From positions 2,443,014 to 2,507,013 of the forward strand of contig NZ_JAFN01000001.1 in NCBI RefSeq assembly GCF_000526155.1: a stretch of DNA of 64,000 nt. Reading direction: 5' to 3'. The DNA is from Deferrisoma camini S3R1. Lineage in GTDB: Bacteria > Desulfobacterota > Deferrisomatia > Deferrisomatales > Deferrisomataceae. The notes beneath the pieces are model-generated. The model was not told the origin of the DNA. It did no database searches and saw nothing but the letters and a program-made list of their open reading frames with translations. Position numbers and translations under genes: made by a program. Of the stretch, positions 1 through 64,000 are shown piece after piece; positions within the stretch are counted from its first letter, which is position 1; each line of letters opens with the position of its first letter.

Positions 1-192
1 CACGTCCACCTTGCACCCCCAGGTCTCCTCGAAGGGGGGCAGCAGCCGGGCCAGGAGCCCCGAGTTCTCGGTGCTGGTGGTGGTGGACATCCGGATGCGG
101 CACTCGGCGCCGGCCGAGCCGACCCAGCCGGCGACCAGAGCCAGGGCCAGCACCAGCCCGCTCCAGGAACGGATCCATCGACGGTCTCGCAT
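1..192 (-). CDS. tupA: Tungstate ABC transporter substrate-binding protein TupA (3' part missing)
   Basis: Periplasmic protein that would bind tungstate (or molybdate) and pass it to a TupBC permease/ATPase. The 64 visible codons begin with a Sec signal peptide (hydrophobic LVLALALVAGWVGSAGA), then the mature start IRMSTTTSTENSGLL, the signature N-terminus of the TupA family, then a 'P-x-F-E' segment and GCKVDV. The ATG at 192 has a good AAGGAG upstream. The gene runs off the left edge, so the permease genes expected next are not visible. It lies downstream of the porin on the same strand and is probably co-transcribed from the riboswitch leader near 1.7-2.0 kb. The name rests on the N-terminal motif alone. 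Confidence 0.8.
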   Translation of the reverse strand, partial: MRDRRWIRSWSGLVLALALVAGWVGSAGAECRIRMSTTTSTENSGLLARLLPPFEETWGCKVDV

Positions 193-222
193 GGTTTTCT
201 CCTTTCTTGCTGCTGGAAGCTT

Positions 223-375
223 CATCAGGCCCATGCGGGGCCCTACAACGCGAAGGGGCACCCCCGTTGGTCCGGGGGGAGCTAGAGACTAGAGACTAGA
301 AACTAGAGACTAGAACGTATGGGAATTCTGGAGGTTTCAAGCGTCCTAGCCTCCCAGCCTCCTAGCGTCCTAGCG
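223..375. repeat. Intergenic compound repeat (copy 1) with GACTAGA heptads
   Basis: A block containing 'ggggccctacaacgcgaagggg' in parts, then four to five tandem GACTAGA/AACTAGA heptads (about 283-315), then 'acgtatgggaattctggagg' and C+T-rich TAGC/TCC repeats. A near copy in the same order lies at 14631-14812, and its first part recurs inverted near 55763-55808. It sits between the porin and tupA. The repeat is certain; its function is unknown. Confidence 0.85.
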
Positions 376-379
376 GAAG

Positions 380-1582
380 TCAGAACGCCACCTGGTACTG
401 GACCCGGAACCGATCCTCGGTCGTGGCCGAGCCCGGCCCGTCCTGGGCGCGGATCCGGAACCAGTCGGCCTGGATCTTGTTGCGGTGGCCGTTGAAGAAG
501 GCGTTCAGGGCCACCCCGTAGGACTGGGTCAGGTCGTCGGAGGCGTCCGTGTTCGGGTCGAAGAACTCGTACCGGCCGGCCATCTCCACCACGTCCCTCC
601 ACACCAGGGCGCCCCCCTGCACGTACAGGCCCGTGGCGGTCTCGTCGTCCACGCCGTCGGCCTTGGGGTCGATCCGGCGGCGGTGGCCCTCGGCCCGGAG
701 CGAGAACCCCCGGTACGCCACCCCCGCGAATCCCCCCACGCTCACCACGTCGCTCGTGCCCAGGGCCGCGAGCCTTCCGTTCAGGTTCTTGCGGGTGTGG
801 CCCGCCACGTCGTCGTCGTAGGCCACCGAGGCCGCCAGGAACACCTGGGGTCGCTCGGGCCGGTTCAGGCTCGGCTCCCCGGTCAGGGGGCTTCCGCCCA
901 TGGGGGCCCACACGACCCGGCCCACGTACAGGTGACCGTCGCCCGAGTTGTTGCGGTTGCGTCCCTCGCCGTTGAACACGCCCGCGTCGTAAGACAGCCC
1001 ACCGGCCAGCTTACCGTGGACCGTGACGCCCGTGTCCCGGTCGAACCGGAACGTGGCGTCCACCCCGCTTCGCTCCACGAACTGGAGCTTCGAGGCCGAC
1101 ACGTTCCACTGCACGCCGTAGGGCACCTTGTAGGCCCCGGCCTTCACGGAGAACCAGGGGGCGAACGCGTAGTCCCCGAAGAAATCGAACAGGTCCGTGC
1201 CCTTCTCGTTGCCCGAGTACACGTTCACGTAGACCTTGTACTCGAGGTTCTTGCGGAACGCGTGCCCCTTGAGCCCCACGCGCGTGCGCTGCACCGAGAA
1301 GTTGCTCTGGTTCTCGGCGTCCTCCAGCTCCCGGAACGTGTAGCGCACCTGGCCGTAGCCGTAGATCCGGCCGGAGAACCGGCCGTCGCGGCTCCGGTAG
1401 GACAGGTGGTTCGGGGCCGCGGGCACGGCCGGGGCCTGCCGGGCCTCCAGCTCCTTGCGCTCGGCCGCCGTGATGATGCCCTTCTGCTCCAGGCGCTCGA
1501 GCAGGTCGACCCGGGCCCACCCGGGCCGGGCCCCCACCCCCAGGGTCGCCAGTACCGCCAGAACTCCCACGACCTGCCGCAT
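380..1582 (-). CDS. Phosphate/oxyanion-selective porin, OprP/OprO family
   Basis: Outer-membrane beta-barrel of about 400 residues. Residues 1-23 form a signal peptide ending near GWA. A short helical stretch with DLLERLEQKGIITAAE follows, as in many Geobacter-type porins, then an amphipathic strand-rich barrel (GRIYGYGQVRYTF, KAGAYKVPYGVQWN) ending in QYQVAF. The terminal Phe is the usual barrel-assembly signal. The start at 1582 is chosen because the signal peptide begins there and AAAGGAGGAACG precedes it; the longer open frame runs through the leader RNA. It lies between a tandem Moco/Tuco-like riboswitch and tupA, so the likely cargo is tungstate or molybdate rather than phosphate. Family assignment is firm; the substrate is inferred from context. 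Confidence 0.85.
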   Translation of the reverse strand: MRQVVGVLAVLATLGVGARPGWARVDLLERLEQKGIITAAERKELEARQAPAVPAAPNHLSYRSRDGRFSGRIYGYGQVRYTFRELEDAENQSNFSVQRTRVGLKGHAFRKNLEYKVYVNVYSGNEKGTDLFDFFGDYAFAPWFSVKAGAYKVPYGVQWNVSASKLQFVERSGVDATFRFDRDTGVTVHGKLAGGLSYDAGVFNGEGRNRNNSGDGHLYVGRVVWAPMGGSPLTGEPSLNRPERPQVFLAASVAYDDDVAGHTRKNLNGRLAALGTSDVVSVGGFAGVAYRGFSLRAEGHRRRIDPKADGVDDETATGLYVQGGALVWRDVVEMAGRYEFFDPNTDASDDLTQSYGVALNAFFNGHRNKIQADWFRIRAQDGPGSATTEDRFRVQYQVAF

Positions 1583-1631
1583 TCGTTCCTCCTTTCCGTG
1601 ATGGGTGAGCGGCGAATCCTCCAAACGAGAA

Positions 1632-1661
1632 GCGCCCCCTTTCCGGCTGGAAAGGGGGCGC
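1632..1661 (-). terminator. Intrinsic terminator after second aptamer
   Basis: Perfect GC-rich hairpin (GCGCCCCCTTTCC pairing with GGAAAGGGGGCGC) followed on the minus strand by a weak T-rich run (ttctcgttt). It lies between the second aptamer and the porin start codon, the position of an expression platform. Confidence 0.7.
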
Positions 1662-1699
1662 GGGCATGCCGGGCGGACCCCGCACGGGACCCGTCGGTC

Positions 1700-1802
1700 G
1701 CACCGCCTCCTTTCCAAGCACGGGAGGCCCGGCGGTTTCCCGCCGAACCCGTTGGCCGCGCGCCCTAGGACGGACCCCGTAGGCGCCACGGCTCGGAGGC
1801 AA
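1700..1802 (-). ncRNA. Moco/Tuco-like riboswitch aptamer, second of two
   Basis: Read on the minus strand, this begins GCCTCCGAGCC and ends GGAAAGGAGGC. The outer stem GCCTCC/GGAGGC therefore closes the element, with GGGAAACC and GCCTCCCGTG inside. The first aptamer (1856-1962) has the same layout with outer stem GTCTCC/GGAGAC, a compensatory change. Layout, length and position upstream of tungstate uptake genes fit the molybdenum/tungsten cofactor RNA family. The repeat and pairing are visible; the family call is from memory of the motif and context, without a covariance search. Confidence 0.6.
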
Positions 1803-1805
1803 CAC

Positions 1806-1842
1806 ACAAAAAACCCTCCCCGCGGTCGGACGGGGAGGGTGC
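1806..1842 (-). terminator. Intrinsic terminator between the two aptamers
   Basis: Strong minus-strand hairpin (ACCCTCCCCG pairing with CGGGGAGGGT) followed by six T residues. It lies directly after the first aptamer and before the second, so each aptamer has its own terminator. Confidence 0.9.
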
Positions 1843-1855
1843 GCACAACACCGGT

Positions 1856-1962
1856 CACCCGTCTCCTTTCCGAACGCGGGAGGCCGGGGCGTTTCCACCC
1901 CGACCCATCGGCGAACCGCCCGTGGGCCGCTGGGGCCGGTAGGTCGGTCCGCTCGGAGACGC
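1856..1962 (-). ncRNA. Moco/Tuco-like riboswitch aptamer, first of two
   Basis: Minus-strand element opening CGTCTCCGAGC and closing GGAAAGGAGACG, with an internal GTGGAAACGCCCCGG and GCCTCCCGCG. It shares CTCCGAGC, CCTAC-GG, GGAAAC and GCCTCCCG-x-G...GGAAAGGAG with the second aptamer. It starts within a few bases of the expected transcription start of the promoter at 1968-1997. Such RNAs are known upstream of molybdate/tungstate transporters and cofactor genes; the assignment here rests on motif layout and the tupA/porin context. Confidence 0.6.
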
Positions 1963-1967
1963 GGGAG

Positions 1968-1997
1968 AACATAGCCGGCCGGCGGCCCCGGGGTCAA
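1968..1997 (-). promoter_or_regulatory. Promoter of the porin-tupA transcript
   Basis: Minus-strand TTGACC (1997-1992), an 18-bp spacer, then TATGTT (1973-1968). The predicted start near 1961 coincides with the first base pairs of aptamer 1. The same architecture (TTGa-x-18-TATGkT) is seen before the phenylacetate-CoA ligase and the acyl-CoA synthetase. Confidence 0.6.
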
Positions 1998-2027
1998 GGG
2001 GAACCCCGCCGCCGCCGGCCGAGCCGT

Positions 2028-3329
2028 CTACTTCTTGCGCTCGTCGATCACCCGCTTGGCCTTGCCCTCGCTGCGGGCGATGCTGCCCTGGGGCACGATC
2101 TCCACGGGCGCGTGGATGCCGATCACGGCGTGAATGCGGGCGCTGATCCGACGGGCCAGTTCCTCCAGGGCCTCCTTGCCCTGGGCGTACACGGCGGGCT
2201 TGGCCTCGGCCTCCACCTTCATGCCGTCCAGGTGGCCCTTCTTGAACACCCGGATCTGGTAGAGGGGCTCCATCTCCTCGAACTCCATGATCACCGACTC
2301 GACCTGGCTCGGGAACACGTTCACGCCCGAGATGATCAGCATGTCGTCGGACCGGCCGAGGATCTTGTCCATCACCACGAGGGTGCGGCCGCAGTCACAC
2401 TCGACCCGCCGCAGGCTCGTGATGTCGCGGGTCCGGTAGCGCAGCAGCGGCATGGCCCGGCGCTGCAGCGCCGTGAACACGAGCTCACCCTTCTCGCCCA
2501 GGGGCACGGGCTCCAGGGTGGTGGGGTCCACGATCTCGGGGTACACGTGGTCCTCGTTCAGGTGCAGCCGGTACGCCTCGCACGAGAACCCCACGCCGGG
2601 GCCCATCATCTCGGTCAGCCCGTAGGCCTCGTGGGCGGTGATGCCCATGCGCTCCTCGATCTCCTTGCGCATCTCCACGGTCCACGGCTCGGCCCCGAAC
2701 GAGCCCACCCGCAGGGGCAGCTTGCGCAGGTCCACCCCCATCTGGTCGGCCTTCTCGGCGATGGTCAGGGCGTAGGTGGGCGTGCAGAACAGCACCGTGC
2801 TCCCGAAGTCCTGCATGAGCATGATCTGGCGCTCGGTCATGCCCGAGCCGGTGGGCACCAGGCACGAGCCGATGGCCTCGACCCCCAGGTAGAAGCCCAA
2901 GCCGCCGGTGAAGAGCCCCATGCCGTAGGCGTTCTGGCAGATGTCGTCGGGCCGGACCCCCTGGGCCCACAGGGTCCGGGCCATGCACTCCTGCCACTGG
3001 GCCTTGTCCTCGGCCGTGTAGGGGCCGGTGATGGGCTTGCCGGTGGTTCCGGAGGAGGCGTGCACCCGCACCAGGTCCTTCATCGGCACGGCGCACAGCC
3101 CGAAGGGGTAGTTGTCGCGCAGGTCGTTCTTGACGGTGAACGGAAGGTGACGGATGTCGTCCAGGGTGCGGATATCCTCGGGCTTCACCCCCTTCTCGTC
3201 GAGTTTCTGTTTGTAGAACGGGACCCGTTCGTACAGCCAGGCCACGGTCTCCCGGAGCTTCTGTGCCTGGAACTCCTGGAGCTGCTCCACCGGCATGGTC
3301 TCGAACTTCTCGTTCCAATACTTCTTCAT
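2028..3329 (-). CDS. paaK: Phenylacetate-CoA ligase
   Basis: AMP-forming ligase (433 aa) that activates phenylacetate or a related aryl acid to its CoA thioester in the cytoplasm. Visible: the adenylate-forming P-loop SSGTTGKP near residue 100, the AYGLTEMMGPG motif, YRTRD with the adenylate-contacting Asp, and a C-terminal ACT-like half ending in a Lys-rich tail. Length is normal for PaaK. The start at 3329 (MKKYWNEKFE) is preceded by GGAGGAGACGCC; a longer frame has no such support. It stands alone, divergent from pyk. Anaerobes often carry several paralogues, so the true substrate could be another aryl acid such as indoleacetate. Confidence 0.88.
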   Translation of the reverse strand: MKKYWNEKFETMPVEQLQEFQAQKLRETVAWLYERVPFYKQKLDEKGVKPEDIRTLDDIRHLPFTVKNDLRDNYPFGLCAVPMKDLVRVHASSGTTGKPITGPYTAEDKAQWQECMARTLWAQGVRPDDICQNAYGMGLFTGGLGFYLGVEAIGSCLVPTGSGMTERQIMLMQDFGSTVLFCTPTYALTIAEKADQMGVDLRKLPLRVGSFGAEPWTVEMRKEIEERMGITAHEAYGLTEMMGPGVGFSCEAYRLHLNEDHVYPEIVDPTTLEPVPLGEKGELVFTALQRRAMPLLRYRTRDITSLRRVECDCGRTLVVMDKILGRSDDMLIISGVNVFPSQVESVIMEFEEMEPLYQIRVFKKGHLDGMKVEAEAKPAVYAQGKEALEELARRISARIHAVIGIHAPVEIVPQGSIARSEGKAKRVIDERKK

Positions 3330-3374
3330 GGCGTCTCCTCCGTCGAATGGGTGAACACGGCCCGAGCTGCAAAC

Positions 3375-3404
3375 ACCATACCAAAACAAACAAAGTTTCC
3401 TCAA
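3375..3404 (-). promoter_or_regulatory. Promoter for the phenylacetate-CoA ligase
   Basis: Minus-strand TTGAGG (3404-3399), 18-bp spacer, TATGGT (3380-3375), giving an untranslated leader of about 40 nt before the ATG at 3329. It lies in the only A+T-rich patch of the divergent 3330-3523 gap. Confidence 0.5.
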
Positions 3405-3523
3405 CCGGCCATTCGTTTGATTCCACCCTCCGGACTGGACGGGGCCCGGGGTTCACGGTAAGTTTTCCCCGTTTTGCGAGAAAACCTTATCACGGCCTGC
3501 TCCCCGAACCAGCGGAGGAACCG

Positions 3524-4915
3524 ATGCGAAGGGCGAAGATCGTGTGCACCGTGGGGCCGGCCAGCGCCGACCCCGATGTGCTGCGGCGCATGGTGGAGGC
3601 CGGCATGGACGTGGCCCGGCTCAACATGAGCCACGGTGACCACTCCACCCACGCCCGCACGGCCGAGCTCGTGCGCGAGGCCGGCCGGGACGTGGGCCGG
3701 CCGGTGGCCCTGCTGCTGGACCTGGCCGGCCCCAAGATCCGGCTGGGCGAGCTGGAGAAGCCCCGGGTGGTCCACGCCGGAGAGGAGATCGTGCTCGTCT
3801 CGACCCCCGAGCCGGGGGCCCTGCCCGTGAACTACCCCCATCTGGCCGAGGAGCTCGCCCCCGGCGACCGGATCAGCCTGGCCGACGGCGCGATCCCCCT
3901 GGAGGTGGTCGCCGTGGAGGGGGGGAGGGTGCGGGCCCGGGTGCTCTCGGGCGGCACGCTCACCAGCCACAAGGGCCTGAACCTTCCGGGCAAGGGCGAC
4001 GCCCTGCCCGCGGTGTCGGAGAAGGACGCCGACGACCTTCGGTTCGGCCTGAGGCTGGGGGTGGACTGGGTGGCCCTGTCGTTCGTGCGCAGCCCCGCCG
4101 ACCTGGACCCGGCCCGGCGGATCATGGAGGAGGAGGGGGTGCGGGTGCCGGTGATCGCCAAGGTGGAGAAGCGCCAGGCCCTCGACCGCATCGACGGGAT
4201 CCTGGAGGCGTTCGACGGCATCATGGTGGCCCGGGGCGACCTGGGCGTGGAGATGCCCATCGAGGAGGTGCCGGGCATCCAGAAGCGGTTGATCCGCGAG
4301 GCCAACCGGCGGGCCAAGCCCGTGGTCACGGCCACCCAGATGCTCCTGAGCATGGTGACCAACCCCCGTCCCACCCGGGCCGAGGTCACCGACGTGGCCA
4401 ACGCCGTGCTGGACGGCACCGACGCCGTGATGCTGTCGGAGGAGACCGCCATGGGCCACCACCCCGTGGAGGCGGTGGCCACCATGGCCCGGATCGTGCG
4501 GCGGGCCGAGGCCGACGCCCCGCCGGCCGACGAGTGCCGCCCCCTGGCCGCCCAGGGGGTGCCCGCGGCCATCGCCCGGGCCACCTGGCACGTGGCCCGG
4601 GACGTGGGCGCCAAGGTCATCGTCACCCCGACCCGCAGCGGCTCCACGGCCCGGCTGGTGGCAGCCACCCGCCCCCCCGTGCCGGTGCTGGCCCTATCGA
4701 GCGACCCCCACACGACCGGCGCCCTGGCCCTGACCTGGGGCACCACCCCGGGGGTGATGGGGCCCGCCCCCACCACCGACGCCCTGTTCGAGGCCTGCCG
4801 GGCCCAGGTGCTCCGGATGGGCCTGGCCCGCCCCGGCGACCGGGTGGTGGTGACCGCCGGCGTGCCGGTGGACACCCCGGGCACCACGAACCTGCTGAAG
4901 GTGCTGGAGGTGTGA
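3524..4915 (+). CDS. pyk: Pyruvate kinase
   Basis: Converts phosphoenolpyruvate and ADP to pyruvate and ATP, the last step of glycolysis. The 463-aa protein has the N-terminal TIM-barrel start KIVCTVGPAS and MDVARLNMSHG, the inserted B domain, the catalytic Lys region VPVIAKVEKR, the metal-binding VARGDLGVEM and MLSEETAMGHHP signatures, and the C-terminal allosteric domain with RSGSTARL. Start at 3524 is set by GGAGG seven bases upstream and by the conserved N-terminus; the open frame upstream has no family similarity. Monocistronic and divergent from paaK. Confidence 0.95.
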   Translation: MRRAKIVCTVGPASADPDVLRRMVEAGMDVARLNMSHGDHSTHARTAELVREAGRDVGRPVALLLDLAGPKIRLGELEKPRVVHAGEEIVLVSTPEPGALPVNYPHLAEELAPGDRISLADGAIPLEVVAVEGGRVRARVLSGGTLTSHKGLNLPGKGDALPAVSEKDADDLRFGLRLGVDWVALSFVRSPADLDPARRIMEEEGVRVPVIAKVEKRQALDRIDGILEAFDGIMVARGDLGVEMPIEEVPGIQKRLIREANRRAKPVVTATQMLLSMVTNPRPTRAEVTDVANAVLDGTDAVMLSEETAMGHHPVEAVATMARIVRRAEADAPPADECRPLAAQGVPAAIARATWHVARDVGAKVIVTPTRSGSTARLVAATRPPVPVLALSSDPHTTGALALTWGTTPGVMGPAPTTDALFEACRAQVLRMGLARPGDRVVVTAGVPVDTPGTTNLLKVLEV

Positions 4916-4919
4916 GCGG

Positions 4920-5010
4920 ACACGGCGGTGACAGGTGACGGGTGACGCGTGACGGGGAACCCCTCCTCACCTGTCACGCGTCACGCGTCACTGCTCACTG
5001 GTCACCGTTC
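4920..5010. repeat. GGTGACG tandem repeats forming a convergent hairpin
   Basis: GGTGAC-x units in direct tandem (about 4926-4954) face inverted CACGCGTCAC units (about 4969-5004). The two sets can pair into a long hairpin between the convergent pyk and MBL genes. It may act as a bidirectional terminator. The right end overlaps the last codons of the MBL gene. Confidence 0.65.
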
Positions 5011-5957
5011 CTTCGCGCCTTCCAACCGTCCTCCTGGCCCTCCCACTCCACCCGACCCTGGTCGGCCAGCAGGTCCAGGTGGCCGATCACCTCGCTCACC
5101 GCAAGGAACACCCACCCCGGCTCCACCCCGGGGAACAGGGCGCGCACGAGGTCCCAGGGGGTGGCGCCCCCGGGAGGGATGCGGCGCAGGATGTCGGCCG
5201 CCCGGCGCTCGTGGAACGCCAGCCGCTCGTCGATCAGGCGGGTCGGGTCGCCCATGGCATCCCCGTGGCCGGGCAGGACCCGGCCGCACCCCAGTTCCCG
5301 GATGCGCCGAAGGCTCGCCACGTAGGCCGGCAGGGTGCGGGTCCGGAACGTCCCCTGACCGGGCTCGGTCACCGCGTTGGAGCTGATGTGGGGGATCAGG
5401 GTGTCCCCCGAGATCAGGATCCGCTCCCCGGGCTCCCACAGGCACACCGCCCCCCGGGCGTGGCCGGGGGTGTGGAGCACCCGCCAGCACCCCTGATCGG
5501 TGCACACCTCGTCGCCCTCGTCCAGGGGCTCCACCTCGTCCAGGGGCAGGGCGTGGCCGTGGAGCCGCTCCATGCTCTGGCGCAGCTCCCGACGGTGTCC
5601 TTCGGGCACCCCGGCCCGGCGGCACACCTCGTCCAGGAACCCCACGATCCCCTCCCACACGCCGGGCTCGTCCCGCAGCCGGGCGTGGTCCACCGGATGG
5701 GCGAACACCCGGCAGCCGGACGCGTCTCGCACCCGGCGGGCCAGGCCGGCGTGGTCGTGGTGGGGGTGGGTCAGCACCAGCCGCTCCAGGTCGGCCGGCC
5801 GCACACCCGCCCGGGCCAAGCCCCCGGCCAGGGCCTCCCAGGTCCCGGGCACGCCCGGCCCCGCATCCACCAGGGTCAGGGGCGAGCCGGGAAGCAGGTA
5901 GGCGTTCACGGTGCCCACCGCATAGGGCGTGGGAATCTCGATCCGGTGCACCTCCAC
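4995..5957 (-). CDS. MBL-fold metallo-hydrolase (glyoxalase II-like)
   Basis: Metallo-beta-lactamase fold hydrolase of about 320 residues. It shows the two-metal site HPHHDHAG, the second His in HTPGHARGAV, the bridging Asp in ISGDTLI and a final PGHGDAM, followed by a C-terminal winged-helix-like region (PWDLVRALFPG, HLDLLADQGRV), the arrangement of LACTB2-like hydrolases. I prefer GTG at 5957, with ACGGAGGAGT well spaced upstream; ATG at 5978 adds seven residues but lacks a ribosome site. Substrate unknown: thioesters, lactones or RNA are possible. Convergent with pyk. Confidence 0.8.
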   Translation of the reverse strand: MEVHRIEIPTPYAVGTVNAYLLPGSPLTLVDAGPGVPGTWEALAGGLARAGVRPADLERLVLTHPHHDHAGLARRVRDASGCRVFAHPVDHARLRDEPGVWEGIVGFLDEVCRRAGVPEGHRRELRQSMERLHGHALPLDEVEPLDEGDEVCTDQGCWRVLHTPGHARGAVCLWEPGERILISGDTLIPHISSNAVTEPGQGTFRTRTLPAYVASLRRIRELGCGRVLPGHGDAMGDPTRLIDERLAFHERRAADILRRIPPGGATPWDLVRALFPGVEPGWVFLAVSEVIGHLDLLADQGRVEWEGQEDGWKARRNGDQ

Positions 5958-6079
5958 GGCAGCACTCCTCCGTACCATATCGACCCGGCGTCAAAACAGG
6001 CCCGTTTCCTTGGGAGGCGGGGCAAGGGCTTCAGTAGACAGCATTGCCAGGCCCGTGCCCCCTTTCCCTTGGGGAGTAC

Positions 6080-6265
6080 GGGGTGGGGGTCTGGTGGAGC
6101 GCCGGGTGCGGCCCCTTAGCTCGCCGCGCCCTCCGAACGTTCGGATCCCCTCCGGACTCCGAGGGTTCCGCTATCGTGGCCTGGATCGACGCGCAAGCGG
6201 CGGCATGAGAAGGCGCGGCGATCGGATGCCGCACTCGCGCCCGGCCGGAACCAGGCCCCCACCCC
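6080..6265 (+). repeat. Stem-loop repeat element, copy 1
   Basis: The 186-bp element is closed by GGGGTGGGGGTCTGGT (6080-6095) and ACCAGGCCCCCACCCC (6250-6265), a 16-bp stem with one wobble. Inside, both ends are conserved with copies at 18256-18436 and 35422-35615 (GGAG-x-GCCGG, GCGGCCCCTT, then GGCGCGGCGATCGGATGCCG, GGCCGGAA), while the middle ~70 bp differ. No credible ORF lies within. Confidence 0.8.
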
Positions 6266-6299
6266 GCACCCTGGCAATACGTTTGAAGGTCCTAGCAAC

Positions 6300-6335
6300 A
6301 AACGAACCCCCGCGTCCCGGGGGAGGCGGGGGTCC
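6300..6335 (-). terminator. Probable terminator of the S1-domain gene
   Basis: Minus-strand hairpin ACCCCCGC/GCGGGGGT followed by ttcgtttgttg. It starts about 25 bp beyond the stop codon of the S1-domain gene. The T-tract is interrupted. Confidence 0.6.
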
Positions 6336-6360
6336 GGGGATCCCTTGGACCGGGCCCGGC

Positions 6361-7824
6361 CTACTTCTTGAGCTTGTCCTTGAGGAGGTCTCCCAGGGTG
6401 CCGAACACCGGTCCCTGGCTCGCCGCAGGGGCCGACTCCCGAAACTCCCGGATCGCCCGCCGCTCGGCCTGCTCCGACACGGCCTGGCGCGACAGGCGGA
6501 TCTTGCGGCCGCCCTCCTCCACCCCGAGCACGGCCACCTGCATCGGATCGCCGGGCCGGAACGACTTGGCGTGGTCCGCCCCCCGGGGCGTGCCCATCTC
6601 GGTGTTGTGCACCAGGCCCACGTGGCCCGAGGGCAGCTTCACGAACACCCCGAACGGGGCCACCCGTTCCACCGTGCCCTCCAGCACCTCGCCCGGCTCC
6701 GGCACCGGCCCCAGGGACTCCCAGAGCCGGTGCTCCAGGGACAGGCCGATCCGACGGGCCTCGGGGTCCACGCTGATCACCTCCACCTCGACCGCCTCAC
6801 CCGGGCTCACCACCTCGGCCGCGCTCTTGACCCTGCGGCCCGCGCCCAGGGCCGACACGTGCACCAGCCCTTCCACCCCGGGCTCCAGCTCGACGAACGC
6901 GCCGAACGGGGCGATCCGGGTGACCCGGCCCTGCACCCGCTGGCCCGGTCGGTACCTGACCTCCACGGCCTTCCAGGGGTCCTCCTGGAGGGCCTTGAGG
7001 GACAGGGTGACCCGGTCGCGGTCCCAGTCCACCTCGATCACCTGCACCGTGACCTCGTCACCGGGCCGGACCACCTCGGTGGGGGTTTCCACCCGGCCCC
7101 AGCTCATCTCGGACACCGGGATCAGGCCGTCCACCCCGTCCAGATCCACGAACGCGCCGAACGGGTGCACCGCGCGCACCCGGCCGGTCACCACCGCCCC
7201 GGGCCGGAGCACGTCGCGGAGGGCCTCGCGCTTCTGGGCCCGCTCCTCCTCCAGCAGGGCCCGGCGCGACACCACCACGTTGCGGCCGCGGTCCTTGAAC
7301 TCGATCACCTTGAAGGCATAGGTCTGGCCCACGTGAACCTCGGGATCCTTGGTCCAGCGCAGGTCGATCTGGGAGTGGGGGCAGAAGGCCCTCAGGCCGG
7401 CCACACGGACCTCGTAGCCGCCCTTGACCACCTTGACCACCTTGCCCTCCACCGGCACGCCCGAGGCGTGGGCGTCGGCCAGCGCGCCCAGGGACAGGTC
7501 GCGGGTGGACAGCTTGGTGGTCAGCACCACCTCGCCGGCGCCGGTGGACGCCACGTAGGCCTCCAGCTCCTGGCCCTCGGCCGGCACCGCGTCCGCCTCG
7601 AACTCCTCGCGGCGGATGCTCCCCTCCTGCTTGCCGCCCAGGTCCACGAACACCCACTCGTCCGTGACGCGGACCACCCTACACCGGAGCTTGTCCCCCA
7701 CCTTGACCCGCCGGACCCCCTCGGTCTGCCCGCCCCCCTCCTGCTCGAACAGCCGCGCGAACTCCTCCCGGGTCGCCTCCTCGGCCGGCGGGGCCTCCGC
7801 CGCTGGATCCTTACCGTCGTTCAT
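6361..7824 (-). CDS. rpsA: S1-domain RNA-binding protein (ribosomal protein S1-like)
   Basis: 487-aa protein with five consecutive S1 (OB-fold) repeats at about residues 40-112, 120-195, 203-280, 288-362 and 373-450. The last three carry the textbook core FGAFV-(D/E)-L...GL(V/I)(H/P). In the cell it would bind mRNA on the 30S subunit and help translation initiation, or act as a general RNA-binding protein. It is shorter than the usual six-domain S1 (about 550-570 aa) and its acidic N-terminus lacks an obvious S2-docking helix, so an S1-like paralogue is the alternative. ATG at 7824 has GGAG nine bases upstream. Divergent from the YrdC-type gene. Confidence 0.8.
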   Translation of the reverse strand: MNDGKDPAAEAPPAEEATREEFARLFEQEGGGQTEGVRRVKVGDKLRCRVVRVTDEWVFVDLGGKQEGSIRREEFEADAVPAEGQELEAYVASTGAGEVVLTTKLSTRDLSLGALADAHASGVPVEGKVVKVVKGGYEVRVAGLRAFCPHSQIDLRWTKDPEVHVGQTYAFKVIEFKDRGRNVVVSRRALLEEERAQKREALRDVLRPGAVVTGRVRAVHPFGAFVDLDGVDGLIPVSEMSWGRVETPTEVVRPGDEVTVQVIEVDWDRDRVTLSLKALQEDPWKAVEVRYRPGQRVQGRVTRIAPFGAFVELEPGVEGLVHVSALGAGRRVKSAAEVVSPGEAVEVEVISVDPEARRIGLSLEHRLWESLGPVPEPGEVLEGTVERVAPFGVFVKLPSGHVGLVHNTEMGTPRGADHAKSFRPGDPMQVAVLGVEEGGRKIRLSRQAVSEQAERRAIREFRESAPAASQGPVFGTLGDLLKDKLKK

Positions 7825-7909
7825 GATGCCCGCTCTCCTTCATGCACAGGATTTGGCAGAGCATACACACGGCGGTTGGCGGGGACAAGCGCGGGATACC
7901 GGGCCAGGT

Positions 7910-7938
7910 TTGACAACCGGCGGGGGCTGCATTATTAC
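7910..7938 (+). promoter_or_regulatory. Promoter for the YrdC-type gene and downstream genes
   Basis: TTGACA (7910-7915), 17-bp spacer, TATTAC (7933-7938), in the divergent gap between the S1-domain gene and the YrdC-type gene. It is the best sigma-70 match in the window. Confidence 0.6.
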
Positions 7939-8012
7939 CCCGGCCATCGACCAGGCGCGCTCGACCCGGCCCTCCGGCCCCGAACGATCTCAACACCCAC
8001 AAGGGGATCCCC

Positions 8013-8645
8013 ATGGCTGTGATGCTCTCGGTCCACCCGGTCACGCCCCAGGCCCGGCACGTCCGGCGGGCGGCCGACGTGCTGCGCAACGACGGGGTGA
8101 TCGTGTACCCCACCGACACCGTGTACGGGCTGGGGTGCGACATCACCAAAAAGCACGCGGTGGAACGGATCGTCCGGATCAAGGGGCGCGACCCAAAGAA
8201 GCCCATGAGCTTCGTGTGCGCGGACCTCACCCACATCAGCCGCTACGCCCGGGTGTCCAACTTCGCCTACCGGATCCTGAAGCGGTTCCTGCCCGGCCCC
8301 TACACCTTCGTTCTGGAGGCCAGCCGGGAGGTGCCCCGGCTGCTCCTGACCAAGCAGAAGACCGTGGGGATCCGGATCCCGGACCACCCCGTGTGCCTGG
8401 GCCTGGTCAAGGAGCTGGGCAACCCCATCCTCTCCACCAGCGCCAACCCCAGCGGCGCCGACCCCCTGAATCGGCCCGAGGAGATCCAGTGGGTGCTGGG
8501 CAGCCAGGTGGACCTGATCCTGGAGTGCGGGGTGCTTCCCCGGGTGCCGTCCACGGTGGTCTCGTTGGTGGGCGAGCGGGTCCGGGTGCTGCGCGAGGGC
8601 GCGGGCGACGCCTCGTTCTTCCGGGAACTGGAGGAGGCCGGGTGA
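8013..8645 (+). CDS. Threonylcarbamoyl-AMP synthase, Sua5/YciO/YrdC family
   Basis: 210-aa cytoplasmic protein of the family that makes threonylcarbamoyl-AMP for the t6A modification of tRNAs reading ANN codons. The dsRNA-binding-like YrdC fold is shown by IVYPTDTVYGLGCD near residue 30, the KGRDPKKPMSF nucleotide site, LPGPYTFVL and NPILSTSAN. The motif spacing and 'RDPKKPMS' resemble the YciO branch, whose enzymatic activity is less certain. Start has AAGGGGA upstream. Its stop overlaps the GTG start of the next gene, so translation is coupled. Confidence 0.85.
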   Translation: MAVMLSVHPVTPQARHVRRAADVLRNDGVIVYPTDTVYGLGCDITKKHAVERIVRIKGRDPKKPMSFVCADLTHISRYARVSNFAYRILKRFLPGPYTFVLEASREVPRLLLTKQKTVGIRIPDHPVCLGLVKELGNPILSTSANPSGADPLNRPEEIQWVLGSQVDLILECGVLPRVPSTVVSLVGERVRVLREGAGDASFFRELEEAG

Positions 8646-9433
8646 TCCGGGGCATGGCCGGCCCCAGGGCGGCGGGCGCCTTTTTCTACCCGTTCCGGGG
8701 GCTGAGGTTCCTGACCCGGCACCCCCGGTTGGTGGGGCTGGTGGCCGTGCCGGTGGCCATCAACACCCTGCTGTTCGGCCTGTTCGCCTGGTTCGCCGGA
8801 AGCCGGTTCGGGCAGTGGCTGGACCGCATGCTGCCCCAGGGCGAGGGGTGGTGGTGGGCCCTGCTCTACTACCTGGCCGCGTTCGTCGGCGCGGTGATCC
8901 TGCTGGTGGTCATCGTGTACGCCTTCGCCCTGGTGGGCAACCTGATCCTCGCCCCGTTCAACGACCTGCTCAGCGAGCGGGTGGAGCGGATCTACACCGG
9001 CACCACCCTGGACGAGCCGTTTCGGCTGGGCGCGTTCCTGCGCGACATGGGCCGGTCGTTCCAGGCCGCACTGGGCCGGATGGCCCTGTATCTGGCCGGG
9101 TTCGGGCTGGTGCTGGCCCTGAACCTGATCCCGGGCCTGGGTTCCGTGGCCTCGGCCGTGCTGGCGCCCCTGGTGGCGTTCTTCTTCCTGGGGTGGGAGT
9201 ACCTCGACTACTCCTTGGAGCGGTGGCGCCTGCCGTTCGGGGCCAAGCGTCGCGCCGTGTTCCACAACGCCCCGGCCGTGGTGGCGTTCGGGTGCGGGGC
9301 GTCGCTCCTGCTGATGATCCCCCTGCTGAACCTGCTCGCGATCCCGGTGTGCGTGGTGGGCGGCACGCTCCTGTTCTGCGACCTGAGGCGGGACGGACGC
9401 GTGCGCCTGCCCGCACCCGTGTCGGATCCATGA
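8642..9433 (+). CDS. EI24/CysZ-family membrane protein
   Basis: Polytopic inner-membrane protein, about 263 aa, with hydrophobic segments near residues 30-50, 75-105, 150-195 and 225-250 and the family start FFYPFRGLRFLTRHP. Relatives include CysZ (sulfate uptake) and eukaryotic EI24; most bacterial members are uncharacterised. GTG at 8642 overlaps the previous TGA (GTGA) and has GGAGGAGG upstream; ATG at 8654 is the alternative. Its stop overlaps the next start (ATGA), so three genes form one operon. Confidence 0.8.
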   Translation: MIRGMAGPRAAGAFFYPFRGLRFLTRHPRLVGLVAVPVAINTLLFGLFAWFAGSRFGQWLDRMLPQGEGWWWALLYYLAAFVGAVILLVVIVYAFALVGNLILAPFNDLLSERVERIYTGTTLDEPFRLGAFLRDMGRSFQAALGRMALYLAGFGLVLALNLIPGLGSVASAVLAPLVAFFFLGWEYLDYSLERWRLPFGAKRRAVFHNAPAVVAFGCGASLLLMIPLLNLLAIPVCVVGGTLLFCDLRRDGRVRLPAPVSDP

Positions 9434-11283
9434 GCCACGACCCGGACTGGAAGAAGCGCTACGCCTCGCGGGTGATGACCCGGGAGGCCGCCCTGTCTCG
9501 GATCCAGCGGGGGGCCAAGATCTTCGTGGGCTCGGCCTGCGGGGAGCCCCAGTACCTGGTGGAGGGTCTGGCGGACAAGGGCCGCAGGCTGGCGGACTCG
9601 GAGATCCTGCACATCCTCACCCTGGGCATCGCCCCCTACGCCGACGAGAAGCTCTCCAAGGTGTTCCGCCACAACGCCTTCTTCATCGGCGACAACACCC
9701 GCCGGGCCGTGGCAGAAGGGCGGGCCGACTACACGCCGGTGTACCTGTCGGAGCTCCCTACCCTGTTCCGCAGCCGGCGGATCCGCCTGGACGCGGCCCT
9801 GGTGCAGGTGACCCCGCCCGACCGCCACGGCTACGTGAGCCTGGGGGTCAGCGTGGACGTGACCCGGGCGGCCGTGGAGACCGCCCGGGTGGTGATCGCC
9901 GAGGTCAACCCCCACATGCCCCGCACCCTGGGCGACTCGTTCGTGCCCGTGGATCGGTTCGACGCCCTGGTGGAGCACGCCTCCCCGGTGATCGAGTATC
10001 TGCCCCCCACCCCCGACGAGACGGCCCTGCGGATCGGACGAAACATCGCCCGCCTGGTGGGCGACGGCGCCACGATCCAGATCGGGATCGGGGCGATCCC
10101 CCACGCCGCGGTCCAGGCCCTGCGGGACAAGCGGGACCTGGGCGTGCACACCGAGATGTTCTCGGACTGGCTCCTCGACCTGGTTCGGGCCGGCGCGGTC
10201 ACGAACCGGCGAAAGAGCCTGCACCCGGGCAAGGTGGTGGCGTCGTTCTGCATGGGCTCCCGCGAGCTGTACGACTTCATCGACAACAACCCCATGGTGG
10301 CGTTCCACCCCAGCGACTACACGAACGACCCCTTCGTGATCGCCCAGAACGAGAACATGGTGGCCATCAACACCGCCCTGGAGATCGACCTCACCGGCCA
10401 GGTGTGCTCCGACTCCATCGGCCACCAGTTCTACTCGGGCATCGGCGGCCAGGTGGACTTCATCCGGGGCGCCGCCCGCAGCCCGGGGGGCAAGGCGATC
10501 ATCGCGCTTCCGTCCACGGCCCGGGGCGGGGCGGTGAGCCGCATCGTGCCCCAGCTCTCGCCCGGGGCCGGGGTGGTCACCACCCGGGCGTCGGTCCGGT
10601 ACGTCGTGACCGAGTGGGGGTACGCGGACCTGTTCGGCAAGACGATCCGCGAGCGGGCCATGGCGCTCATCAACATCGCCCACCCCAGGTTCCGCAAGGA
10701 GCTCCTCGACGCCGCCCGGCGGCTCCACTACGTCTGGCCCGATCAGATCATCCCCTCGGCCCTGGACCTGTACCCCGAGCGCTACGAGCGGTGGGTCACG
10801 GTGGCCGGCGTGCGGCTGCTGCTGCGGCCGGTCAAGGTCACGGACGAGCCGCTCCTGAAGGAGCTGTTCTACAGCCTGTCGGACGAGTCGGTGTACCGGC
10901 GGTACTTCACGGTGATCAAGTACATGCCCCACGAGCGGCTCCAGGAGGAGCTGGACCTGGACTACGAGAAGAAGATGGCCCTGGCCGCCGTGGTGGAGCA
11001 CGACGGCGTGGAGGAGATGGTGGGGCTGGCCCAGTACGTGCTGGACGAGGCGAGCGGGCTGGCCGAGGCCGCGTTCCTGGTGCGGGACGACTGGCAGGGC
11101 AAGGGGCTGGGCCGGGCCCTGGTGGAGCACCTGATCGAGGTGGCCCGGGACAAGGGGATCCGGGGCATCATGGCCACGGTCATGCCGGAGAACCGCGCCA
11201 TGATGCACCTCTTTCAGAAGGCCGCGAAGAAGATGGAGACCCGGTTCGAGGACGGGGCGTACGTGCTGGAGTTCGAGATCTGA
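9430..11283 (+). CDS. Acetyl-CoA hydrolase/CoA-transferase fused to a GNAT acetyltransferase
   Basis: A 617-aa fusion. Residues 1-440 are an acetyl-CoA hydrolase/4-hydroxybutyrate-type CoA-transferase with the catalytic glutamate at E242 in GVHTEMFSD, the oxyanion-type GIGAIP and the late GGQVDFIRGA motif. Residues about 455-617 are a GNAT domain with the acetyl-CoA loop QGKGLGRAL near 555 and FLVRDDW. It would move or release CoA from acetate-like acids; the GNAT part may acetylate a protein and regulate the enzyme or its partners, but this is inference. Last gene of the YrdC-EI24 operon, ATGA overlap at its start. The stop is only 15 bp from the convergent symporter. Confidence 0.85.
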   Translation: MSHDPDWKKRYASRVMTREAALSRIQRGAKIFVGSACGEPQYLVEGLADKGRRLADSEILHILTLGIAPYADEKLSKVFRHNAFFIGDNTRRAVAEGRADYTPVYLSELPTLFRSRRIRLDAALVQVTPPDRHGYVSLGVSVDVTRAAVETARVVIAEVNPHMPRTLGDSFVPVDRFDALVEHASPVIEYLPPTPDETALRIGRNIARLVGDGATIQIGIGAIPHAAVQALRDKRDLGVHTEMFSDWLLDLVRAGAVTNRRKSLHPGKVVASFCMGSRELYDFIDNNPMVAFHPSDYTNDPFVIAQNENMVAINTALEIDLTGQVCSDSIGHQFYSGIGGQVDFIRGAARSPGGKAIIALPSTARGGAVSRIVPQLSPGAGVVTTRASVRYVVTEWGYADLFGKTIRERAMALINIAHPRFRKELLDAARRLHYVWPDQIIPSALDLYPERYERWVTVAGVRLLLRPVKVTDEPLLKELFYSLSDESVYRRYFTVIKYMPHERLQEELDLDYEKKMALAAVVEHDGVEEMVGLAQYVLDEASGLAEAAFLVRDDWQGKGLGRALVEHLIEVARDKGIRGIMATVMPENRAMMHLFQKAAKKMETRFEDGAYVLEFEI

Positions 11284-11298
11284 GCCGGGCCGTCGGGG

Positions 11299-13287
11299 CT
11301 ACACCCCGGGCTCCTCCACGTCGAGGCGGATCGGGGCGTCCTCGCCGGCACGGGCCTCCAGGAAGTCCTCCCGCAGGGGCTCCACCGCGCCGAACCGGGT
11401 GCTGAGCTCCAGCTTGTAGGCCAGGAACCACATCATGTAGATGCCGAACGCCCACCACACGAGCTGCCACCACCACAGGGGGGCCACGCCCAGGGGCCAG
11501 GTGGACGGGTCCCGGGGGTCCAGAAGGCCGAAGAAGGTGTTGCCCACCACGGCCAGGGGGCCGATGCCGAACACGAACCACAGGAGCACCAGGGCCCAGG
11601 CCACCTTCTTCAGCGGCGCCTTCCCGGCCGGCACCGAGGCGTGCTCCCGCAGATACCGGTGGTAGCCCAGCCGGCGCAGGTACTCCTTGCGCTCGGGCTG
11701 GGTCACCGCCGACACGGCCACGGCCACCACCGCGTTCGCCAGGATCCCCCACCCCGCGCAGTGGATCGTGAGGGGGTAGGCTCCGAACCCCAGCGCCCGG
11801 TGGAGCGCCACGAACGGCTCCCAGTGGAACGGGTAGGTCAGGATCACGGCCGCCATGCCGGCCACCAGCCCGGCCACCACCCCCTGGCGGGTGAACCAGG
11901 GCACGTACAGGGTGGCCAGGAGCGGGATCCACATCTGGGCCCCGAACGACACGGCCAGCCCCCCGAGCAGCACGAGGGCGTCCTCGGAGTAGGTGGCCAC
12001 CAGGAGCGCGGCCAGGGTGATGATCACCACCCACACCCGGCCCCAGAACTTCTGCTGCCCGGCCGTGGCGTTGGGGTTCAGGTAGCGCACGTACAGATCC
12101 CGGGTGATCATGCCCGCCGTGGTGGACATGTACGCCGAGCCCGTGGACTGCATGGCTGCCAGGGCGCAGATGGCCAAGAACCCCACGACCATGGGGGCCT
12201 GGTCGCTCACCAGGTTGATCAGGGCCGGCACCAGGTTCTCCTGGTTGCCGCCGGCCAGCAGGTCCACCGACAGCTTACCCTGGCCGATCAGCACCCATCC
12301 CCCGAGGCCCTGGATCACCGAGAACACGAACAGGCACACGCCCACGGCCAGGGAGCTGGCCCACACCTGCTGGGGCGCGAACGGCTTGGGGTTGGTGTTG
12401 GAGAACGCCCACATGGTGAACGCGGGCGAGGCCTGGATGCCCATCAGGGCGAACAGGTAGGTGAGGATCATGGTGCCGGTCCACATGCCGCCCTCGGCCT
12501 GGGCCGCCGACGGCACGGCCTGGATCGCGCCGGGCACGGCCACCAGACGGTGGTACCCCTGGGGCGTCAGGGCCGGCCGCCCCAGCAGGTCGGTGCCCCG
12601 GGCCGCGTCGGACCGGATCATGTCGGCGAAGGTCGAGGTGAACGGCCCCCACCCCCCGGTCTTCACGAGCACGATGATCCCGATGGCCACGATGCCGGCC
12701 ATGAGCAGGACGCACTGGGCCGTGTCCACGTAGGCCACGGACCGCAGCCCTCCCAGCACCACGTACAGGAGCACCACGATCGACAGGGCCCACATGCCGA
12801 AGTTCACGTCCACCACGCCGCCGCTGAGCACGTTGAACAGCACCCCCGACGCCTTGAACTGCAGCCCCAGGTACGGCACCGCGTAGAACAGGGCCACCAC
12901 CACGGTGAGCCACCGCATGGCGTCGCTGCGGAAGTAGTCGGCGTACATCTCGCCCGGGGTCACGTACCCGTGGCGCTTGCCCATCACCCACGTGCGTTTG
13001 AGGAACAGCACGCCGGTGAACGGGATGGCGATCACATAGAACGCGGCGAACGCGTAGGGCAGGCCGTCGCGCCACACCAGGGCCGGGTGGCCCACGAAGG
13101 TCCAGCCCGAGAACGAGGTGGCCGTGGCGGCCAGCACGAACACCCACATCGGGATCTGCCGGCCGGCGATGAAGTAGTCGGCCGCGGTGCGCGCCCGGGC
13201 ATACCCCTTGAGCCCCCAGAACAGGCAGTAGGCCCAGTAGAAGCCGGAGAGCACGAACAGCCAGACGACGGACTCGTGGGTGCCCAT
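11299..13287 (-). CDS. Sodium:solute symporter family protein
   Basis: 662-aa inner-membrane transporter of the SSS family, with about 13 hydrophobic segments. The DYFIAGRQIP motif after the first helix, TSFSGWTFVG in the helix carrying the sodium-site residues, and QSTGSAYMSTTAGMITRDLY in the eighth-helix region are typical. It lacks the distinctive motifs of PutP or ActP strongly enough to name a substrate. A long periplasmic or cytoplasmic C-terminal tail follows the last helix. ATG at 13287 has GGATC upstream. No co-directional partner lies within 100 bp, so it is probably monocistronic. Confidence 0.85.
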   Translation of the reverse strand: MGTHESVVWLFVLSGFYWAYCLFWGLKGYARARTAADYFIAGRQIPMWVFVLAATATSFSGWTFVGHPALVWRDGLPYAFAAFYVIAIPFTGVLFLKRTWVMGKRHGYVTPGEMYADYFRSDAMRWLTVVVALFYAVPYLGLQFKASGVLFNVLSGGVVDVNFGMWALSIVVLLYVVLGGLRSVAYVDTAQCVLLMAGIVAIGIIVLVKTGGWGPFTSTFADMIRSDAARGTDLLGRPALTPQGYHRLVAVPGAIQAVPSAAQAEGGMWTGTMILTYLFALMGIQASPAFTMWAFSNTNPKPFAPQQVWASSLAVGVCLFVFSVIQGLGGWVLIGQGKLSVDLLAGGNQENLVPALINLVSDQAPMVVGFLAICALAAMQSTGSAYMSTTAGMITRDLYVRYLNPNATAGQQKFWGRVWVVIITLAALLVATYSEDALVLLGGLAVSFGAQMWIPLLATLYVPWFTRQGVVAGLVAGMAAVILTYPFHWEPFVALHRALGFGAYPLTIHCAGWGILANAVVAVAVSAVTQPERKEYLRRLGYHRYLREHASVPAGKAPLKKVAWALVLLWFVFGIGPLAVVGNTFFGLLDPRDPSTWPLGVAPLWWWQLVWWAFGIYMMWFLAYKLELSTRFGAVEPLREDFLEARAGEDAPIRLDVEEPGV

Positions 13288-13307
13288 GGCCGATCCTTTT
13301 CGGGGAA

Positions 13308-13405
13308 CTTCGGTCGTTGGTCGTCAGTCGTTGGTGGTCGGTCGGGGGCCTTCGGCCCGCTGGGCGGCTGGGCGGCTGGGCCGCTAGGCGGCCGGGCGGC
13401 TAGGC
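13308..13405. repeat. Composite tandem repeat: GGTCGTT units, CCTTCGG hairpin, GGGCGGCT units
   Basis: Three modules in order: CGGTCGTTGGTCGTCAGTC-type units (13311-13344), GGGGCCTTCGGCCCGC (about 13347-13362), and (T/C)GGGC(G/C)GC units to 13405. The same order recurs near 55668-55735, partly at 16030-16075, and inverted near 23940-24035. The right end runs into the last codon of pncB. Confidence 0.8.
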
Positions 13406-14593
13406 GCCCGGCCCCGCAGGGATTTGGGGGGCGTCCAGGAGCCGAAGCTGGGCCAGGACCCGCTCCCGGACTTGGGTGGTGGGCTCGGGCTCCCGCACCA
13501 GCCGGCCGTCCCGGATCCACTCCACGGTCCACGGCTCCCACGCGCCGCCGCACGGACACGCATCGGCCGGCCTTCGGCCCCGGGGGACCACCCGGGTGGT
13601 CAGGCACGCCGGGCATCCGTACACGTCCTTGGCCCCCGAGCGCTTGCCCCGCTTGGCCCGGGGCTCGCCCTCCACCTCCACGATGTCCATGGAGAAGTCC
13701 ACCGTGCGGGCCGCGCTGATGGAGGTGCCCACCCCAAACCCCTGCACCAGGGGTCGAAGCTCCCGCAGATCGTCCTCGGTGAGCCCGCCCGAGAGGAAGA
13801 TGCCCACCCGCTCGAACCCCCGGATGTCGAGCTCCCAGCGCACCTCCTCCACGATGCGCTTGAAGCTGCCCCGGCGGCTCGACGGGGTGTCGAGCCGCAC
13901 CGCGAACAGCCGGTCGCCCAGGGCCTGGGCAACCCGAACGGCCTCGAACTTCTCGTCGTTGAAGGTGTCGATGAGGCTCACCAGCCTCACCTCGGGCCCC
14001 ATGGCCCGGCCGTAGGCGCGGGTGGCCTCCACGCAGTCCCCCAGGATCAGGATCAGGGCGTGGGGCATGGTGCCGGTGGGCTCGATGCCCAGCTTCTCGG
14101 CCGCGGCCACCGTGGCCACCCCGTCGCACCCGCCCAGGTAGGCGCTGCGCTCGATCATGGGCGCGACGGCCGGGTGCATCCGGCGGGCCCCGAACGACAC
14201 CAGCAGGCGGTCCCCGGCGGCCAGCCGGCACCGCGCCGCCTGGGTGGCGATGCCCGAGGCCTGGCATAGGAACCCCAGGATCGCGGTCTCGTACACCCCG
14301 AACTCCCGGTAGTCACCCTCGATCTCCAGCACCACGTCCCAGGGCCGAAAGATCGTGCCCTCGGGCAGGCCCCGCACCGTCACAGGCAGCCGCTTCAGGA
14401 GCTCCAGGGCCTCGTCCACGCCCGCCAGCACGGCCCAGGGCCAACCGTCCGGGAACCCCTTGGCCACGAACTCGGCCACCACCCGCTTGTGGATCCCTTC
14501 GTTCTCGAGCACCCGAAGGGTCCGGGTGAAATAGACATCGGTGACCTTTCCCGAGAGGATCTCCTGGTTGGAAGCGGTCCAGAGCTTGGGCAT
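13400..14593 (-). CDS. pncB: Nicotinate phosphoribosyltransferase
   Basis: Joins nicotinic acid to PRPP to give nicotinate mononucleotide in NAD salvage. 397 aa; visible motifs include VTDVYFTRT near the N-terminus, the RRMHPAVAP loop with the catalytic His, GTMPHALILI, LIDTFNDEK and FLSGGLTEDDL. The C-terminus carries CPAC and CPCGG, a metal-binding knuckle found in the archaeal-type short enzyme. Start at 14593 follows AAAGGATCC. The nicotinamidase gene that makes its substrate lies just upstream on the same strand, separated by repeat copy 2, so the two form a salvage pair. Confidence 0.92.
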   Translation of the reverse strand: MPKLWTASNQEILSGKVTDVYFTRTLRVLENEGIHKRVVAEFVAKGFPDGWPWAVLAGVDEALELLKRLPVTVRGLPEGTIFRPWDVVLEIEGDYREFGVYETAILGFLCQASGIATQAARCRLAAGDRLLVSFGARRMHPAVAPMIERSAYLGGCDGVATVAAAEKLGIEPTGTMPHALILILGDCVEATRAYGRAMGPEVRLVSLIDTFNDEKFEAVRVAQALGDRLFAVRLDTPSSRRGSFKRIVEEVRWELDIRGFERVGIFLSGGLTEDDLRELRPLVQGFGVGTSISAARTVDFSMDIVEVEGEPRAKRGKRSGAKDVYGCPACLTTRVVPRGRRPADACPCGGAWEPWTVEWIRDGRLVREPEPTTQVRERVLAQLRLLDAPQIPAGPGA

Positions 14594-14630
14594 GGATGGA
14601 TCCTTTCTGAGCCGGGAGGCTGGGCAGCCC

Positions 14631-14812
14631 CGTCAGGCCCCTGCGAGGCCCTACAACGGGAAGGGTAACGTTTGTGGGTCCGGGGCGGGCTAGAAACTAG
14701 AAACTAGAAACTAGAAACTAGAAACTAGAAACTAGAGACTAGAGACTAGAACGTATGGGAATTCTGGAGGTCTTCAAGCGTCCTCGCGTCCCGGCCTCCT
14801 AACGTCCCAGCC
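14631..14812. repeat. Intergenic compound repeat (copy 2) with AACTAGA heptads
   Basis: Same order as copy 1 at 223-375: 'aggccctacaacgggaaggg', then eight or nine tandem AACTAGA/GACTAGA heptads (14691-14750), then 'acgtatgggaattctggagg' and CGTCC-rich units, ending in 'cgaagttacc'. More heptads than copy 1, as expected from slippage. Confidence 0.9.
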
Positions 14813-14836
14813 GAAGTTACCGGGGAACACGCGCCG

Positions 14837-15373
14837 TTACGGCGCTTGCCGGTCCACCAGGCGGGCGCCGAGCACCCGCTCCATCTGGCGCAGGGCGAAG
14901 GCGTGGTCCTCGGGGTCGAGCCCGGCCACGGCGTCCCGGACCACCTCCACCCCGTAGCCGCGCATGGCCGCGTCGGCCGCGGTGTAGAGCACGCAGATGT
15001 TCGTGACGCACCCCACCAGCCGAACCACCCGGACTCCCTGCCCCCGGAGCACCCGGTCCAGGTCCGAACCGTGGAACCCGGAGTAGGTGGTCTTCTCCAC
15101 CACCGGGTCCGACGGCCCGGGCGCCAGGGCATCGACCACCCGGGCGCCCCAGGTGCCCCGCACGGCGTGGGGCGGCCAGCCCATGCGGGAGAACTCGGGA
15201 TCGTCCGGCCGGTGGGCGTCGCACACATACACCACCGGCTCGCCCCGGGTCCGGGCATCGGCCACCTCCTGGACGACCCGGGGCAGGATCGTCGCGGTGT
15301 CGGGAACCCGCAGGCTCCCCTTCTCGTCCACGAAGTCGTTGAGCATGTCGATCACCAGAAGGGCTCTGGCCAT
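14837..15373 (-). CDS. pncA: Nicotinamidase (isochorismatase family)
   Basis: Deamidates nicotinamide to nicotinic acid, which the neighbouring PncB then uses. 178 aa with the catalytic triad D9 (LVIDMLND), K94 (VEKTTYSGF) and C127 (CVTNICVLYTA). The metal ligands fit D52 and H54 in CDAHRPDDPEF. ATG at 15373 is preceded by AAGGAGG and overlaps the pcm stop (TGATG), so it is coupled to pcm. A GTG two codons earlier is possible but less well spaced. The isochorismatase fold also covers other amidases; the pncB partner makes nicotinamidase the best call. Confidence 0.88.
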   Translation of the reverse strand: MARALLVIDMLNDFVDEKGSLRVPDTATILPRVVQEVADARTRGEPVVYVCDAHRPDDPEFSRMGWPPHAVRGTWGARVVDALAPGPSDPVVEKTTYSGFHGSDLDRVLRGQGVRVVRLVGCVTNICVLYTAADAAMRGYGVEVVRDAVAGLDPEDHAFALRQMERVLGARLVDRQAP

Positions 15374-16014
15374 CACCACCCCTCCTTCCCCACGAGGGGA
15401 ACGAACCGGCAGCCGCCCAGGTCCTCCCGGAGCACCCGGTTACCACGGCGGGTGAGCCGCAGGAGCTCCTGCACGCCCCGGTCGCCCACCGGGATCACCA
15501 GCACCCCGCCCTGGGGGTCCAGCTGGGCCTCCAGCGACGGAGGAACCCGGGGGGCCCCCGCGGTCACCAGGATCGCCTGGAACGGCGCCTCCTCCGGCAC
15601 GCCCAGCGTGCCGTCGCCCACCACCACCTGCACGTCGTAACCCAGCCGCTCGAGCCGGCGGGCCGCCTGCGCGGCGAGCTCCGGATCCCGCTCCACCGAG
15701 ATCACCCGGCACCCCAGCTCGGCCAACACCGCGGCCTGGTACCCCGAGCCGGTGCCCACCTCGAGCACCTTCTCGCCGCCCCGCAGGCCCAGCGCCTCGG
15801 TCATCAGCGCCACCATGTAGGGTTGGGAGATGGTCTGGCCTCCGCCGATGGGCAGGGGGGTGTCGTCGTAGGCCATGGCCTGCAGGTTTGCGGGCACGAA
15901 CTCGTGGCGGGGCACCCGCGCCAGGGCGTCCAAGACCCGGGGGTCCCGGATGCCCCGCCGCCGGATCTGGGCCTCCACCATGGCCGCGCGCATCCGGTCG
16001 TAGTCCGGCGCCAT
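15373..16014 (-). CDS. pcm: Protein-L-isoaspartate O-methyltransferase
   Basis: Cytoplasmic repair enzyme that methylates L-isoaspartyl residues of aged proteins using SAM. 213 aa with HEFVP near residue 40, the conserved GGGQTISQPYMVA segment, the SAM-binding VLEVGTGSGYQAA, SVERDPELA and VTAGAPRVPPSL. ATG at 16014 is favoured because GGGGAG lies eight bases upstream; GTG at 16023 adds three residues. Followed by pncA with a TGATG overlap. Confidence 0.93.
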   Translation of the reverse strand: MAPDYDRMRAAMVEAQIRRRGIRDPRVLDALARVPRHEFVPANLQAMAYDDTPLPIGGGQTISQPYMVALMTEALGLRGGEKVLEVGTGSGYQAAVLAELGCRVISVERDPELAAQAARRLERLGYDVQVVVGDGTLGVPEEAPFQAILVTAGAPRVPPSLEAQLDPQGGVLVIPVGDRGVQELLRLTRRGNRVLREDLGGCRFVPLVGKEGW

Positions 16015-16029
16015 GATCGACACTCCCCG

Positions 16030-16110
16030 GCAGCCTCGGTCGGCGGTCGTCAGTCTGGGGCCTTCGGCCCGCGGGAAGGCTCAAAGGCTAGAAAGCTGGA
16101 AGGCTAGGGG
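16030..16110. repeat. GGTCGTC / CCTTCGG / GCTAGAAAG tandem repeats
   Basis: TCGGTCGGCGGTCGTCAGTC, then GGGGCCTTCGGCCCG, then GCTCAAAG-GCTAGAAAG-CTGGAAG-GCTAG units. It combines the modules found at 13308-13405 with the GCTGGAAAG family found around 52.6 and 55.0-55.9 kb. Confidence 0.8.
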
Positions 16111-16209
16111 ACTCAAAAAAACCTCCCAGATTCCAAGGCGTTCTAGGAATCACCGCACCTCTTCGCCTCCACCTCACGGTCAGGGGGGCATGGGGCCTGC
16201 GATTCAGGA

Positions 16210-16292
16210 ATCAGGAGTCAGTGGACAGAAGACAGGGGAAAATCGCTCCGGCAGTTCTCCGGTCTACTGTCCTCTGAATTCTGGCCCCTGAT
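16210..16292. repeat. Imperfect 28-bp inverted repeat (hairpin element)
   Basis: ATCAGGAGTCAGTGGACAG (from 16210) is inverted as CTACTGTCCTCTGAATTCTG...CCCTGAT (16264-16292) around a ~28-bp loop. It is in the 16024-16384 gap beyond the mglA stop and may end that transcript. Right after it, 'cggccggaacc' resembles the right end of the stem-loop repeat family. Confidence 0.6.
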
Positions 16293-16384
16293 ACGGCCGC
16301 GCACGGCCGGAACCAAGCCCCTCGCCGCCAATGAAGTGCGCCCGTTTTGCCGCCTGGTTAATAGTAGGTAAGCAGCCCCTCTCG

Positions 16385-16981
16385 TCAATGTCCAGGCGTC
16401 CGTTGGGCCAGCTCCGACAGCACCAGGCGGGCCACCCCCTTCAGGGTCTCGAACACGCCCCTGCCCTGGGAGGCCACGGCCTCGAACTCGGGCACGCCCG
16501 GGGACCCGAGGCACCGGCGCAGGCCCTCCACCGGCACGGCGCCCTCCAGGTCGCGCTTGTTGTACTGGACCACGGTGGGCACCCGGTCGCGCCGCAGGCC
16601 GTACCCGGCCAGGTTGCGGCCCAGGTCGGCCCACGACTCGGCGTTGGCGTCCAGGCGAAGGGGGTCGCTGTCGGCCACGAACACCAGGCCGTCCACCCCC
16701 TTGAGGATCAGCCGGCGGCTCGCCGCATAGAACACCTGGCCCGGCACGGTGTACAGGTGGAACCGCACCTGAAACCCGCGAAGCGTGCCCAGGTTCAGGG
16801 GGAGGAAGTCGAAGAACAGGGTGCGCTCGGTCTGGGTGGCCAGGCTGATCAGCCGGCCCTTCTGGCGGGTGGGGGCCCGGGCGTACACGTGCCGCAGGTT
16901 GGTGGTCTTTCCCCCCAGCCCGGGGCCGTAGTACACGATCTTGACGTTCAGTTCCCGGGCGGAGTAGTTGACGAAAGCCAT
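16385..16981 (-). CDS. mglA: MglA-type small Ras-like GTPase
   Basis: 198-aa bacterial Ras-like GTPase that sets cell polarity and switches motility or pilus poles in relatives. P-loop [10 protein letters not shown] near residue 19, the MglA-specific FDFLPLNLG and [12 protein letters not shown] (switch II; no Gln-Leu as in Ras), and base recognition QYNKRDL. The family needs MglB as activator, and an MglB-like roadblock gene ends five bases upstream. No clear ribosome site, so translation probably depends on coupling. Confidence 0.93.
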
Positions 16982-16985
16982 GGCA

Positions 16986-17486
16986 TCAGAACCGGAACAG
17001 CTCGTCGATGTCCTGGTCGGTGATGTCGCACAGGGGGTCCACGTCCAACCGGTCGTCCAGCCGCATCCGGGCCAGGATCCGGCGGAGCACCGCCTCGATC
17101 TCGGCCCCGGCCCGGCGCACCCGCAGGCGCACCATGCCCAGGGACGCCTCGGCCCCGAAGATGACCGCCAGGATGACCCGGTCGCCGATCAGGCTGATGT
17201 GAATCGAGTCGCGCTTGCCCTGGTGGAACAGGATCGTGAAGTCCTTCTCCCCCACCAGCCGGGCCATGCTGGCCGTGGCCGCGATGTTCGAGGCGGCCAG
17301 GGAGCAGAAGCTTGTCACGTCCAGCCCCGAGGTGTCGCCCCACTCGGCCACCAGCTGGCCGTTCACGTCCAACAGAAGCACGGCCCGGGCCCGGCTGTCG
17401 GAGTGGATCCGGGCCAGGATCCGCCTCAGATCCCGGTGCTCCTCCTCGAACACGACCAGCTGGGGTATGCCCTCCCGCAGGCTCAC
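16986..17486 (-). CDS. mglB: Roadblock/LC7 protein, probable MglB-type activator, with FliM-like tail
   Basis: 166-aa roadblock/LC7 domain protein (core [21 protein letters not shown], about residues 60-80), the family of MglB, the GTPase-activating partner of MglA. An N-terminal helix precedes the domain. The C-terminus ends [13 protein letters not shown], close to the acidic IDAL(L/F) peptide with which FliM binds CheY. GTG at 17486 overlaps the previous TGA (GTGA) and has GAGGAGG upstream; the longer open frame upstream is the preceding gene in another phase. Placed between a receiver protein and mglA. Confidence 0.85.
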
Positions 17487-18193
17487 GGCTCCTCCTCGAC
17501 GTCGTCGATCTCCAGGATCCGCTCCCCGGCCACGTAGGGTTTGGACACCACGGCCCGGATGCGCTCGAGCTTCTTGAGGATGTCGCGGATGCGCAGGACG
17601 TTGGACTGGATGGTGCGGCTCTTCTTCACCACGTCCGGGTCGTCCGGGTGCTTGCGCTCCAGGGCCTCGGCGCACATCAGGATGGCGGCCAGGGGGTTGT
17701 TGACCTCGTGGGACACGCTGGCCACAACCCGGCGCAGCGTGGTGATCTTCTCGGCCTCGGTCTGGAGCGCCTGCTGGCGCACCCGGGACACGGCCGACGC
17801 GATCCGGGCCTGGAGCTCCCGGATGTCGAACGGCTTGGCCACCAGGTCGTCGGCCCCCAGGTCGAGGCTGCGCATCCGGTCCTCCGGCCCGGTGCGGGCG
17901 CTGACCACCACCACCGGAACCCCGGAGGTCTCGGGCCGGGCCTTGAGGGCCCGCAGGACCTCCCAGCCCTCCATGTCGGGGAGGATGAGGTCAAGGAGCA
18001 CGGCGTCCGGCGACCGAAGCCGGGCCTGCTCGATCCCCTCGGCGCCGGACAGCGCCCCGATCACCTGGAACCCCTCGGGCTCGAGGAACAGCTCGACGAA
18101 CCGCACCATGGCCGGGTCGTCGTCGATGACCAGAAGCCGGGTCGTGGCCCCCCGGTCGGGTCTCGGCCGCGGGTTCTGGATGGTCAGGTCCAC
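17483..18193 (-). CDS. Receiver domain joined to a histidine-kinase dimerisation domain, no ATPase
   Basis: 236 aa. Residues 19-135 are a CheY-like receiver with acidic pocket D24-D26, phospho-acceptor D68, S98 and K120. Residues 140-215 are a HisKA/DHp hairpin with H-box SVSHEVNNPLAA (H162). No N, G1 or G2 ATP-binding boxes follow; only a short tail ending in DDVEEEP. It could be a phosphotransfer protein or a dimer scaffold that passes phosphate between D68, H162 and other receivers. GTG at 18193 has GGGGAGGAGG upstream. It opens the operon with mglB and mglA, so a role in polarity control is likely. Confidence 0.85.
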   Translation of the reverse strand: MDLTIQNPRPRPDRGATTRLLVIDDDPAMVRFVELFLEPEGFQVIGALSGAEGIEQARLRSPDAVLLDLILPDMEGWEVLRALKARPETSGVPVVVVSARTGPEDRMRSLDLGADDLVAKPFDIRELQARIASAVSRVRQQALQTEAEKITTLRRVVASVSHEVNNPLAAILMCAEALERKHPDDPDVVKKSRTIQSNVLRIRDILKKLERIRAVVSKPYVAGERILEIDDVEEEP

Positions 18194-18255
18194 CGGTCGC
18201 CCTCCTCCCCGGGATAGCCGTCAACGCCGCACTCGAACAGGTTCCCTGCTCCAAT

Positions 18256-18436
18256 GCAGGGCCCCTGATGGAGAGCCGGGCGCGGCCCCTTGGCTTGCCG
18301 GGCAGCGCCTCCTGCGCCCGGACCGTGAAATGGTGCCCATTCCCCTGAGCTGTGATGAGACCAACTCCCCTGCCATGTGCCTGCGCGGCGAATCCTCATG
18401 CCCGGCTTCGCGCGCGGCCGGAATCAGGTCCCCTGC
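18256..18436 (+). repeat. Stem-loop repeat element, copy 2
   Basis: Outer arms GCAGGGCCCCTGAT (18256-18269) and ATCAGGTCCCCTGC (18423-18436) pair except for two internal positions. Conserved inner ends (GGAG-x-GCCGG-x-GCGGCCCCTT; TGCGCGGCGA...GCGGCCGGAA) match copies 1 and 3, with an unrelated centre. The right end overlaps the 3' end of xseA, so the last dozen XseA residues are encoded by the element. Confidence 0.75.
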
Positions 18437-19787
18437 CTTGGCCGAGGGAAAGGCGCGCCCCGTCATCCGCCGGTCCGGTGACCCCGGTCACCTCCACGTC
18501 GAGCCCGCCCCGGGCCAGGGTCACCGCCAAGGGCTGCCCCAGACGGCAGCCCCCGGCGTCCCGCACCACCCGACCCGCCTCGTCCCGCACCAGGGCGTAC
18601 CCCCGGGCCAGCACCCGGTAGGGCCCCAGGGCCTCGGCCCGGTTCGCCAGGGCCGTCACGGTCCGACGGCGGCGGTCCACGCCCTCGGCCATGCCCCGGT
18701 GGAGCCGCATCGAGAGCTGCGACACCCTTTCGCGCCACCGCCCCAGCCGCGCCCGGGGATCCCCGGCCCGGAGCCGCAGCTCCAGGCCGGACAGTCCCTG
18801 GCGGGCCTCCCCCACTCGGCGGTCCACCGCGGCGCCGGCCCGGTCCGCGAGCCCGTCGACCCGCAGCCGGAGCCGGTCCACCAGGAACCGGGGCGGCCGG
18901 CGGGTCGGGTCGGCCGCCCCGAGCCGCGCCCGAAGCTCCCGCAACCGCGCGGCCACGGCCTGGTTCAGGCGGGCCTCGTGCCGCCGCAGGGTCTCGACCC
19001 ACCGGCTCCACTCGCCCGCGGCCAGCTCGGCCGCGGCCGAGGGGGTGGGCGCCCTCAGGTCGGCCGCGAAGTCCACCAGGGTGACGTCGGTCTCGTGCCC
19101 CACCCCGGTGATCACCGGCACCGGGCTCCGGGCCACGGCCCGCACCAGGTCCTCGTCGTTGAACGGCCAGAGATCCTCCAGGCTCCCCCCTCCCCGCACC
19201 AGCAGCACCACGTCCACCCCCGGCAGGGCGGCCGCCGCCTCCAGGGCCTCCCGCAGCTCCCGGGCCGCCCCGTCGCCCTGGACGCTCGCCGGCGACACCA
19301 CCACCCGGATGCCGGGCGCCCGCCGTCCCAGCACCTGGACCACGTCCCGCAGGGCCGCGCCGGTGGGGGACGTGACCACCCCCACGGCCCGGGGCAGGGA
19401 CGGGATCGGTCGCTTCCGATCGGCCGAGAACCACCCCTCGGCCGCCAGCCGCCGCTTGCGGGCCTCGAACTCCCGTAGCAGGGCCCCCTGACCGGTCAGG
19501 GGCTCCAGCAGGTCCACCACGAGCTGCAGGTCGCCCCGGGGCTCGTACACCCCGACCCGCCCCCAGGCCAACACCTCCATGCCGTCCGCCAGGGCGACGG
19601 ACTGGAGCCGCAGGGTGGACCGGAAGCACACGGCCCGGATCTGCGCCGCCCCGTCCCCCAGGGTGAAGTAGGCGTGGCCCGACGACGGGATCCGAAGGTT
19701 GCGCACCTCCCCCCGGACCCACGCCGAGCCCACCCCGTTCTCCACGGCCTGCCGGACGCGCCCCACCAGCTCCGAGACGTTCCACAC
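18396..19787 (-). CDS. xseA: Exodeoxyribonuclease VII large subunit
   Basis: Catalytic subunit of exonuclease VII, which degrades single-stranded DNA to oligonucleotides. 463 aa: N-terminal OB-fold (WVRGEVRNLRIPSSGHAYFTL), then the nuclease core with VGVVTSPTGAALRDV, VDVVLLVRGGGSLEDLWPFNDE and GVGHETDVTLVDFAADLRAPTPSAAAE, then a long alanine/arginine-rich coiled-coil. GTG at 19787 is the only start after the upstream stop and is weakly supported by a ribosome site. 19 bp after the sigma-factor stop. xseB is not adjacent. The C-terminus is formed by repeat copy 2. Confidence 0.95.
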   Translation of the reverse strand: MWNVSELVGRVRQAVENGVGSAWVRGEVRNLRIPSSGHAYFTLGDGAAQIRAVCFRSTLRLQSVALADGMEVLAWGRVGVYEPRGDLQLVVDLLEPLTGQGALLREFEARKRRLAAEGWFSADRKRPIPSLPRAVGVVTSPTGAALRDVVQVLGRRAPGIRVVVSPASVQGDGAARELREALEAAAALPGVDVVLLVRGGGSLEDLWPFNDEDLVRAVARSPVPVITGVGHETDVTLVDFAADLRAPTPSAAAELAAGEWSRWVETLRRHEARLNQAVAARLRELRARLGAADPTRRPPRFLVDRLRLRVDGLADRAGAAVDRRVGEARQGLSGLELRLRAGDPRARLGRWRERVSQLSMRLHRGMAEGVDRRRRTVTALANRAEALGPYRVLARGYALVRDEAGRVVRDAGGCRLGQPLAVTLARGGLDVEVTGVTGPADDGARLSLGQGRGPDSGRARSRA

Positions 19788-19806
19788 CTCGTCAGGGGTC
19801 CAGGGG

Positions 19807-20814
19807 CTACTCAGCGTACACCTCCCGCACGCCCGGGTCCTCCTCGAGGAACCTGCGGAGCTTCTTCAGGAGATCGGCCTCGAGCTGGCGCACCCGCTCC
19901 CGGCTCACCCCGAACTCCTCGCCCAGCTCCCGCAGGGTCACCGGGTCGTCGGCGAGGAGCCGCCGGTCCAGGATGGCCCGCTGGCGATCCCCCAAGGTCT
20001 CGCGGAACTCCTGGATCCGATGACGCACCCGGTCCAGGAAGTCCCGCTCGGCCAAGGCCTCGCTCACGTCCGCCTCGTCGTCGGCCACGAAGTCGAGCCG
20101 CGAGGCGTCCGAGTCGTCGTCGAGGGGGGCGTCGAGCGACACGTCCGACCCGGACAGGCGCTTCTCCATCTCGATCACCTCGTCCTCGCGCACGTTGAGC
20201 CGGGCCGCGATCAACCGGGGCTCGGGCTTGAACCCGGCCGCCTCCAGCTCCTGCTTGGCCTTCTTCAGGTTGAAGAACAGCCGGCGCTGGTTCTGGGTGG
20301 TGCCGATCTTCACCAGGGACCAGTTGTTGAGGATGTACCGGATCATGTACGCCCGGATCCACCAGGCCGCGTACGAGGACAGCTTGACCCCCCGGTAGGG
20401 GTCGAACTTCTCCACGGCCCGCATCAGCCCGATGTTGCCCTCCTGGATCAGGTCCATCAGGTTGGCGAAGTTGCGGCGGAACTCGTAGGCGATCTTCACC
20501 ACCAGCCGCAGGTTCGCCAGCACCAGGGTGTAGGCGGCCCGCACGTCCCCCTGCTCGCGGTACCGCACGGCCAGGGCCTTTTCCTCCTCGGGGGTCAGCA
20601 GGGGGTAGCGGCTGATCTCGGCCATGTACTGCTGGAGCGGCCCGGCCTCCACCAGGTCGGTGGACACCACCGCCGGCAGCTCGGCCTCGTCGAAATAACT
20701 CTCCCCCTCGCCGGATCCCTCTTCGGCCTCGGCCTGCTCGTCGGACCCGGGGCCTTCGGGCTCGGTCTCGGGCTCGTCCTCGGCAACGGCCTCTCGGCTG
20801 CGTTCTTCGTCCAT
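19807..20814 (-). CDS. rpoH: Sigma-70 family RNA polymerase factor, sigma-32 type
   Basis: 335-aa alternative sigma factor. After an acidic ~55-residue N-terminus come region 1.2/2.1 (DLVEAGPLQQYMAEISRYPLLT), region 2.2-2.4 (DLIQEGNIGLMRAVEKFDPYRG, SSYAAWWIRAYMIRYILNNW) and region 4.2 (TLRELGEEFGVSRERVRQLE). The NWSLVKIGTTQNQRRLFFNL stretch is characteristic of the RpoH-like/SigB-C group of deltaproteobacteria. ATG at 20814 is chosen for GGAGGAGACACCCGA upstream. It is the fourth gene in a run PilZ-FAD-cytochrome-sigma-xseA, an unusual place for a heat-shock-type sigma. Confidence 0.85.
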   Translation of the reverse strand: MDEERSREAVAEDEPETEPEGPGSDEQAEAEEGSGEGESYFDEAELPAVVSTDLVEAGPLQQYMAEISRYPLLTPEEEKALAVRYREQGDVRAAYTLVLANLRLVVKIAYEFRRNFANLMDLIQEGNIGLMRAVEKFDPYRGVKLSSYAAWWIRAYMIRYILNNWSLVKIGTTQNQRRLFFNLKKAKQELEAAGFKPEPRLIAARLNVREDEVIEMEKRLSGSDVSLDAPLDDDSDASRLDFVADDEADVSEALAERDFLDRVRHRIQEFRETLGDRQRAILDRRLLADDPVTLRELGEEFGVSRERVRQLEADLLKKLRRFLEEDPGVREVYAE

Positions 20815-20831
20815 TCGGGTGTCTCCTCCCC

Positions 20832-21500
20832 TCACCGGCCGTGGCACCCCTTACACCACTTCCGCAGCGCCGCCCGGTCCAGGCCGGACAAAGGGGCCGG
20901 GCTGTGGGGGTCGTGGCACGAGGTGCACCCCAGGGGCCGGCCCGGCCGCCGGGGGTCGCGCCCTCCGCGCAGGGCGTGGCGGAACCGGCGGTGACGCTTG
21001 CGCACGTCGTCGTGGCACCGGGTGCACAGGGACTCCACGTCGTCCACGGCGCGCCGGGCTCCCTCGTGACACCCCCCGCACCCGGCCCGGCGCAGCGCGC
21101 CGTGGGCCTCGCCCTGCCAACGGTGGCACTCCTCGCACGCCCCGGCGTCGTGGCACCGGCCGCACGCCCCGGCCCCGGCAGCCCCGTGGAACCGACCCCG
21201 TCCGCCGGGCAGGCGTTCCAAGATAATCCGCTTCCCGCCCACGTCCACCCGGGCCCGCACCGCGCCGTCGGGGCCGACGGGCAGACGCACATGGTACACC
21301 CCGTCCTCGGCCCGGGCCACCGGCATCCGGGCGTCGCCGGAGCGCACCTCGGGCGGGGCCGGGGCCTCCAGCACCAGCCACAGCCCCTGGGGGCCGGGGG
21401 CCTGGTCCGGCACCGGCGCGAGCACCCGTGTCTCCCGGGCCCCGGCCGCGACGGCCCATCCCCCCAGAAACGCCGCCAGGACCCATCCCACCCACCTCAC
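20832..21500 (-). CDS. Hexaheme c-type cytochrome
   Basis: 222-aa exported protein with six CxxCH heme sites, all in the C-terminal half: CGRCH, CEECH, CGGCH, CTRCH, CTSCH and CKGCH. A signal peptide (WVLAAFLGGWAVAAGA) leads, followed by about 95 residues with beta-rich character (LAPVPDQAPG, VYHVRLPVGPDG) and no heme site. It is probably periplasmic and carries electrons, either from the adjacent FAD oxidoreductase or, more likely given their different compartments, independently of it. GTG at 21500 overlaps the FAD gene stop (GTGA). The partner pathway is unknown. Confidence 0.85.
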   Translation of the reverse strand: MRWVGWVLAAFLGGWAVAAGARETRVLAPVPDQAPGPQGLWLVLEAPAPPEVRSGDARMPVARAEDGVYHVRLPVGPDGAVRARVDVGGKRIILERLPGGRGRFHGAAGAGACGRCHDAGACEECHRWQGEAHGALRRAGCGGCHEGARRAVDDVESLCTRCHDDVRKRHRRFRHALRGGRDPRRPGRPLGCTSCHDPHSPAPLSGLDRAALRKWCKGCHGR

Positions 21501-23095
21501 GAGCCGCCCCCCCCCGCCCCCAACGAAGCGAGCCACCGGTCGGCCGCCCGGACCCCGTCCACGGCCGCGCTCACGATGCCGCCGGCCCAGCCCGCGCCCT
21601 CGCCCACCGGGTAGAGGCCGGGGAAGCCCGGGGACTGGAGGGTCTCGTCCCGCGCCAGCCGCACCGGGCACGAGGTGCGGGTCTCCACCCCGATCAGGAG
21701 GCCCCGGCGCAACACCCCCACCTGCCGGGCCAACCTGGGCAACGCGGCCCGCAGGGCCTCGGCCGCGGCCGGGGGCAGGCATCCCCCCAGGTCCCCCGGC
21801 CGCACCGGCCAGGGGCACGACGAAGGGGGAACGGCGCGGCTGGGCCGGCGCCGTAGAAAGTCCGCCACCGTCTGGCCCGGCACGGCCCGGGGCCCGGCAC
21901 GGCGGGCCGCCCGGCGCTCCCATCGACGCCGCCAGGCCAACCCCTCCAGGGCCCCGCCCCCCCAGTCCCGGGGCTCCACCGCCACGACCAGGGCCGCGTT
22001 GGCCCGCCGCCCGCTCCGGCGCGAGCCGCTCATGCCGTTCACCACCACCCCGTCGGGCTCGGTGCCGGCCGGCACCACAGTGCCCCCGGGGCACATGCAG
22101 AACGAGTACACGTCCCGCCCCCCGGCCCGGGCCTTGACCGAGAACTCGGCCGGGGGCAGCGCCGGGTGGCCGCACCACCGGCCGTACTGGTGCCGGTCGA
22201 GGGCCGCCTGATCCACCTCGACCCGCAGCCCCAGGGCGAACCCCTTCGCCTCGGCCGGCACCCCCTGACCCACCAGGGCGGCCAGGAGGTCGGCCGCTCC
22301 GTGGCCCGGGGCCAGGAACACGGCCGGCCCCTCCACCGGGCCCGACCCGGTCTGCACCCCGGCCACCCGCCCCTCCCGCACGATGAGGCCCTCCGCCCGG
22401 GTGCGGAACCGCACCTCGCACCCCGCCGCCAGGAGGCGATCCCGAATCCGGCGGATCACCGTGCGCAGCCGGTCCGTGCCCAGGTGGGGCCGGGCCTCCC
22501 ACAGGATCTCGCCGGGCGCGCCGCAGGCCACCAGGGCCTCGAACACCCACAGCTTGCGGGGATCGTCCCCCCGGTAGGTGAGCTTTCCGTCCGAGAAGGT
22601 GCCCGCCCCTCCCTCGCCGAACGCCACGTTGGACTCGGGATCGAGCTCGCCCCGCCGCCAGTAGGCGGCCACCCGGCGCACCCGCTCGCCCAGCGGGTCG
22701 CCCCGCTCCAGGACCACGGGCCGCACCCCGTGGGCCGCGAGGCGCAGGGCCGCGAACAGCCCGGCCGGCCCGGCGCCCACGATCACCGGCCGGCCGGGGT
22801 CCCGCGGCAGGGGCCGGGGGGCAAAGGGCGGGGGCGGGGTCCAGGGCGCCGCTCCGGCCGGCACGTCGGCCGGCGGGGGCTCGGCCAGCTCCAGGGCCAC
22901 CCGGCACACAAACCGGGGCGGCCGGTTTCCCCTGGCGTCCAGGGAGCGCCGGAGGATGCGCCAGGCACGCACCGCCGAACCCGGCAGGCCCAGCCGCCCG
23001 GCGGCCCGAACGGGGAGCACGCCGGGGTCCTCGTCCAGGCCCAGGGGCACCCCGGCCACCGCCCACCGGGCCGGGGGCGCGTCAGGCCGAGGCAT
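21497..23095 (-). CDS. FAD-dependent oxidoreductase (COG2509-type dehydrogenase)
   Basis: 532-aa flavoprotein with an N-terminal ~95-residue region, a dinucleotide-binding VIVGAGPAGLFAALRLA near residue 105, NVAFGEGGAGTFSDGKL, YSFCMCPGGTVVPA and the C-terminal FAD signature GLYPVGEGAGWAGGIVSAAVDG. This arrangement defines a widespread group of uncharacterised dehydrogenases (YP_-like, related to GidA/HI0933 folds); the substrate is not known. No signal peptide. It overlaps the end of the PilZ gene by 14 bp and shares 4 bp with the cytochrome gene. Confidence 0.85.
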   Translation of the reverse strand: MPRPDAPPARWAVAGVPLGLDEDPGVLPVRAAGRLGLPGSAVRAWRILRRSLDARGNRPPRFVCRVALELAEPPPADVPAGAAPWTPPPPFAPRPLPRDPGRPVIVGAGPAGLFAALRLAAHGVRPVVLERGDPLGERVRRVAAYWRRGELDPESNVAFGEGGAGTFSDGKLTYRGDDPRKLWVFEALVACGAPGEILWEARPHLGTDRLRTVIRRIRDRLLAAGCEVRFRTRAEGLIVREGRVAGVQTGSGPVEGPAVFLAPGHGAADLLAALVGQGVPAEAKGFALGLRVEVDQAALDRHQYGRWCGHPALPPAEFSVKARAGGRDVYSFCMCPGGTVVPAGTEPDGVVVNGMSGSRRSGRRANAALVVAVEPRDWGGGALEGLAWRRRWERRAARRAGPRAVPGQTVADFLRRRPSRAVPPSSCPWPVRPGDLGGCLPPAAAEALRAALPRLARQVGVLRRGLLIGVETRTSCPVRLARDETLQSPGFPGLYPVGEGAGWAGGIVSAAVDGVRAADRWLASLGAGGGGS

Positions 23096-23822
23096 CCAGC
23101 CCCCGCCGGGAGACCACGTAGGTCCGGATCACCCGGGCCGCGTCGTCGGAGAGGTCCTCGAAGGCCACGCTGGCCCGATACCGGCGCGGCAGGGTCAGGC
23201 CGCCCAGCTCGGCCACCACGTTGCCCACCACCCGGGCCGACACGCTCACCACCGGCTCCCGGCCCAGCTCCAGCAGGATCTCCGGGATCCGGGTGCCCCG
23301 TCGCAGCCGGCCCAGCTCGGCCTCGTACTCGAACGCACACCCCCCCTCGCTCACGTTCACCACCGGCGCGTCGCACCGGAACGGCTCCAGGAACGACAGG
23401 GAGGCGTCGCCCGTGGTGTCCACCCGGGGGCTCTTGCGGCGCCGCTCGCCGCGCACCGCCTCCGGGTAGGCCAGCTTGAACGCCGGCAGCTCGTCCAGGT
23501 ACTGGACCCTGCCCAGGACACGGGTCTCGAAGGTGTAGGTGATGCCCTGGACCAGGGTCTCGAAGTCCAGCAGCCGGCCCGGCACCCCGAACCGGTCTCC
23601 CTCGGGGGGCGAGAAGGTATCCACGAAGAACCCGTCCCTTCCGAGCCCCAGTACCACGGTTGTGTACGCCTCGGGCCCCGGCGGCCGCACCAGCACCTGG
23701 GCACCGGCCTTCTGGAGCTGCTCGAGAACCCGGACCACCTCGGGCGGCGGTGGCGGCGTCTGCGGCTCGACGGGGGAGGTCGCCGGTTTCTTCTCCTTCT
23801 CCTTGCCCTTCCGAAACAGCAC
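23082..23822 (-). CDS. PilZ-domain c-di-GMP-binding protein
   Basis: 246 aa. A Lys- and Pro-rich start, then a YcgR-type N-terminal domain (about 50-140: GFFVDTFSPPEGDR, FETRVLGRVQYLDELPAF), then a PilZ domain with the c-di-GMP contacts RRRKSPRVD (R-rich loop) and VVNVSEGGCAF (the (D/N)xSxxG motif). Such two-domain proteins act as c-di-GMP-responsive brakes on flagella or pili. GTG at 23822 has AAAGGAG upstream; an ATG further upstream would read through intergenic repeats. First gene of the run to xseA. Confidence 0.85.
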   Translation of the reverse strand: MLFRKGKEKEKKPATSPVEPQTPPPPPEVVRVLEQLQKAGAQVLVRPPGPEAYTTVVLGLGRDGFFVDTFSPPEGDRFGVPGRLLDFETLVQGITYTFETRVLGRVQYLDELPAFKLAYPEAVRGERRRKSPRVDTTGDASLSFLEPFRCDAPVVNVSEGGCAFEYEAELGRLRRGTRIPEILLELGREPVVSVSARVVGNVVAELGGLTLPRRYRASVAFEDLSDDAARVIRTYVVSRRGLDASA

Positions 23823-23939
23823 GGTCCGCTCCTTTCGGCGAGCCCGGGCCCGCGGGCCGCCGGGCGACGGTTCGGTGGATCCTCTATAGCAGAAGGGTTT
23901 CCGCCGCATCAATCCGCCCCCCGGATTCACCCGGCCCTC

Positions 23940-24035
23940 GGTGAGGGAGCGGAGCCCGGCAGCCCCCCGAGAGCCGCCCAGCGGCCGAAGGCCGGACCGA
24001 CGACCAACGACCACCGACCGACGACCGAAGTTACC
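23940..24035. repeat. Composite tandem repeat, inverted copy
   Basis: GAGCCGCCCAGCGG, CCGAAGGCCGG, then CGACCAACGACCACCGACCGACGACCGAAGTTACC. This is the inverse of the order at 13308-13405 and 55668-55735. It separates the PilZ operon from the acyl-CoA synthetase promoter. Confidence 0.8.
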
Positions 24036-24058
24036 CCGTTGGTTTCCGGGGCCCAACC

Positions 24059-24165
24059 GGGCGTTTGAAAATGTCACCACGGCGTTTTATTGACGCTGAA
24101 GATTTTTCACCCAAACTGAATTTTGGTATTGAACGCCGGGAAACCCACGTGCTATGTTCTGCTGC
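24059..24165 (+). promoter_or_regulatory. Promoter and putative operator region of the acyl-CoA synthetase gene
   Basis: This is the most A+T-rich stretch of the window. TTGAAC (24129-24134), an 18-bp spacer and TATGTT (24153-24158) give a start near 24165. Three GGCGTT-(T/C)-x-A half-sites (24059, 24081, and inverted at 24129-24138) suggest a repressor cluster over the -35. The first part, TTGACG at 24090, could be a second -35. Confidence 0.55.
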
Positions 24166-24228
24166 CGTGAACGGCTTTCACATTCAATTTATGGGCTGGC
24201 CCAACCCTAACCGTGAGGAGGAGATGCC

Positions 24229-25926
24229 GTGGAACTCACGACGCCGTACGACAACATCCCGGTGAACCTCGACGGCCCCAACATGCCGGACTATGACGAG
24301 GTTTGCCGCACGTTCCGGCTGGACGTGCCCGAGTATTTCAACTACGGGTTCGACGTGATCGACCGTTGGGCCCAGGACCGGTCCAAGCTGGCCATGGTGT
24401 GGGCCGACCGCACCGGCGAGGACGTCCGCAAGTACTCGTTCTTCGACCTGATGCAGCTGTCGAACCGGTTCGCCAACGTGCTCCGGGAGCTGGGGTTCAA
24501 GAAGGGCGACCGGCTGTTCGTGATGGTGCCGCGCACCGTGGAGTGGTACGCGGTGATGCTCGGCAGCTTCAAGCTCGGGGTGATCCCCCTGCCCTCGCCG
24601 AACATCCTGGTGCCCAACGACGTGCGCTACCGGGTGAACCAGGCCGAGGCCGTGGGCGCGGTGATGTGGCACGAGCACGTGGGCAAGCTCGACGCCGTGC
24701 GCGCCGAGTGCCCCACCATGAAGCACACCATCGCCGTGGGCGGCCCGGCCGAGGGCTGGCTCTCGTTCGAGGAGCTGATGGCCAAGGCCTCGCCCAAGCT
24801 CTCGCCCGACAAGGTGGAGCCCACCCGGTCCGACGACATCATGCTGATCTACTTCACCTCGGGCACCACCAAGTACCCCAAGATGGTTCCCCACACCCAG
24901 GCCTCGTACGGCATCGGCCACATCATCACCGCCAAGTTCTGGCAGGACCTCAAGCCCACCGACCTCCACTGGACCCTGTCGGACACCGGCTGGGCCAAGG
25001 CGGCCTGGGGCAAGCTGTTCGGCCAGTGGCAGATCGGCGCCGCGGTCATGGTGCACGACGCGTCCGGCAAGTTCGACGCCAAGACCCACCTGAAGCTCAT
25101 CGAGACCTGCGGGGTGACCACCTTCTGTGCGCCGCCCACGGCCTACCGGATGCTGATCCTCGAGGACCTCGGCCGGTACGACCTCTCGAGCATCCGCCAC
25201 TCCTGCTCGGCCGGCGAGCCCCTGAACCCCGAGGTGATCAAGGTGTGGAAGGAGCACACCGGCACCACCATCTACGACGGGTTCGGCCAGACCGAGACCG
25301 TGAACCTGATCGCCAACTTCCCGTGCATGCCGGTGAAGTTCGGCTCGATGGGCAAGCCCACCCCCGGGTTCCACGTGGACGTGGTGGACGACGACGGCAA
25401 CCCCGTGCCCACGGGCGAGGAGGGCCACATCGCGGTCCAGGTGAAGCCCGAGCACCCGGTGGGGCTGTTCCGGGGCTACTGGAAGAACGAGGAGGCCACG
25501 GCCGAGGCGTTCGTGGGGGACTGGTACTTCACCGGCGACAAGGCCTACAAGGACGAGGACGGGTACTTCTGGTTCGTGGGCCGGGCCGACGACGTGATCA
25601 AGGCCTCGGGCTACCGGATCGGGCCGTTCGAGGTGGAGAGCGCCCTGCAGAGCCACCCCGCGGTGGCCGAGAGCGCGGTGGTGGGCTCGCCGGATCCGCT
25701 GCGGGGCACCATCGTGAAGGCCTTCGTGATCCTGGCCCCCGGGTTCGAGCCCTCGGACGAGCTCGTGAAGGAGCTCCAGGACCACGTGAAGAAGGAGACC
25801 GCGCCCTACAAGTACCCCAGGGAGATCGAGTTCGTGAAAGAGCTTCCCAAGACCGTGTCGGGCAAGATCCGCCGGGTCGAGCTTCGGAAGATGGAGGAGG
25901 AGCGCAAGCTCGGCAAGACCGGCTGA
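24229..25926 (+). CDS. Acyl-CoA synthetase (AMP-forming, benzoate/medium-chain type)
   Basis: 565-aa adenylate-forming ligase that would activate a carboxylic acid to acyl-CoA. Motifs: P-loop YFTSGTTKYPKM (about residue 205), YDGFGQTETV, the hinge region (WFVGRADDVIKASGYRIGPFEVES) and catalytic Lys in KTVSGKIRRVEL. The N-terminus DVPEYFNYGFDVIDRWA and overall layout match the butyrate/benzoate-CoA ligase group. GTG at 24229 follows GTGAGGAGGAGATGCC. It is followed by a strong terminator and then a carboxylate symporter, suggesting uptake and activation of one organic acid. The precise substrate is not determinable here. Confidence 0.87.
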   Translation: MELTTPYDNIPVNLDGPNMPDYDEVCRTFRLDVPEYFNYGFDVIDRWAQDRSKLAMVWADRTGEDVRKYSFFDLMQLSNRFANVLRELGFKKGDRLFVMVPRTVEWYAVMLGSFKLGVIPLPSPNILVPNDVRYRVNQAEAVGAVMWHEHVGKLDAVRAECPTMKHTIAVGGPAEGWLSFEELMAKASPKLSPDKVEPTRSDDIMLIYFTSGTTKYPKMVPHTQASYGIGHIITAKFWQDLKPTDLHWTLSDTGWAKAAWGKLFGQWQIGAAVMVHDASGKFDAKTHLKLIETCGVTTFCAPPTAYRMLILEDLGRYDLSSIRHSCSAGEPLNPEVIKVWKEHTGTTIYDGFGQTETVNLIANFPCMPVKFGSMGKPTPGFHVDVVDDDGNPVPTGEEGHIAVQVKPEHPVGLFRGYWKNEEATAEAFVGDWYFTGDKAYKDEDGYFWFVGRADDVIKASGYRIGPFEVESALQSHPAVAESAVVGSPDPLRGTIVKAFVILAPGFEPSDELVKELQDHVKKETAPYKYPREIEFVKELPKTVSGKIRRVELRKMEEERKLGKTG

Positions 25927-25949
25927 CCCCGGTCCATCGTCACGGAACA

Positions 25950-25986
25950 GGGGCGGCCTTCCGGCCGGGGCCGCCCCTTCCTTTTG
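25950..25986 (+). terminator. Intrinsic terminator of the acyl-CoA synthetase gene
   Basis: GGGGCGGCC pairs with GGCCGCCCC around a ten-base loop, followed by TTCCTTTT. Confidence 0.9.
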
Positions 25987-26124
25987 ACCCAAAATTCTAC
26001 CCAACGTTTGGTTGATTGTCGGCGGCGACCGACCCGGGCGGGCGCCGCAAGGGGGGGCGTTTGTCGCCTTGTCTTCGGAACATCCGAGGGAAATCGTGTT
26101 CATCAGGAGGGAAGGAGAGATCCC

Positions 26125-26415
26125 ATGAACTCCCCGTACCGCAAGGAGTGCTGGCTCGCCCTGACCGCGTTCGTGGTCGCGGCGTTCCTGACCCACATCT
26201 ACCCGCTGTACTTCCTGTTCCCCAAGCTGACCGAGATGAAGCTGTTCGGGTTCCCGGCCCACTACTTCCTGACCCTGTTCCTGGGCTGGGTGGTGCTCAT
26301 GCCCCTGTACGCCCTGTACATCCGGGTCAGCGAGAAGATCGACCAGCAGATCGTGGAGACCAGCCGCCCGGACGCCGAACCCGAGGTCCGGCTCGCCGCA
26401 GGAGGGGAGCGATGA
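26125..26415 (+). CDS. Small membrane subunit of a sodium/solute symporter
   Basis: 96-aa protein with two hydrophobic helices (about 10-30 and 45-70) separated by FPKLTEMKLFGFPAHYF, and a charged tail. Its size, two-helix layout and position directly before an SSS permease fit the small subunits (DUF485/DUF4212-like) of acetate-type symporters. ATG at 26125 has GGAAGGAGAG upstream. Its stop overlaps the permease start (ATGA). The palindrome CCAACGTTTGG about 120 bp upstream may be an operator. Confidence 0.75.
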   Translation: MNSPYRKECWLALTAFVVAAFLTHIYPLYFLFPKLTEMKLFGFPAHYFLTLFLGWVVLMPLYALYIRVSEKIDQQIVETSRPDAEPEVRLAAGGER

Positions 26416-28211
26416 GACGCGCCGCCCGACACGCCCTGCCCGTGGCTCTGGGGCTCGTGCCCGCCGTGGCCCGGGCCGCCGACGGGATGCAGACCTACCG
26501 GTTCCAGCCCACCCAGAGCCTTTCGACCCTGGGGCTCGTGTACACCCTGGGCATGGTCACCCTGTTCCTGTGGGTGGGGTGGTGGTCCAAGCGGCGGGTT
26601 TCCACGACCGACGACTACTACACCGCCGGCCGGGGGATCGGGGCCCTCTCGAACGGCCTGGCCATGACCTCCAACTACATGAGCCTGGCCACGTTCCTGG
26701 GGTTCACGGCGCTCCTGTGGAAGCTCCAGTTCCTGCTCGTGGCGTTCGTGATGAGCTGGCTGGGCGGGTTCGTGCTGATCTCGGTCAGTGTGGCCCCGAG
26801 CCTGCGGCGCTGGGGCAAGTTCACCAGCATGCAGTTCATCGGCGAGCGCTACGGCAGCACCGCCAAGATCATCTCGGTGCTGTGCATGATCCTGCTGGCC
26901 CAGCTCTACCTGGTGGGCCAGATGAAGGGCATCGGCAACGTGTTCCAGGTGATGTTCCACTGGGACTACACCACCGGTCTGGTGGTGGGCGGCATCGTGG
27001 TCACCCTGTACGTGACCATCGGAGGAATGTACGGCCTGTCGTACAACCAGACCCTGCAGGCCGTGATCATGGGCATCGCCCTGCTGCTGCCCACCTCGAT
27101 CATCCTGTGGAAGCTCAACGCCGGCCCCGGCGCGGTGTTCCCCCCGTTCGGGTACACCAAGCTGGTGCCCGAGATGGTGGCGGCCCTGCCCACCTACTTC
27201 GACCCGTTCACCACGGTGAGCGGCAAGATCCCGGTGAGCTTCAAGTACTACACCGGCATCGTCTTGAGCCTGGCCATGGGCACCATCGGCCTGCCCCACA
27301 TCGCCATGCGCTACTTCACGGCGCCCTCGGTCAAGGAGGGCAAGAAGGCCACCCTGTGGGGCATCTTCTTCATCGGCCTGGTGTTCTTCACCACCTTCGC
27401 CATCGGGTTCGCCGCCAAGCTCTACACCACCAAGGTCCTGAACGCCCAGGGGCTCGCCATCGACCCCAAGGAGGCGGATCTACTGGTGGTGATCATGAGC
27501 CAGGCGTTCACCCCGGCCTGGGTGGCGGCCCTGCCCATCGCCGGCGCCTTGGCCGCGGGGCTCTCCACCGTGGGCGGTCTGCTCATGGTGATCGGCACGG
27601 GCATCGGCCACGACATCTACACCACCCTGTTCCCCGGAGCCGACGACCGCCGCAAGATGAAGATGGGGCTCTTCTTCACCGCGTTCGGCGGCGTGGTGAC
27701 GATCCTCCTGGCCCTGCGGCCCCCCGAGTTCCTGCTGACCAGCGTGATCTGGGCCTACGTGGTGTCGGCCTCCACGTTTACGCCGGTGCTGATCCTGGGC
27801 ATCTGGTGGAAGGGGGCGAACCGGGCCGGGGCCATCGCAGGGATGGTGGTGGGCGGCCTGCTCTCGGTGGTGCTGTGGTGGACCAAGGGCCAGCTGTTCG
27901 GGCTGCAGCTCGTACAGCTGGGGCCGTTGGGGCACCTGGTGGCCGCCATCTTCACCGCCTCGGCCGCCTGGTTCGTGACCATCGTGGTGAGCCTGGTAAC
28001 CGGCGGGGAGAAGGACGAACGGATCCTGCGGGAGGTGGACCGGATCCACGGCTGGCTCGACTACGACCCGGCCCGATACAACGGCAAGCTCTTTCCCGTG
28101 GCCTGCGCGGCCCTGGCCCTGGTGCTGATGGTGTGGTCGGCCATACCCACCTCGGCCCCGCCGAAGACCGCCCGGAGCCCGGCACCGGCCGCCACCGTGG
28201 CCCGCCGGTAG
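26412..28211 (+). CDS. Sodium:solute symporter, acetate (ActP-like) type
   Basis: 599-aa inner-membrane permease of the SSS family, about 13-14 helices. A cleavable-looking signal (LPVALGLVPAVARA) precedes the first helix, as in ActP. DDYYTAGRGIGALSNGLAMTSNYMSLATFLG carries the sodium-binding helix-1 break and GLSTVGGLLMVIGTGIGHDIY the helix-8 site. Together with the small subunit it probably imports acetate or a related short acid for the synthetase encoded upstream. Ends before a strong terminator. Confidence 0.85.
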   Translation: MRRAARHALPVALGLVPAVARAADGMQTYRFQPTQSLSTLGLVYTLGMVTLFLWVGWWSKRRVSTTDDYYTAGRGIGALSNGLAMTSNYMSLATFLGFTALLWKLQFLLVAFVMSWLGGFVLISVSVAPSLRRWGKFTSMQFIGERYGSTAKIISVLCMILLAQLYLVGQMKGIGNVFQVMFHWDYTTGLVVGGIVVTLYVTIGGMYGLSYNQTLQAVIMGIALLLPTSIILWKLNAGPGAVFPPFGYTKLVPEMVAALPTYFDPFTTVSGKIPVSFKYYTGIVLSLAMGTIGLPHIAMRYFTAPSVKEGKKATLWGIFFIGLVFFTTFAIGFAAKLYTTKVLNAQGLAIDPKEADLLVVIMSQAFTPAWVAALPIAGALAAGLSTVGGLLMVIGTGIGHDIYTTLFPGADDRRKMKMGLFFTAFGGVVTILLALRPPEFLLTSVIWAYVVSASTFTPVLILGIWWKGANRAGAIAGMVVGGLLSVVLWWTKGQLFGLQLVQLGPLGHLVAAIFTASAAWFVTIVVSLVTGGEKDERILREVDRIHGWLDYDPARYNGKLFPVACAALALVLMVWSAIPTSAPPKTARSPAPAATVARR

Positions 28212-28228
28212 ACCCCGAGGCGTACATG

Positions 28229-28263
28229 GGAAGGGGGCCCCGAAGGGCCCCCTTCCTTTTTTC
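28229..28263 (+). terminator. Intrinsic terminator of the symporter operon
   Basis: GGGAAGGGGGCC pairs with GGGCCCCCTTCC around a short loop, followed by TTTTTT. The hairpin also reaches the stop codon of the convergent gene starting at 28262. Confidence 0.92.
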
Positions 28264-29002
28264 ATCTCCCTGCACTCTCCGCGCCGCCCTCATCCAACCG
28301 GGGGTACAGCTGCCGGGTGCAGTCGGGGCAGAGGCCGTGGGTGAACTCCAGGCCGGCATGGGTCTTGAGGTAGGTCTCGAGGTGCTCCCAGTAGCCGGCG
28401 TCGTCCCGGATCTTCTTGCACCCCGAGCAGATGGGGACGAGGGCCCTGAGCTCGTGGAGAACCCTGAGATGTCGAGCCAGGACCCGGTTCTGGGCCCACA
28501 GACGCCTCATCATATCGCCAGCCAGCTCGGCCATGGGGTCGTCGCCCCGGTAGCGGTCAAAAGCCCGGACAAGCCGATCGATGTGCCGGGCGTATGCCCC
28601 CTCCGGTCCGCTCTCCACCTCGCCCGAGGCCAGGATTAGGAGGACGTCCATGGCCGGGTCCAGGAGGTAGAACTCCAGCCGGTACGCGGCCAAGAACGCC
28701 CATGCCGGATCCGGGCGCGGAGCCCTGCCCGCGATCTCGGACACGCGCAGCTCGAGCGCGACAAGCTCCCGGACAAGCTGCTCCGGCTCCCCCACCAGGT
28801 CGACCGCGGGCCGATCCGCCCACCTTCGGAGGGCCCGGTTCCAGATCCCTACGTGATCGTTCTCGTCCGACGCCATGGCGCGCCATAGCTCAGACAAACC
28901 GGGGTCATTCGCTTGTTCGGCCAAGCGGAGATAGAAATCGAGGGCCAGACCGTCGATGCGCAGACAGGGTTCCAAGATCTGGCGGGCGGGAATCGATGGC
29001 AT
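28262..29002 (-). CDS. Ferritin-like/rubrerythrin-like protein with C-terminal zinc knuckle
   Basis: 246 aa. The N-terminal ~150 residues look like a four-helix ferritin-like domain (LALDFYLRLAEQANDPGL, DENDHVG, LEFYLLDPAMD), although the full ExxH iron set is incomplete. The C-terminal ~45 residues carry CSGCKKIRDDAGYWEHLE and GLCPDCTRQLYP, a cysteine motif otherwise seen at the end of PAS/GGDEF sensor proteins. ATG at 29002 is preferred on content; TTG at 29104 overlaps the cheY stop and cannot be excluded. Located after cheX-cheY, it may be a redox or metal sensor. Confidence 0.6.
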   Translation of the reverse strand: MPSIPARQILEPCLRIDGLALDFYLRLAEQANDPGLSELWRAMASDENDHVGIWNRALRRWADRPAVDLVGEPEQLVRELVALELRVSEIAGRAPRPDPAWAFLAAYRLEFYLLDPAMDVLLILASGEVESGPEGAYARHIDRLVRAFDRYRGDDPMAELAGDMMRRLWAQNRVLARHLRVLHELRALVPICSGCKKIRDDAGYWEHLETYLKTHAGLEFTHGLCPDCTRQLYPRLDEGGAESAGR

Positions 29003-29100
29003 GGGAAAGTCCAGGAGTTGAGGGAAAGAGCGGCATCGCCGGCCGTCATGGTCCCCGCTCCGGACACGTAAGCGCGGGGCGGGGGGGAACCAGTCTTCGG

Positions 29101-29472
29101 TCAACCGGTCCCGAACACCACCTTGTTCAGAACCTCCACCACCTTCTCCTCCTCGAACGGCTTAAGGATGTAGTGCCTGGCCCCGGCCTTGGCGCACTCC
29201 ACGATCTTGTCCCGGCTCGACATGGAGCTAACCATGATCACCGTGGCCTGGGGGTCGATCTTGCGCAGCAGCACCAGGGTCTGGATGCCCCCCATCTGGG
29301 GCATCACCAGGTCCAGGGTCACGAAGTCGGGCTTGAGCTCCTTGTACTTCTTGACGGCCTCGAGCCCGTTGGAGGCCGTGGCCACCACCTCGCACCCGTG
29401 GCGCTCCAGGATCTTCGTGAGCTCCTTCTGGATATAGGGGCTGTCGTCCACCACCAGGGCCCGTTTCGCCAT
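29101..29472 (-). CDS. CheY-like stand-alone response regulator
   Basis: 123-aa single receiver domain with acidic pair D9-D10, phospho-acceptor D54 (FVTLDLVMPQ), the SSMS switch Ser and LKPF Lys near 104. It has no output domain, so it acts by protein contact. AAGGAGCGGAGTCG precedes the ATG at 29472. The CheX phosphatase gene ends 28 bp upstream, which makes a phosphorylation/dephosphorylation pair. Possible targets include the FliM-like tails on neighbouring proteins or PilB. Confidence 0.9.
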   Translation of the reverse strand: MAKRALVVDDSPYIQKELTKILERHGCEVVATASNGLEAVKKYKELKPDFVTLDLVMPQMGGIQTLVLLRKIDPQATVIMVSSMSSRDKIVECAKAGARHYILKPFEEEKVVEVLNKVVFGTG

Positions 29473-29500
29473 CGACTCCGCTCCTTGCTTCGCTCGCCCG

Positions 29501-29968
29501 TCAGGGCTCCTCGGGCGCCAGGGACACCACCAGATCCACCCGGCCCGCCTCGGTCTCCAGGGGCAGGAGCACGATCTCCATGCCCGTGCCGAAGTCCACG
29601 TTCACCGCTTCCCCGTCCACCACGGTGGGCGGGGTGATTCCCTCCCGCACCCCCAGATCGTAGAGGTGGCCCGTGGCGTTTCCAACGATGGTGTTCGCCA
29701 GCTCCGCCAGGATGGCCCGCACCTCCCGGTCGTCCTCCACCGCCCCCCCGGCGATCCGCTCGGCCACGGCCCAGGCTACGGCATGGGAGGCCGCGAGCAC
29801 CACCGAGCCGTTGAGCCGGCCCTGCAGCCCGATGATGATGCACAGGTTGTCCCCCAGCTCCAACCCCTCGAGTCGCCGGGGCCTCCCCAGCCGCACCGAG
29901 ACCCGGGCCATCTTCTCCAGGACCCGCACCGACGGCACGAGAAACGCGTTCACGTATTCGGCCCGCAT
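29501..29968 (-). CDS. CheX-type chemotaxis phosphatase
   Basis: 155-aa CheC/CheX-family protein with the single catalytic helix ELANTIVGNATG, giving the ExxN motif used to dephosphorylate CheY-P. Core strands (CIIIGLQGRLNGSVVLA, MEIVLLPLETEAGRVDLVV) match the CheX fold. It begins four bases after the pilB stop and precedes cheY, so all three are probably co-transcribed. Confidence 0.85.
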   Translation of the reverse strand: MRAEYVNAFLVPSVRVLEKMARVSVRLGRPRRLEGLELGDNLCIIIGLQGRLNGSVVLAASHAVAWAVAERIAGGAVEDDREVRAILAELANTIVGNATGHLYDLGVREGITPPTVVDGEAVNVDFGTGMEIVLLPLETEAGRVDLVVSLAPEEP

Positions 29969-29971
29969 CCC

Positions 29972-31699
29972 CTAATCCACCGCCTTGGTGACCCGGATCA
30001 CCTCCTCCAGGGTGGTCACCCCGGCCACCACCTTGCGCAGCCCGTCGAACCTGAGATCCCTCAGGCCGTTGGCATGGGCCGCCCGGCGGATCTGGCCCGT
30101 GCTCGCCCGCTCCAGGATCAGGTCCCGGATCGACTCGTCCACCTTCAGCACCTCGTGGATGCCCGTGCGGCCCCGGTACCCGGTGCCCCCACAGTAGCCG
30201 CAGCCCCGGCCCCGGTAAAACGTGACCTTGCCCACCAGGGCTTCGGCCCCGGCCTCGGCGATCTCGGCCGGTTTGGGGTCGTGGGGCGCCTTGCACTGGG
30301 GGCAGATCCGACGCACGAGCCGCTGGGCCAGCACCCCCAACAGGGTGGGCGCCAGCAGGAACGGCGCCACCCCCATCTCCACCAGCCGGGTCACCGAGCT
30401 GGGCGCGTCGTTGGTGTGCAGGGTGGACAGGACCAGGTGGCCGGTCAGGGCCGCCTCGCCGGCGATGTGGCCGGTCTCGGGATCGCGGATCTCGCCGATC
30501 ATGATGATGTCGGGGTCCTGCCGCAGGATCGACCGGAGCGCCCCGGCAAAGGTCAGCCCCCGCTTGGGGTTCACCCCCACCTGATTGATCAGCGGGATCT
30601 GGTACTCCACCGGGTCCTCCACCGTGACGATGTTCTTCTCGATGGAGTTGATCGCGTTGAGGGCCGCGTACAGGGTGGTGGACTTGCCGCTGCCCGTGGG
30701 CCCGGTGACCAACACGATGCCGTTGGGCTGGCGGATCATCGAGTCGAACAGGGCGAGGTTCCGGGGCGAGAACCCCAGGTCCCCCAGGCTCACCCGCACG
30801 CTGGCCCGATCCAGGATCCGCATCACCACCTTTTCGCCGTAGTACACCGGCAGGATGCTCACCCGGAACTCCAGCTCCCGCTCCCCCATCTTGAGCTGGA
30901 TCCGGCCGTCCTGGGGCCGCTGCCGCTCGGAGATGTCCAGGTCCGAGAGGATCTTGACCCGGCTCACCACGGCCGGCGCCAGCCGGGTCGAGAAGGCGAA
31001 CCGCTTGTGGAGGACCCCGTCGATGCGGAACCGCACGAGCAGGTTCTCCTCGCCGGGCTCGATGTGGATGTCGCTGGCGCCCTCGCGCACGGCCAGCTTG
31101 AGTACCTTGTCCACCAGCTTGACGATGGGGGCTTCCTCGCCGGCCCGCCGCAGGCTCTCGATGTCAGCGACCTCGCCCCCCGAGTCCACGTCGAGCCGGC
31201 TCAGGGTGACGAAGTCGTCCTGCTCGTCGTCGGCCTCGTCCTCCCCCCGGTAGTGGGCGTGCACCGCCTGGAGCACCTGGGTCTCGCTGGCCAGCACCGG
31301 CTGGACCGGCCGTTTGAGCATGCCCGAGACGAGATCGATCACCTCGATCTTGGTGGGATCGGCCACGGCCACCGTGACCTCGTCGCCGATGGCGAACAGG
31401 GGGATCACCCGGTGCTTGCGACAGAACTCGGCAGGGATCTGCTCCAGCAGATCCTCCTGGATGTCCACGTCCTCCAGGTCCATCACGGCCAGGTTGAACT
31501 GCCGGCCCAGGGCCTGGAGGTACTCCTTCTCCTTGACGTACCCCGCCTCCACCAGGAACCGGCCCAGGGGCTTGCCCGCAAGGCCCCGGCTCTGGCGCTC
31601 GGCCAGGGCCTGCTCGAGCTCCTCGGGGGTGAGGGCCCCGTCCTCGACCAGGAGCTGGCCCAGGCGGGCCTCGACCTTCTTGGGCATGGCCTGGCTCAC
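29972..31699 (-). CDS. pilB: Type IV pilus/type II secretion ATPase, PilB/GspE family, with c-di-GMP-binding MshEN domain
   Basis: 575-aa hexameric ATPase powering pilus extension or secretion. Two MshEN-like motifs sit at the N-terminus: RLGQLLVEDGALTPEELEQA (residues 12-36 region) and PLGRFLVEAGYVKEKEYLQA (44-67), the pattern that binds c-di-GMP in MshE/PilB. Next come the Walker A GPTGSGKSTTLYAAL, DPDIIMIGEIRD (Asp/Walker B), the His box GHLVLSTLHTNDA and a tetracysteine zinc site (CPQC ... CGYCGG). GTG at 31699 has GGAGGG upstream. Neighbour of a diguanylate cyclase gene two genes away and of cheX/cheY. Confidence 0.88.
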   Translation of the reverse strand: MSQAMPKKVEARLGQLLVEDGALTPEELEQALAERQSRGLAGKPLGRFLVEAGYVKEKEYLQALGRQFNLAVMDLEDVDIQEDLLEQIPAEFCRKHRVIPLFAIGDEVTVAVADPTKIEVIDLVSGMLKRPVQPVLASETQVLQAVHAHYRGEDEADDEQDDFVTLSRLDVDSGGEVADIESLRRAGEEAPIVKLVDKVLKLAVREGASDIHIEPGEENLLVRFRIDGVLHKRFAFSTRLAPAVVSRVKILSDLDISERQRPQDGRIQLKMGERELEFRVSILPVYYGEKVVMRILDRASVRVSLGDLGFSPRNLALFDSMIRQPNGIVLVTGPTGSGKSTTLYAALNAINSIEKNIVTVEDPVEYQIPLINQVGVNPKRGLTFAGALRSILRQDPDIIMIGEIRDPETGHIAGEAALTGHLVLSTLHTNDAPSSVTRLVEMGVAPFLLAPTLLGVLAQRLVRRICPQCKAPHDPKPAEIAEAGAEALVGKVTFYRGRGCGYCGGTGYRGRTGIHEVLKVDESIRDLILERASTGQIRRAAHANGLRDLRFDGLRKVVAGVTTLEEVIRVTKAVD

Positions 31700-31703
31700 C
31701 CGG

Positions 31704-32039
31704 CTACCCTCCGAACAGGGCGTCGATGTCGTCCTGGCTCACCCTCTGCTCCTCGGGCTCGGTCTCTGCATCGGCCGCCTCCTGGGCCGCCTGGAGGAGC
31801 TCAGCCAGGGCCGAGTCCCCCACCGGGGCGGTCTCGGGGACCGGCGGGCCGGCCGGCTCGGGCGGCGCAGCCGCGGCCCGCGCCCCGCGTTCCAGGGCCG
31901 AGCCGCACCCGCCGCAGAACCGGTCGGACGACAGGTTCCGGAACCCGCAGCGGGGGCAGAACGAGGCCAGCGGCAGGCCGCAGCCGCCGCAGAAGTTTCG
32001 CTCCGGAGCGTTCACGTGTCGGCATCGGGAACAGTTCAT
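31704..32039 (-). CDS. Double zinc-ribbon protein with FliM-like C-terminal peptide
   Basis: 111 aa. Two zinc ribbons occupy residues 1-52 (CSRC...FCGGCG, then FCPRCG...FCGGCG). A proline/alanine-rich linker and an acidic helix (LAELLQAAQEAADAETE) follow, and the last residues are SQDDIDALFGG. That ending is nearly the N-terminal CheY-binding peptide of FliM (SQDEIDALL), displaced to a C-terminus. It lies between the receiver-GGDEF gene and pilB with a four-base overlap to the former. Function unknown; an adaptor that recruits a phosphorylated receiver is plausible. Confidence 0.8.
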   Translation of the reverse strand: MNCSRCRHVNAPERNFCGGCGLPLASFCPRCGFRNLSSDRFCGGCGSALERGARAAAAPPEPAGPPVPETAPVGDSALAELLQAAQEAADAETEPEEQRVSQDDIDALFGG

Positions 32040-33046
32040 GGCTTCCTCACCACCACGCGGTTTCGACCCTCGCTCTTGGCCTGGTAGAGGGCCTCGTCGG
32101 CCACGCCGATCAGATCCTGGGCCCGCTGCACCGCGGCCGACGGGCAAGCGGCCACGCCGAAGCTGGCCGTGACCCGGAGGGTCTCTCCCTGGGCCGGGAA
32201 CGGGTGGTTCTCCACGGTCAGCCGCAGGCGCCGGGCGAACTCGGCCGCGCCCTCCACCTCGGTGTGGGGCAGCAGCACGCAGAACTCCTCGCCGCCGTAC
32301 CGGCCGGCCACGTCCGAGGCGCGCACCGCCTCCCTCACGACGCGGCCCAGCTCCCGCAGCACGTCGTCCCCGGCCTGATGGCCGAAGGTGTCGTTCAGGC
32401 GCTTGAAGTGATCGATGTCGAACATCACGAACGACAGGGGGGTGCCGTACCGGTCGGTGCGCTCGAACTCCCGCTCCAGCACCCCCATGAAATGGCGGCG
32501 GTTGTACAGACCGGTGAGGGGGTCGGTGGACGAGAGGACCCGGAGCCGGTCGTTGGAGGTCTTGAGGGCGTCCTGCAGGGCCTTGATCTTGAGCTGGACC
32601 TTGATCCGGGCCAGCAGCTCCCCGGCGTCGAACGGTTTGGTCACGTAGTCGCTGGCCCCCAGCTCCAGGCCCCGGATCTTGGTGTCCACGTCGGCCTCGC
32701 CGGTCAGGATGATGACCGGCACGTCCCGCAGCTCGGGCCGGGACCGGACCAGGGTCAGGAACTTGAAGCCGTCGACCGACGGCATGATCAGGTCGCACAG
32801 GATCAGGTCGGGGGGGGACTCGACGGCCTTCTTGAACCCCTCGAGTCCGTTCGAGGCCTCCCGAGCCTCGGCCACGAAGTCCACGCGGTCCAACAGGGCC
32901 AGCACCTCGCGCCGCAGCCCGGGGGAGTCGTCGATCACAAGGACCCGGAAGTCCCGGCGTCCCATCAGGTCCTGCGGGTCGGGGGGAGACGGGTCCCCTA
33001 TCCCGGGGGCATCCGGTGCCACAGGGGCGCTCGGCTTGGCTTCCAC
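32036..33046 (-). CDS. Response regulator diguanylate cyclase (REC-GGDEF)
   Basis: 336 aa. Receiver domain at residues 33-150 with D39-D40, phospho-acceptor D85 and a KPF Lys; linker helix; GGDEF domain from about 165 with TDPLTGLYNRR, FDIDHFKRLND, catalytic GGEEF and the allosteric inhibitory RASD five residues before it. It is the same layout as PleD/WspR-type enzymes and should make c-di-GMP when phosphorylated. GTG at 33046 (GGAGG upstream) overlaps the previous gene by 49 bp; ATG at 32965 would remove the overlap and keep the domain intact. Adjacent PilB has a c-di-GMP-binding domain. Confidence 0.9.
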   Translation of the reverse strand: MEAKPSAPVAPDAPGIGDPSPPDPQDLMGRRDFRVLVIDDSPGLRREVLALLDRVDFVAEAREASNGLEGFKKAVESPPDLILCDLIMPSVDGFKFLTLVRSRPELRDVPVIILTGEADVDTKIRGLELGASDYVTKPFDAGELLARIKVQLKIKALQDALKTSNDRLRVLSSTDPLTGLYNRRHFMGVLEREFERTDRYGTPLSFVMFDIDHFKRLNDTFGHQAGDDVLRELGRVVREAVRASDVAGRYGGEEFCVLLPHTEVEGAAEFARRLRLTVENHPFPAQGETLRVTASFGVAACPSAAVQRAQDLIGVADEALYQAKSEGRNRVVVRKP

Positions 33047-33786
33047 CCTTCGGTTCCCTCCGCTCGTTCCACGGTGACCCCCGGCGGGAGCCGAAGCACG
33101 AAGAGGTCCGGTTCGAGACCGTCGGCCGGCACCACCCGGGTGAGCTCCATCTCATAATCGGCAGAGGGCTCCCGAAGCTTCAGTCCGATGCGGGCGGGGT
33201 ACCAGAATCCCACCCCGGCCACCCGCCCCTCCCAGGAGATCTCGGCCTCGACCCGGCCCTGCCGCACGAACCGGGCCCGCCGGGGCCGCCGCCCCTCGGG
33301 CCCCCACTCCACCTCCTGGGTCCAGCCGCCCGGGCCCTCGAGCAGGAGCACCGTTCCGCCCTCCGGCGTACGCCAGGCCGCCCGGGCCGGCCCCACGGTG
33401 GGCACCCGGCCCAGCAGCACCCGGCCCAGCCACAGCCCGCCCGTGTCCAGGTCCACGGCCCGGCGCTCGCCCGGCACGTACACCCGGCACCGATCGGCCC
33501 GACACGCCAGGACGAACGCGGCCGTGCCGAACGGCCCGGCCACCGCGTCCAGCCGGACGCCCCGACCCTCGGCCACGGCCGCGCCGAACCGGGCCCGGCC
33601 CCAGGCGCCGGAACGAAGGACCCCGGCCAGCCGGAGCTGCCGGGGTCCGCGGTTGTGCTCCTCGAGGGCCCGGACCCACGGGGCCGGGTCCACGGCGGGG
33701 CCGGCCCCGGGCCGAACGAACCGGGGCCCGCACCCGGCCAGGGCGAGCAGGAGGGCTAGAAATACGGGAGCCACCCGAGCGCTCAT
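32998..33786 (-). CDS. LolB-like/DUF4292 outer-membrane lipoprotein
   Basis: 262-aa lipoprotein with lipobox LALAGC (C19). The rest is a strand-rich LolB/LppX-like fold (LRLAGVLRSGAWGRARF, LDAVAGPFGTAAFVLA, EAEISWEGRVAGVGFWYP). Such proteins shuttle or insert lipoproteins at the outer membrane. ATG overlaps the stop of the TPR gene (ATGA), so the two are translated together. The sequence is too divergent to call it LolB itself. Confidence 0.7.
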   Translation of the reverse strand: MSARVAPVFLALLLALAGCGPRFVRPGAGPAVDPAPWVRALEEHNRGPRQLRLAGVLRSGAWGRARFGAAVAEGRGVRLDAVAGPFGTAAFVLACRADRCRVYVPGERRAVDLDTGGLWLGRVLLGRVPTVGPARAAWRTPEGGTVLLLEGPGGWTQEVEWGPEGRRPRRARFVRQGRVEAEISWEGRVAGVGFWYPARIGLKLREPSADYEMELTRVVPADGLEPDLFVLRLPPGVTVERAEGTEGWKPSRAPLWHRMPPG

Positions 33787-35399
33787 TCCAGGGCCTCCAG
33801 CTTCCCCCGCACCGATTCGGAGTCGGGGGCGAACTCCAGGGCCTTGCGGTACGCCTCGGCCGCGTCTTCGTCGCGGCCCAGCCGCACCAGGGCGTCGCCC
33901 AGGTGCTCCCAGATCACCGGGTCCTCGGGCTGGGCCTCCAAGGCCTTGCGCAGGGTGTCGGCCGCCTCTTCGTACCGGCCCTGCTTGTAGTACACCCACC
34001 CCAGGCTGTCGGTGATGAACCCGTCGCCGGGTTTGAGGTCGAGGGCCTTCAGCAGGAGCCGCTCGGCCTCGTCCAGGTGGATGCCCTGCTCGGCATAGGT
34101 GTACCCGAGGTAGTTGAGGGCGTAGGGGTCGTCGGGGTTGAGCTCCAGGGCCCGCTTCATGGCCTCGACGCTCTTGGCCCAGTCCTTGAGCTTGTCGTAG
34201 AGCACGCCCAGGGTGAAGTACACGCGGGAGTTCCGGGTGGGGTGGTCGGCCAGGTACCGCTCCAGGACCTCGACCCCCTTTCGGAACTCGCCCCGGTCCT
34301 CCCAGAACCCCACCAGGGCCAAGGTCACCTCCTCGTCGTCCGGGTGGTCGGCCAGCCACCCCTCCAGGAGCTTGCGGGCCTCGTCGGCCCGGTCCAGGCT
34401 GTCCAGCGCGATGGCCCGACGGACCAGGGCGTCGGGGTACTCCTCGGCCGACTCCGGCACCCGCCCCAGGGCGTCGAGGGCCTCGGCATACTTCTCCTGG
34501 GCCAGCAGGCTCACGCCCAGCAGGTACCAGGCCCGGGGGTCGTCGGCGTGGGCCTGGGCCATGGTGCGGAACACGGTCTCCGCCTCGGCCGGTCGGTCCT
34601 CCTGGAGCAGGAGCACCCCCAGCCGGAACCGCAGGGTGGGGTCGCCCCCGCTCCAGCGCTCGGCCGCCTCGAACACCTCCAGGGCCTCGTCCACCCGGCC
34701 CTGCTTGAGCAGCACCTGACCCAGCCGGAACCGGGCCTCCACGTCGTGGGGGTTGACCTCGATCACCCGGCGGTACAGCCCCTCGGCCTGGGCCGCGTTG
34801 CCGGCCTCGGCCTCCAGGCCGGCCAGGGCCCGCAGGGCCGCCCGGTGGTTCGGGTCCTTGTCCAGGGCCCGCCGGAGGGCCGTCCGGGCCTCGTCGGTCC
34901 TTCCCGCCCGGCCCAGGAGGCGCCCCCGGGCGAACCAGGCGTCGGCCGATCCCGAGGCCTCGGCCCAGGCCCGGGCCAGCTCGAGGGCCTCGTCCACCTG
35001 CCCCAGGCTCTCGCGGATGCGCACGGCCAGGTCGTAGGCCCGGTCCCCGGCCCCGGCCTGGGCGGCCCGGGACGCCGCCTCGGCCGCCTCTTCGGACCGA
35101 CCGAGCACCTGGAGCAGCTGGGCCCGCAGCAGGAGGAGGTCGGGGTGGTCGGGCCGGACCGACAGCCCCTCGCTCACCACGGCCAGGGCCTCGTCGTAGC
35201 GCCGCTCCCGGCCCAGGGTGCGGGCGATCTCGGCCCGTAGGAAGGCCGAGGAGGGGTCCTCGTCCAGGGCCCGCTCCAGGGCGTCGAGGGCCGCCTCCGC
35301 GTTCCCCTCGCGCTGGTGGATGTAGGCCTCCACCACGGCCGGCACGGCCGAGGCCCCGGACCCGGCCGGCACCAGGAGCGCCACCGCCAACGAGAGCAT
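33783..35399 (-). CDS. Exported tetratricopeptide-repeat protein
   Basis: 538 aa, with a signal-like start (MLSLAVALLVPAGSGASA) and about 13-14 consecutive 34-residue TPRs filling the rest (e.g. ALELNPDDPYALNYLGYTYA, DSLGWVYYKQGRYEEAADTL). This is a periplasmic or outer-membrane scaffold of the kind found with pilus, secretion or lipoprotein-handling genes. The start codon has no clear ribosome site and lies only 22 bp from repeat element copy 3, so the element may form part of its leader. GTG at 35408 is an alternative. Followed by the LolB-like gene with ATGA overlap. Confidence 0.8.
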   Translation of the reverse strand: MLSLAVALLVPAGSGASAVPAVVEAYIHQREGNAEAALDALERALDEDPSSAFLRAEIARTLGRERRYDEALAVVSEGLSVRPDHPDLLLLRAQLLQVLGRSEEAAEAASRAAQAGAGDRAYDLAVRIRESLGQVDEALELARAWAEASGSADAWFARGRLLGRAGRTDEARTALRRALDKDPNHRAALRALAGLEAEAGNAAQAEGLYRRVIEVNPHDVEARFRLGQVLLKQGRVDEALEVFEAAERWSGGDPTLRFRLGVLLLQEDRPAEAETVFRTMAQAHADDPRAWYLLGVSLLAQEKYAEALDALGRVPESAEEYPDALVRRAIALDSLDRADEARKLLEGWLADHPDDEEVTLALVGFWEDRGEFRKGVEVLERYLADHPTRNSRVYFTLGVLYDKLKDWAKSVEAMKRALELNPDDPYALNYLGYTYAEQGIHLDEAERLLLKALDLKPGDGFITDSLGWVYYKQGRYEEAADTLRKALEAQPEDPVIWEHLGDALVRLGRDEDAAEAYRKALEFAPDSESVRGKLEALE

Positions 35400-35421
35400 C
35401 CCCAGCACGGCGGCCAGGCGG

Positions 35422-35615
35422 CCCGGGGACGGGGCCCGGTTCCGGCCGGCCGCGAGTGCGGCATCCGATCGCCGCGCCTTTCCATGCCGTTGGCTGGGCC
35501 GGCACCTCGGGCCTCGCCGACGGAACACCGAGGGGTCCGCAGGCGGATCGCACAGGGGGAGGGCGCGGCGAGCTGAGGGGCCGCGTCCGGCACTCCACCG
35601 GGCCCCGTCCCCGGG
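35422..35615 (-). repeat. Stem-loop repeat element, copy 3
   Basis: Perfect 19-bp outer stem CCCGGGGACGGGGCCCGGT (35422-35440) with ACCGGGCCCCGTCCCCGGG (35597-35615). Read on the minus strand, the inside matches copy 1 at both ends (GTGGAG-x-GCCGG, GCGGCCCCT-x-AGCTCGCCG; GGCGCGGCGATCGGATGCCG) with an unrelated centre. It fills most of the 35400-35677 gap between the TPR gene and mutS. Confidence 0.85.
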
Positions 35616-35677
35616 CCGCAACCGCGGAGCCGGTGTCCCGGAGCCGGCGCGGGCGCCGCTCCGCCTCTCCAGGCCCC

Positions 35678-38338
35678 TCATTCCCGGGCCTCCTTCTCCA
35701 GCAGGTCCCGGGCCCGGGCGCGGAGCTCGTCGAGCCGGACCAGGGCCTCGACCGGGGTCAGACCCTCCACGGGCACGGAGGCCACCTCCCGCACCAGGCC
35801 CGTGAGCCGGCGCTCCCGGGCCGCGGCGAACAGGTCCAGCTGCCGGGCCGGGGCCGCCGCGGCGAGCCGGTGCGACAGGGCCAGCCGGGGCCGCCCCCCC
35901 TCGTCCAGCTCCCCCTCCTCCAGGTTCTCCAAAATCTCCCGGGCCCGGGCCACCACGGCCTCGGGCAGGCCGGCCAGCCGGCCCACCTGGATGCCGTAGG
36001 AGCGGCTCGCCCCCCCCTCCACCAGCCGGCGCAGGAAGATCACCTTGCCCTCCCACTCCTTCACGGCCACGTTGTAGTTGCGCACCCCCTTGCAGGTGCG
36101 CTCCAGGTCGGTGAGCTCGTGGTAGTGGGTGGCGAACAGGGTGCGCGCGCCCAGGTCGTGGATGTGCTCGGCCACGGCCCAGGCGATGGACAGGCCGTCG
36201 AAGGTGGAGGTGCCCCGGCCGATCTCATCGAGCACCACCAGGCTGCGGGGGGTGGCGTTGTGGAGGATGTTGGCCGTCTCGGTCATCTCCACCATGAAGG
36301 TGGACCGGCCCCGGGCCAGGTCGTCCGACGCCCCCACCCGGGTGAAGATCCGGTCCACCAGGCCCACCGACGCGCTCTCGGCCGGCACGAACGAGCCCAT
36401 CTGGGCCATGAGCACGATCAGGGCGGTCTGCCGGAGGATGGTGGACTTGCCCGCCATGTTGGGCCCGGTGATGATGGCCAGGTGCTGGTCCGCGTCGAGG
36501 GTGAGGTCGTTGGGCACGAACCGCTCGCCCTGGAGGCTCGCCTCCACCACCGGATGGCGGCCCCCCTGGATGGCCAGCTCGAACCCCTCGTGGACCTTGG
36601 GGCAGGCGTACCCGCGCTCCACGGCCACCTCGGCCAGGGCGGCCAACACGTCGAGCACGGCCAGGGCCCGGGCCCGGGCGTGCAGCGCGTCCAGGTGGTG
36701 GGCCACCTCGTCGCGCAGCTCCACGAACCGCCGGTACTCGAGGGCCTTGGCCCGGTCCTCGGCCCCCAGGACCTTGGCCTCCATCTCCTTGAGCTCGGGG
36801 GTCACGAACCGCTCGGCGTTGGCCAGGGTCTGACGGCGCTCGTACTCCTCGGGCACCAGGTGCAGGTTGGCCCGGGTGACCTCGATGTAGTACCCGAACA
36901 CCTTGTTGAACCCGATCTTGAGCGACCCGATGCCCGTGCGCTCCCGCTCCCGGGCCTGGAGCCCCGCGATCCAGCCCCGGCCGTCCCGCTGGATCAGCCG
37001 GAGCTCGTCGAGTTCGGGGTCGAACCCGTCGCGCAGGATGCCGCCCTCGGTGAGCACCACCGGCGGGTCGTCCACCAGGGCCCGGGTCAGGAGGTCGGTG
37101 AGCTCGGGCAGGGGGCCCAGGTCCTGGCCCAGGGCGGCCAGCAGGGCCGAGTCCGCGCCGTGGAGGAGCTCGGCCAGCCCGGGCAGGCACCCGAGCGAGG
37201 TGCGCAGGGCCACCAGGTCCCGGGCGTTGGCCGTGGCCATGGCCACCTTGCCGGCCAGCCGGCCCACGTCGTAGACCCCCTTGAGAAGCTCCCGGATGCG
37301 ACGTCGGGTGTCGCCCCGGCGCACCAGCTCGGCCACCGCCTCCTGGCGGCCCCGGATCGCGTCCACGTCCCGCAGGGGGAACGCCAGCCACTCCCGCAGG
37401 CACCGGCCTCCCATGGGCGTGCGGGTCCGGTCCAGCAGGTGGACCAGGGTGCCCTCCCGCCGGCCCCCCGACAGGGTGGCGAACACCTCCAGGTTGCGCA
37501 GGGTGGTCTCGTCGAGCACCAGGTGGGTTCCCGAGGCGTGGCGGGCCAGGGACCTCAGGTTGGCCAGGGCGCTGGGGTAGTTGGCGCCCACGTAGGTGAG
37601 CACCGCGGCCGCGGCCCGGAGCCCCTCGGCCAGGTCGTCCACCCCGTACCCGGCCAGGTCGGCCCCGGCCAGGTGGTCCCGCAACCGCTTCCGGGCCCGG
37701 CGCCGGTCGAACTCCTCGACCGGCCGGCGGGTCACCTCGACCCCCGGGCCGAACACCGCGGGCGGCACCTCCTCGCCCTCGGGCACCAGCACCTCCCGGG
37801 GGCCCACCCGGCCGAGCTCGTCGGCCAGCTCGTCCCAGTCCCGGGCCTCGCCCACCCGGAACGTGCCGGTGGTGACGTCGGCGTAGGCAAACCCCACGGC
37901 CCGGCGGCCGGGGGTCACCGCGGCCAGGTACTGGGGCTCCTTGGCCTCGATCATCTCGGTGTCGGTCACCAGCCCGGGGGTGATGACCTGGACCACCTCG
38001 CGGCGCACGATACCCTTGGCCTCGCGGGGGTCCTCCACCTGCTCGCAGATCGCCACCTTGTGGCCGCGCTCCACCAGCCGGGCGATGTAACCCTTGGCCG
38101 AGTGCCAGGGCACCCCGCACATGGGCACCGCGTTGTCCCCCTTCTCGCGGCTGGTCAGGGTGATCTCGAGCTCCCGGCTGGCCACCTCGGCGTCCTCGAA
38201 GAACATCTCGTAGAAGTCGCCGAGGCGGAACAGCAGGATGCAGTCGGGGTGGGCCTGCTTGAGCTCCAGGTACTGGCGCATCATGGGCGTGAGCCGGGGT
38301 GCGCCAGCCTCGTTCTTGGGTTGGGGGGCGGCCGGCAT
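35678..38338 (-). CDS. mutS: DNA mismatch repair protein MutS
   Basis: 886-aa mismatch sensor. The N-terminal mismatch-binding motif is FRLGDFYEMFFEDA. The clamp region and ATPase follow: Walker A GPNMAGKSTILRQ near residue 625, STFMVEMTETANIL, LDEIGRGTSTFDGLSIAW and ATHYHELT. The C-terminus has the helix-turn tail of MutS1. ATG at 38338 has GGAG upstream. mutL is not in the window. It is 16 bp after the LapA-like gene. Confidence 0.97.
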   Translation of the reverse strand: MPAAPQPKNEAGAPRLTPMMRQYLELKQAHPDCILLFRLGDFYEMFFEDAEVASRELEITLTSREKGDNAVPMCGVPWHSAKGYIARLVERGHKVAICEQVEDPREAKGIVRREVVQVITPGLVTDTEMIEAKEPQYLAAVTPGRRAVGFAYADVTTGTFRVGEARDWDELADELGRVGPREVLVPEGEEVPPAVFGPGVEVTRRPVEEFDRRRARKRLRDHLAGADLAGYGVDDLAEGLRAAAAVLTYVGANYPSALANLRSLARHASGTHLVLDETTLRNLEVFATLSGGRREGTLVHLLDRTRTPMGGRCLREWLAFPLRDVDAIRGRQEAVAELVRRGDTRRRIRELLKGVYDVGRLAGKVAMATANARDLVALRTSLGCLPGLAELLHGADSALLAALGQDLGPLPELTDLLTRALVDDPPVVLTEGGILRDGFDPELDELRLIQRDGRGWIAGLQARERERTGIGSLKIGFNKVFGYYIEVTRANLHLVPEEYERRQTLANAERFVTPELKEMEAKVLGAEDRAKALEYRRFVELRDEVAHHLDALHARARALAVLDVLAALAEVAVERGYACPKVHEGFELAIQGGRHPVVEASLQGERFVPNDLTLDADQHLAIITGPNMAGKSTILRQTALIVLMAQMGSFVPAESASVGLVDRIFTRVGASDDLARGRSTFMVEMTETANILHNATPRSLVVLDEIGRGTSTFDGLSIAWAVAEHIHDLGARTLFATHYHELTDLERTCKGVRNYNVAVKEWEGKVIFLRRLVEGGASRSYGIQVGRLAGLPEAVVARAREILENLEEGELDEGGRPRLALSHRLAAAAPARQLDLFAAARERRLTGLVREVASVPVEGLTPVEALVRLDELRARARDLLEKEARE

Positions 38339-38353
38339 GGGCTCTCCGCGGTG

Positions 38354-38770
38354 CTAAAGAGTGGGCTCCTCCTCGGGGGGAGCGGCCGCAGGGGGGGCGG
38401 CGGGGCCGGTCTGGGCCGGGGGGCTCGGCTCGGACGGGGGGGGGGGCAGCTCGGCCAGCTGCTTGCGCAGGCGCTCGAGCTCCTTCTCCAGCTCGCGGAT
38501 GCGGCGGTCGCGCTTGCGCACCTCGGCCCGCCGGGCGATCCGCTCGAAGATACCGTGGAACCCGGCCACCACCAGGCCCAGCAGGAAGAACACCCCGAAC
38601 AGCAGGGCCACCGGGAACGGGGGGGTGGAGTAGAAGGTCCACAGGTCCCAGAGCTTGATGTGGAACCGGATCGTCTGGCCCAGGGCCTGGAGGTTCTCGG
38701 GCTGGATCGCCACCAGGGCCACCGCCACGATCACCGCGGCCAGCACCACCCGCTTGATGAAACGAAACAT
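38354..38770 (-). CDS. LapA-like (DUF1049) membrane protein
   Basis: 138-aa protein with two transmembrane helices (FIKRVVLAAVIVAVALVAIQ; PVALLFGVFFLLGLVVAGF), then a charged coiled coil (RDRRIRELEKELERLRKQLA) and a Pro/Ala-rich tail. This is the topology of LapA, which helps regulate LPS assembly in Enterobacteria; here the role is inferred. GGAGGAGTCC precedes the ATG. Confidence 0.7.
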   Translation of the reverse strand: MFRFIKRVVLAAVIVAVALVAIQPENLQALGQTIRFHIKLWDLWTFYSTPPFPVALLFGVFFLLGLVVAGFHGIFERIARRAEVRKRDRRIRELEKELERLRKQLAELPPPPSEPSPPAQTGPAAPPAAAPPEEEPTL

Positions 38771-38803
38771 GGACTCCTCCTCGAAGCCGGACGATCCCCG
38801 CCC

Positions 38804-39295
38804 TCAGTCCCGCTCGGTCCAGGCCTCGCGGATCTGGGCGTACAGGTCCTCCAGGTACTGGTTCACCACCCGCACGTCGTCGAGCACCGGGAGGAAGTTC
38901 GTGTCGCCCACCCACCGGGGCACCACGTGCAGGTGCAGGTGCTCGGCCACCCCGGCCCCGGCGGCCCGGCCCAGGTTGAGGCCCACGTTGTACCCGTCGG
39001 GCCTCAGCACCCGGTCGAGGGCGGCCTTGGCCTCCACCGCCAGCCGCCACACCTCCGCGGCCTCGGCCGGGGTCAGGTCCTCCATGCCGCCCACGTGGCG
39101 CACCGGCAGCACCATGAGATGCCCGGCATTGTACGGGTAGCGGTTCATGATGACAAAGGCGCCCTCGCCCCGCCGGAGGATCAGCGCGCCCGGGTCGTCC
39201 CCCGCGGCCAGGGCGCTGCAGAACACGCAACCCTGGGGCTTGGGCCCCCGGATGTACTCGATGCGCCAGGGCGCCCACAGCCGCTTCGGGGTCAC
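38804..39295 (-). CDS. HIT-family nucleotide hydrolase/transferase (Ap4A-type)
   Basis: 163-aa histidine-triad protein with the catalytic HLHLHVVPRW preceded by NLGRAAGAGVAEHL and an N-terminal LWAPWRIEYI, the signature of the bacterial Ap4A phosphorylase-like branch. A CVFC pair near residue 23 may bind zinc. It hydrolyses nucleoside phosphoramidates or dinucleoside polyphosphates. GTG at 39295 overlaps the preceding stop (GTGA). Confidence 0.88.
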   Translation of the reverse strand: MTPKRLWAPWRIEYIRGPKPQGCVFCSALAAGDDPGALILRRGEGAFVIMNRYPYNAGHLMVLPVRHVGGMEDLTPAEAAEVWRLAVEAKAALDRVLRPDGYNVGLNLGRAAGAGVAEHLHLHVVPRWVGDTNFLPVLDDVRVVNQYLEDLYAQIREAWTERD

Positions 39296-39795
39296 CCCGG
39301 CACCTCCACGAACTCCACCCCCTCCACCCCGGACGGCCCCACCTCGACCAGGGCCACCGTGCGGCGGGACGACCAGCGCCGGTCGAACGCGGAGCCGGGG
39401 TTCACGAACCGCACGCCCCCCACCATCCGGTCCTCGGCCCGGTGGCTGTGGCCGAACACCACCAGGCTCACCTCCTCGGCCCGGAACGCCTCGGCCACCC
39501 GGTTCACCAGGCCGTCGGGCGGGCCCCAGCCGTGGATCAGGCCCACCCGGCACCCGCCCACCTCCAGCACCCGGGTGGGGGGCAGCCGGCCCGCGAGACC
39601 GGGCCCGTCCATGTTGCCCAGCACCCCGTGGTACGGCCGGGGTTCCACGAACTCCAGGTGGTCCACCACGGCCGGCCCGGTGTGGTCGCCCGCGTGCAGG
39701 AGCACCTGGGCCGGCCCCAGGGGGCCGGCCAGCACCGCCTCGAGCCGCTCGTCGGGCTCCGACAGATGGGTGTCGGAAAGAAGACCCAGCACCAT
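39292..39795 (-). CDS. YfcE/MJ0936-type metallophosphodiesterase
   Basis: 167-aa calcineurin-like phosphoesterase. Metal and catalytic motifs are LLSDTHL (D and H), HAGDHTG, GNMDG (N and D), LIHGWG and VFGHSHR, the complete five-motif set. It would cleave phosphodiesters with broad specificity in vitro; the physiological substrate is unknown. Starts two bases after the dtd stop and overlaps the HIT gene. Confidence 0.88.
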   Translation of the reverse strand: MVLGLLSDTHLSEPDERLEAVLAGPLGPAQVLLHAGDHTGPAVVDHLEFVEPRPYHGVLGNMDGPGLAGRLPPTRVLEVGGCRVGLIHGWGPPDGLVNRVAEAFRAEEVSLVVFGHSHRAEDRMVGGVRFVNPGSAFDRRWSSRRTVALVEVGPSGVEGVEFVEVPG

Positions 39796-39797
39796 GG

Positions 39798-40247
39798 TCA
39801 GAACCGCCGTTTCGAGTCCAGCAGCAGCGTCACCGGCCCGTCGTTCACCAACTCCACCTCCATCTCGGCCCGGAACCGACCCGTGGCCACCGGCACCCCG
39901 GCCCGGCGCAGGCGGTCGGCCACGTCCTCGTACAGGGCCTCGGCCAGGTCGGGCGGGGCCGCGGCCGTGAACGACGGCCGGCGGCCCTTGCGGCAGTCCC
40001 CCAGCAGGGTGAACTGGCTCACCAGGAGCACCGCCCCGTCCACGGCCGCCAGGTCCCGGTTCATCCGGCCGGCCTCGTCCTCGAACACCCGCAGGCCCGC
40101 CACCTTGTCGGCCACGTAGGCCGCATCGGCCTCGGTGTCGTCGGGCTCCACCCCCACCAGCACCAGGAACCCGCGGCCGATCCGGCCCACCGGCTCGCCC
40201 CCCACCCGCACCTCGGCCCGGCTGACCCGCTGGACCACGGCCCTCAC
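39798..40247 (-). CDS. dtd: D-aminoacyl-tRNA deacylase
   Basis: 149-aa enzyme that removes D-amino acids mischarged onto tRNA. The two active-site motifs are present: [11 protein letters not shown] and the C-terminal [11 protein letters not shown] (NxGPVT). The start [14 protein letters not shown] is typical. GTG at 40247 overlaps the peptidase stop (GTGA). Confidence 0.95.
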
Positions 40248-41572
40248 GGCCGGGCCTCCCGGGCCACCTCCACGCGCGGCGACAGGGCCTCGAGCCGCTC
40301 CACCCATCGGGCCGCCCAGGCCCGGTAGGCCTCGCGCTCGGCCTTGGGGACCGGGTCCCCGGCAGGGTAGCGCTCGGTCAGGGGGTTGACCCACCGGCCG
40401 TTCTTCTTCACCCGGAAGTCCAGGTGGGGGCCGGTGGCCAGCCCGGTGCTCCCCACGTACCCGATCACCTGGCCCTGGCGCACCCGGGTGCCCCGCCGCA
40501 CCCCCCGGGCGAACCGGGACAGGTGGTTGTAGTAGGTCTCGTACCCCCGGCTGTGGCGCACGATCACCACCTTGCCGGCCGACCCCTTCCAGCCCGCGAA
40601 CTTCACCACCCCGTCGGCCACGCTCCACACCGGGGTGCCCCGAGGCGCGGCGTAGTCCACCCCCCGGTGGGGCCGCACGACCTTCAGGATCGGGTGGCGC
40701 CGCCGCAGGGAGAACCGGCTCGAGATCCGGGTGAACCGCAGGGGCGAGCGCAGGAAGCTCTTGCGCACGCTGCCGCCGTCGGGGTCGAAGTACCCCTCGG
40801 TACGCTTCGAGCGGTAGTACACGGCCGTGTGGGTGCCGGACCGGCCCCGGTACTGGGCCGCCAGGATCCGGCCGTTGCCCACCAGTTCGTCCCCCACCCA
40901 CAGCCGCTCGTAGATCACCCGGAACTCGTCCCCCTCCCGGGTCTCGCGGGTGAAGTCCACGTCCCAGGAGAACAGCTCCACGAACGCCATCGCCAGGTCC
41001 ACGTCGGCCCCGGCCCCCAGGAACGCCTCGTACAGGCTGCCGTCCACCCGGCCCACCAGGCTGGTCTCGCGCCGGTCCACCGGCACGTCCACCCGCCAGG
41101 CCCTCCACCCGCCCGCCGGCAGGGCCTCGGCCCGGTACACCTCCAGGGGGCTGCGGCGGTACTCGAACCGCACGATCCGCCCCCCGGGCCCCACCCACAC
41201 CTCGTAGTCGTCGCCGGGCCGCATCCGCTTGGGATCGAGGGCGGGCTTCAGGGCCTTTGCGAACGCGAGCACCTCCCGGGCCGGCACCCCGGCCGCCCCC
41301 AGCAGCGAGGCCAGGTTCTCCCCCCGGCCCACCCTGCCGGCCACCCTGCGTGCCCCGGCCGCCCGCAGCAGCCCGTCCTCGGCCCGGTCGGCCAGGGTCT
41401 GGGACAGGGGCGGAACCACCGGGTCGGCCACCGGCTCGAACACCGGGGCCACCACCTCGGGGGGAAGCCGCGGGGGGATCGACGACCACAGCCGCTCGGG
41501 CCGGGCCAGGATGAGAAAGCAAGCCGCCAAGAGGAGCGCCTGCACCACGGCGCGGTCGGAAGGTCGTTTCAT
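40244..41572 (-). CDS. M23-family murein endopeptidase with LysM/OapA-like N-terminus
   Basis: 442-aa cell-wall hydrolase. An N-terminal membrane anchor ([12 protein letters not shown]) leads, followed by an OapA/LysM-type domain with [13 protein letters not shown], and a C-terminal M23 zinc peptidase with [20 protein letters not shown] (first His/Asp), HLSRFARG and the final GPHLDFRV. It is a MepM/NlpD-like protein that would cut peptide cross-links in murein. ATG at 41572 is preferred over 41605, although neither has a strong ribosome site. Translationally coupled to dtd. Confidence 0.85.
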
Positions 41573-41667
41573 GGCTCGTCCGGGGGAAGCACGGGGCCGG
41601 GGCATGGTAGCCGAACCGCCCCAGACCCTTCAAGCGCCGCTCGCCATGGGGTCCCCGGCCGCACCTC

Positions 41668-44600
41668 CTACAAAGCGACGAGTTCCCTCACCTCTAGATC
41701 GGGGCAGACGCTGCGGAACCGGTCCACGGTCTCGGGGTGGCAGGTGAAGAAGAGGATCTGGACCTCGTCGGCCAGGTCTCGGATGGCCTCGCACGCGGCC
41801 CGGGCCCGGTGGGGGTCGAAGTTCACGAGGATGTCGTCGAACACCAGGGGCAGGGGCTCGGTGCCCCGCAGGAACCGGCGCACGAACCCGAACCGGATCG
41901 AGAGGTAGAGCTGTTCGGCCGTGCCCCGGCTGAGCTGCTCGGGCGTGAGCTCGGACCGGTCGGCCGCGACCACCCGCAGGGCCCCCTTCTCGCCCAGCGG
42001 AGACCGGATGCCCACGTAGCGGCCGGAGGTGAGGCGGGCGAAGGTGGTCTCGGCCTCCCTCAGCACCTCGGGCCGATGGCTCTCCTCGTACTTCTCCCGG
42101 GCCTTCTCGAGGACGAACAGGGCCAGCCGCAGCCGCGCCCACTGCCGGGCCCGGTCCTCCAGGGCCCCGGTCTCGGCCGCGAGCCGGAGCCGGAGGGCCG
42201 AGATCTCCTCCTTTTTCTCCAGCTGGTCGAGCTCGCGTCGCTTCGCCCCCAGGCGCTGGTGGAGCTCGCTGATCCGGTCACCCAGGGTCTCCAGCTCCTG
42301 GGTCAGCGCGGCCTCCTGCTGCCGGTAGTCCTCCGCCGTCCTCTCCTGGTAGGCCCGCTCCAGCATGTCGAGCGCCCCGTCGCCCAGCAGGTTCGCCAGC
42401 GCGGCCTCCCGGATCCGCACCTCTCGCTCCAGCTCGGCCCTGCGCCGGAACACCTCGGCCTTGCGACGGAACTCGTCCTCGTCGCGGGCCCCGGCCTTCC
42501 GGAGCAGGCTCTCGATCTCGGAGCGGTTCGCCCGCAAGGGGCCCTCCAGGGACCGCAGCTCCCCCTCCAGGTCGGCGATCCGGGCCCTAAGGCCCTCGGC
42601 CTTCTGGAAGGCCCCCTGGGCGTGCTCCAGGTCCTGGGCCAGCGCGGCCACCGCGCCGGGCACCTGTCCCGGGTCGCAGGGCGGCCGGCCCAGCCTCGCC
42701 AGCACCTCGTTCATCCGGCGGAGGAACTCCGCGGCCCGGCTCTTGCGCTGCTCCAGCCCTGCGCGCCCCTCCTCGATGCGATCGAGGATCTCCTGGCACG
42801 CCTCGACGCGACGGAACACGTCCACGGCCGCGTCCACCGACAGCCCTTCGGGCAGGCCCTGATCGCGGACCCAGGCGGCCCACGCCGCCTCGGCGCGCTC
42901 CAGGGCCTGGCGCGCGTCCCGAAGCCGCTCGTCGGCCTGCCCCAGGGCCTCGTCGGCCCGCTCCCGGTTCCGGCGGGCCTCCTCGGCCCGTTCCCGGGCC
43001 GCCTGTTTCTGGCGCGCGAGCTCTCTGGCGCGGTCCGCCTCAGCGAGCAGGTTGCCGACCGTCTCCACGAACCGCTCCGGCTCCACCGGTGGCCGACCCA
43101 GGCGCGCCAGGAGCGCGTTGAGCTCGGCCACGTCTGCGCGCAGCGTCTCCTCCATGCGCTCGATCCGGTCCTCGAGGCTGCGGATCGAGCGCATCCGCTC
43201 CCGGGCCGCCTCCAACCGGCGGAGCACGTCCACGGCCATGTCCGGCGACAGGGAGGGGTCGAAGCCGTTCCGGCCGAGCCAGTCCGCCCACTCCCGGCGG
43301 GCCGCCTCCAGGGCCCGCCCCGCCTCGGCCCGGGTCTGCTCGGCCGCCTCGAGCCTCCTCGCCGCCTCGGCCTGCTCGGCCCGGGCCTCGTCCGCCGCCC
43401 GAAGCAGCATCCGGCGCTCCCGGAGCTGGCCGGCCCAGGCGTCGAGCTCCGCCTCCAGGGTCTCCAGCACCTCGTCCGTGACCGGCACGGGGACCCGGCC
43501 GGCCTCGCACAGGTCGGCCAGATCCTTCCGGGCCGCCCCGAGGCGGTCTTGCAGGGCCTCCAGCTCGGCCCGCACCTGGTCGCGCCTCCTGCGGAGGGCC
43601 TGCTCCGCGGCGGCGGCCCGGGCGGCGTGCCGCCGCACGAGCCCGTACCCGACCGCCCCCCCGGCGGCCAGCACGGCCAGGGCGGCCGCCAGCGCCGTGT
43701 TCCCGGATTGGAGCGCCCAGCCGGCCACGGCCACCAGACCGACGCCGGCCGCGCCCCACACCCACCCGGGCAGCCGGGTCCCGGCGTCCAAGTCGGGCCC
43801 GCCCCGGACGCCCAGCGACTCCTCCAGATCGGCCAGACGCTGCTCCCCCGCCCGGACCTCAGCTTCCAGGCGGAGCACGGCCCCGTGCCGGGCCCGGAGC
43901 CGGCGCACCAGGTCCCGGCGCTGCCGGAGCTCGTCCTCGTCCCGCACGGGCGGGGCCGGGGCCTCCCCGAGCCGCTCCTCTGCCTGGAGCGCCTTGGCCC
44001 GGGCCTCCTCGAGCCGCTCCCGGGCCTGGCGCTCGGCCAAGTCCGCGCGCGTGAGCGCCTCCTCGGCCCGGGCCAGGCGGTCCTGGGCCCGGCGCACCCC
44101 CTCCCGCAGGGTCACCGTGCCGGTGAGCCCCTCGATCCGCTCCTCGGGCCAGTCCAGGTCCACCTCCTGGAGGAACCGGGCCAGGTCGTCCCGCTCCCGG
44201 CGCAGCTCCTCCCTGCGCAGGGGCAGGTCGCGAAGCGCCGCGGCAAAGTGCTGCTGTTTGCTGTGATGGGCCTGGACCTCCCGCTCGTCGAGGCCGGGGG
44301 GAGGGTCTGGGATCTCTTGGTACGCCTCTGCCCGCTGCCGTTCGATCTCCACGGCCTCGGCCCGCGCCCTCTCGGCGGCCTCCCGCTCCCGCTGCAGGGC
44401 CTCCACCCGGTGCCGGCCCTCCCGCACCGAGCGTTGCAGCCCCTCGAACGCCTCCCGGCTCCGGCTCGACAGGTCGAACCGCCGCAGCCGTTCCGGCTCG
44501 GCCCACCCCGGCCCGATCTCCCGGGCCAGGGACTCCAGCCGCCGCTCCAGGTCCTGGAGCTCGCGCTCCAGGGACCGGATCTGGCCCTGGGTCTCCTCGA

Positions 44601-45588
44601 ACCCGCTCAGGCCCCGCTCGAGCTCCCGCACCGCCCGGGCCTCGGCCAGGAGCGCCCCGTCCCACTCGACGGCGGCCAGCTCCCGCCGCACCTCGCGGAG
44701 CCGTTCCTCCAGCTGGGCGCCGGTCCGCTCGAGGGTCCTGCGCTCCCCCACCAGGGCCTCGAGCCGGCCCATCCCGTCGGGGGGGAACGAGGGCACCGGG
44801 GGCAGCCCGGCAAGCTCGGCCGCGGCCAGGGCCCGCGCGTGCCAGTCCGGCCACGCGTGGATGAGATTGCGGACCCCCACGAGGAGCCCCCCCTTCTCCC
44901 TGCGCTCGGACTCCAGTGCCTGGAGCTCGCGCTCCAGCGAAGCGATCTCGTCGCACAGGCGGGCGTACGCCTCCGGGTCCCGCTCCAGATCCCGGACGCG
45001 GTCCCGGAGGGCCTCGATCCTCCGCAGCCCCTCGGTGATGGCGGCCTTGTGGGCCTTGCGGGTGAACAGGCCCTTGAGCTCGCCCTCCCACTCGGCCCGC
45101 ACCTGCCCGAGCCGCTGGGGGTTCTCGCCCATGGCCGCCACCGAGAGGGCGTCGGCCACCTGGTTGCTCGCAAGGGTCTCGAAGGTCTGGAGCTCGTCCA
45201 GGCTGAAAGCGAGCACGCTCTGGTACACGTCGCGGGTGGTGCTGCCCAGGAGCCGGCTCAGCTCGGCCTCGCCGCCCTGGGTGCCGTCCGCGAACACCAC
45301 CTTCACGGGCCCGCCCCGGGCGCCCTCGACGCGCTCCACCACCACGCGCTCCCCGCCCCGGAGAAACACCAGGCGCCCCTTCTTCTTGCCCCCGTGGACG
45401 CAGTCGTAGTGGTTCACGTTGGACCGGCGGTCGGGGAACCCGAACAGGATCCGCCGCACGAACGCCAACAGGGTGCTCTTGCCGGCCTCGTTGGCTCCGT
45501 GGAACACGCACAGGCCCGGCGGCAGGTCGGTGATGGACCGATCCCGAAGCGCCCCGAACCCATCGACGTGGATCTCCACCAGACGCAT
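41668..45588 (-). CDS. yhaN: SMC-like AAA ATPase of the YhaN/SbcC type with internal membrane segment
   Basis: 1306-aa ATPase with Walker [10 protein letters not shown] at residues 31-39, a YhaN-type N-terminal extension ([13 protein letters not shown]), long coiled coils on both sides, and a Walker B near 1240 ([15 protein letters not shown]). Where SbcC/Rad50 have a zinc hook, this has two hydrophobic helices at about residues 606-650 ([37 protein letters not shown]), so the coiled-coil tip may sit in the membrane. The ATG overlaps the YhaO stop (TGATG), an obligate pair. Likely a DNA-end processing complex. Confidence 0.9.
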
Positions 45589-46865
45589 CACCCCTCCTCC
45601 GGGATGAGCCGGTCCACGCACAGGGTCTCGACCTCGTCCAGGAGCTCGAGCAGGTCGTCGTCGGTCAGGTCCGGAAGGAAGCGCGACGCCCGGGGGTGGC
45701 CGAACAGCTCGTCGAGACAGGCCCGCAACGGCTCCCGCCCGCCGGCGTCGGCCCCGCGGTACTCCTGGATCAGCCGAAGGCACTCCCCCACGAAGTCGTC
45801 ACCGGAGCGGCGCCGGTCGAGGTCCACCTCGGGCCGGGTGCGCACCTCCACCCGCTCCGGCCACACGAACGGGTCCAGATCGGCCCCGGCCCGCTGGATC
45901 GACTCGAGGAGCGCGGCCGCGGTGCCGCTCCGCAGGAGCTCGCCGTGCAGGGGCCCCCGGCCGTTCAGCTCGATCCGCACCACCACCGGCCGCCCGTCGC
46001 TGCCGCGGGCCTCCTCGTCGAGCAGGGTCCCGAGCGCCTGCTCCAGGGCGGGGATGTCGGGCAGCCCCTCGATGGACAGGGCGCGGCGGCTCCAGCGCAC
46101 GGCGTCCACCGCCACGAACTCCGGGGGGGCCATCCGGCCCGTCTCGTCCACCCGCACCAGGAAGCACCCCCGGGGTCCGGCCTCGTTGGCGTGGAGCCCC
46201 TGGAGGTTGCCCGGGTACCCCACGAACGGGTCGCGCTCCGAAAGCTCGCTCCGGGTGTGGACGTGGCCGAGGGCCCAGTAGTCGAGCCCGGCCCGGCGCA
46301 GCTCGTCCAGGGTGCGGGGCACGTACTGTTCGTGCCCGGCGTGGGGGCCCACGGTGCAGTGCAGGAGCCCGATCTGGAACGGCTCGGGCCCCTCCCGCCG
46401 GATCTTCCGGGCGAACCGCTTCCCCACGACGCGGGTGGGGAAGCTCGCTCCGTGGATCCGGGCCACCGGCTCCCCCTCCTTCTCGAACCCCACCGAGGAC
46501 TCGGTCTTGCCGAACACGTGCACGGTGTCGGGCAGCCGCACCGAGTGGACCCGGGAGTCGAGGGGGTCGTGGTTGCCGTGGGCCACGTAGGCCCGGATGC
46601 CGGCCTCGGCCAGGCGCCGCATGCCGTCCCGGAACGCCAGCTGGGCCCTCAGGCTGCGATCGGCCGCGTTGTACACGTCGCCGGCCACCAGGAGGAAGTC
46701 CACCCCCGCGTCCAGGCACAGCCGGATCAGGTTCCCGAACGCCTCGAACGTGGCCCGCCGCAGCGCCTCGAACACGTGGCCGTGGGAATCGGGCAGGCCG
46801 GCGAACCCCTGGAACGCCGCGTCCAGGTGCAGGTCGGCCGCGTGGACGAACGAAAAGGCCCTCAT
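45588..46865 (-). CDS. yhaO: SbcD/YhaO-type metallophosphoesterase (DNA repair nuclease)
   Basis: 425-aa nuclease subunit of the Mre11/SbcD group. Motifs: VHAADLHLDAAF, LLVAGDVYNAADR, AYVAHGNHDPLDS, LLHCTVG, and YWALGHVHTR; the C-terminal half would dock on the ATPase. Start at 46865 is clear from the conserved first strand; ribosome site GGAGAGC. The gene is divergent from a 900-bp gap and forms a two-gene operon with yhaN. Confidence 0.9.
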   Translation of the reverse strand: MRAFSFVHAADLHLDAAFQGFAGLPDSHGHVFEALRRATFEAFGNLIRLCLDAGVDFLLVAGDVYNAADRSLRAQLAFRDGMRRLAEAGIRAYVAHGNHDPLDSRVHSVRLPDTVHVFGKTESSVGFEKEGEPVARIHGASFPTRVVGKRFARKIRREGPEPFQIGLLHCTVGPHAGHEQYVPRTLDELRRAGLDYWALGHVHTRSELSERDPFVGYPGNLQGLHANEAGPRGCFLVRVDETGRMAPPEFVAVDAVRWSRRALSIEGLPDIPALEQALGTLLDEEARGSDGRPVVVRIELNGRGPLHGELLRSGTAAALLESIQRAGADLDPFVWPERVEVRTRPEVDLDRRRSGDDFVGECLRLIQEYRGADAGGREPLRACLDELFGHPRASRFLPDLTDDDLLELLDEVETLCVDRLIPEEG

Positions 46866-47416
46866 GCTCTCCGGCCTCTGGGCCTTCGGCCCGCCGGGAG
46901 GCCGAAAGGCCGGAAGATTCGGAAGCCAAAAACCTCTCTCATCTCCTCGCTCCGCGCTCGCATCGGACGACCCGGCCCGCCAGGGTCTCGGACGCGTGGC
47001 GGGTGAGCTCGGGCGACGCCGAACTGGAGCGTTCGGCGAATCATGCTTGCAAAACAAAAGGATGCCTTTCCATTTGCAAGGATGGCTTCCCCGCGCGCCG
47101 CAACCCGCCCCCCCTCCCGCCGCACAGACAGGCCCTTTTCTCCGAACAAGAGGGCATCCTACCGGCGAATCCCAGGGATTGTCCACGGACGCAAGGACCG
47201 GATCGCCCGGAGCAAATCTTCGGACCGATCGTGAACTTGGCCCCCCGCGGCCCGAACGGGAGGGACCCACCCGACTTGCTCAGCTTGACTCGGGCCGTCC
47301 ATGGCCCTCGCCCTACGGGCATGCCTTCGGCATGTCCAATTCCGCTCTCCTGTGGAATTGTCAGGGTCCACGCCCGGTGCGATCCGGATCCGTCTCCAGA
47401 AACGGAAACCCATGAC

Positions 47417-47560
47417 CTATCCCCCTGCGACGGCGTCGCGCACCGAAACAGCGACCGAGGGGAACGAGCGCGGTACGGACCTGTCGGCCGTGACTAGCCT
47501 ACACCCCAGATGCTGGGCCAAGACCTGGAACTCGCCGTCGTACGCGGAGCAGGGGCTCTG
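47417..47560 (-). pseudogene. Remnant of a PIN-domain toxin (VapC family)
   Basis: The reading frame carries SPCSAYDGEFQVLAQHLGCRLVTADR followed in the same frame by PRSFPSVAVSVRDAV (stop at 47417). That is the C-terminal half of a PIN ribonuclease, where SAYD and VTADR hold conserved acidic residues. The N-terminal half (the first LVDTS-like Asp) is missing and the frame upstream has lost family similarity. It lies opposite and just before an intact VapBC pair, so it is a decayed toxin gene. Confidence 0.6.
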
Positions 47561-47732
47561 CCGCACGAGCCGGGCACTTCGTAGGAGCCCACTGGGACTC
47601 CCGGCCGGCCCCCAAGTCCTCGGCCTCCCGTTGCAGGGCGTACCCCCGGCCGAAGCCGAGGGGGCTGTTGCGCAGAACTCGCTCCTTGCCTGCACGTGTG
47701 CCGACCCTGTCCTTGTGGTGGAAAGGGTAGAG

Positions 47733-47758
47733 GTGTATGCTTTTGTTTGTTTCTACAC
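47733..47758 (+). promoter_or_regulatory. Putative VapB operator
   Basis: GTGTA and TACAC form an inverted repeat across the AT-rich TGCTTTTGTTTGTTTC, about 20-45 bp before the vapB start. Type II antitoxins typically bind such dyads to repress their own operon. This assignment is from position and symmetry only. Confidence 0.45.
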
Positions 47759-47778
47759 ATTGTGGAGGAGCACCCGGG

Positions 47779-47991
47779 ATGCGAACGAACATCGTGATCG
47801 ATGACGCCTTGATTCGGGAGGCCATGCGCCTCACCGGGTCTCGCACCAAACGGGAGGTCGTGGACCTCGCCCTCCGGCGGTTGGTTCGGCTCGAGCGGCA
47901 GCGCGACGTGCTGGCGCTGGAGGGCACCCTGAACTGGGAGGGGGACCTCGAGGCCCTGCGCCAAACCCGTGTCCCGAGCCCCGACGACTGA
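47779..47991 (+). CDS. vapB: VapB-type antitoxin
   Basis: 70-aa protein with an N-terminal ribbon-helix-helix (RTNIVIDDALIREAMRLTG and TKREVVDLALRRLV), then a toxin-binding tail. It would form a dimer that binds operator DNA and neutralises VapC. ATG at 47779 has GGAGGAG nine bases upstream; the longer open frame starts in the operator. Eight bp before vapC. Confidence 0.87.
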   Translation: MRTNIVIDDALIREAMRLTGSRTKREVVDLALRRLVRLERQRDVLALEGTLNWEGDLEALRQTRVPSPDD

Positions 47992-47999
47992 GGCCCATC

Positions 48000-48389
48000 G
48001 TGGCGATCCTGGTGGACACGTCGGTGTGGATCGACCTGTTCCGGGCCCGCCCCCTTGCCCACGTGGACAAGCTCAAACGGCTTCTGGGCGAGGAGGAGAT
48101 CCTCCTGGGAGACCTCATCCTCGCCGAGATCCTCCAAGGGGTCCGAACGGATCAAGATGTTCGGCGCGTCGAGCACGCGTTCCGGGCTTATGCCGTCGTC
48201 CCCCTCGTGGGCGAGGCCATTGCTCGGAAGAGCGCCGGCCACTATCGGATCCTTCGCCGCCAGGGGATCACGGTTCGCAAGACCATCGACTGCATCATTG
48301 CCACGTGGTGCATCGAGAACCGCGTCCCCCTTCTCCACAACGATCGGGACTTTCACGCCTTTGCTCGGCTAGGACTCGTGGAGGTCTGA
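48000..48389 (+). CDS. vapC: VapC-type PIN-domain ribonuclease toxin
   Basis: 129-aa PIN toxin with the four acidic positions: D6 (ILVDTSVWID), E43 in LAEILQG, D97 in KTIDCIIA and the HNDRDF pair near 115. VapC enzymes cleave tRNA or rRNA. GTG at 48000 is the first start; no strong ribosome site, so it is likely coupled to vapB. GC and codon use look similar to the neighbours. Confidence 0.88.
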   Translation: MAILVDTSVWIDLFRARPLAHVDKLKRLLGEEEILLGDLILAEILQGVRTDQDVRRVEHAFRAYAVVPLVGEAIARKSAGHYRILRRQGITVRKTIDCIIATWCIENRVPLLHNDRDFHAFARLGLVEV

Positions 48390-48404
48390 CGGCCCCCGCA
48401 CCCA

Positions 48405-48497
48405 TCACCCCATGACTCCGATCAGTAAAAACCAGCTCCCCCGCGCCTTCTGCCGCCTGCGCTGCCGCTTCACCCGGTACCTGCCCACAGGGGCCAT
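48405..48497 (-). CDS. Short basic ORF (30 aa), uncertain
   Basis: ATG at 48497 is preceded by AAGGAGG at perfect spacing. The peptide (MAPVGRYRVKRQRRRQKARG, then SWFLLIGVMG) is strongly basic followed by a hydrophobic tail. It lies antisense just beyond vapC. The ribosome site is the main support; no family is recognised, and it could be a chance ORF or part of the decayed insertion nearby. Confidence 0.3.
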   Translation of the reverse strand: MAPVGRYRVKRQRRRQKARGSWFLLIGVMG

Positions 48498-48648
48498 GCC
48501 AGCCTCCTTCGCGACACAACAACGGGTTCCTCAAGTCGGTTCGGAGGATGCCAGGCCCCGCGGTCAGCCCGAACAGAAGCGGTTTATAGGGCGCTTACCG
48601 ATGAGCAGTATGGGGCAGGGCCCTGGGGGACGCTGGTGCCTCGTTGCG

Positions 48649-48840
48649 TCAAGCTCCTGAACCCTCCTGGGCGTGGTACCTCATCCACAGGCTGCCCCGG
48701 GAGCTGTCGAGAGCCCATCCCATCAACACCACATGCCCGCTCCACCGGCACCTGCGCAACTCATCCACACCGCTCACCACTCCGGTCCGGACGGGGTTCA
48801 GATGAATGTGGGCTCGCGACGCGAAAACACGTCCATGCGG
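48649..48840 (-). pseudogene. Remnant of a REP-associated (Y1-type) transposase
   Basis: The frame reads RAHIHLNPVRTGVVSGVDEL and then RRCRWSGHVVLMGWA, the central part of the Y1-family RAYT transposases (normally YIHLNPVRAG...YPWSGH). The catalytic HUH motif and the N-terminal part are absent, and the frame stops at 48649. RAYTs mobilise REP-type palindromes, which is relevant to the palindromic elements in this window, although no copy adjoins it. Confidence 0.65.
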
Positions 48841-48900
48841 AACCCCCTGGATCTACCCCCTCATCCCCGTTCGGCTGCGAACACGATCGGCGGTGGGCGC

Positions 48901-48945
48901 AAAAAACGGCCACCCGGTGCGCAGCAGCACCCCAGTGGCCGTTTC
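48901..48945 (-). terminator. Intrinsic terminator downstream of yeiH
   Basis: Minus-strand hairpin ACGGCCAC...GTGGCCGT with an inner GGTGC/GCACC pair, followed by TTTTTT. It lies 230 bp past the yeiH stop, so the yeiH transcript has a long 3' region in which no gene was recognised. Confidence 0.75.
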
Positions 48946-49176
48946 GTTCGATCCGTGCCGTCCCCGCCCTGTCGCCCCGCCATGGATCCCCTCCGTGTGA
49001 ATGGCGGTTCGCTATGGTACGGGAAACCCCGCGGGTCCGGCAACCTCGGGGGAAACCGAAACGGGGAATGGCGGTCGGATCCTGTCCGGAGAAGAAGGCG
49101 AAACGGCCGGCCCCTGGCGGAGGCCCGCCGGGAGATCGACCGTCTGTCCCGAAACTCCGTTGTGCGTCGGGGATCG

Positions 49177-50115
49177 CTACCGGATCACCCCCTCCACGAT
49201 GGCGACCAGGGTGCCGGAGCCCACCACCAGCCACAGGAGAAGCCCGTGGGCCAGGGGCCGGGTGCCGATGGCCCGGAGCATGTCCCGGTCCACGGCCGCC
49301 CCGATCAGGAACAGGGTCACCACGAGGGCCCGGCGGGCCATGCCGAAGAGCCCTCCCCACAGGAACCCCAGTTGAGGAAGGGCGGTGCGAAGGGCGGAGG
49401 CGGCCAGGAACGCCAGGATGAACCAGGGGAACCGGGCCCGGCCGCCGCCACGCCGCACCCACGCCAGCCCCAACGTGGCCGGCACGATCCAGGCGGCGCG
49501 GGCGAGCTTCACGGTGGTGGCCAGGCCGAGGGCTGCCCTGCCGTAGGCCGCGCTGGCGCCGACCACGCTGCTGGTGTCGTGGATGGCCAGCGCCGCCCAC
49601 AGACCGAACTGGCGCTGGGTCAACCCCAGGGCGTGGCCCAGGGGCGGGAACACCAGCAGCGCCACGGCGTTCAGACCGAACACCGTGGCGAGCGACACCG
49701 CGATGTCCTCGCCCTCGGCCTCGATCAGCGGGGCCACCGCCGCGATCGCGCTGCCGCCGCAGATGGCGGTCCCCACCGAGATGAGCGCCGCGGTGCTCGC
49801 CCGGACCCGGAGGAACCGGCCGAACGCCAGGCCGATCGCCACCGTGGCCAGGATGCCCACCACCGTGTAGCCGAGCCCGGCCCGGCCGGTCTGCCACACC
49901 TGTCCGATGCCCAGGCCGAACCCCAGGCCGGCCACCGACAGCTGAAGCAGTCGCTTGCTCGCCTTGGCCGTGAGGTCGTGCCACGGGTTCCCCACGGCCA
50001 GCCCGACGACGAGCCCCGCGCCGAGCGCCACGGCCGGGGAAACCCACGGCAGGCACGAGGCCAACAGCAGTGCCACGAAAATCGCCTGTCGAATCTGCGA
50101 GCCTTTTGGGTCCAT
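49177..50115 (-). CDS. yeiH: YeiH-family putative sulfate exporter
   Basis: 312-aa integral membrane protein of the UPF0324/YeiH family with about nine helices. Typical stretches are VGTAICGGSAIAAVAPLI, GLTQRQFGLWAALAIHDTSSVVGA and LFLIGAAVDRD. Members are proposed sulfate or sulfur-anion exporters, on modest evidence. ATG at 50115 has AAGGGGAG close upstream. Divergent from a LysR regulator, the classic YeiH-YeiE arrangement. Confidence 0.85.
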   Translation of the reverse strand: MDPKGSQIRQAIFVALLLASCLPWVSPAVALGAGLVVGLAVGNPWHDLTAKASKRLLQLSVAGLGFGLGIGQVWQTGRAGLGYTVVGILATVAIGLAFGRFLRVRASTAALISVGTAICGGSAIAAVAPLIEAEGEDIAVSLATVFGLNAVALLVFPPLGHALGLTQRQFGLWAALAIHDTSSVVGASAAYGRAALGLATTVKLARAAWIVPATLGLAWVRRGGGRARFPWFILAFLAASALRTALPQLGFLWGGLFGMARRALVVTLFLIGAAVDRDMLRAIGTRPLAHGLLLWLVVGSGTLVAIVEGVIR

Positions 50116-50219
50116 GACTCCCCTTCGATGACGGTCTCGCCCCTGGGACGGGGCCGGTGGGTCGTGGATGGGGGGGGCGGCCGCCACCCCATGACGGGCC
50201 GTACGCCCGGGAGGATAGG

Positions 50220-50290
50220 CAGGACCAACAAACAATACAAATTCATAATTCTTTACGTTCATATCTATTCAAGTGATATACTCCGGCGCC
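50220..50290. promoter_or_regulatory. Divergent yeiH/LysR promoter region
   Basis: AT-rich island between the two divergent genes. On the plus strand TATACT (50277-50282) with TTTACG (50252-50257) gives a transcription start almost at the LysR ATG (50291). On the minus strand TTGAAT near 50270-50265 with TATGAA-like sequence could serve yeiH. Repeated TTCATA elements (50242, 50259) may be the regulator's site. Confidence 0.5.
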
Positions 50291-51241
50291 ATGAACATCA
50301 CCCTTCGTCAGCTCGAGGTCTTCTGCGCCGTGGCCGACCACGGCAGCGTCACCCGCGCGGGAGAGTTCCTGGGACTCACCCAGTCGGCGGTCAGCGCCTC
50401 CCTCGCCCAGCTGGAGCGCCAACTGGGGGGGCCGCTGTTCGACCGTCGGGGCCGGACCCTCCGGATCAACGAGCGGGGACGGGTCCTGCTGCCCGAGGCC
50501 CGCCGGGTGCTGGCCCAGGTCTCGGACCTGGTGAACCTCCTGTCGCCGGACGGGGGAGACCTGGTGGGGGCGCTGCGGGTCGGGTCGAGCACCACCATCG
50601 GCAACTACGTGATGCCCTTTTGGATCGCGGCGTTCCGCAGGCTCCACCCCCGGGTCACGATCCAGCAGATCGTGGCCAACGGCCACGCCATCGAAACCGC
50701 TGTCCTGGAGGGGATGCTGGACCTGGGGTTCATCGAGGGGCCGCCCCGCGCCGGCGGAGCGGAGGTGGAGCCGTGGCTCCCGGACGAGCTAGTGGTGTTC
50801 GCCGGCCCCACCCATCCCCTGGCCGGGGCCGAGGTAACGCCCGAGGCCCTCGTGTCACCGGGCTGGATCATGCGGGAGCACGGGTCCGGCACCCGGCAGG
50901 TGTTCGAGCGGGCCCTGAGGGAGTGGGTGCCCGAGTTCGAGATCGCCCTCGAGCTGGGGCACACCGAGGCGATCAAGCGGGCGGTGGAGGCGGGGCTGGG
51001 AATCGGGTGCCTGTCGCGGCTGGCCGTGGAGAGGGAGCTCCAACAGGGGTGGCTGGCCCCGGTGCACGCCCCGTTTCTCGACCTGCGCCGCCAGTTCCTC
51101 CTGATCCAGCGCAGGGGTCGTCACGTCACCCGGGTGCTCGGGGCGTTCCGGGAGTTCCTCCGAAACGGCGCCCCGGAGGCCCCTCCTGATACCAAGTTGC
51201 GTTCAAAGACATCAGGCCCCTTGTCCCGGTCCCCCGGATAG
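50291..51241 (+). CDS. yeiE: LysR-family transcriptional regulator (YeiE/CysB-like)
   Basis: 316 aa. Winged helix at residues 1-60 (LRQLEVFCAVADHGSVTRAG, LTQSAVSASLAQLERQLGGPLFDR), then a two-lobe effector domain with GSSTTIGNYVMP, GFIEGP, VFAGPTHPL and the GLGIGCLSR hinge. It probably controls the divergent yeiH. No ribosome site precedes ATG 50291, and the -10 lies 8 bp upstream, which suggests a leaderless message; GTG at 50273 is the alternative. The final ~17 residues are encoded by a 79-bp palindromic element. Confidence 0.88.
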   Translation: MNITLRQLEVFCAVADHGSVTRAGEFLGLTQSAVSASLAQLERQLGGPLFDRRGRTLRINERGRVLLPEARRVLAQVSDLVNLLSPDGGDLVGALRVGSSTTIGNYVMPFWIAAFRRLHPRVTIQQIVANGHAIETAVLEGMLDLGFIEGPPRAGGAEVEPWLPDELVVFAGPTHPLAGAEVTPEALVSPGWIMREHGSGTRQVFERALREWVPEFEIALELGHTEAIKRAVEAGLGIGCLSRLAVERELQQGWLAPVHAPFLDLRRQFLLIQRRGRHVTRVLGAFREFLRNGAPEAPPDTKLRSKTSGPLSRSPG

Positions 51242-51267
51242 CTTTTGGTTTGAACGCAACTTGGTAT
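51189..51267. mobile_element. MITE-like palindrome with 19-bp perfect terminal inverted repeats
   Basis: ATACCAAGTTGCGTTCAAA (51189-51207) is repeated exactly inverted at 51249-51267 around 41 bp. The element overlaps the 3' end of the LysR gene, giving it a foreign C-terminus and stop, and lies just before the convergent arsS-type gene. It has no coding capacity, so it must be moved in trans. No flanking target duplication is obvious. Confidence 0.8.
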
Positions 51268-51324
51268 GAGGTGGTGTCCCGAGGTTCGGTTTCTCCGGCC
51301 TGCCTAGGCCGCGATGGCGCCGCC

Positions 51325-52287
51325 TCAGGTGAAGCCGGAGCCGGCCGTGCAGGCGTAGCAGTGATCGGCTGCAGCGACGGGGGTGCCGGCCGGCGGGGGG
51401 CCCTCGCACTCCGAGACGTGGCGGGGTCGGCCGCCCAGGGGGAGGCCCGCGGCCAGGTGGAAGTCGCAGTCGTAGAGCACCCCGTCCCAGGCCACGGAGA
51501 GCTGGGTGCGACACATGAGGCCGCCCACGGTGGCGGGGTTGAAGGCCTGGGCGAGCTTCTCGAGGTACCCGGCCAGGTTGCCGGACTCCTCGAGCCAGCG
51601 GCGGTACCGGCCCAGGGGCACGTTGGCAAAGGAGTAGAGGTGGGAGAACACGATCCCCCAGCGCCGAGCCAGGTCGCGCCGGAACCGCTCCTCGGCCCGG
51701 CACTGATTGGGCGGCAGGAACGCGCCGGCCGGGTTCGACACCAGGTCGAGCTCGAGCCCGGTGCCCTCCACCCCGTAGCCCAGTTCGTTGAGCCGCCGGA
51801 GCATGTCGAGGCTCTGCTCCCACACCCCGGCCCCCCGCTGGGCGTCGGTCTGGGCCCGGCTCACCGAGGGGAACGAGGTGACGATCACCACGCCCAGGTC
51901 CCGGAGCCGCCCCCAGAACTCCGGGCCCCGCTCCCGCAGGGCCGTGAGGTTCGAGCGCAGGATCAGCCGGGGGGTGTGGGGCCGGAGGGCCGCGAGCAGG
52001 TCCAGGATGTCGGGCACCAGCTCGGGGGCTCCGCCCGTGACGTCGACGGCAGCGAACCCGGCCCGGGCCGCGAACCGGACCACCTCGTCCATGGTCTCGG
52101 GGCCCATGACCTCGGGACGGCCGGGCCCGGCCTCCAGGTGGCAGTGGCGGCACGCCTGGTTGCACAGGCGCCCCACGTTCACCTGCAGGGCCGTCGTCTC
52201 CCCCCGCGTCAGCTCCAGGCCGTGCCGCCGCAGCACCGACGCGAACGGCTCGACCGCGCCCGGCTCCACCGTCACCGCCTCGCTCAC
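51325..52287 (-). CDS. arsS: Arsenosugar-type radical SAM protein (ArsS-like)
   Basis: 320-aa radical SAM enzyme with the cluster motif CNQACRHCHLEAGP near residue 48, then TGGAPELVPD (SAM contact) and a C-terminal region with CDFHLAAGLPLGG and a terminal CYAC, as in the ArsS/DUF3641 family. ArsS inserts the 5'-deoxyadenosyl group to form arsenosugars. GTG at 52287 overlaps the stop of the peroxidase-like gene (GTGA). No arsenic methyltransferase lies nearby, so the arsenic role is from family naming only. Confidence 0.82.
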   Translation of the reverse strand: MSEAVTVEPGAVEPFASVLRRHGLELTRGETTALQVNVGRLCNQACRHCHLEAGPGRPEVMGPETMDEVVRFAARAGFAAVDVTGGAPELVPDILDLLAALRPHTPRLILRSNLTALRERGPEFWGRLRDLGVVIVTSFPSVSRAQTDAQRGAGVWEQSLDMLRRLNELGYGVEGTGLELDLVSNPAGAFLPPNQCRAEERFRRDLARRWGIVFSHLYSFANVPLGRYRRWLEESGNLAGYLEKLAQAFNPATVGGLMCRTQLSVAWDGVLYDCDFHLAAGLPLGGRPRHVSECEGPPPAGTPVAAADHCYACTAGSGFT

Positions 52288-52616
52288 AGGGAGATCTTCT
52301 CCACCACGTTCTGCATCTGAACGCCGTGGACCAGCGAGGCGCCGCCCCGGATCGCCACGGCCACGTGCACGGCCTCGGCCATCTCGCCGGGGGTCGCCCC
52401 CTTCTCCAGGCTGGCCCGGGTGTAGGCGTCGATGCAGTAGGGGCATTGGACCGCGTGGGCCACGGCCAGGGCGATCAGGGCCTTCTCCCGCTCGGTCAGC
52501 TCGCCCTCGGCGAACACGGCCTGGTAGTACTCGAAGAACTTCTGGGTGATCTCGGGGGCGTCTTTGCCCGCCTCGGGGAACTTCGCCAGATCCTTGGGGT
52601 CGTAGTAGGTGTCCAT
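52284..52616 (-). CDS. AhpD/carboxymuconolactone decarboxylase-like protein
   Basis: 110-aa helical protein with the redox CPYC motif (HAVQCPYCIDAYTRASLE) of the AhpD/CMD family. Versions co-encoded with ArsS are annotated as arsenosugar biosynthesis-associated peroxidase-like proteins, and the coupled arrangement here matches. It presumably handles peroxide or a thiol step. ATG at 52616 has only a weak GAGAG. Confidence 0.85.
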   Translation of the reverse strand: MDTYYDPKDLAKFPEAGKDAPEITQKFFEYYQAVFAEGELTEREKALIALAVAHAVQCPYCIDAYTRASLEKGATPGEMAEAVHVAVAIRGGASLVHGVQMQNVVEKISL

Positions 52617-52629
52617 GGCGTGCGCTCTC

Positions 52630-52680
52630 GGCTAGAAAGCTGGAAGGCTAGAAGGCTGGAAAGCTGAAAAGCTGGGAAGC
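52630..52680. repeat. GCTAGAAAG/GCTGGAAAG tandem repeats
   Basis: Six or more nine-base units of type GCT(A/G)(G)AA(A/G)G in tandem. The same family occurs at 16080-16110, 55055-55085, 55608-55640 and, inverted, 55828-55862. The 52617-52785 gap contains no gene otherwise. Confidence 0.85.
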
Positions 52681-52785
52681 TCCGGGCCTCGGGTTTGGGT
52701 CCTCGCTCCGTTCGTCGCGCCCCTCCACCGTGCCTTACACCGAGAGACAACGTACCTTTTTTCGAGCCGCTGGCAACCCTGGGGA

Positions 52786-55035
52786 TCAGTCCCCGGTCTC
52801 CCGGTATCCGCAGCCCCGTCGGGGGCACCGCACCGTGGCCCCGCCCCGGCCCGTCTTCTCCACCAGGAACGGATGGCCGCAGTCCGGGCACTCCCGGGGG
52901 ATCGGCCGGTCCCACAGGGCGTAGTCGCACTGGGGGTAACGGTTGCAGGAGTAGAACGTGCGGCCCCGCTTGCTGCGCTTCTCCACCAGCTCGCCGTCGC
53001 ACCCCTCCTGGGGGCAGGCCACCCCGGTGCCCACCGGCGCGGTGTACTTGCAGGTGGGGTACTTGGTGCACGCCACGAACCGGCCGAACCGACCCCGCCG
53101 GATCACCAGGTCCGCCCCGCACTCCGGGCAGGACTCGCCGGTGGGCTCGCCCTCGACCACCCGGATGGTGCCGTCGGCCAGGCGCTCGAACTCCTTGGTG
53201 TTGCGGCACTCGGGGTAGGCCGAGCAGGCAAGGAAAAACCCGTTGCGGCCCCACCGGATCACCATGGGCTTGCCGCACTTGTCGCAGGCGATGTCGGTGG
53301 GCTCCTGGCGGGCCTTGACGTCCTCCATCTGCTCCCTGGCCCGCTCCAGGCTCCGGGCGAACGGCGCGTAGAAGTTCTTCAGGAGCTCGCGCCAGTCGCG
53401 CTTGCCCTCCTCCACGTGGTCGAGCTCGGCCTCCATCTGGGCCGTGAACCCCACGTCCATCACCTGGGGGAAGTTGGCCACGAGCAGGTCGTTCACCAGG
53501 ATGCCCAGGTCCGTGGGCACGAACCGCCGCTCCTTCATCTCCACGTACCCGCGGTCCCTCAGGGTCGAGAGGATCTGGGCGTAGGTGGACGGCCGGCCGA
53601 TGCCCTTGTCCTCCAGCTCCTTGACCAGGGTGGACTCGGTGAACCGGGGAGGGGGCTGGGTGAACTTCTGCTGGGCGTCCAGCTTGAGGCACCGGAGCAC
53701 CTCGCCCTCGGCCAGGGCCGGCAGCTTGCCCTCGGCCGACTCGGCGTCCGCGGGCTCGTCGTCGGTGCCCTCCACGTACACGGCCATGAACCCGGCGAAC
53801 CGCATCACCTCGCCGGCCGCCCGGAACTCGTAGGGCCCGGCCTCGATGGTGAACACGGTCTCGTCGAACCGGGCCGGCACCATCTGGCAGGCCACGAACC
53901 GGTCCCACACCAGCTTGTACAGCCGGAACATGTCCGGCTCCAGGAACGGCCGGACCTTTTCCGGGGTGTAGTCCATGGACGTGGGCCGGATCGCCTCGTG
54001 GGCGTCCTGGGCCCCTTTTTTGGTCCGATAAACCACCGGCTTGGGGGGCAGATACTCCGGACCGTAGGTCGCCCGGATGTGGTCACGGCAGGCGGCCACG
54101 GCGTCGTCGGAGAGCCGGGTCGAGTCGGTGCGCATGTAGGTGATCAGGCCCACGGGCTCGCCGGCCACGTCCACGCCCTCGTAGAGCCGCTGGGCCAGGG
54201 TCATGGTCTTGCGGGCCGAGAACCGCAGCTTGCGGAACGCCTCGCGCTGCAGGGTCGAGGTGATGAACGGCGGGGCCGGCCCCCGGCGCCTCTCCTTCTT
54301 CTCGATCCGGGCCAGGCGGAACGTCTCCGCCGCGAGCCGGGCGCGGATCGCCTCGGCCTCGTCGACGGTGCGCACCCGGATGGTCTTGCCCTCGGCCTTG
54401 CGGAGCTTGGCCTTGAACGAGGGGGGAACCGAGCCCTCCAGCAGGGCCTCGAGGTTCCAGTACTCCTCCGGGACGAAGGCCTGGATCTCCCGCTCCCGCT
54501 CCACCACAAGCCGCAGGGCCACCGACTGGACCCGGCCGGCCGAAAGGCCCCGCCGCACCTTCTCCCACAGGATGGGGCTGATCTGGTAGCCCACGAGCCG
54601 GTCCAGGATCCGGCGGGCCTGCTGCGCGTTGTACCGGTTGGGGTCGAGCCGTCCCGGCTCGGCCAGGGCCTTGCGTACCCCCTTCTTGGTGATCTCGTGG
54701 ATCATCACCCGGTAGATCGGCTTCTCGCCCCGCTTGGGCCGGATCTCCTCGGCGATGTGCCAGGCGATGGCCTCGCCCTCGCGGTCCGGGTCCGGGGCCA
54801 GGTAGACCACGTCCGCGGCCTTGGCGGCCTGCTTGAGGCGCTGGACCACCTTGCCCTTGCCCCGGATCACGCTGTAGCGCGGGGCGAACCCGTTGTCCAC
54901 GTCCACGCCCAGCTCGCTCTTGGGCAGGTCCTTGATGTGCCCGACGCTGGCCTCGACCTGGAAGTCCTTGCCCAGGTAGCCCTTGAGGGTCCGGGCCTTG
55001 GCCGGGCTCTCCACGATCAGCAGTGCTTTTCCCAT
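52786..55035 (-). CDS. topA: DNA topoisomerase I (type IA)
   Basis: 749-aa enzyme that relaxes negative supercoils by a 5'-phosphotyrosyl intermediate. TOPRIM domain with LIVESPAKARTL and APDPDREGEAIAWH, then the active-site region LITYMRTDSTRLS (catalytic Tyr), and GIGRPSTYAQIL. Four C-terminal zinc ribbons (CDKCGKP, CPECGAD, CPQEGCDGE, CPDCGHP) bind single-stranded DNA. AAAAGGACTCCG precedes the ATG. smg lies upstream with a repeat in between. Confidence 0.97.
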   Translation of the reverse strand: MGKALLIVESPAKARTLKGYLGKDFQVEASVGHIKDLPKSELGVDVDNGFAPRYSVIRGKGKVVQRLKQAAKAADVVYLAPDPDREGEAIAWHIAEEIRPKRGEKPIYRVMIHEITKKGVRKALAEPGRLDPNRYNAQQARRILDRLVGYQISPILWEKVRRGLSAGRVQSVALRLVVEREREIQAFVPEEYWNLEALLEGSVPPSFKAKLRKAEGKTIRVRTVDEAEAIRARLAAETFRLARIEKKERRRGPAPPFITSTLQREAFRKLRFSARKTMTLAQRLYEGVDVAGEPVGLITYMRTDSTRLSDDAVAACRDHIRATYGPEYLPPKPVVYRTKKGAQDAHEAIRPTSMDYTPEKVRPFLEPDMFRLYKLVWDRFVACQMVPARFDETVFTIEAGPYEFRAAGEVMRFAGFMAVYVEGTDDEPADAESAEGKLPALAEGEVLRCLKLDAQQKFTQPPPRFTESTLVKELEDKGIGRPSTYAQILSTLRDRGYVEMKERRFVPTDLGILVNDLLVANFPQVMDVGFTAQMEAELDHVEEGKRDWRELLKNFYAPFARSLERAREQMEDVKARQEPTDIACDKCGKPMVIRWGRNGFFLACSAYPECRNTKEFERLADGTIRVVEGEPTGESCPECGADLVIRRGRFGRFVACTKYPTCKYTAPVGTGVACPQEGCDGELVEKRSKRGRTFYSCNRYPQCDYALWDRPIPRECPDCGHPFLVEKTGRGGATVRCPRRGCGYRETGD

Positions 55036-55054
55036 CGGAGTCCTTTTTTCTCAT

Positions 55055-55120
55055 AGGCTGGAGGGCTGGAAAGCGGGAAGGCCGGAACCCCAGCCTCCCG
55101 ACCGCCTGGCCTTCCAACCT
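55055..55120. repeat. Short tandem repeat between topA and smg
   Basis: GGCTGGAGGGCTGGAAAGCGGGAAGGCCGG on the plus strand followed by inverted CCTCCCGACC-CCTGGCCTTCCAACC. These are the GCTGGAAAG units arranged to form a loose hairpin. A promoter for topA was not identified within it. Confidence 0.7.
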
Positions 55121-55123
55121 CCT

Positions 55124-55591
55124 TCAGTGCCGCACTTCGTCGACCCGGTCCTCGAGCACCGCCTGCACCAGGGCCTCGTCCGCCCCCGGACGGCTCAGCA
55201 GCACGAGCCCCACGAGCACCCGGAGCTCCTCCGGGCCCACCTCGGGCAGATCGAGGCTCAGGGCCCGCTCCAGGACGAGCTCGCGCAGGGCGGGGTCCAC
55301 CACGCCGGCCCGTTCGAGCCGGAGGAGCAGCCCCCAGGCCGCGGGCGAGACCCGCAGGGCCTCCTCGGCCGCGGGCACCCGCACCGCGGTCCTTTGCTCC
55401 TCCAGGGCCGGGGGCGCGCCGCCCCGCTCCCGCAGGCGCCGGAGCCACGCCAGGGCGCGCTCCACGTCGTCCTCCTCGAACCCCATGTCCAGGAGCTCGT
55501 CGCGCATCTCCTTCGGATCGCGGCCGGCCGCCCGGGCCGTGCCGTACCGGCGGGTGATGTAGGCAACCACGTCGAACAGTCTTCCTCGCAT
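55124..55591 (-). CDS. smg: Smg-family protein (DUF494)
   Basis: 155-aa protein of the Smg family. The conserved start MRGRLFDVVAYITRRY and GFEEDDVERALAWL match; the middle is Leu/Glu-rich and helical. Found next to dprA and topA in many proteobacteria, as here. Function is unknown. ATG at 55591 is preferred; the longer frame translates repeat sequence. Confidence 0.85.
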   Translation of the reverse strand: MRGRLFDVVAYITRRYGTARAAGRDPKEMRDELLDMGFEEDDVERALAWLRRLRERGGAPPALEEQRTAVRVPAAEEALRVSPAAWGLLLRLERAGVVDPALRELVLERALSLDLPEVGPEELRVLVGLVLLSRPGADEALVQAVLEDRVDEVRH

Positions 55592-55604
55592 CGCGGTTTC
55601 CGTT

Positions 55605-55864
55605 TGGAAGCTAGGAGGCTGGAAGGCTAGAAGGCTCGAAAACCACCCGGCTTCCATGTAACTTCGCAACTTCGGTCGTCGGTCTACGGTCGTCGGTCTG
55701 GGGCCTTCGGCCCGCTGGGCCGCTAGCGGCCGGACACGGGCCCCATGCCTCCGGCGTGAAGGCCCCGGATCAACGAAAGTTACCCTTCCCGCTATAGGGC
55801 CCCGCAGGCGCCTGGAGGGGCTTTCCAGCCTTCCAGCTTTCTAGCCTTCCAGCCTTCCAGCCCT
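55605..55864. repeat. Cluster of four repeat types between smg and dprA
   Basis: In order: GGAAGCTAGGAGGCTGGAAGG units; GGTCGTC units; the GGGGCCTTCGGCCCGCTGGGC module (to 55735); an inverted copy of the 'ccctacaacgggaaggg' block (55763-55808); and inverted CTTCCAGCC units to 55862. It is a mosaic of the modules found at 223, 13308, 14631 and 16030. No gene in this 270-bp gap. Confidence 0.85.
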
Positions 55865-56992
55865 TTACGTCCCTTTTCGCCCGCCGGCCCGGCAGTAGCG
55901 CCGGCCCGGCCACTCCTCGGCGAGGCCCGCCAGCGCCAGCTCCATGAGGCCCGCGGCCCCCTCCGAGGCCGACCAGCCGGCCCGGGCCAGGATCGCGTCC
56001 ACGTGCTCGGGCTCGGGGCCCAGGGCCTGCCACAGGGGGCGAAGCCGGGGCGGCGGCTCCTGCCCGCCCCCGGGCGCTCCCCCCTCGCGGGCGGGGCGCA
56101 CGGCCGGTCCGAGCTCGGCCAGGATGTCGTCCACCCCCTCCACCAGCCGGGCCCCCTGCCGGATCAGCTCGTGGGTGCCCCGGGTGTTGGGCATGCCCGG
56201 AACCCCCGGCACCGCGAACACCTCGCGACCCTGCTCCAGGGCCAGGGACGCCGTGATCAGCGACCCGCTCCCCGGGGCCGCCTCCACGACCACCACCCCC
56301 AGGCTCAGGGCGCTGATCACCCGGTTCCGGCGGGGGAAGTGGGCCGGCCGGGCCTCCACCCCCAGGGGGAACTCGCTGATGCACACCCCCTGCTGCCGGA
56401 TCCGGGCGGCCAGGTCCCGGGCCCATCCCCGGGGCACGTGATCGAGCCCCCACCCGAACACGGCCACCGTGGTCCCGCCGGCCTCCAGGGCGCCCCAGTG
56501 GGCCGCGCTGTCGATGCCCCGGGCCATGCCGCTCACCACGACCACCCCGGCCTCGGCCAGCTCCCGGCCGAGCCGACGGGCGAACCGCCGACCGTGCTCG
56601 CTGGCCCGGCGGCTTCCGACCACCGCCACGGCCGGACGCTCGTCCGGATCGAGGGGTCCGGCCGCGAACAGAACCGAGGGGGGATTCGGGATCTGCCTCA
56701 GGCGGATGGGATAGCCAGGGGCCCCGTACACCCACACCCCCACCCCGATCCTCCGGGCCCAGGCGACCTGGGCCTCGGCCCACGCGCGGTGCCGGCGGGC
56801 CCGGGCGAGGCTCTCGATCAGCCGGGGGGTCGCGGCGCACCGCTCGGCGAGCTCTGCCGGCTTCGCCGCCAGCACGGCGCCCGGGCTCCCGAACGCGTCC
56901 ACCAGAAGCCGGAAGGCCCGGTCGCCCACCCCCTGGGCGCTCCGGAGGACCAGGGCCTCCACGGCCCGGTCTTCGTTCCAGGTTCGATCCAT
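55865..56992 (-). CDS. dprA: DNA-processing protein DprA
   Basis: 375-aa protein that loads RecA on incoming single-stranded DNA in natural transformation. Rossmann-like core with VAVVGSRRASEHGR, VVVSGMARGIDSAAHWGAL, TVAVFGWGLD and RNRVISALSLGVVVVEA, plus a C-terminal winged helix (LWQALGPEPEHVDAILARAG). ATG at 56992 is taken; an ATG 20 codons upstream would extend into non-conserved sequence. Confidence 0.92.
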   Translation of the reverse strand: MDRTWNEDRAVEALVLRSAQGVGDRAFRLLVDAFGSPGAVLAAKPAELAERCAATPRLIESLARARRHRAWAEAQVAWARRIGVGVWVYGAPGYPIRLRQIPNPPSVLFAAGPLDPDERPAVAVVGSRRASEHGRRFARRLGRELAEAGVVVVSGMARGIDSAAHWGALEAGGTTVAVFGWGLDHVPRGWARDLAARIRQQGVCISEFPLGVEARPAHFPRRNRVISALSLGVVVVEAAPGSGSLITASLALEQGREVFAVPGVPGMPNTRGTHELIRQGARLVEGVDDILAELGPAVRPAREGGAPGGGQEPPPRLRPLWQALGPEPEHVDAILARAGWSASEGAAGLMELALAGLAEEWPGRRYCRAGGRKGT

Positions 56993-57083
56993 GGATGCCC
57001 CCGCCCTCCCCGGAAGGACCGGGTACCTTAGAACAACGGTCCGGGCAAACACAAATCCGCTGGAAGCCGGACCCCGCGCCGCA

Positions 57084-59483
57084 TCACAGCATGGACACCG
57101 GGTCCATGTCGAGGCTCACCCGCACGTCCCCGAGCGGGTCCATGGCCCCGAGGGCCCGGAGCCGCCCCAACAGCGCGGTGAGCGGCCGGGGATCGGAGGC
57201 CGGGGCCCGCAGAAGCACCTGGAACCGCCACCGACCCCGCAGCTGCTCCAACGGGGCCGGGGCGGGCCCCAGCACCTCCACCTCCCAGCGCCGTCCCTCG
57301 GCCGAGGCCCGACGTGCCAGCCCTGCCGCGCCCCGCTCGGCCGCCTCCCGGTCCTTGCCGGACACCAGCGCCAGGGCCAGGCGGCGAAACGGTGGGTACC
57401 CGGCCTCCCGCCGGGCCTCCAGCTCGGCCTGCGCAAACGCGTCGTGGTCCCCCGTCTGCACGGCCCGGAACACCGGGTGCTCGGGACTGCGGGTCTGCAC
57501 GTAGGCCACCCCCGGCCGGTCCTCCCGGCCGGCGCGCCCGGCCACCTGGACCAGGAGCTGGAACGTGCGCTCCGAGGCCCGGAAGTCGGGGAAGTGGAGC
57601 CCCAGGTCCGCGTCCACCACGCCGACCACGGTGAGCCGGGGGAAATGGTGCCCCTTGGCCAGCATCTGGGTGCCGACCAGCACGTCCACCTCCCCCCGTT
57701 CGAACGCCACGAGCACCGACCGGCCGCCGTCGCGGCGCACCACGTCCCGGTCGAACCGCGCCACCCTGGCCTCGGGCCAGCGGGCCCGCACCGCCTCCAG
57801 CAGCCGCTGGGTTCCGGCGCCCACCGGCGAGAGGCCCGGGGCCTCGCACGCCGGGCACGCCGCCGGCACGGGCCGGCGGGCCCCGCAGTAGTGGCACAGC
57901 AGGACTCCCCCGCCCGGCCGGCGGTGGAACGTGAGCCCCACGGCGCACCGGGAACACCGCAGCGCCTCGCCGCATGCCCCACACACCAGGGCGGGGCTGA
58001 ACCCCCGGCGGTTCAGAAACAGGAGGGCCTGCTCCCTCCGGGCCAGGGCCCCCTCCACGGCCCCGGCCAGGGGCTCGGAGATCAGGGTCCTCCGACCCCG
58101 CCGACGGTCCTCCTGGCGCAGGTCCACCACCCGGATCCGGGGAGGCCCGGCGGCACCGACTCGCCGGGGCAGCCGGCACAGGGTGTAGCGGTTGGTGCGG
58201 CACAGCCACAAGCTCTCCACGTCGGGCGTGGCCGAGCCCAGGATCGCCACGGCCCCGGCCTGCCGGGCCCGGTAGAGAGCCACGTGCTTGGCGTGGTAGC
58301 GCAGCCCCTCCTCCTGCTTGTAGGCCGGCTCGTGCTCCTCGTCCACCACCACGAGCCCCAGGTCGGCCAGGGGTGCGAACACGGCCGACCGGGCGCCCAG
58401 CGCCATGGCCACCTCGCCCCGCCGAAGCCGCTCCCACTGCAGGGCCCGCTCCCCCTCGCCCAGCCCGCTGTGGAGCACGGCCACCCGGTCGGCGAACCGG
58501 GCGCACACCCGGCCGAGGAACTGGGGGGTCAGCCCGATCTCGGGCACCAGAAACAACACGCCCCGGCCCCGGGCCAGGGTCTCCTCGGCCGCCCGCAGGT
58601 ACACCTCGGTCTTGCCGCTGCCCGTGACCCCCTGGAGAACGATGGGCCGGAACGCCCGCTCGTCAAGGGCCTCCCTCACCCGAACCAGGGCGTCGGCCTG
58701 CTCGGACGTGGGTACCGGCCGCTCGGATCCCTGGGCCACGGCCCAGGTCCCGGCGGACCCCGGCGTCTGGGTGCGGTCGAACCGGGCCACCCACCCCTTG
58801 GCCACGAGCCGGCCCAGCACCTCCGCCCCCACCCCCCGCTGCCGCAGGGCCCAGCGCGGCAGCGGCCCCTCGGCCAGGCACGACAGGGCCTCGGCCATGC
58901 GCGGGGCCCGCCGGGCCACCTGCGACGGAGGCGGCGCACCGGCCGCCAGGCCGAACCAGACCTCGGCCGGCGCCTCGCCCACCTCCACGGCCCACCCCCG
59001 AACCAGGGCCCCCGTGGAGACCAACTCGGCCACCAACCGGGCCTGGGCGGGGCCCAGCCGATCGGCCCGGAGACCCTCGGGGCGGCACGCCTGTTCCCAC
59101 AACCGCCGGGCCTCCCCCCCCACGGCCGGCTCCGAACCGGCGGCCCGGTACACGGGCCGGGCCCGGGCCCGGAGCCTCGGGGGAAGCATCCGGGCCAGGG
59201 TCTCGCCCGGGTAGTGCTGGTAGTACCGCGCCATCCACAGCCCCAGCTCCACCAGATCGGGCGGGAGGACCGGGTCGGGATCGAGCACCTCCAACAGGTC
59301 CCGGACCCCTCCGACCTCGGCTTCGGGATCGAGGGCCACCACGAACCCGTCCACCCGGCTCCGGCCCAGGGGCACGACGCACCGCACCCCGGGCCGGGCC
59401 TCGTCCAGGAGGTGTTCCGGCACCCGGTAGTGGAGCAGCCGAAACAACGGCCGGTGCACGGCCACCCGGGCGAACCGGTCCAT
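57084..59483 (-). CDS. priA: Primosomal replication restart helicase PriA
   Basis: 799-aa 3'-5' helicase. N-terminal 3'-DNA-binding domain (VAVHRPLFRLLHYRVP), Walker A QGVTGSGKTEVYLR, DEEH-type box VVVDEEHEPAYK, the inserted zinc-binding region with repeated CxxC (CGACG, CSRC, CHYC, CPAC) and RFDRDVVR/VAGRAGRE helicase motifs. It reloads DnaB at stalled forks. Starts three bases after the stop of an uncharacterised gene, hence one operon with it and dksA. Confidence 0.95.
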   Translation of the reverse strand: MDRFARVAVHRPLFRLLHYRVPEHLLDEARPGVRCVVPLGRSRVDGFVVALDPEAEVGGVRDLLEVLDPDPVLPPDLVELGLWMARYYQHYPGETLARMLPPRLRARARPVYRAAGSEPAVGGEARRLWEQACRPEGLRADRLGPAQARLVAELVSTGALVRGWAVEVGEAPAEVWFGLAAGAPPPSQVARRAPRMAEALSCLAEGPLPRWALRQRGVGAEVLGRLVAKGWVARFDRTQTPGSAGTWAVAQGSERPVPTSEQADALVRVREALDERAFRPIVLQGVTGSGKTEVYLRAAEETLARGRGVLFLVPEIGLTPQFLGRVCARFADRVAVLHSGLGEGERALQWERLRRGEVAMALGARSAVFAPLADLGLVVVDEEHEPAYKQEEGLRYHAKHVALYRARQAGAVAILGSATPDVESLWLCRTNRYTLCRLPRRVGAAGPPRIRVVDLRQEDRRRGRRTLISEPLAGAVEGALARREQALLFLNRRGFSPALVCGACGEALRCSRCAVGLTFHRRPGGGVLLCHYCGARRPVPAACPACEAPGLSPVGAGTQRLLEAVRARWPEARVARFDRDVVRRDGGRSVLVAFERGEVDVLVGTQMLAKGHHFPRLTVVGVVDADLGLHFPDFRASERTFQLLVQVAGRAGREDRPGVAYVQTRSPEHPVFRAVQTGDHDAFAQAELEARREAGYPPFRRLALALVSGKDREAAERGAAGLARRASAEGRRWEVEVLGPAPAPLEQLRGRWRFQVLLRAPASDPRPLTALLGRLRALGAMDPLGDVRVSLDMDPVSML

Positions 59484-59486
59484 CGG

Positions 59487-60119
59487 TCAGAAGGCCTTGC
59501 GCCAGTCGTCGGGGAGCGTGGGGGAGGGAGGGGGCGCCGGTCCGAGCCCGGCCGGCTCGGGACGGGCCAGGATCTCGAGGCGCCGTCCGTCGGGGGCCTC
59601 GAGCCATTGGGGCCAGCCGGCCGGCCCGGGGGGGCCGACCACGACTCGGTCTTCGGGCCCGAGAGCCACCCGCCAGGGCCGGAGGGGGCGGCGGGAGAAC
59701 CAGACCTGGGGCAGCTCGGGCTCGCCCTCCCCCCGGGCCCCCAGGGTATGACACACCTCGTCCTCGGACCCCGGGCATCGGGCGTACCCGGAGCGGACCA
59801 GGTCCACCCCCTGCCCTTCCAGGACGGAACGCCAGGACGCCACGTCCCCTCCGGAGAACAGCAGCAGGGCCAGGCCCGCCGAAGGGGGGATGCCGGGATC
59901 AGGGCTTTCGGGGGAAGCCGGGCGCAACGACCCGTCGGAGTGCAGGAGCAAGCGCAGGGGGGTCCCGTCCCAACGGACGGAGATCTCCAAGGGCGGGGAG
60001 TCCCAGGGCACCGGGGCCTCTCGGGCCCACCGGGCCAGCACCTTTCCCGGCGGGACCAGATACCCCGTCAACAGCGGCCCGAGGGCCACCAGCACCCACG
60101 GGACGATCCGGCGTTTCAC
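59487..60119 (-). CDS. Uncharacterised membrane-anchored protein
   Basis: 210 aa. A single N-terminal hydrophobic helix (VPWVLVALGPLLTGYLV) would place the rest in the periplasm. The soluble part is proline-rich with strands (LEISVRWDGTPLRLLLHSDG, RLEILARP) and two cysteines (ARCPGSEDEVCHTLG) that could pair. No family is recognised. GTG at 60119 overlaps the dksA stop (GTGA), so it sits between dksA and priA in a tight operon. Confidence 0.7.
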   Translation of the reverse strand: MKRRIVPWVLVALGPLLTGYLVPPGKVLARWAREAPVPWDSPPLEISVRWDGTPLRLLLHSDGSLRPASPESPDPGIPPSAGLALLLFSGGDVASWRSVLEGQGVDLVRSGYARCPGSEDEVCHTLGARGEGEPELPQVWFSRRPLRPWRVALGPEDRVVVGPPGPAGWPQWLEAPDGRRLEILARPEPAGLGPAPPPSPTLPDDWRKAF

Positions 60120-60475
60120 ATCCCTGCCTTCTCGCGCTGCTCGGCCTCGCTCTTGCAGTCGATGCACTGGGTGGTCACCGGACGGGCCCGAAGCCGGCGC
60201 TCGTCGATCTCGTCGCCGCAGGTCTCGCAGATCCCGTAGGTGCCCTCCTCGATTCGGTGGAGGGCCTCCTGGATCTTGGCGATCAGCTTGCGCTCCCGGT
60301 CCCGGATGCGCAGCTGGAACGCCCGATCCGACTCGGCCGTGGCCCGATCCGCCGGGTCCGCGAACGGCTCCTCCCCCTCGATCAGTTCGTTCATGGTGGC
60401 CCGGGCCTCCCCGAGGAGGGCATCGAGCCGGTCCTGCAAGAGATTTCGGAAGAACTCCAGTTTCTCGGCGTCCAT
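60116..60475 (-). CDS. dksA: DksA/TraR-family transcription factor
   Basis: 119-aa protein that binds the RNA polymerase secondary channel and, with ppGpp, tunes stringent-response promoters. N-terminal coiled coil with DPADRATAESDRAF at its tip, then the C4 zinc finger with CETCGDE and CIDCK, and a C-terminal helix. ATG at 60475 starts the conserved region; the upstream 25 codons do not. A perfect TATAAT lies about 90 bp upstream. Confidence 0.9.
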   Translation of the reverse strand: MDAEKLEFFRNLLQDRLDALLGEARATMNELIEGEEPFADPADRATAESDRAFQLRIRDRERKLIAKIQEALHRIEEGTYGICETCGDEIDERRLRARPVTTQCIDCKSEAEQREKAGM

Positions 60476-60570
60476 CGTGGGCGTCCCCGTGGCTTCGGGC
60501 TGGGCGGGCCGTCTGTGACATGTCGCTTCGGGGCCCGCGTGTGATAACATCCCCGTGTGGAAAGCCCGGG

Positions 60571-60599
60571 ATTATAGCAACCCCGGTAGCCAGGGAGAA
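60571..60599 (-). promoter_or_regulatory. Promoter for dksA
   Basis: Minus-strand TATAAT (60576-60571), a consensus -10, with a weak TTCTCC -35 at 17-bp spacing. Predicted start near 60564, about 90 nt before the dksA ATG. The same short gap must also carry the promoter of the divergent barrel gene. Confidence 0.45.
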
Positions 60600-60604
60600 C
60601 CCCC

Positions 60605-61438
60605 ATGATCCGAAACGCCCTTGCCGCCGTCTGCGTCCTGATCCTGCCGGCCGTGACGTGGGCCGCATCTCCCTCGGCCAGCGCCCTGAGCGCCCGGGCC
60701 GTCGCCATGGGCGGTGCCCTGCGGGCCCTGGCCGACCCGGTGGAGGCGGCGTCGATGAACCCCGCAGCCATCGGAGTGAAACGAGGATTCTTCGGCGGTG
60801 CGGCGTATCTGACCCGGCGCCGCGGGGCGTTCGACGCCCAGCGGCTGACGGTGCTCGACAACGCCACATCTCCCTTCGGGGGCGCCATCCAGTACCTGCG
60901 CCTCCAGGGCGAGGAGGAGCGCGAGGACCTGAGCCTGGGGATCGCCGGCGGCCGGCCCGGCCAGTGGTGGGGCGGCACCCTGCGGTACGTGCGCGGCCGG
61001 GACCGGGGCCAGAGCGAATGGGAGAACGTGGTCACCGGCGACGCCGGGGTGCTGTTCGTCCGGCCCCAGGGGGTGCGGATCGGCATCGTGGCCGAGAACC
61101 TGATGGACACCTCCCTGGACTTCCTGGAACCGAAGGTGGGGGCCGGGGTGGCCTGGACCGGTGTGCGGGGATGGAACCTGGAGATGGACCTGGTGCGGGG
61201 GTTCGACCGGGACGTGAGCCGGGGGCTCGACCTCCACCTGGGAGCCGAGACCACGCGTCCCGGGTCGCCCTGGACCTTTTGGTTCGGACAGATGTGGAGG
61301 GGGGACACCGGCAAGGACTACGCCTCGTTGGGGGTGGGGTGGGCCCGGGGGGCCCTGGAGGCGGGCTACGCCGTGCAGAAGGCCCGGCAGCGCCCGGGGG
61401 AGTGGCTGCACGTGCTCAGCGTGTCGGGCCGGTTCTGA
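60605..61438 (+). CDS. PorV/UPF0164-like outer-membrane beta-barrel protein
   Basis: 277-aa exported protein. Signal peptide ends near TWAA; the mature start [20 protein letters not shown] followed by MNPAAIG is the hallmark of FadL/PorV-type barrels, and the chain ends in VSGRF with the terminal Phe. Strand-rich throughout ([22 protein letters not shown]). It may carry hydrophobic compounds or be a secretion-related protein. The 3' end overlaps the convergent moaC by 23 bp. Confidence 0.75.
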
Positions 61439-61925
61439 CGTCGGGCTCCTCCCGGGCCCAGGTGCCGCTCTTCCCCCCCTCCTTCCGCAGGAGCTTGACG
61501 TCGCCGATCACCATGCCCTTGTCCACGGCCTTGCACATGTCGTAGATCGCCAAGGCCGCGACCGAGGCCGCGGTGAGGGCCTCCATCTCCACGCCCGTGC
61601 GGCCGGTGACCTTGACCTCGGCCCGGATGTCCACCCGGTGGTCGTCCTCCACGAGGTCGAACTCCACCTTCACCGACGTGATGGCCAGGGGGTGGCACAG
61701 GGGGATCAGGTCTGGGGTGCGCTTGGCCGCCATGATGCCGGCGATGCGGGCCACCCCGAGCACGTCGCCCTTCTCCAGGCTGCGGTCCACGATCCGGCGG
61801 AACGTCTCGGCCCCCACCCACACGCTCGCCGCGGCCACGGCCCGCCGCTCGGTGGGGTTCTTGGCGCCCACGTCCACCATGCGCGCCGCCCCGGACTCGT
61901 CGAAGTGGGTGAACCCTCGACTCAT
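61416..61925 (-). CDS. moaC: Cyclic pyranopterin monophosphate synthase
   Basis: 169-aa enzyme that forms cyclic pyranopterin monophosphate in molybdenum-cofactor synthesis. Motifs: [18 protein letters not shown] at the start, [35 protein letters not shown] (active site) and [17 protein letters not shown] at 61925 overlaps the stop of the preceding gene (ATGA). No other moa gene is nearby. It complements the Mo/W cofactor-type riboswitch at the other end of the window. Confidence 0.95.
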
Positions 61926-62338
61926 GGGGTCGTTACCACATCGAAGCCGTCCACCACCATGTAGTGGTAGTCGGCCCCTAGGTAGTCGAACACGCCGTAC
62001 GCCGTGACCTTGGTCCCCTTCCGGAGGTTCAGCAGCTGGTCCGCCTGGGGATGGTCCTTCTTGAGGTAGAGCCGCACCAGGCTGGGGCTGCCCAGGGCGA
62101 AGCAGAAGTAGTCCCGGGTGTTGATCTTGGTTTTCCGGATCTGGTAGCAGAAGTCGCTGCCCGTGAACAGGAACACCCCGGTCACCTGCACCTTCTTGCC
62201 CTTGTACGCGTCGCGGTTGCTCACCAGCTCCGACTGGCTGACCGCTTGGTAGTCGGCCGGGCGAAGCTCGGCCCGGGCCGCACCGACCATCAGGCACCAA
62301 CACGCCAACACCGCCCACGTCCACCGCATCGTCTTCAT
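61922..62338 (-). CDS. Exported OB-fold-like hypothetical protein
   Basis: 138 aa. Signal peptide ([14 protein letters not shown]), then about 110 residues with the look of a small OB fold: [42 protein letters not shown]. Two Cys (FCY, FCF) may form a disulfide or bind metal. GGAAGGCGGCG precedes the ATG. It is coupled to moaC by an ATGA overlap, which hints at a role near molybdopterin or its export. Not recognised further. Confidence 0.65.
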
Positions 62339-62389
62339 CGCCGCCTTCCTCGTCCAAAGGGTGAAACCACCGCCTGCCGGGCGCAGGGA

Positions 62390-63187
62390 TCAGGGGGCCG
62401 TGGCAGCCACCAGGTGCCACACCTGGGCGGCCGCCCGCCCCTCCTGCGCCCACCGGCGGGCCAGCCGCTCCACGGCCCTCCTCCGCTCCGGGTAGGGGAG
62501 ACGGGGCAGCAGCCCCGCGCTCATCGGCTCGAGCCCGTAGAACCCCACGAAACGGTCCGGAGGCAAGGATACTTCCATTCGTCTCATCGCCACGGGGCCG
62601 AACTCCCGTTCCAAGCAGTCCAGGACCCGGTCCCAGGTCGAGACCGCATGCCGGCCCGGCGAATGGCCCTCGGCCGCCAGCAGATCCGCCACGGGGGTGC
62701 GGGACTCGGCCTCGTACACCCCCTCCAGGTACGAGGCCAGGAGCACCCCCCCGCGGCGCAACAGCTGCCGGGCCCCGCGGACGGAGGCCCCGGCGTCCGG
62801 CAGCATGAACAGCACGGCGTTGTACACCACCGCGTCGAACGGCCCCCGGAACGCCTCCAGGCGACAGGCGTCGGCCAGCGCGAACCGGGCGCCGGCCACG
62901 GCCTGCCGGGCCCGGCGCAGCATGCCCAGGCTGATGTCCACCCCCACCACCCGGCCCCCCGGGCCCGCGGCCGCCGCCAGCACCCGGGTGGACGCCCCGG
63001 TCCCGCAGCCCACGTCCAGGATGCGGCCGCCGGTCACCACCCCTTCGGGGGCCATGGCCAGGAGGGCGGAGGTCAGCTCCTGGAAATGGGCCGTCTCCTC
63101 CTCGAACCGATGGTACCCGTCGGCGCCCCGGTCGAAGTTCTCTCGGATCCGGTCCCGGACGGCCCGGGCCTTGTCGGCTGGCAGCAT
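62390..63187 (-). CDS. Class I SAM-dependent methyltransferase
   Basis: 265 aa. Helical N-terminus ([18 protein letters not shown]), then the SAM-binding [16 protein letters not shown] near residue 56, [23 protein letters not shown] and [11 protein letters not shown], in the order of class I (UbiE/BioC-like) methyltransferases. The C-terminal cap with FVGFYGLEP is distinctive but not identifiable. BioC is possible, but no biotin genes are nearby, so the substrate is left open. AAAGGA upstream of ATG at 63187. Confidence 0.8.
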
Positions 63188-63307
63188 GGGAGAGGTCCTT
63201 TCCTCTGGCGGCCCCGCCCGCAACTGTACGGCAGGGCGGCGGATCCGGTTACCCCGGTGTGGGCATTGTACCAGGACCCGCTCCAGGGCCCAACCGGCTG
63301 CCGGTGC

Positions 63308-63336
63308 TGGCAAAACGCCCCCCGCACCCCTACAAT
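63308..63336 (+). promoter_or_regulatory. Candidate promoter for fabH
   Basis: TACAAT (63331-63336) with a weak TGGCAA -35 (63308-63313) at 17 bp. It would give a leader of about 70 nt. The gap to the divergent methyltransferase (63188-63410) shows no other feature. Confidence 0.35.
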
Positions 63337-63410
63337 GGGTGACTTCGTTTCGCCCGGTCCGGCCCGGATGCGGGGCCGGGCGGGATCTGGGATCCGAAAG
63401 GAGGGACGCC

Positions 63411-64000
63411 ATGGTCATCGCGGCCACGGGCTCATACCTTCCCGAGCGGGTGCTCCACAACCGCGACCTGGAGAAGATGGTCGACACCTCGGACGAGTGG
63501 ATCTTCACCCGCACCGGCATCCGGGAGCGGCGGATGGCCGCCCCCGACGAGGCCACCTCGGACCTCTGCCTCCGGGCTGCCCGCCGGGCCCTGGACGAGG
63601 ACGGCACGGCCCCGGACGACCTGGACCTGATCGTGGTCACCACGATCACCCCGGACACCATGTGCCCCTCGGCCGCCTGCTGGCTCCAGAACAAGCTGGG
63701 CGCAGACCGGGCCGTGGCGTTCGACCTGGCCGCGGCGTGCTCGGGTTTCTTGTTCGGGCTGAAGACCGTGCAGTCGTTCCTGGCCGCCGACCCCCGGATC
63801 CGCAACGTGCTCCTGTGCTCGGCCGAGGTCATGACCCGAACCGTGGACTACACCGATCGGGCCTCGTGCATCCTGTGGGGCGACGGCGGCGCGGCGGCCC
63901 TGATCCGGCGGGACGGCCCGGGGCTGCACCTGCGGCGGGTGGAGATCCGGACCCAGGGAGCTTACGGCGAGGACCTTCTCCTGCCGGGCGGGGGCTCCCG
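63411..64000 (+). CDS. fabH: 3-oxoacyl-ACP synthase III (5' part; window edge)
   Basis: Starts fatty-acid synthesis by condensing acetyl-CoA with malonyl-ACP. 196 codons are visible, ending at the window edge. ATAATGSYLP-like start (VIAATGSYLPERVL), DEWIFTRTGIRERR, and the active-site Cys at residue 110 in DLAAACSGF; the later His and Asn lie beyond the window. AAAGGAGG precedes the ATG. Divergent from the methyltransferase. Confidence 0.93.
   Translation, partial: MVIAATGSYLPERVLHNRDLEKMVDTSDEWIFTRTGIRERRMAAPDEATSDLCLRAARRALDEDGTAPDDLDLIVVTTITPDTMCPSAACWLQNKLGADRAVAFDLAAACSGFLFGLKTVQSFLAADPRIRNVLLCSAEVMTRTVDYTDRASCILWGDGGAAALIRRDGPGLHLRRVEIRTQGAYGEDLLLPGGGS

Follow-up and report, generated by a model that had tools for sequence, protein, structure and literature searches.

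Two P3-less RF01055 riboswitches in series upstream of a porin-tupA operon in Deferrisoma camini S3R1

The porin-tupA locus and its leader RNA

The stretch of DNA analysed here (the window) comprises 64,000 nucleotides from the genome of Deferrisoma camini S3R1, a single contig of 4.24 Mb. A porin gene and the tupA gene behind it lie on the minus strand at the start of the window, preceded by a leader with two riboswitch aptamers (Table 1); the genes past tupA are likely on the opposite strand. By profile comparison, the relatives of the porin in the PDB are OprP (2o4v, 8e-16) and OprO (4rjw), and its sequence relationship to these porins is only distant. TupA, whose best PDB match is a tungstate-binding protein (3lr1, 3e-91), occurs once in the genome, behind RF01055. 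The single TupB-like permease above the NF038017 family cut-off is encoded 252 kb from the tandem, together with an ABC ATPase gene (the tupBC locus). Both TupA and TupB are related in sequence to the TupABC tungstate transporters and score below the NCBI strict equivalog cut-offs. Short tandem repeats were observed between the porin and tupA genes ('actagaga' type, window 281-315) and downstream of a pyruvate-kinase-like gene ('gtgacg' type, window 4925-5005).

Table 1. Features of the porin-tupA locus, in window coordinates
Feature	Coordinates	Strand	Details
Promoter TTGACC-18-TATGTT	1968..1997	-	motif scan, 9/12; shuffle mean 0.0
Aptamer 1	1847..1970	-	RF01055, P3-less; 68.1 bits, model 1-135 covered in full
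Switch 1 exchange region	1831..1866	-	P1 3' strand (1866-1861) versus terminator 5' arm (1840-1831)
Terminator 1	1808..1840	-	11-bp hairpin and U6; scan (hairpin 1840-1813); hairpin -22.9 kcal/mol
Aptamer 2	1693..1810	-	RF01055, P3-less; 74.3 bits, model 1-135 covered in full
Switch 2 exchange region	1649..1716	-	aptamer 2 3' end GGAAAGGAGGCG versus terminator 5' arm CGCCCCCUUUCC, 11/12 pairs
Terminator 2	1622..1661	-	13-bp hairpin, weak U tract; scan (1661-1632); hairpin -29.1 kcal/mol
Porin gene	380..1582	-	400 aa, first in operon; PF07396 Porin_O_P 57.1 bits
tupA, 5' part	1..192	-	277 aa, extends past the window, second gene; NF041772 TupA 224.8 bits, below the cut-off of 400

When the entire window was compared with all Rfam families by cmscan, exactly two matches were obtained, both on the minus strand and both to RF01055 (the Moco RNA motif), with E values of 4e-16 for aptamer 2 and 3e-14 for aptamer 1 and scores well above the gathering score of 36. 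These full-length matches enclose the two aptamer-like repeats that an initial annotation had placed at 1856-1962 and 1700-1802, and they bear out its assignment to the Moco/Tuco family. The compensatory change that it had described in the outer stem is also present: P1 is formed by GUCUCC/GGAGAC (1960-1955/1866-1861) in aptamer 1 and by GCCUCC/GGAGGC (1800-1795/1710-1705) in aptamer 2. In both aptamers the P3 columns of the model are deleted, which places them in the P3-less subtype.

In an alignment of 21 related aptamers, P1, P2 and P4 were paired in 87.9% of cells (shuffle mean, 74.5%), and double changes were found in 74 cells (shuffle mean, 31.7) and at 16 pairs. Pairing and covariation both exceeded all 500 of 500 shuffles and all slid controls, and the invariant core bases of the alignment are present in both aptamers of the window. 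By score, by the covarying P1, P2 and P4 stems and by the conserved unpaired core, the two are thus members of RF01055, and the tandem aptamers are real, far beyond chance.

The sole promoter-like site that our scan detected within 1583-2030 lies 5' of aptamer 1, where it had been annotated, and the predicted RNA start (about 1961-1962) falls at the base of that aptamer. From our reading of the sequences, a similar promoter, TTGAC(C/G)-18-TATGNT, TAGGCT or TAGACT, is found in the same place in three related genomes (G001, G002 and G003) and at the tupB switch. Two terminators were detected in the same region, compared with a shuffle mean of 0.5, so that each switch of the tandem has its own. 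The earlier statement of one terminator per aptamer stands for the presence of both hairpins and for terminator 1, which has a clear U6 tract, and is weaker for terminator 2, whose stem is strong but whose tail (UUCUCGUUUG) is poor. The U6 tract is separated from P1 of aptamer 2 by only about 7 bases; because of this short gap and the position of the sole promoter, the polymerase in the genus of the window probably reaches aptamer 2 only by reading through terminator 1. With no ORF between the aptamers, the order aptamer-terminator-aptamer-terminator is that of a pseudo-cooperative tandem. In addition, GGAAAGG occurs three times in series within 1583-1716 of the minus strand, namely in the aptamer 2 3' end, in the 3' arm of terminator 2 and in the porin RBS (GGAAAGGAGG), and the 5' arm of terminator 2 could therefore also mask the RBS.

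Ligand and direction of control

P3-less RNAs were proposed to sense the tungsten cofactor (Tuco) on the basis of the distribution of P3, and they were found in organisms with tup genes (Regulski 2008, PMC2408646). The genome of D. camini offers such a context of tungsten use. Its third and last RF01055 match lies in the tupBC leader, as a single switch followed by its own terminator; RF01055 is absent at the two modA loci; and ten AOR-family genes, encoding potential tungsten enzymes, are present. The P3-less form, the tupA and tupBC targets, the ten AOR-family genes and the modA loci lacking RF01055 all point to tungsten, and the tungsten cofactor is the most likely ligand. That the porin passes tungstate is our guess from its regulation and the gene order.

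We consider it probable (about 0.85) that the leader carries two independent P3-less RF01055 riboswitches in series, in a pseudo-cooperative OFF arrangement. The RNA would begin at aptamer 1. Without ligand, the P1 3' strand would pair with the 5' arm of the next terminator and the polymerase would read through; with ligand bound, most likely the tungsten cofactor, P1 would stay, the terminator would fold and transcription would end. RNA that passed terminator 1 would face the same choice at aptamer 2, and the porin and TupA would be made only from RNA escaping both stops. As tupBC is preceded by one switch of the same family, the whole tungstate uptake route would be shut when the cofactor is plentiful. 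With two independent transcription stops in series, a sharper shut-off is expected, and by analogy with published pseudo-cooperative switches (PMC9481103) the response may be steeper than that of a single switch.

Folding each half with its terminator, as the initial annotation had suggested, yielded a calculated OFF-type exchange at each stage. Partition functions were computed at successive RNA lengths at 37 C, with bound ligand represented by a bonus of -8 kcal/mol. In ligand-free switch 1, P1 started at a probability of 0.98 and was lost (0.00) while the terminator emerged (RNA end at 1821-1817), giving way to about 11 pairs that joined its 3' region to the 5' arm of the terminator; with the ligand bonus, P1 held at 0.91-1.00 and the terminator formed at 0.98. 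Switch 2 folded likewise, with a P1 probability of 0.00 when the RNA ended at 1645-1641, and its duplex was calculated at -19.0 kcal/mol with the terminator 5' arm versus -4.5 kcal/mol with the 3' arm. Counting against the model, the full-length minimum-energy folds of switch 1 in G001, G002 and G003 retained the antiterminator pairs and not P1. Across 24 loci, some of them related, one counted twice and one or two with arms possibly misplaced by the automatic finder, the P1 3' strand favoured the terminator 5' arm over the 3' arm at 19 (mean -8.7 versus -5.1 kcal/mol; sign test, p 0.007).

In controls in which the tails were shuffled with dinucleotides kept, the destabilisation of P1 was not unusual, as 0.04 to 0.57 of the shuffles were as high for the tandem switches, and in an antiterminator shuffle test the significance was not clear for single switches. 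Since shuffled tails of this GC-rich RNA destabilise P1 about as often, the exchange between terminator and antiterminator is plausible rather than proven in both switches. The OFF direction that we infer is predicted at both stages, because P1 is not part of either terminator and its 3' strand is a competitor for the terminator 5' arm.

Conservation and descent of the tandem

The tandem is retained in all four of the family genomes examined, which represent two genera, and the order aptamer-terminator-aptamer-terminator in G001 and G002 (same genus) and in G003 (the other genus) is that of the window. Neither outcome that the initial annotation had named as refuting its reading was observed, since both halves have covariance matches and relatives conserve the paired bases. 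When genome contigs were searched with the porin, only two congeneric metagenome-assembled genomes were recovered. In G003, the tandem directly precedes tupA without an intervening porin, and the terminator sequences have diverged.

The poor U tract of terminator 2 in the genus of the window could mean that a single stage is functional, next to a relic or weakly attenuating one. We regard this as unlikely, and slightly more so than the two-ligand gate weighed below, as each aptamer is about 77% identical between genera with its paired bases kept, a stable hairpin still lies downstream of each, terminator 2 of G003 has a good U run, and aptamer 2 outscores aptamer 1 in the covariance search.

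The two aptamers of the window are 62% identical to each other, while the identity between genera is 78% for aptamer 1 and 77% for aptamer 2; a recent local duplication is ruled out by this difference. Between aptamer 1 and the tupB switch, the identity is 84%. In a tree of 41 aptamers, all aptamer 2 sequences grouped together (98/98) inside a supported 96/92 group. Outside that group fell aptamer 1, the tupB switches and the remaining switches of the order, and aptamer 1 was placed with these remaining switches in a group of its own (82/92). As the tree is based on about 105 columns and has some long branches, it gives moderate evidence that the tandem predates the split of the two genera and that two lineages may have been brought together in it. 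We hold it unlikely that the tandem was joined from two old aptamer lineages whose stages have distinct ligand preferences or sensitivities, forming a two-input or two-threshold gate; if true, such a gate would control tungstate entry at the outer membrane.

A gate with a NOR-like response, in which Tuco is recognised by one aptamer and Moco or another ligand by the second, would accord with the moderately supported placement of the aptamers in different lineages, with their identity of only 62% and with the AOR-family and modA genes of the genome. Such a gate appears improbable all the same, since P3, the only proposed discriminator of Moco and Tuco, is missing from both aptamers, the invariant core bases are common to both, and the closest relative of aptamer 1 is found at another tungstate gene, tupB. 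The two-ligand response offered in the initial annotation thus finds no support in the P3-less form and shared core of the two aptamers.

Tandems and porins across the phylum

A sample of 395 genomes from the phylum contained about 136 RF01055 loci, nine of them tandems, and one more tandem (G024) was recovered only with laxer filters. According to our own reading of the downstream proteins, tandems outside the family of the window include those before porin-tupABC (G268 and G306), a porin (G080), modABC-like genes (G331) and a likely molybdoenzyme gene, judged by its N-terminal sequence (G213). RF01055 was located directly 5' of a porin-group gene at 18 loci from at least eight families, when the lists for the 395 genomes were matched by hand, and tup genes come next after the porin in several of these loci. 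By hand counts, 6 of the 18 porin loci and 3 of the 118 remaining loci carry a tandem (Fisher p 1.5e-4); because the six come from only three families, the preference of tandems for porin loci is a lead and not a result.

The layouts of these loci vary. In G024:C28:10050-10520 (L041 about 8050-8520), two divergent tandem RF01055 aptamers precede an AOR-family gene. Here the P1 3' strand itself is used to build each terminator (hairpins -21 and -29 kcal/mol), so that a tungsten enzyme is predicted to be under an ON switch, opposite in logic to the window. An apparently separate tandem precedes porin-tupABC at G268:C8:35406-35924 and G306:C44:84891-85399 (minus; L042, L043); its aptamer 1 has a terminator and its aptamer 2 seems to mask the porin RBS by a hairpin (CUUUCC versus GGAAAGGAGG), in what seems to be a bi-mechanism layout. 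At G035:C20:147005-147777 (L047 about 1000-1780), a porin and tupA follow two RF01055 switches that lie 535 bases from each other and enclose a small MoaE-like ORF. The two tandem aptamers before the likely molybdoenzyme gene at G213:C154:45388-45794 (minus; L046) are nearly identical, which suggests a recent duplication, and clear terminators were not found at this locus.

The predicted ON switch of G024 and the RBS-masking second switch of G268 are precedents in the phylum for ON or translational control in the window as well. This reading is very unlikely, as P1 and the terminators of the window are separate elements, the 5' arm is contested by the P1 3' strand, and the end product would be expected to repress uptake genes. 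OFF control by termination remains the preferred reading.

The initial annotation had considered tandems of this class rare, which holds only in a relative sense: tandem Moco RNAs were reported in Syntrophomonas wolfei and Geobacter metallireducens (Regulski 2008, PMC2408646), and 13 Moco doublets and 2 triplets, together with tandem Wco switches preceding genes such as hydrogenases and arsenic-response genes, were described later (Sherlock 2022, PMC9481103). Like those tandems, the one in the window consists of two complete switches of the same class, placed in series and both equipped with an expression platform; unlike the Wco tandems, its target is porin-tupA, for tungstate uptake. It shares with the Moco-Tuco riboswitch (PMC2408646) the conserved core, the P1, P2 and P4 stems, a GNRA-capped P4 (GGAAAC) and the control of Mo/W transport genes, whereas the text of that study does not mention porins and its experiments concerned the E. 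coli moaA RNA, which has P3. Therefore, the tandem arrangement itself is already known, and what is new here is a conserved example before porin-tupA. Our literature search, largely without subscription papers, found no paper linking a porin to an RF01055 riboswitch and no described protein for the step of tungstate entry through a pore.

Taken together, our analyses describe a two-stage riboswitch that is conserved and serves as a clean example of tungsten-cofactor control, and the genome contains a built-in comparison between the single switch on tupBC and the double one on porin-tupA. The porins under RF01055 across the phylum are candidate tungstate entry pores.
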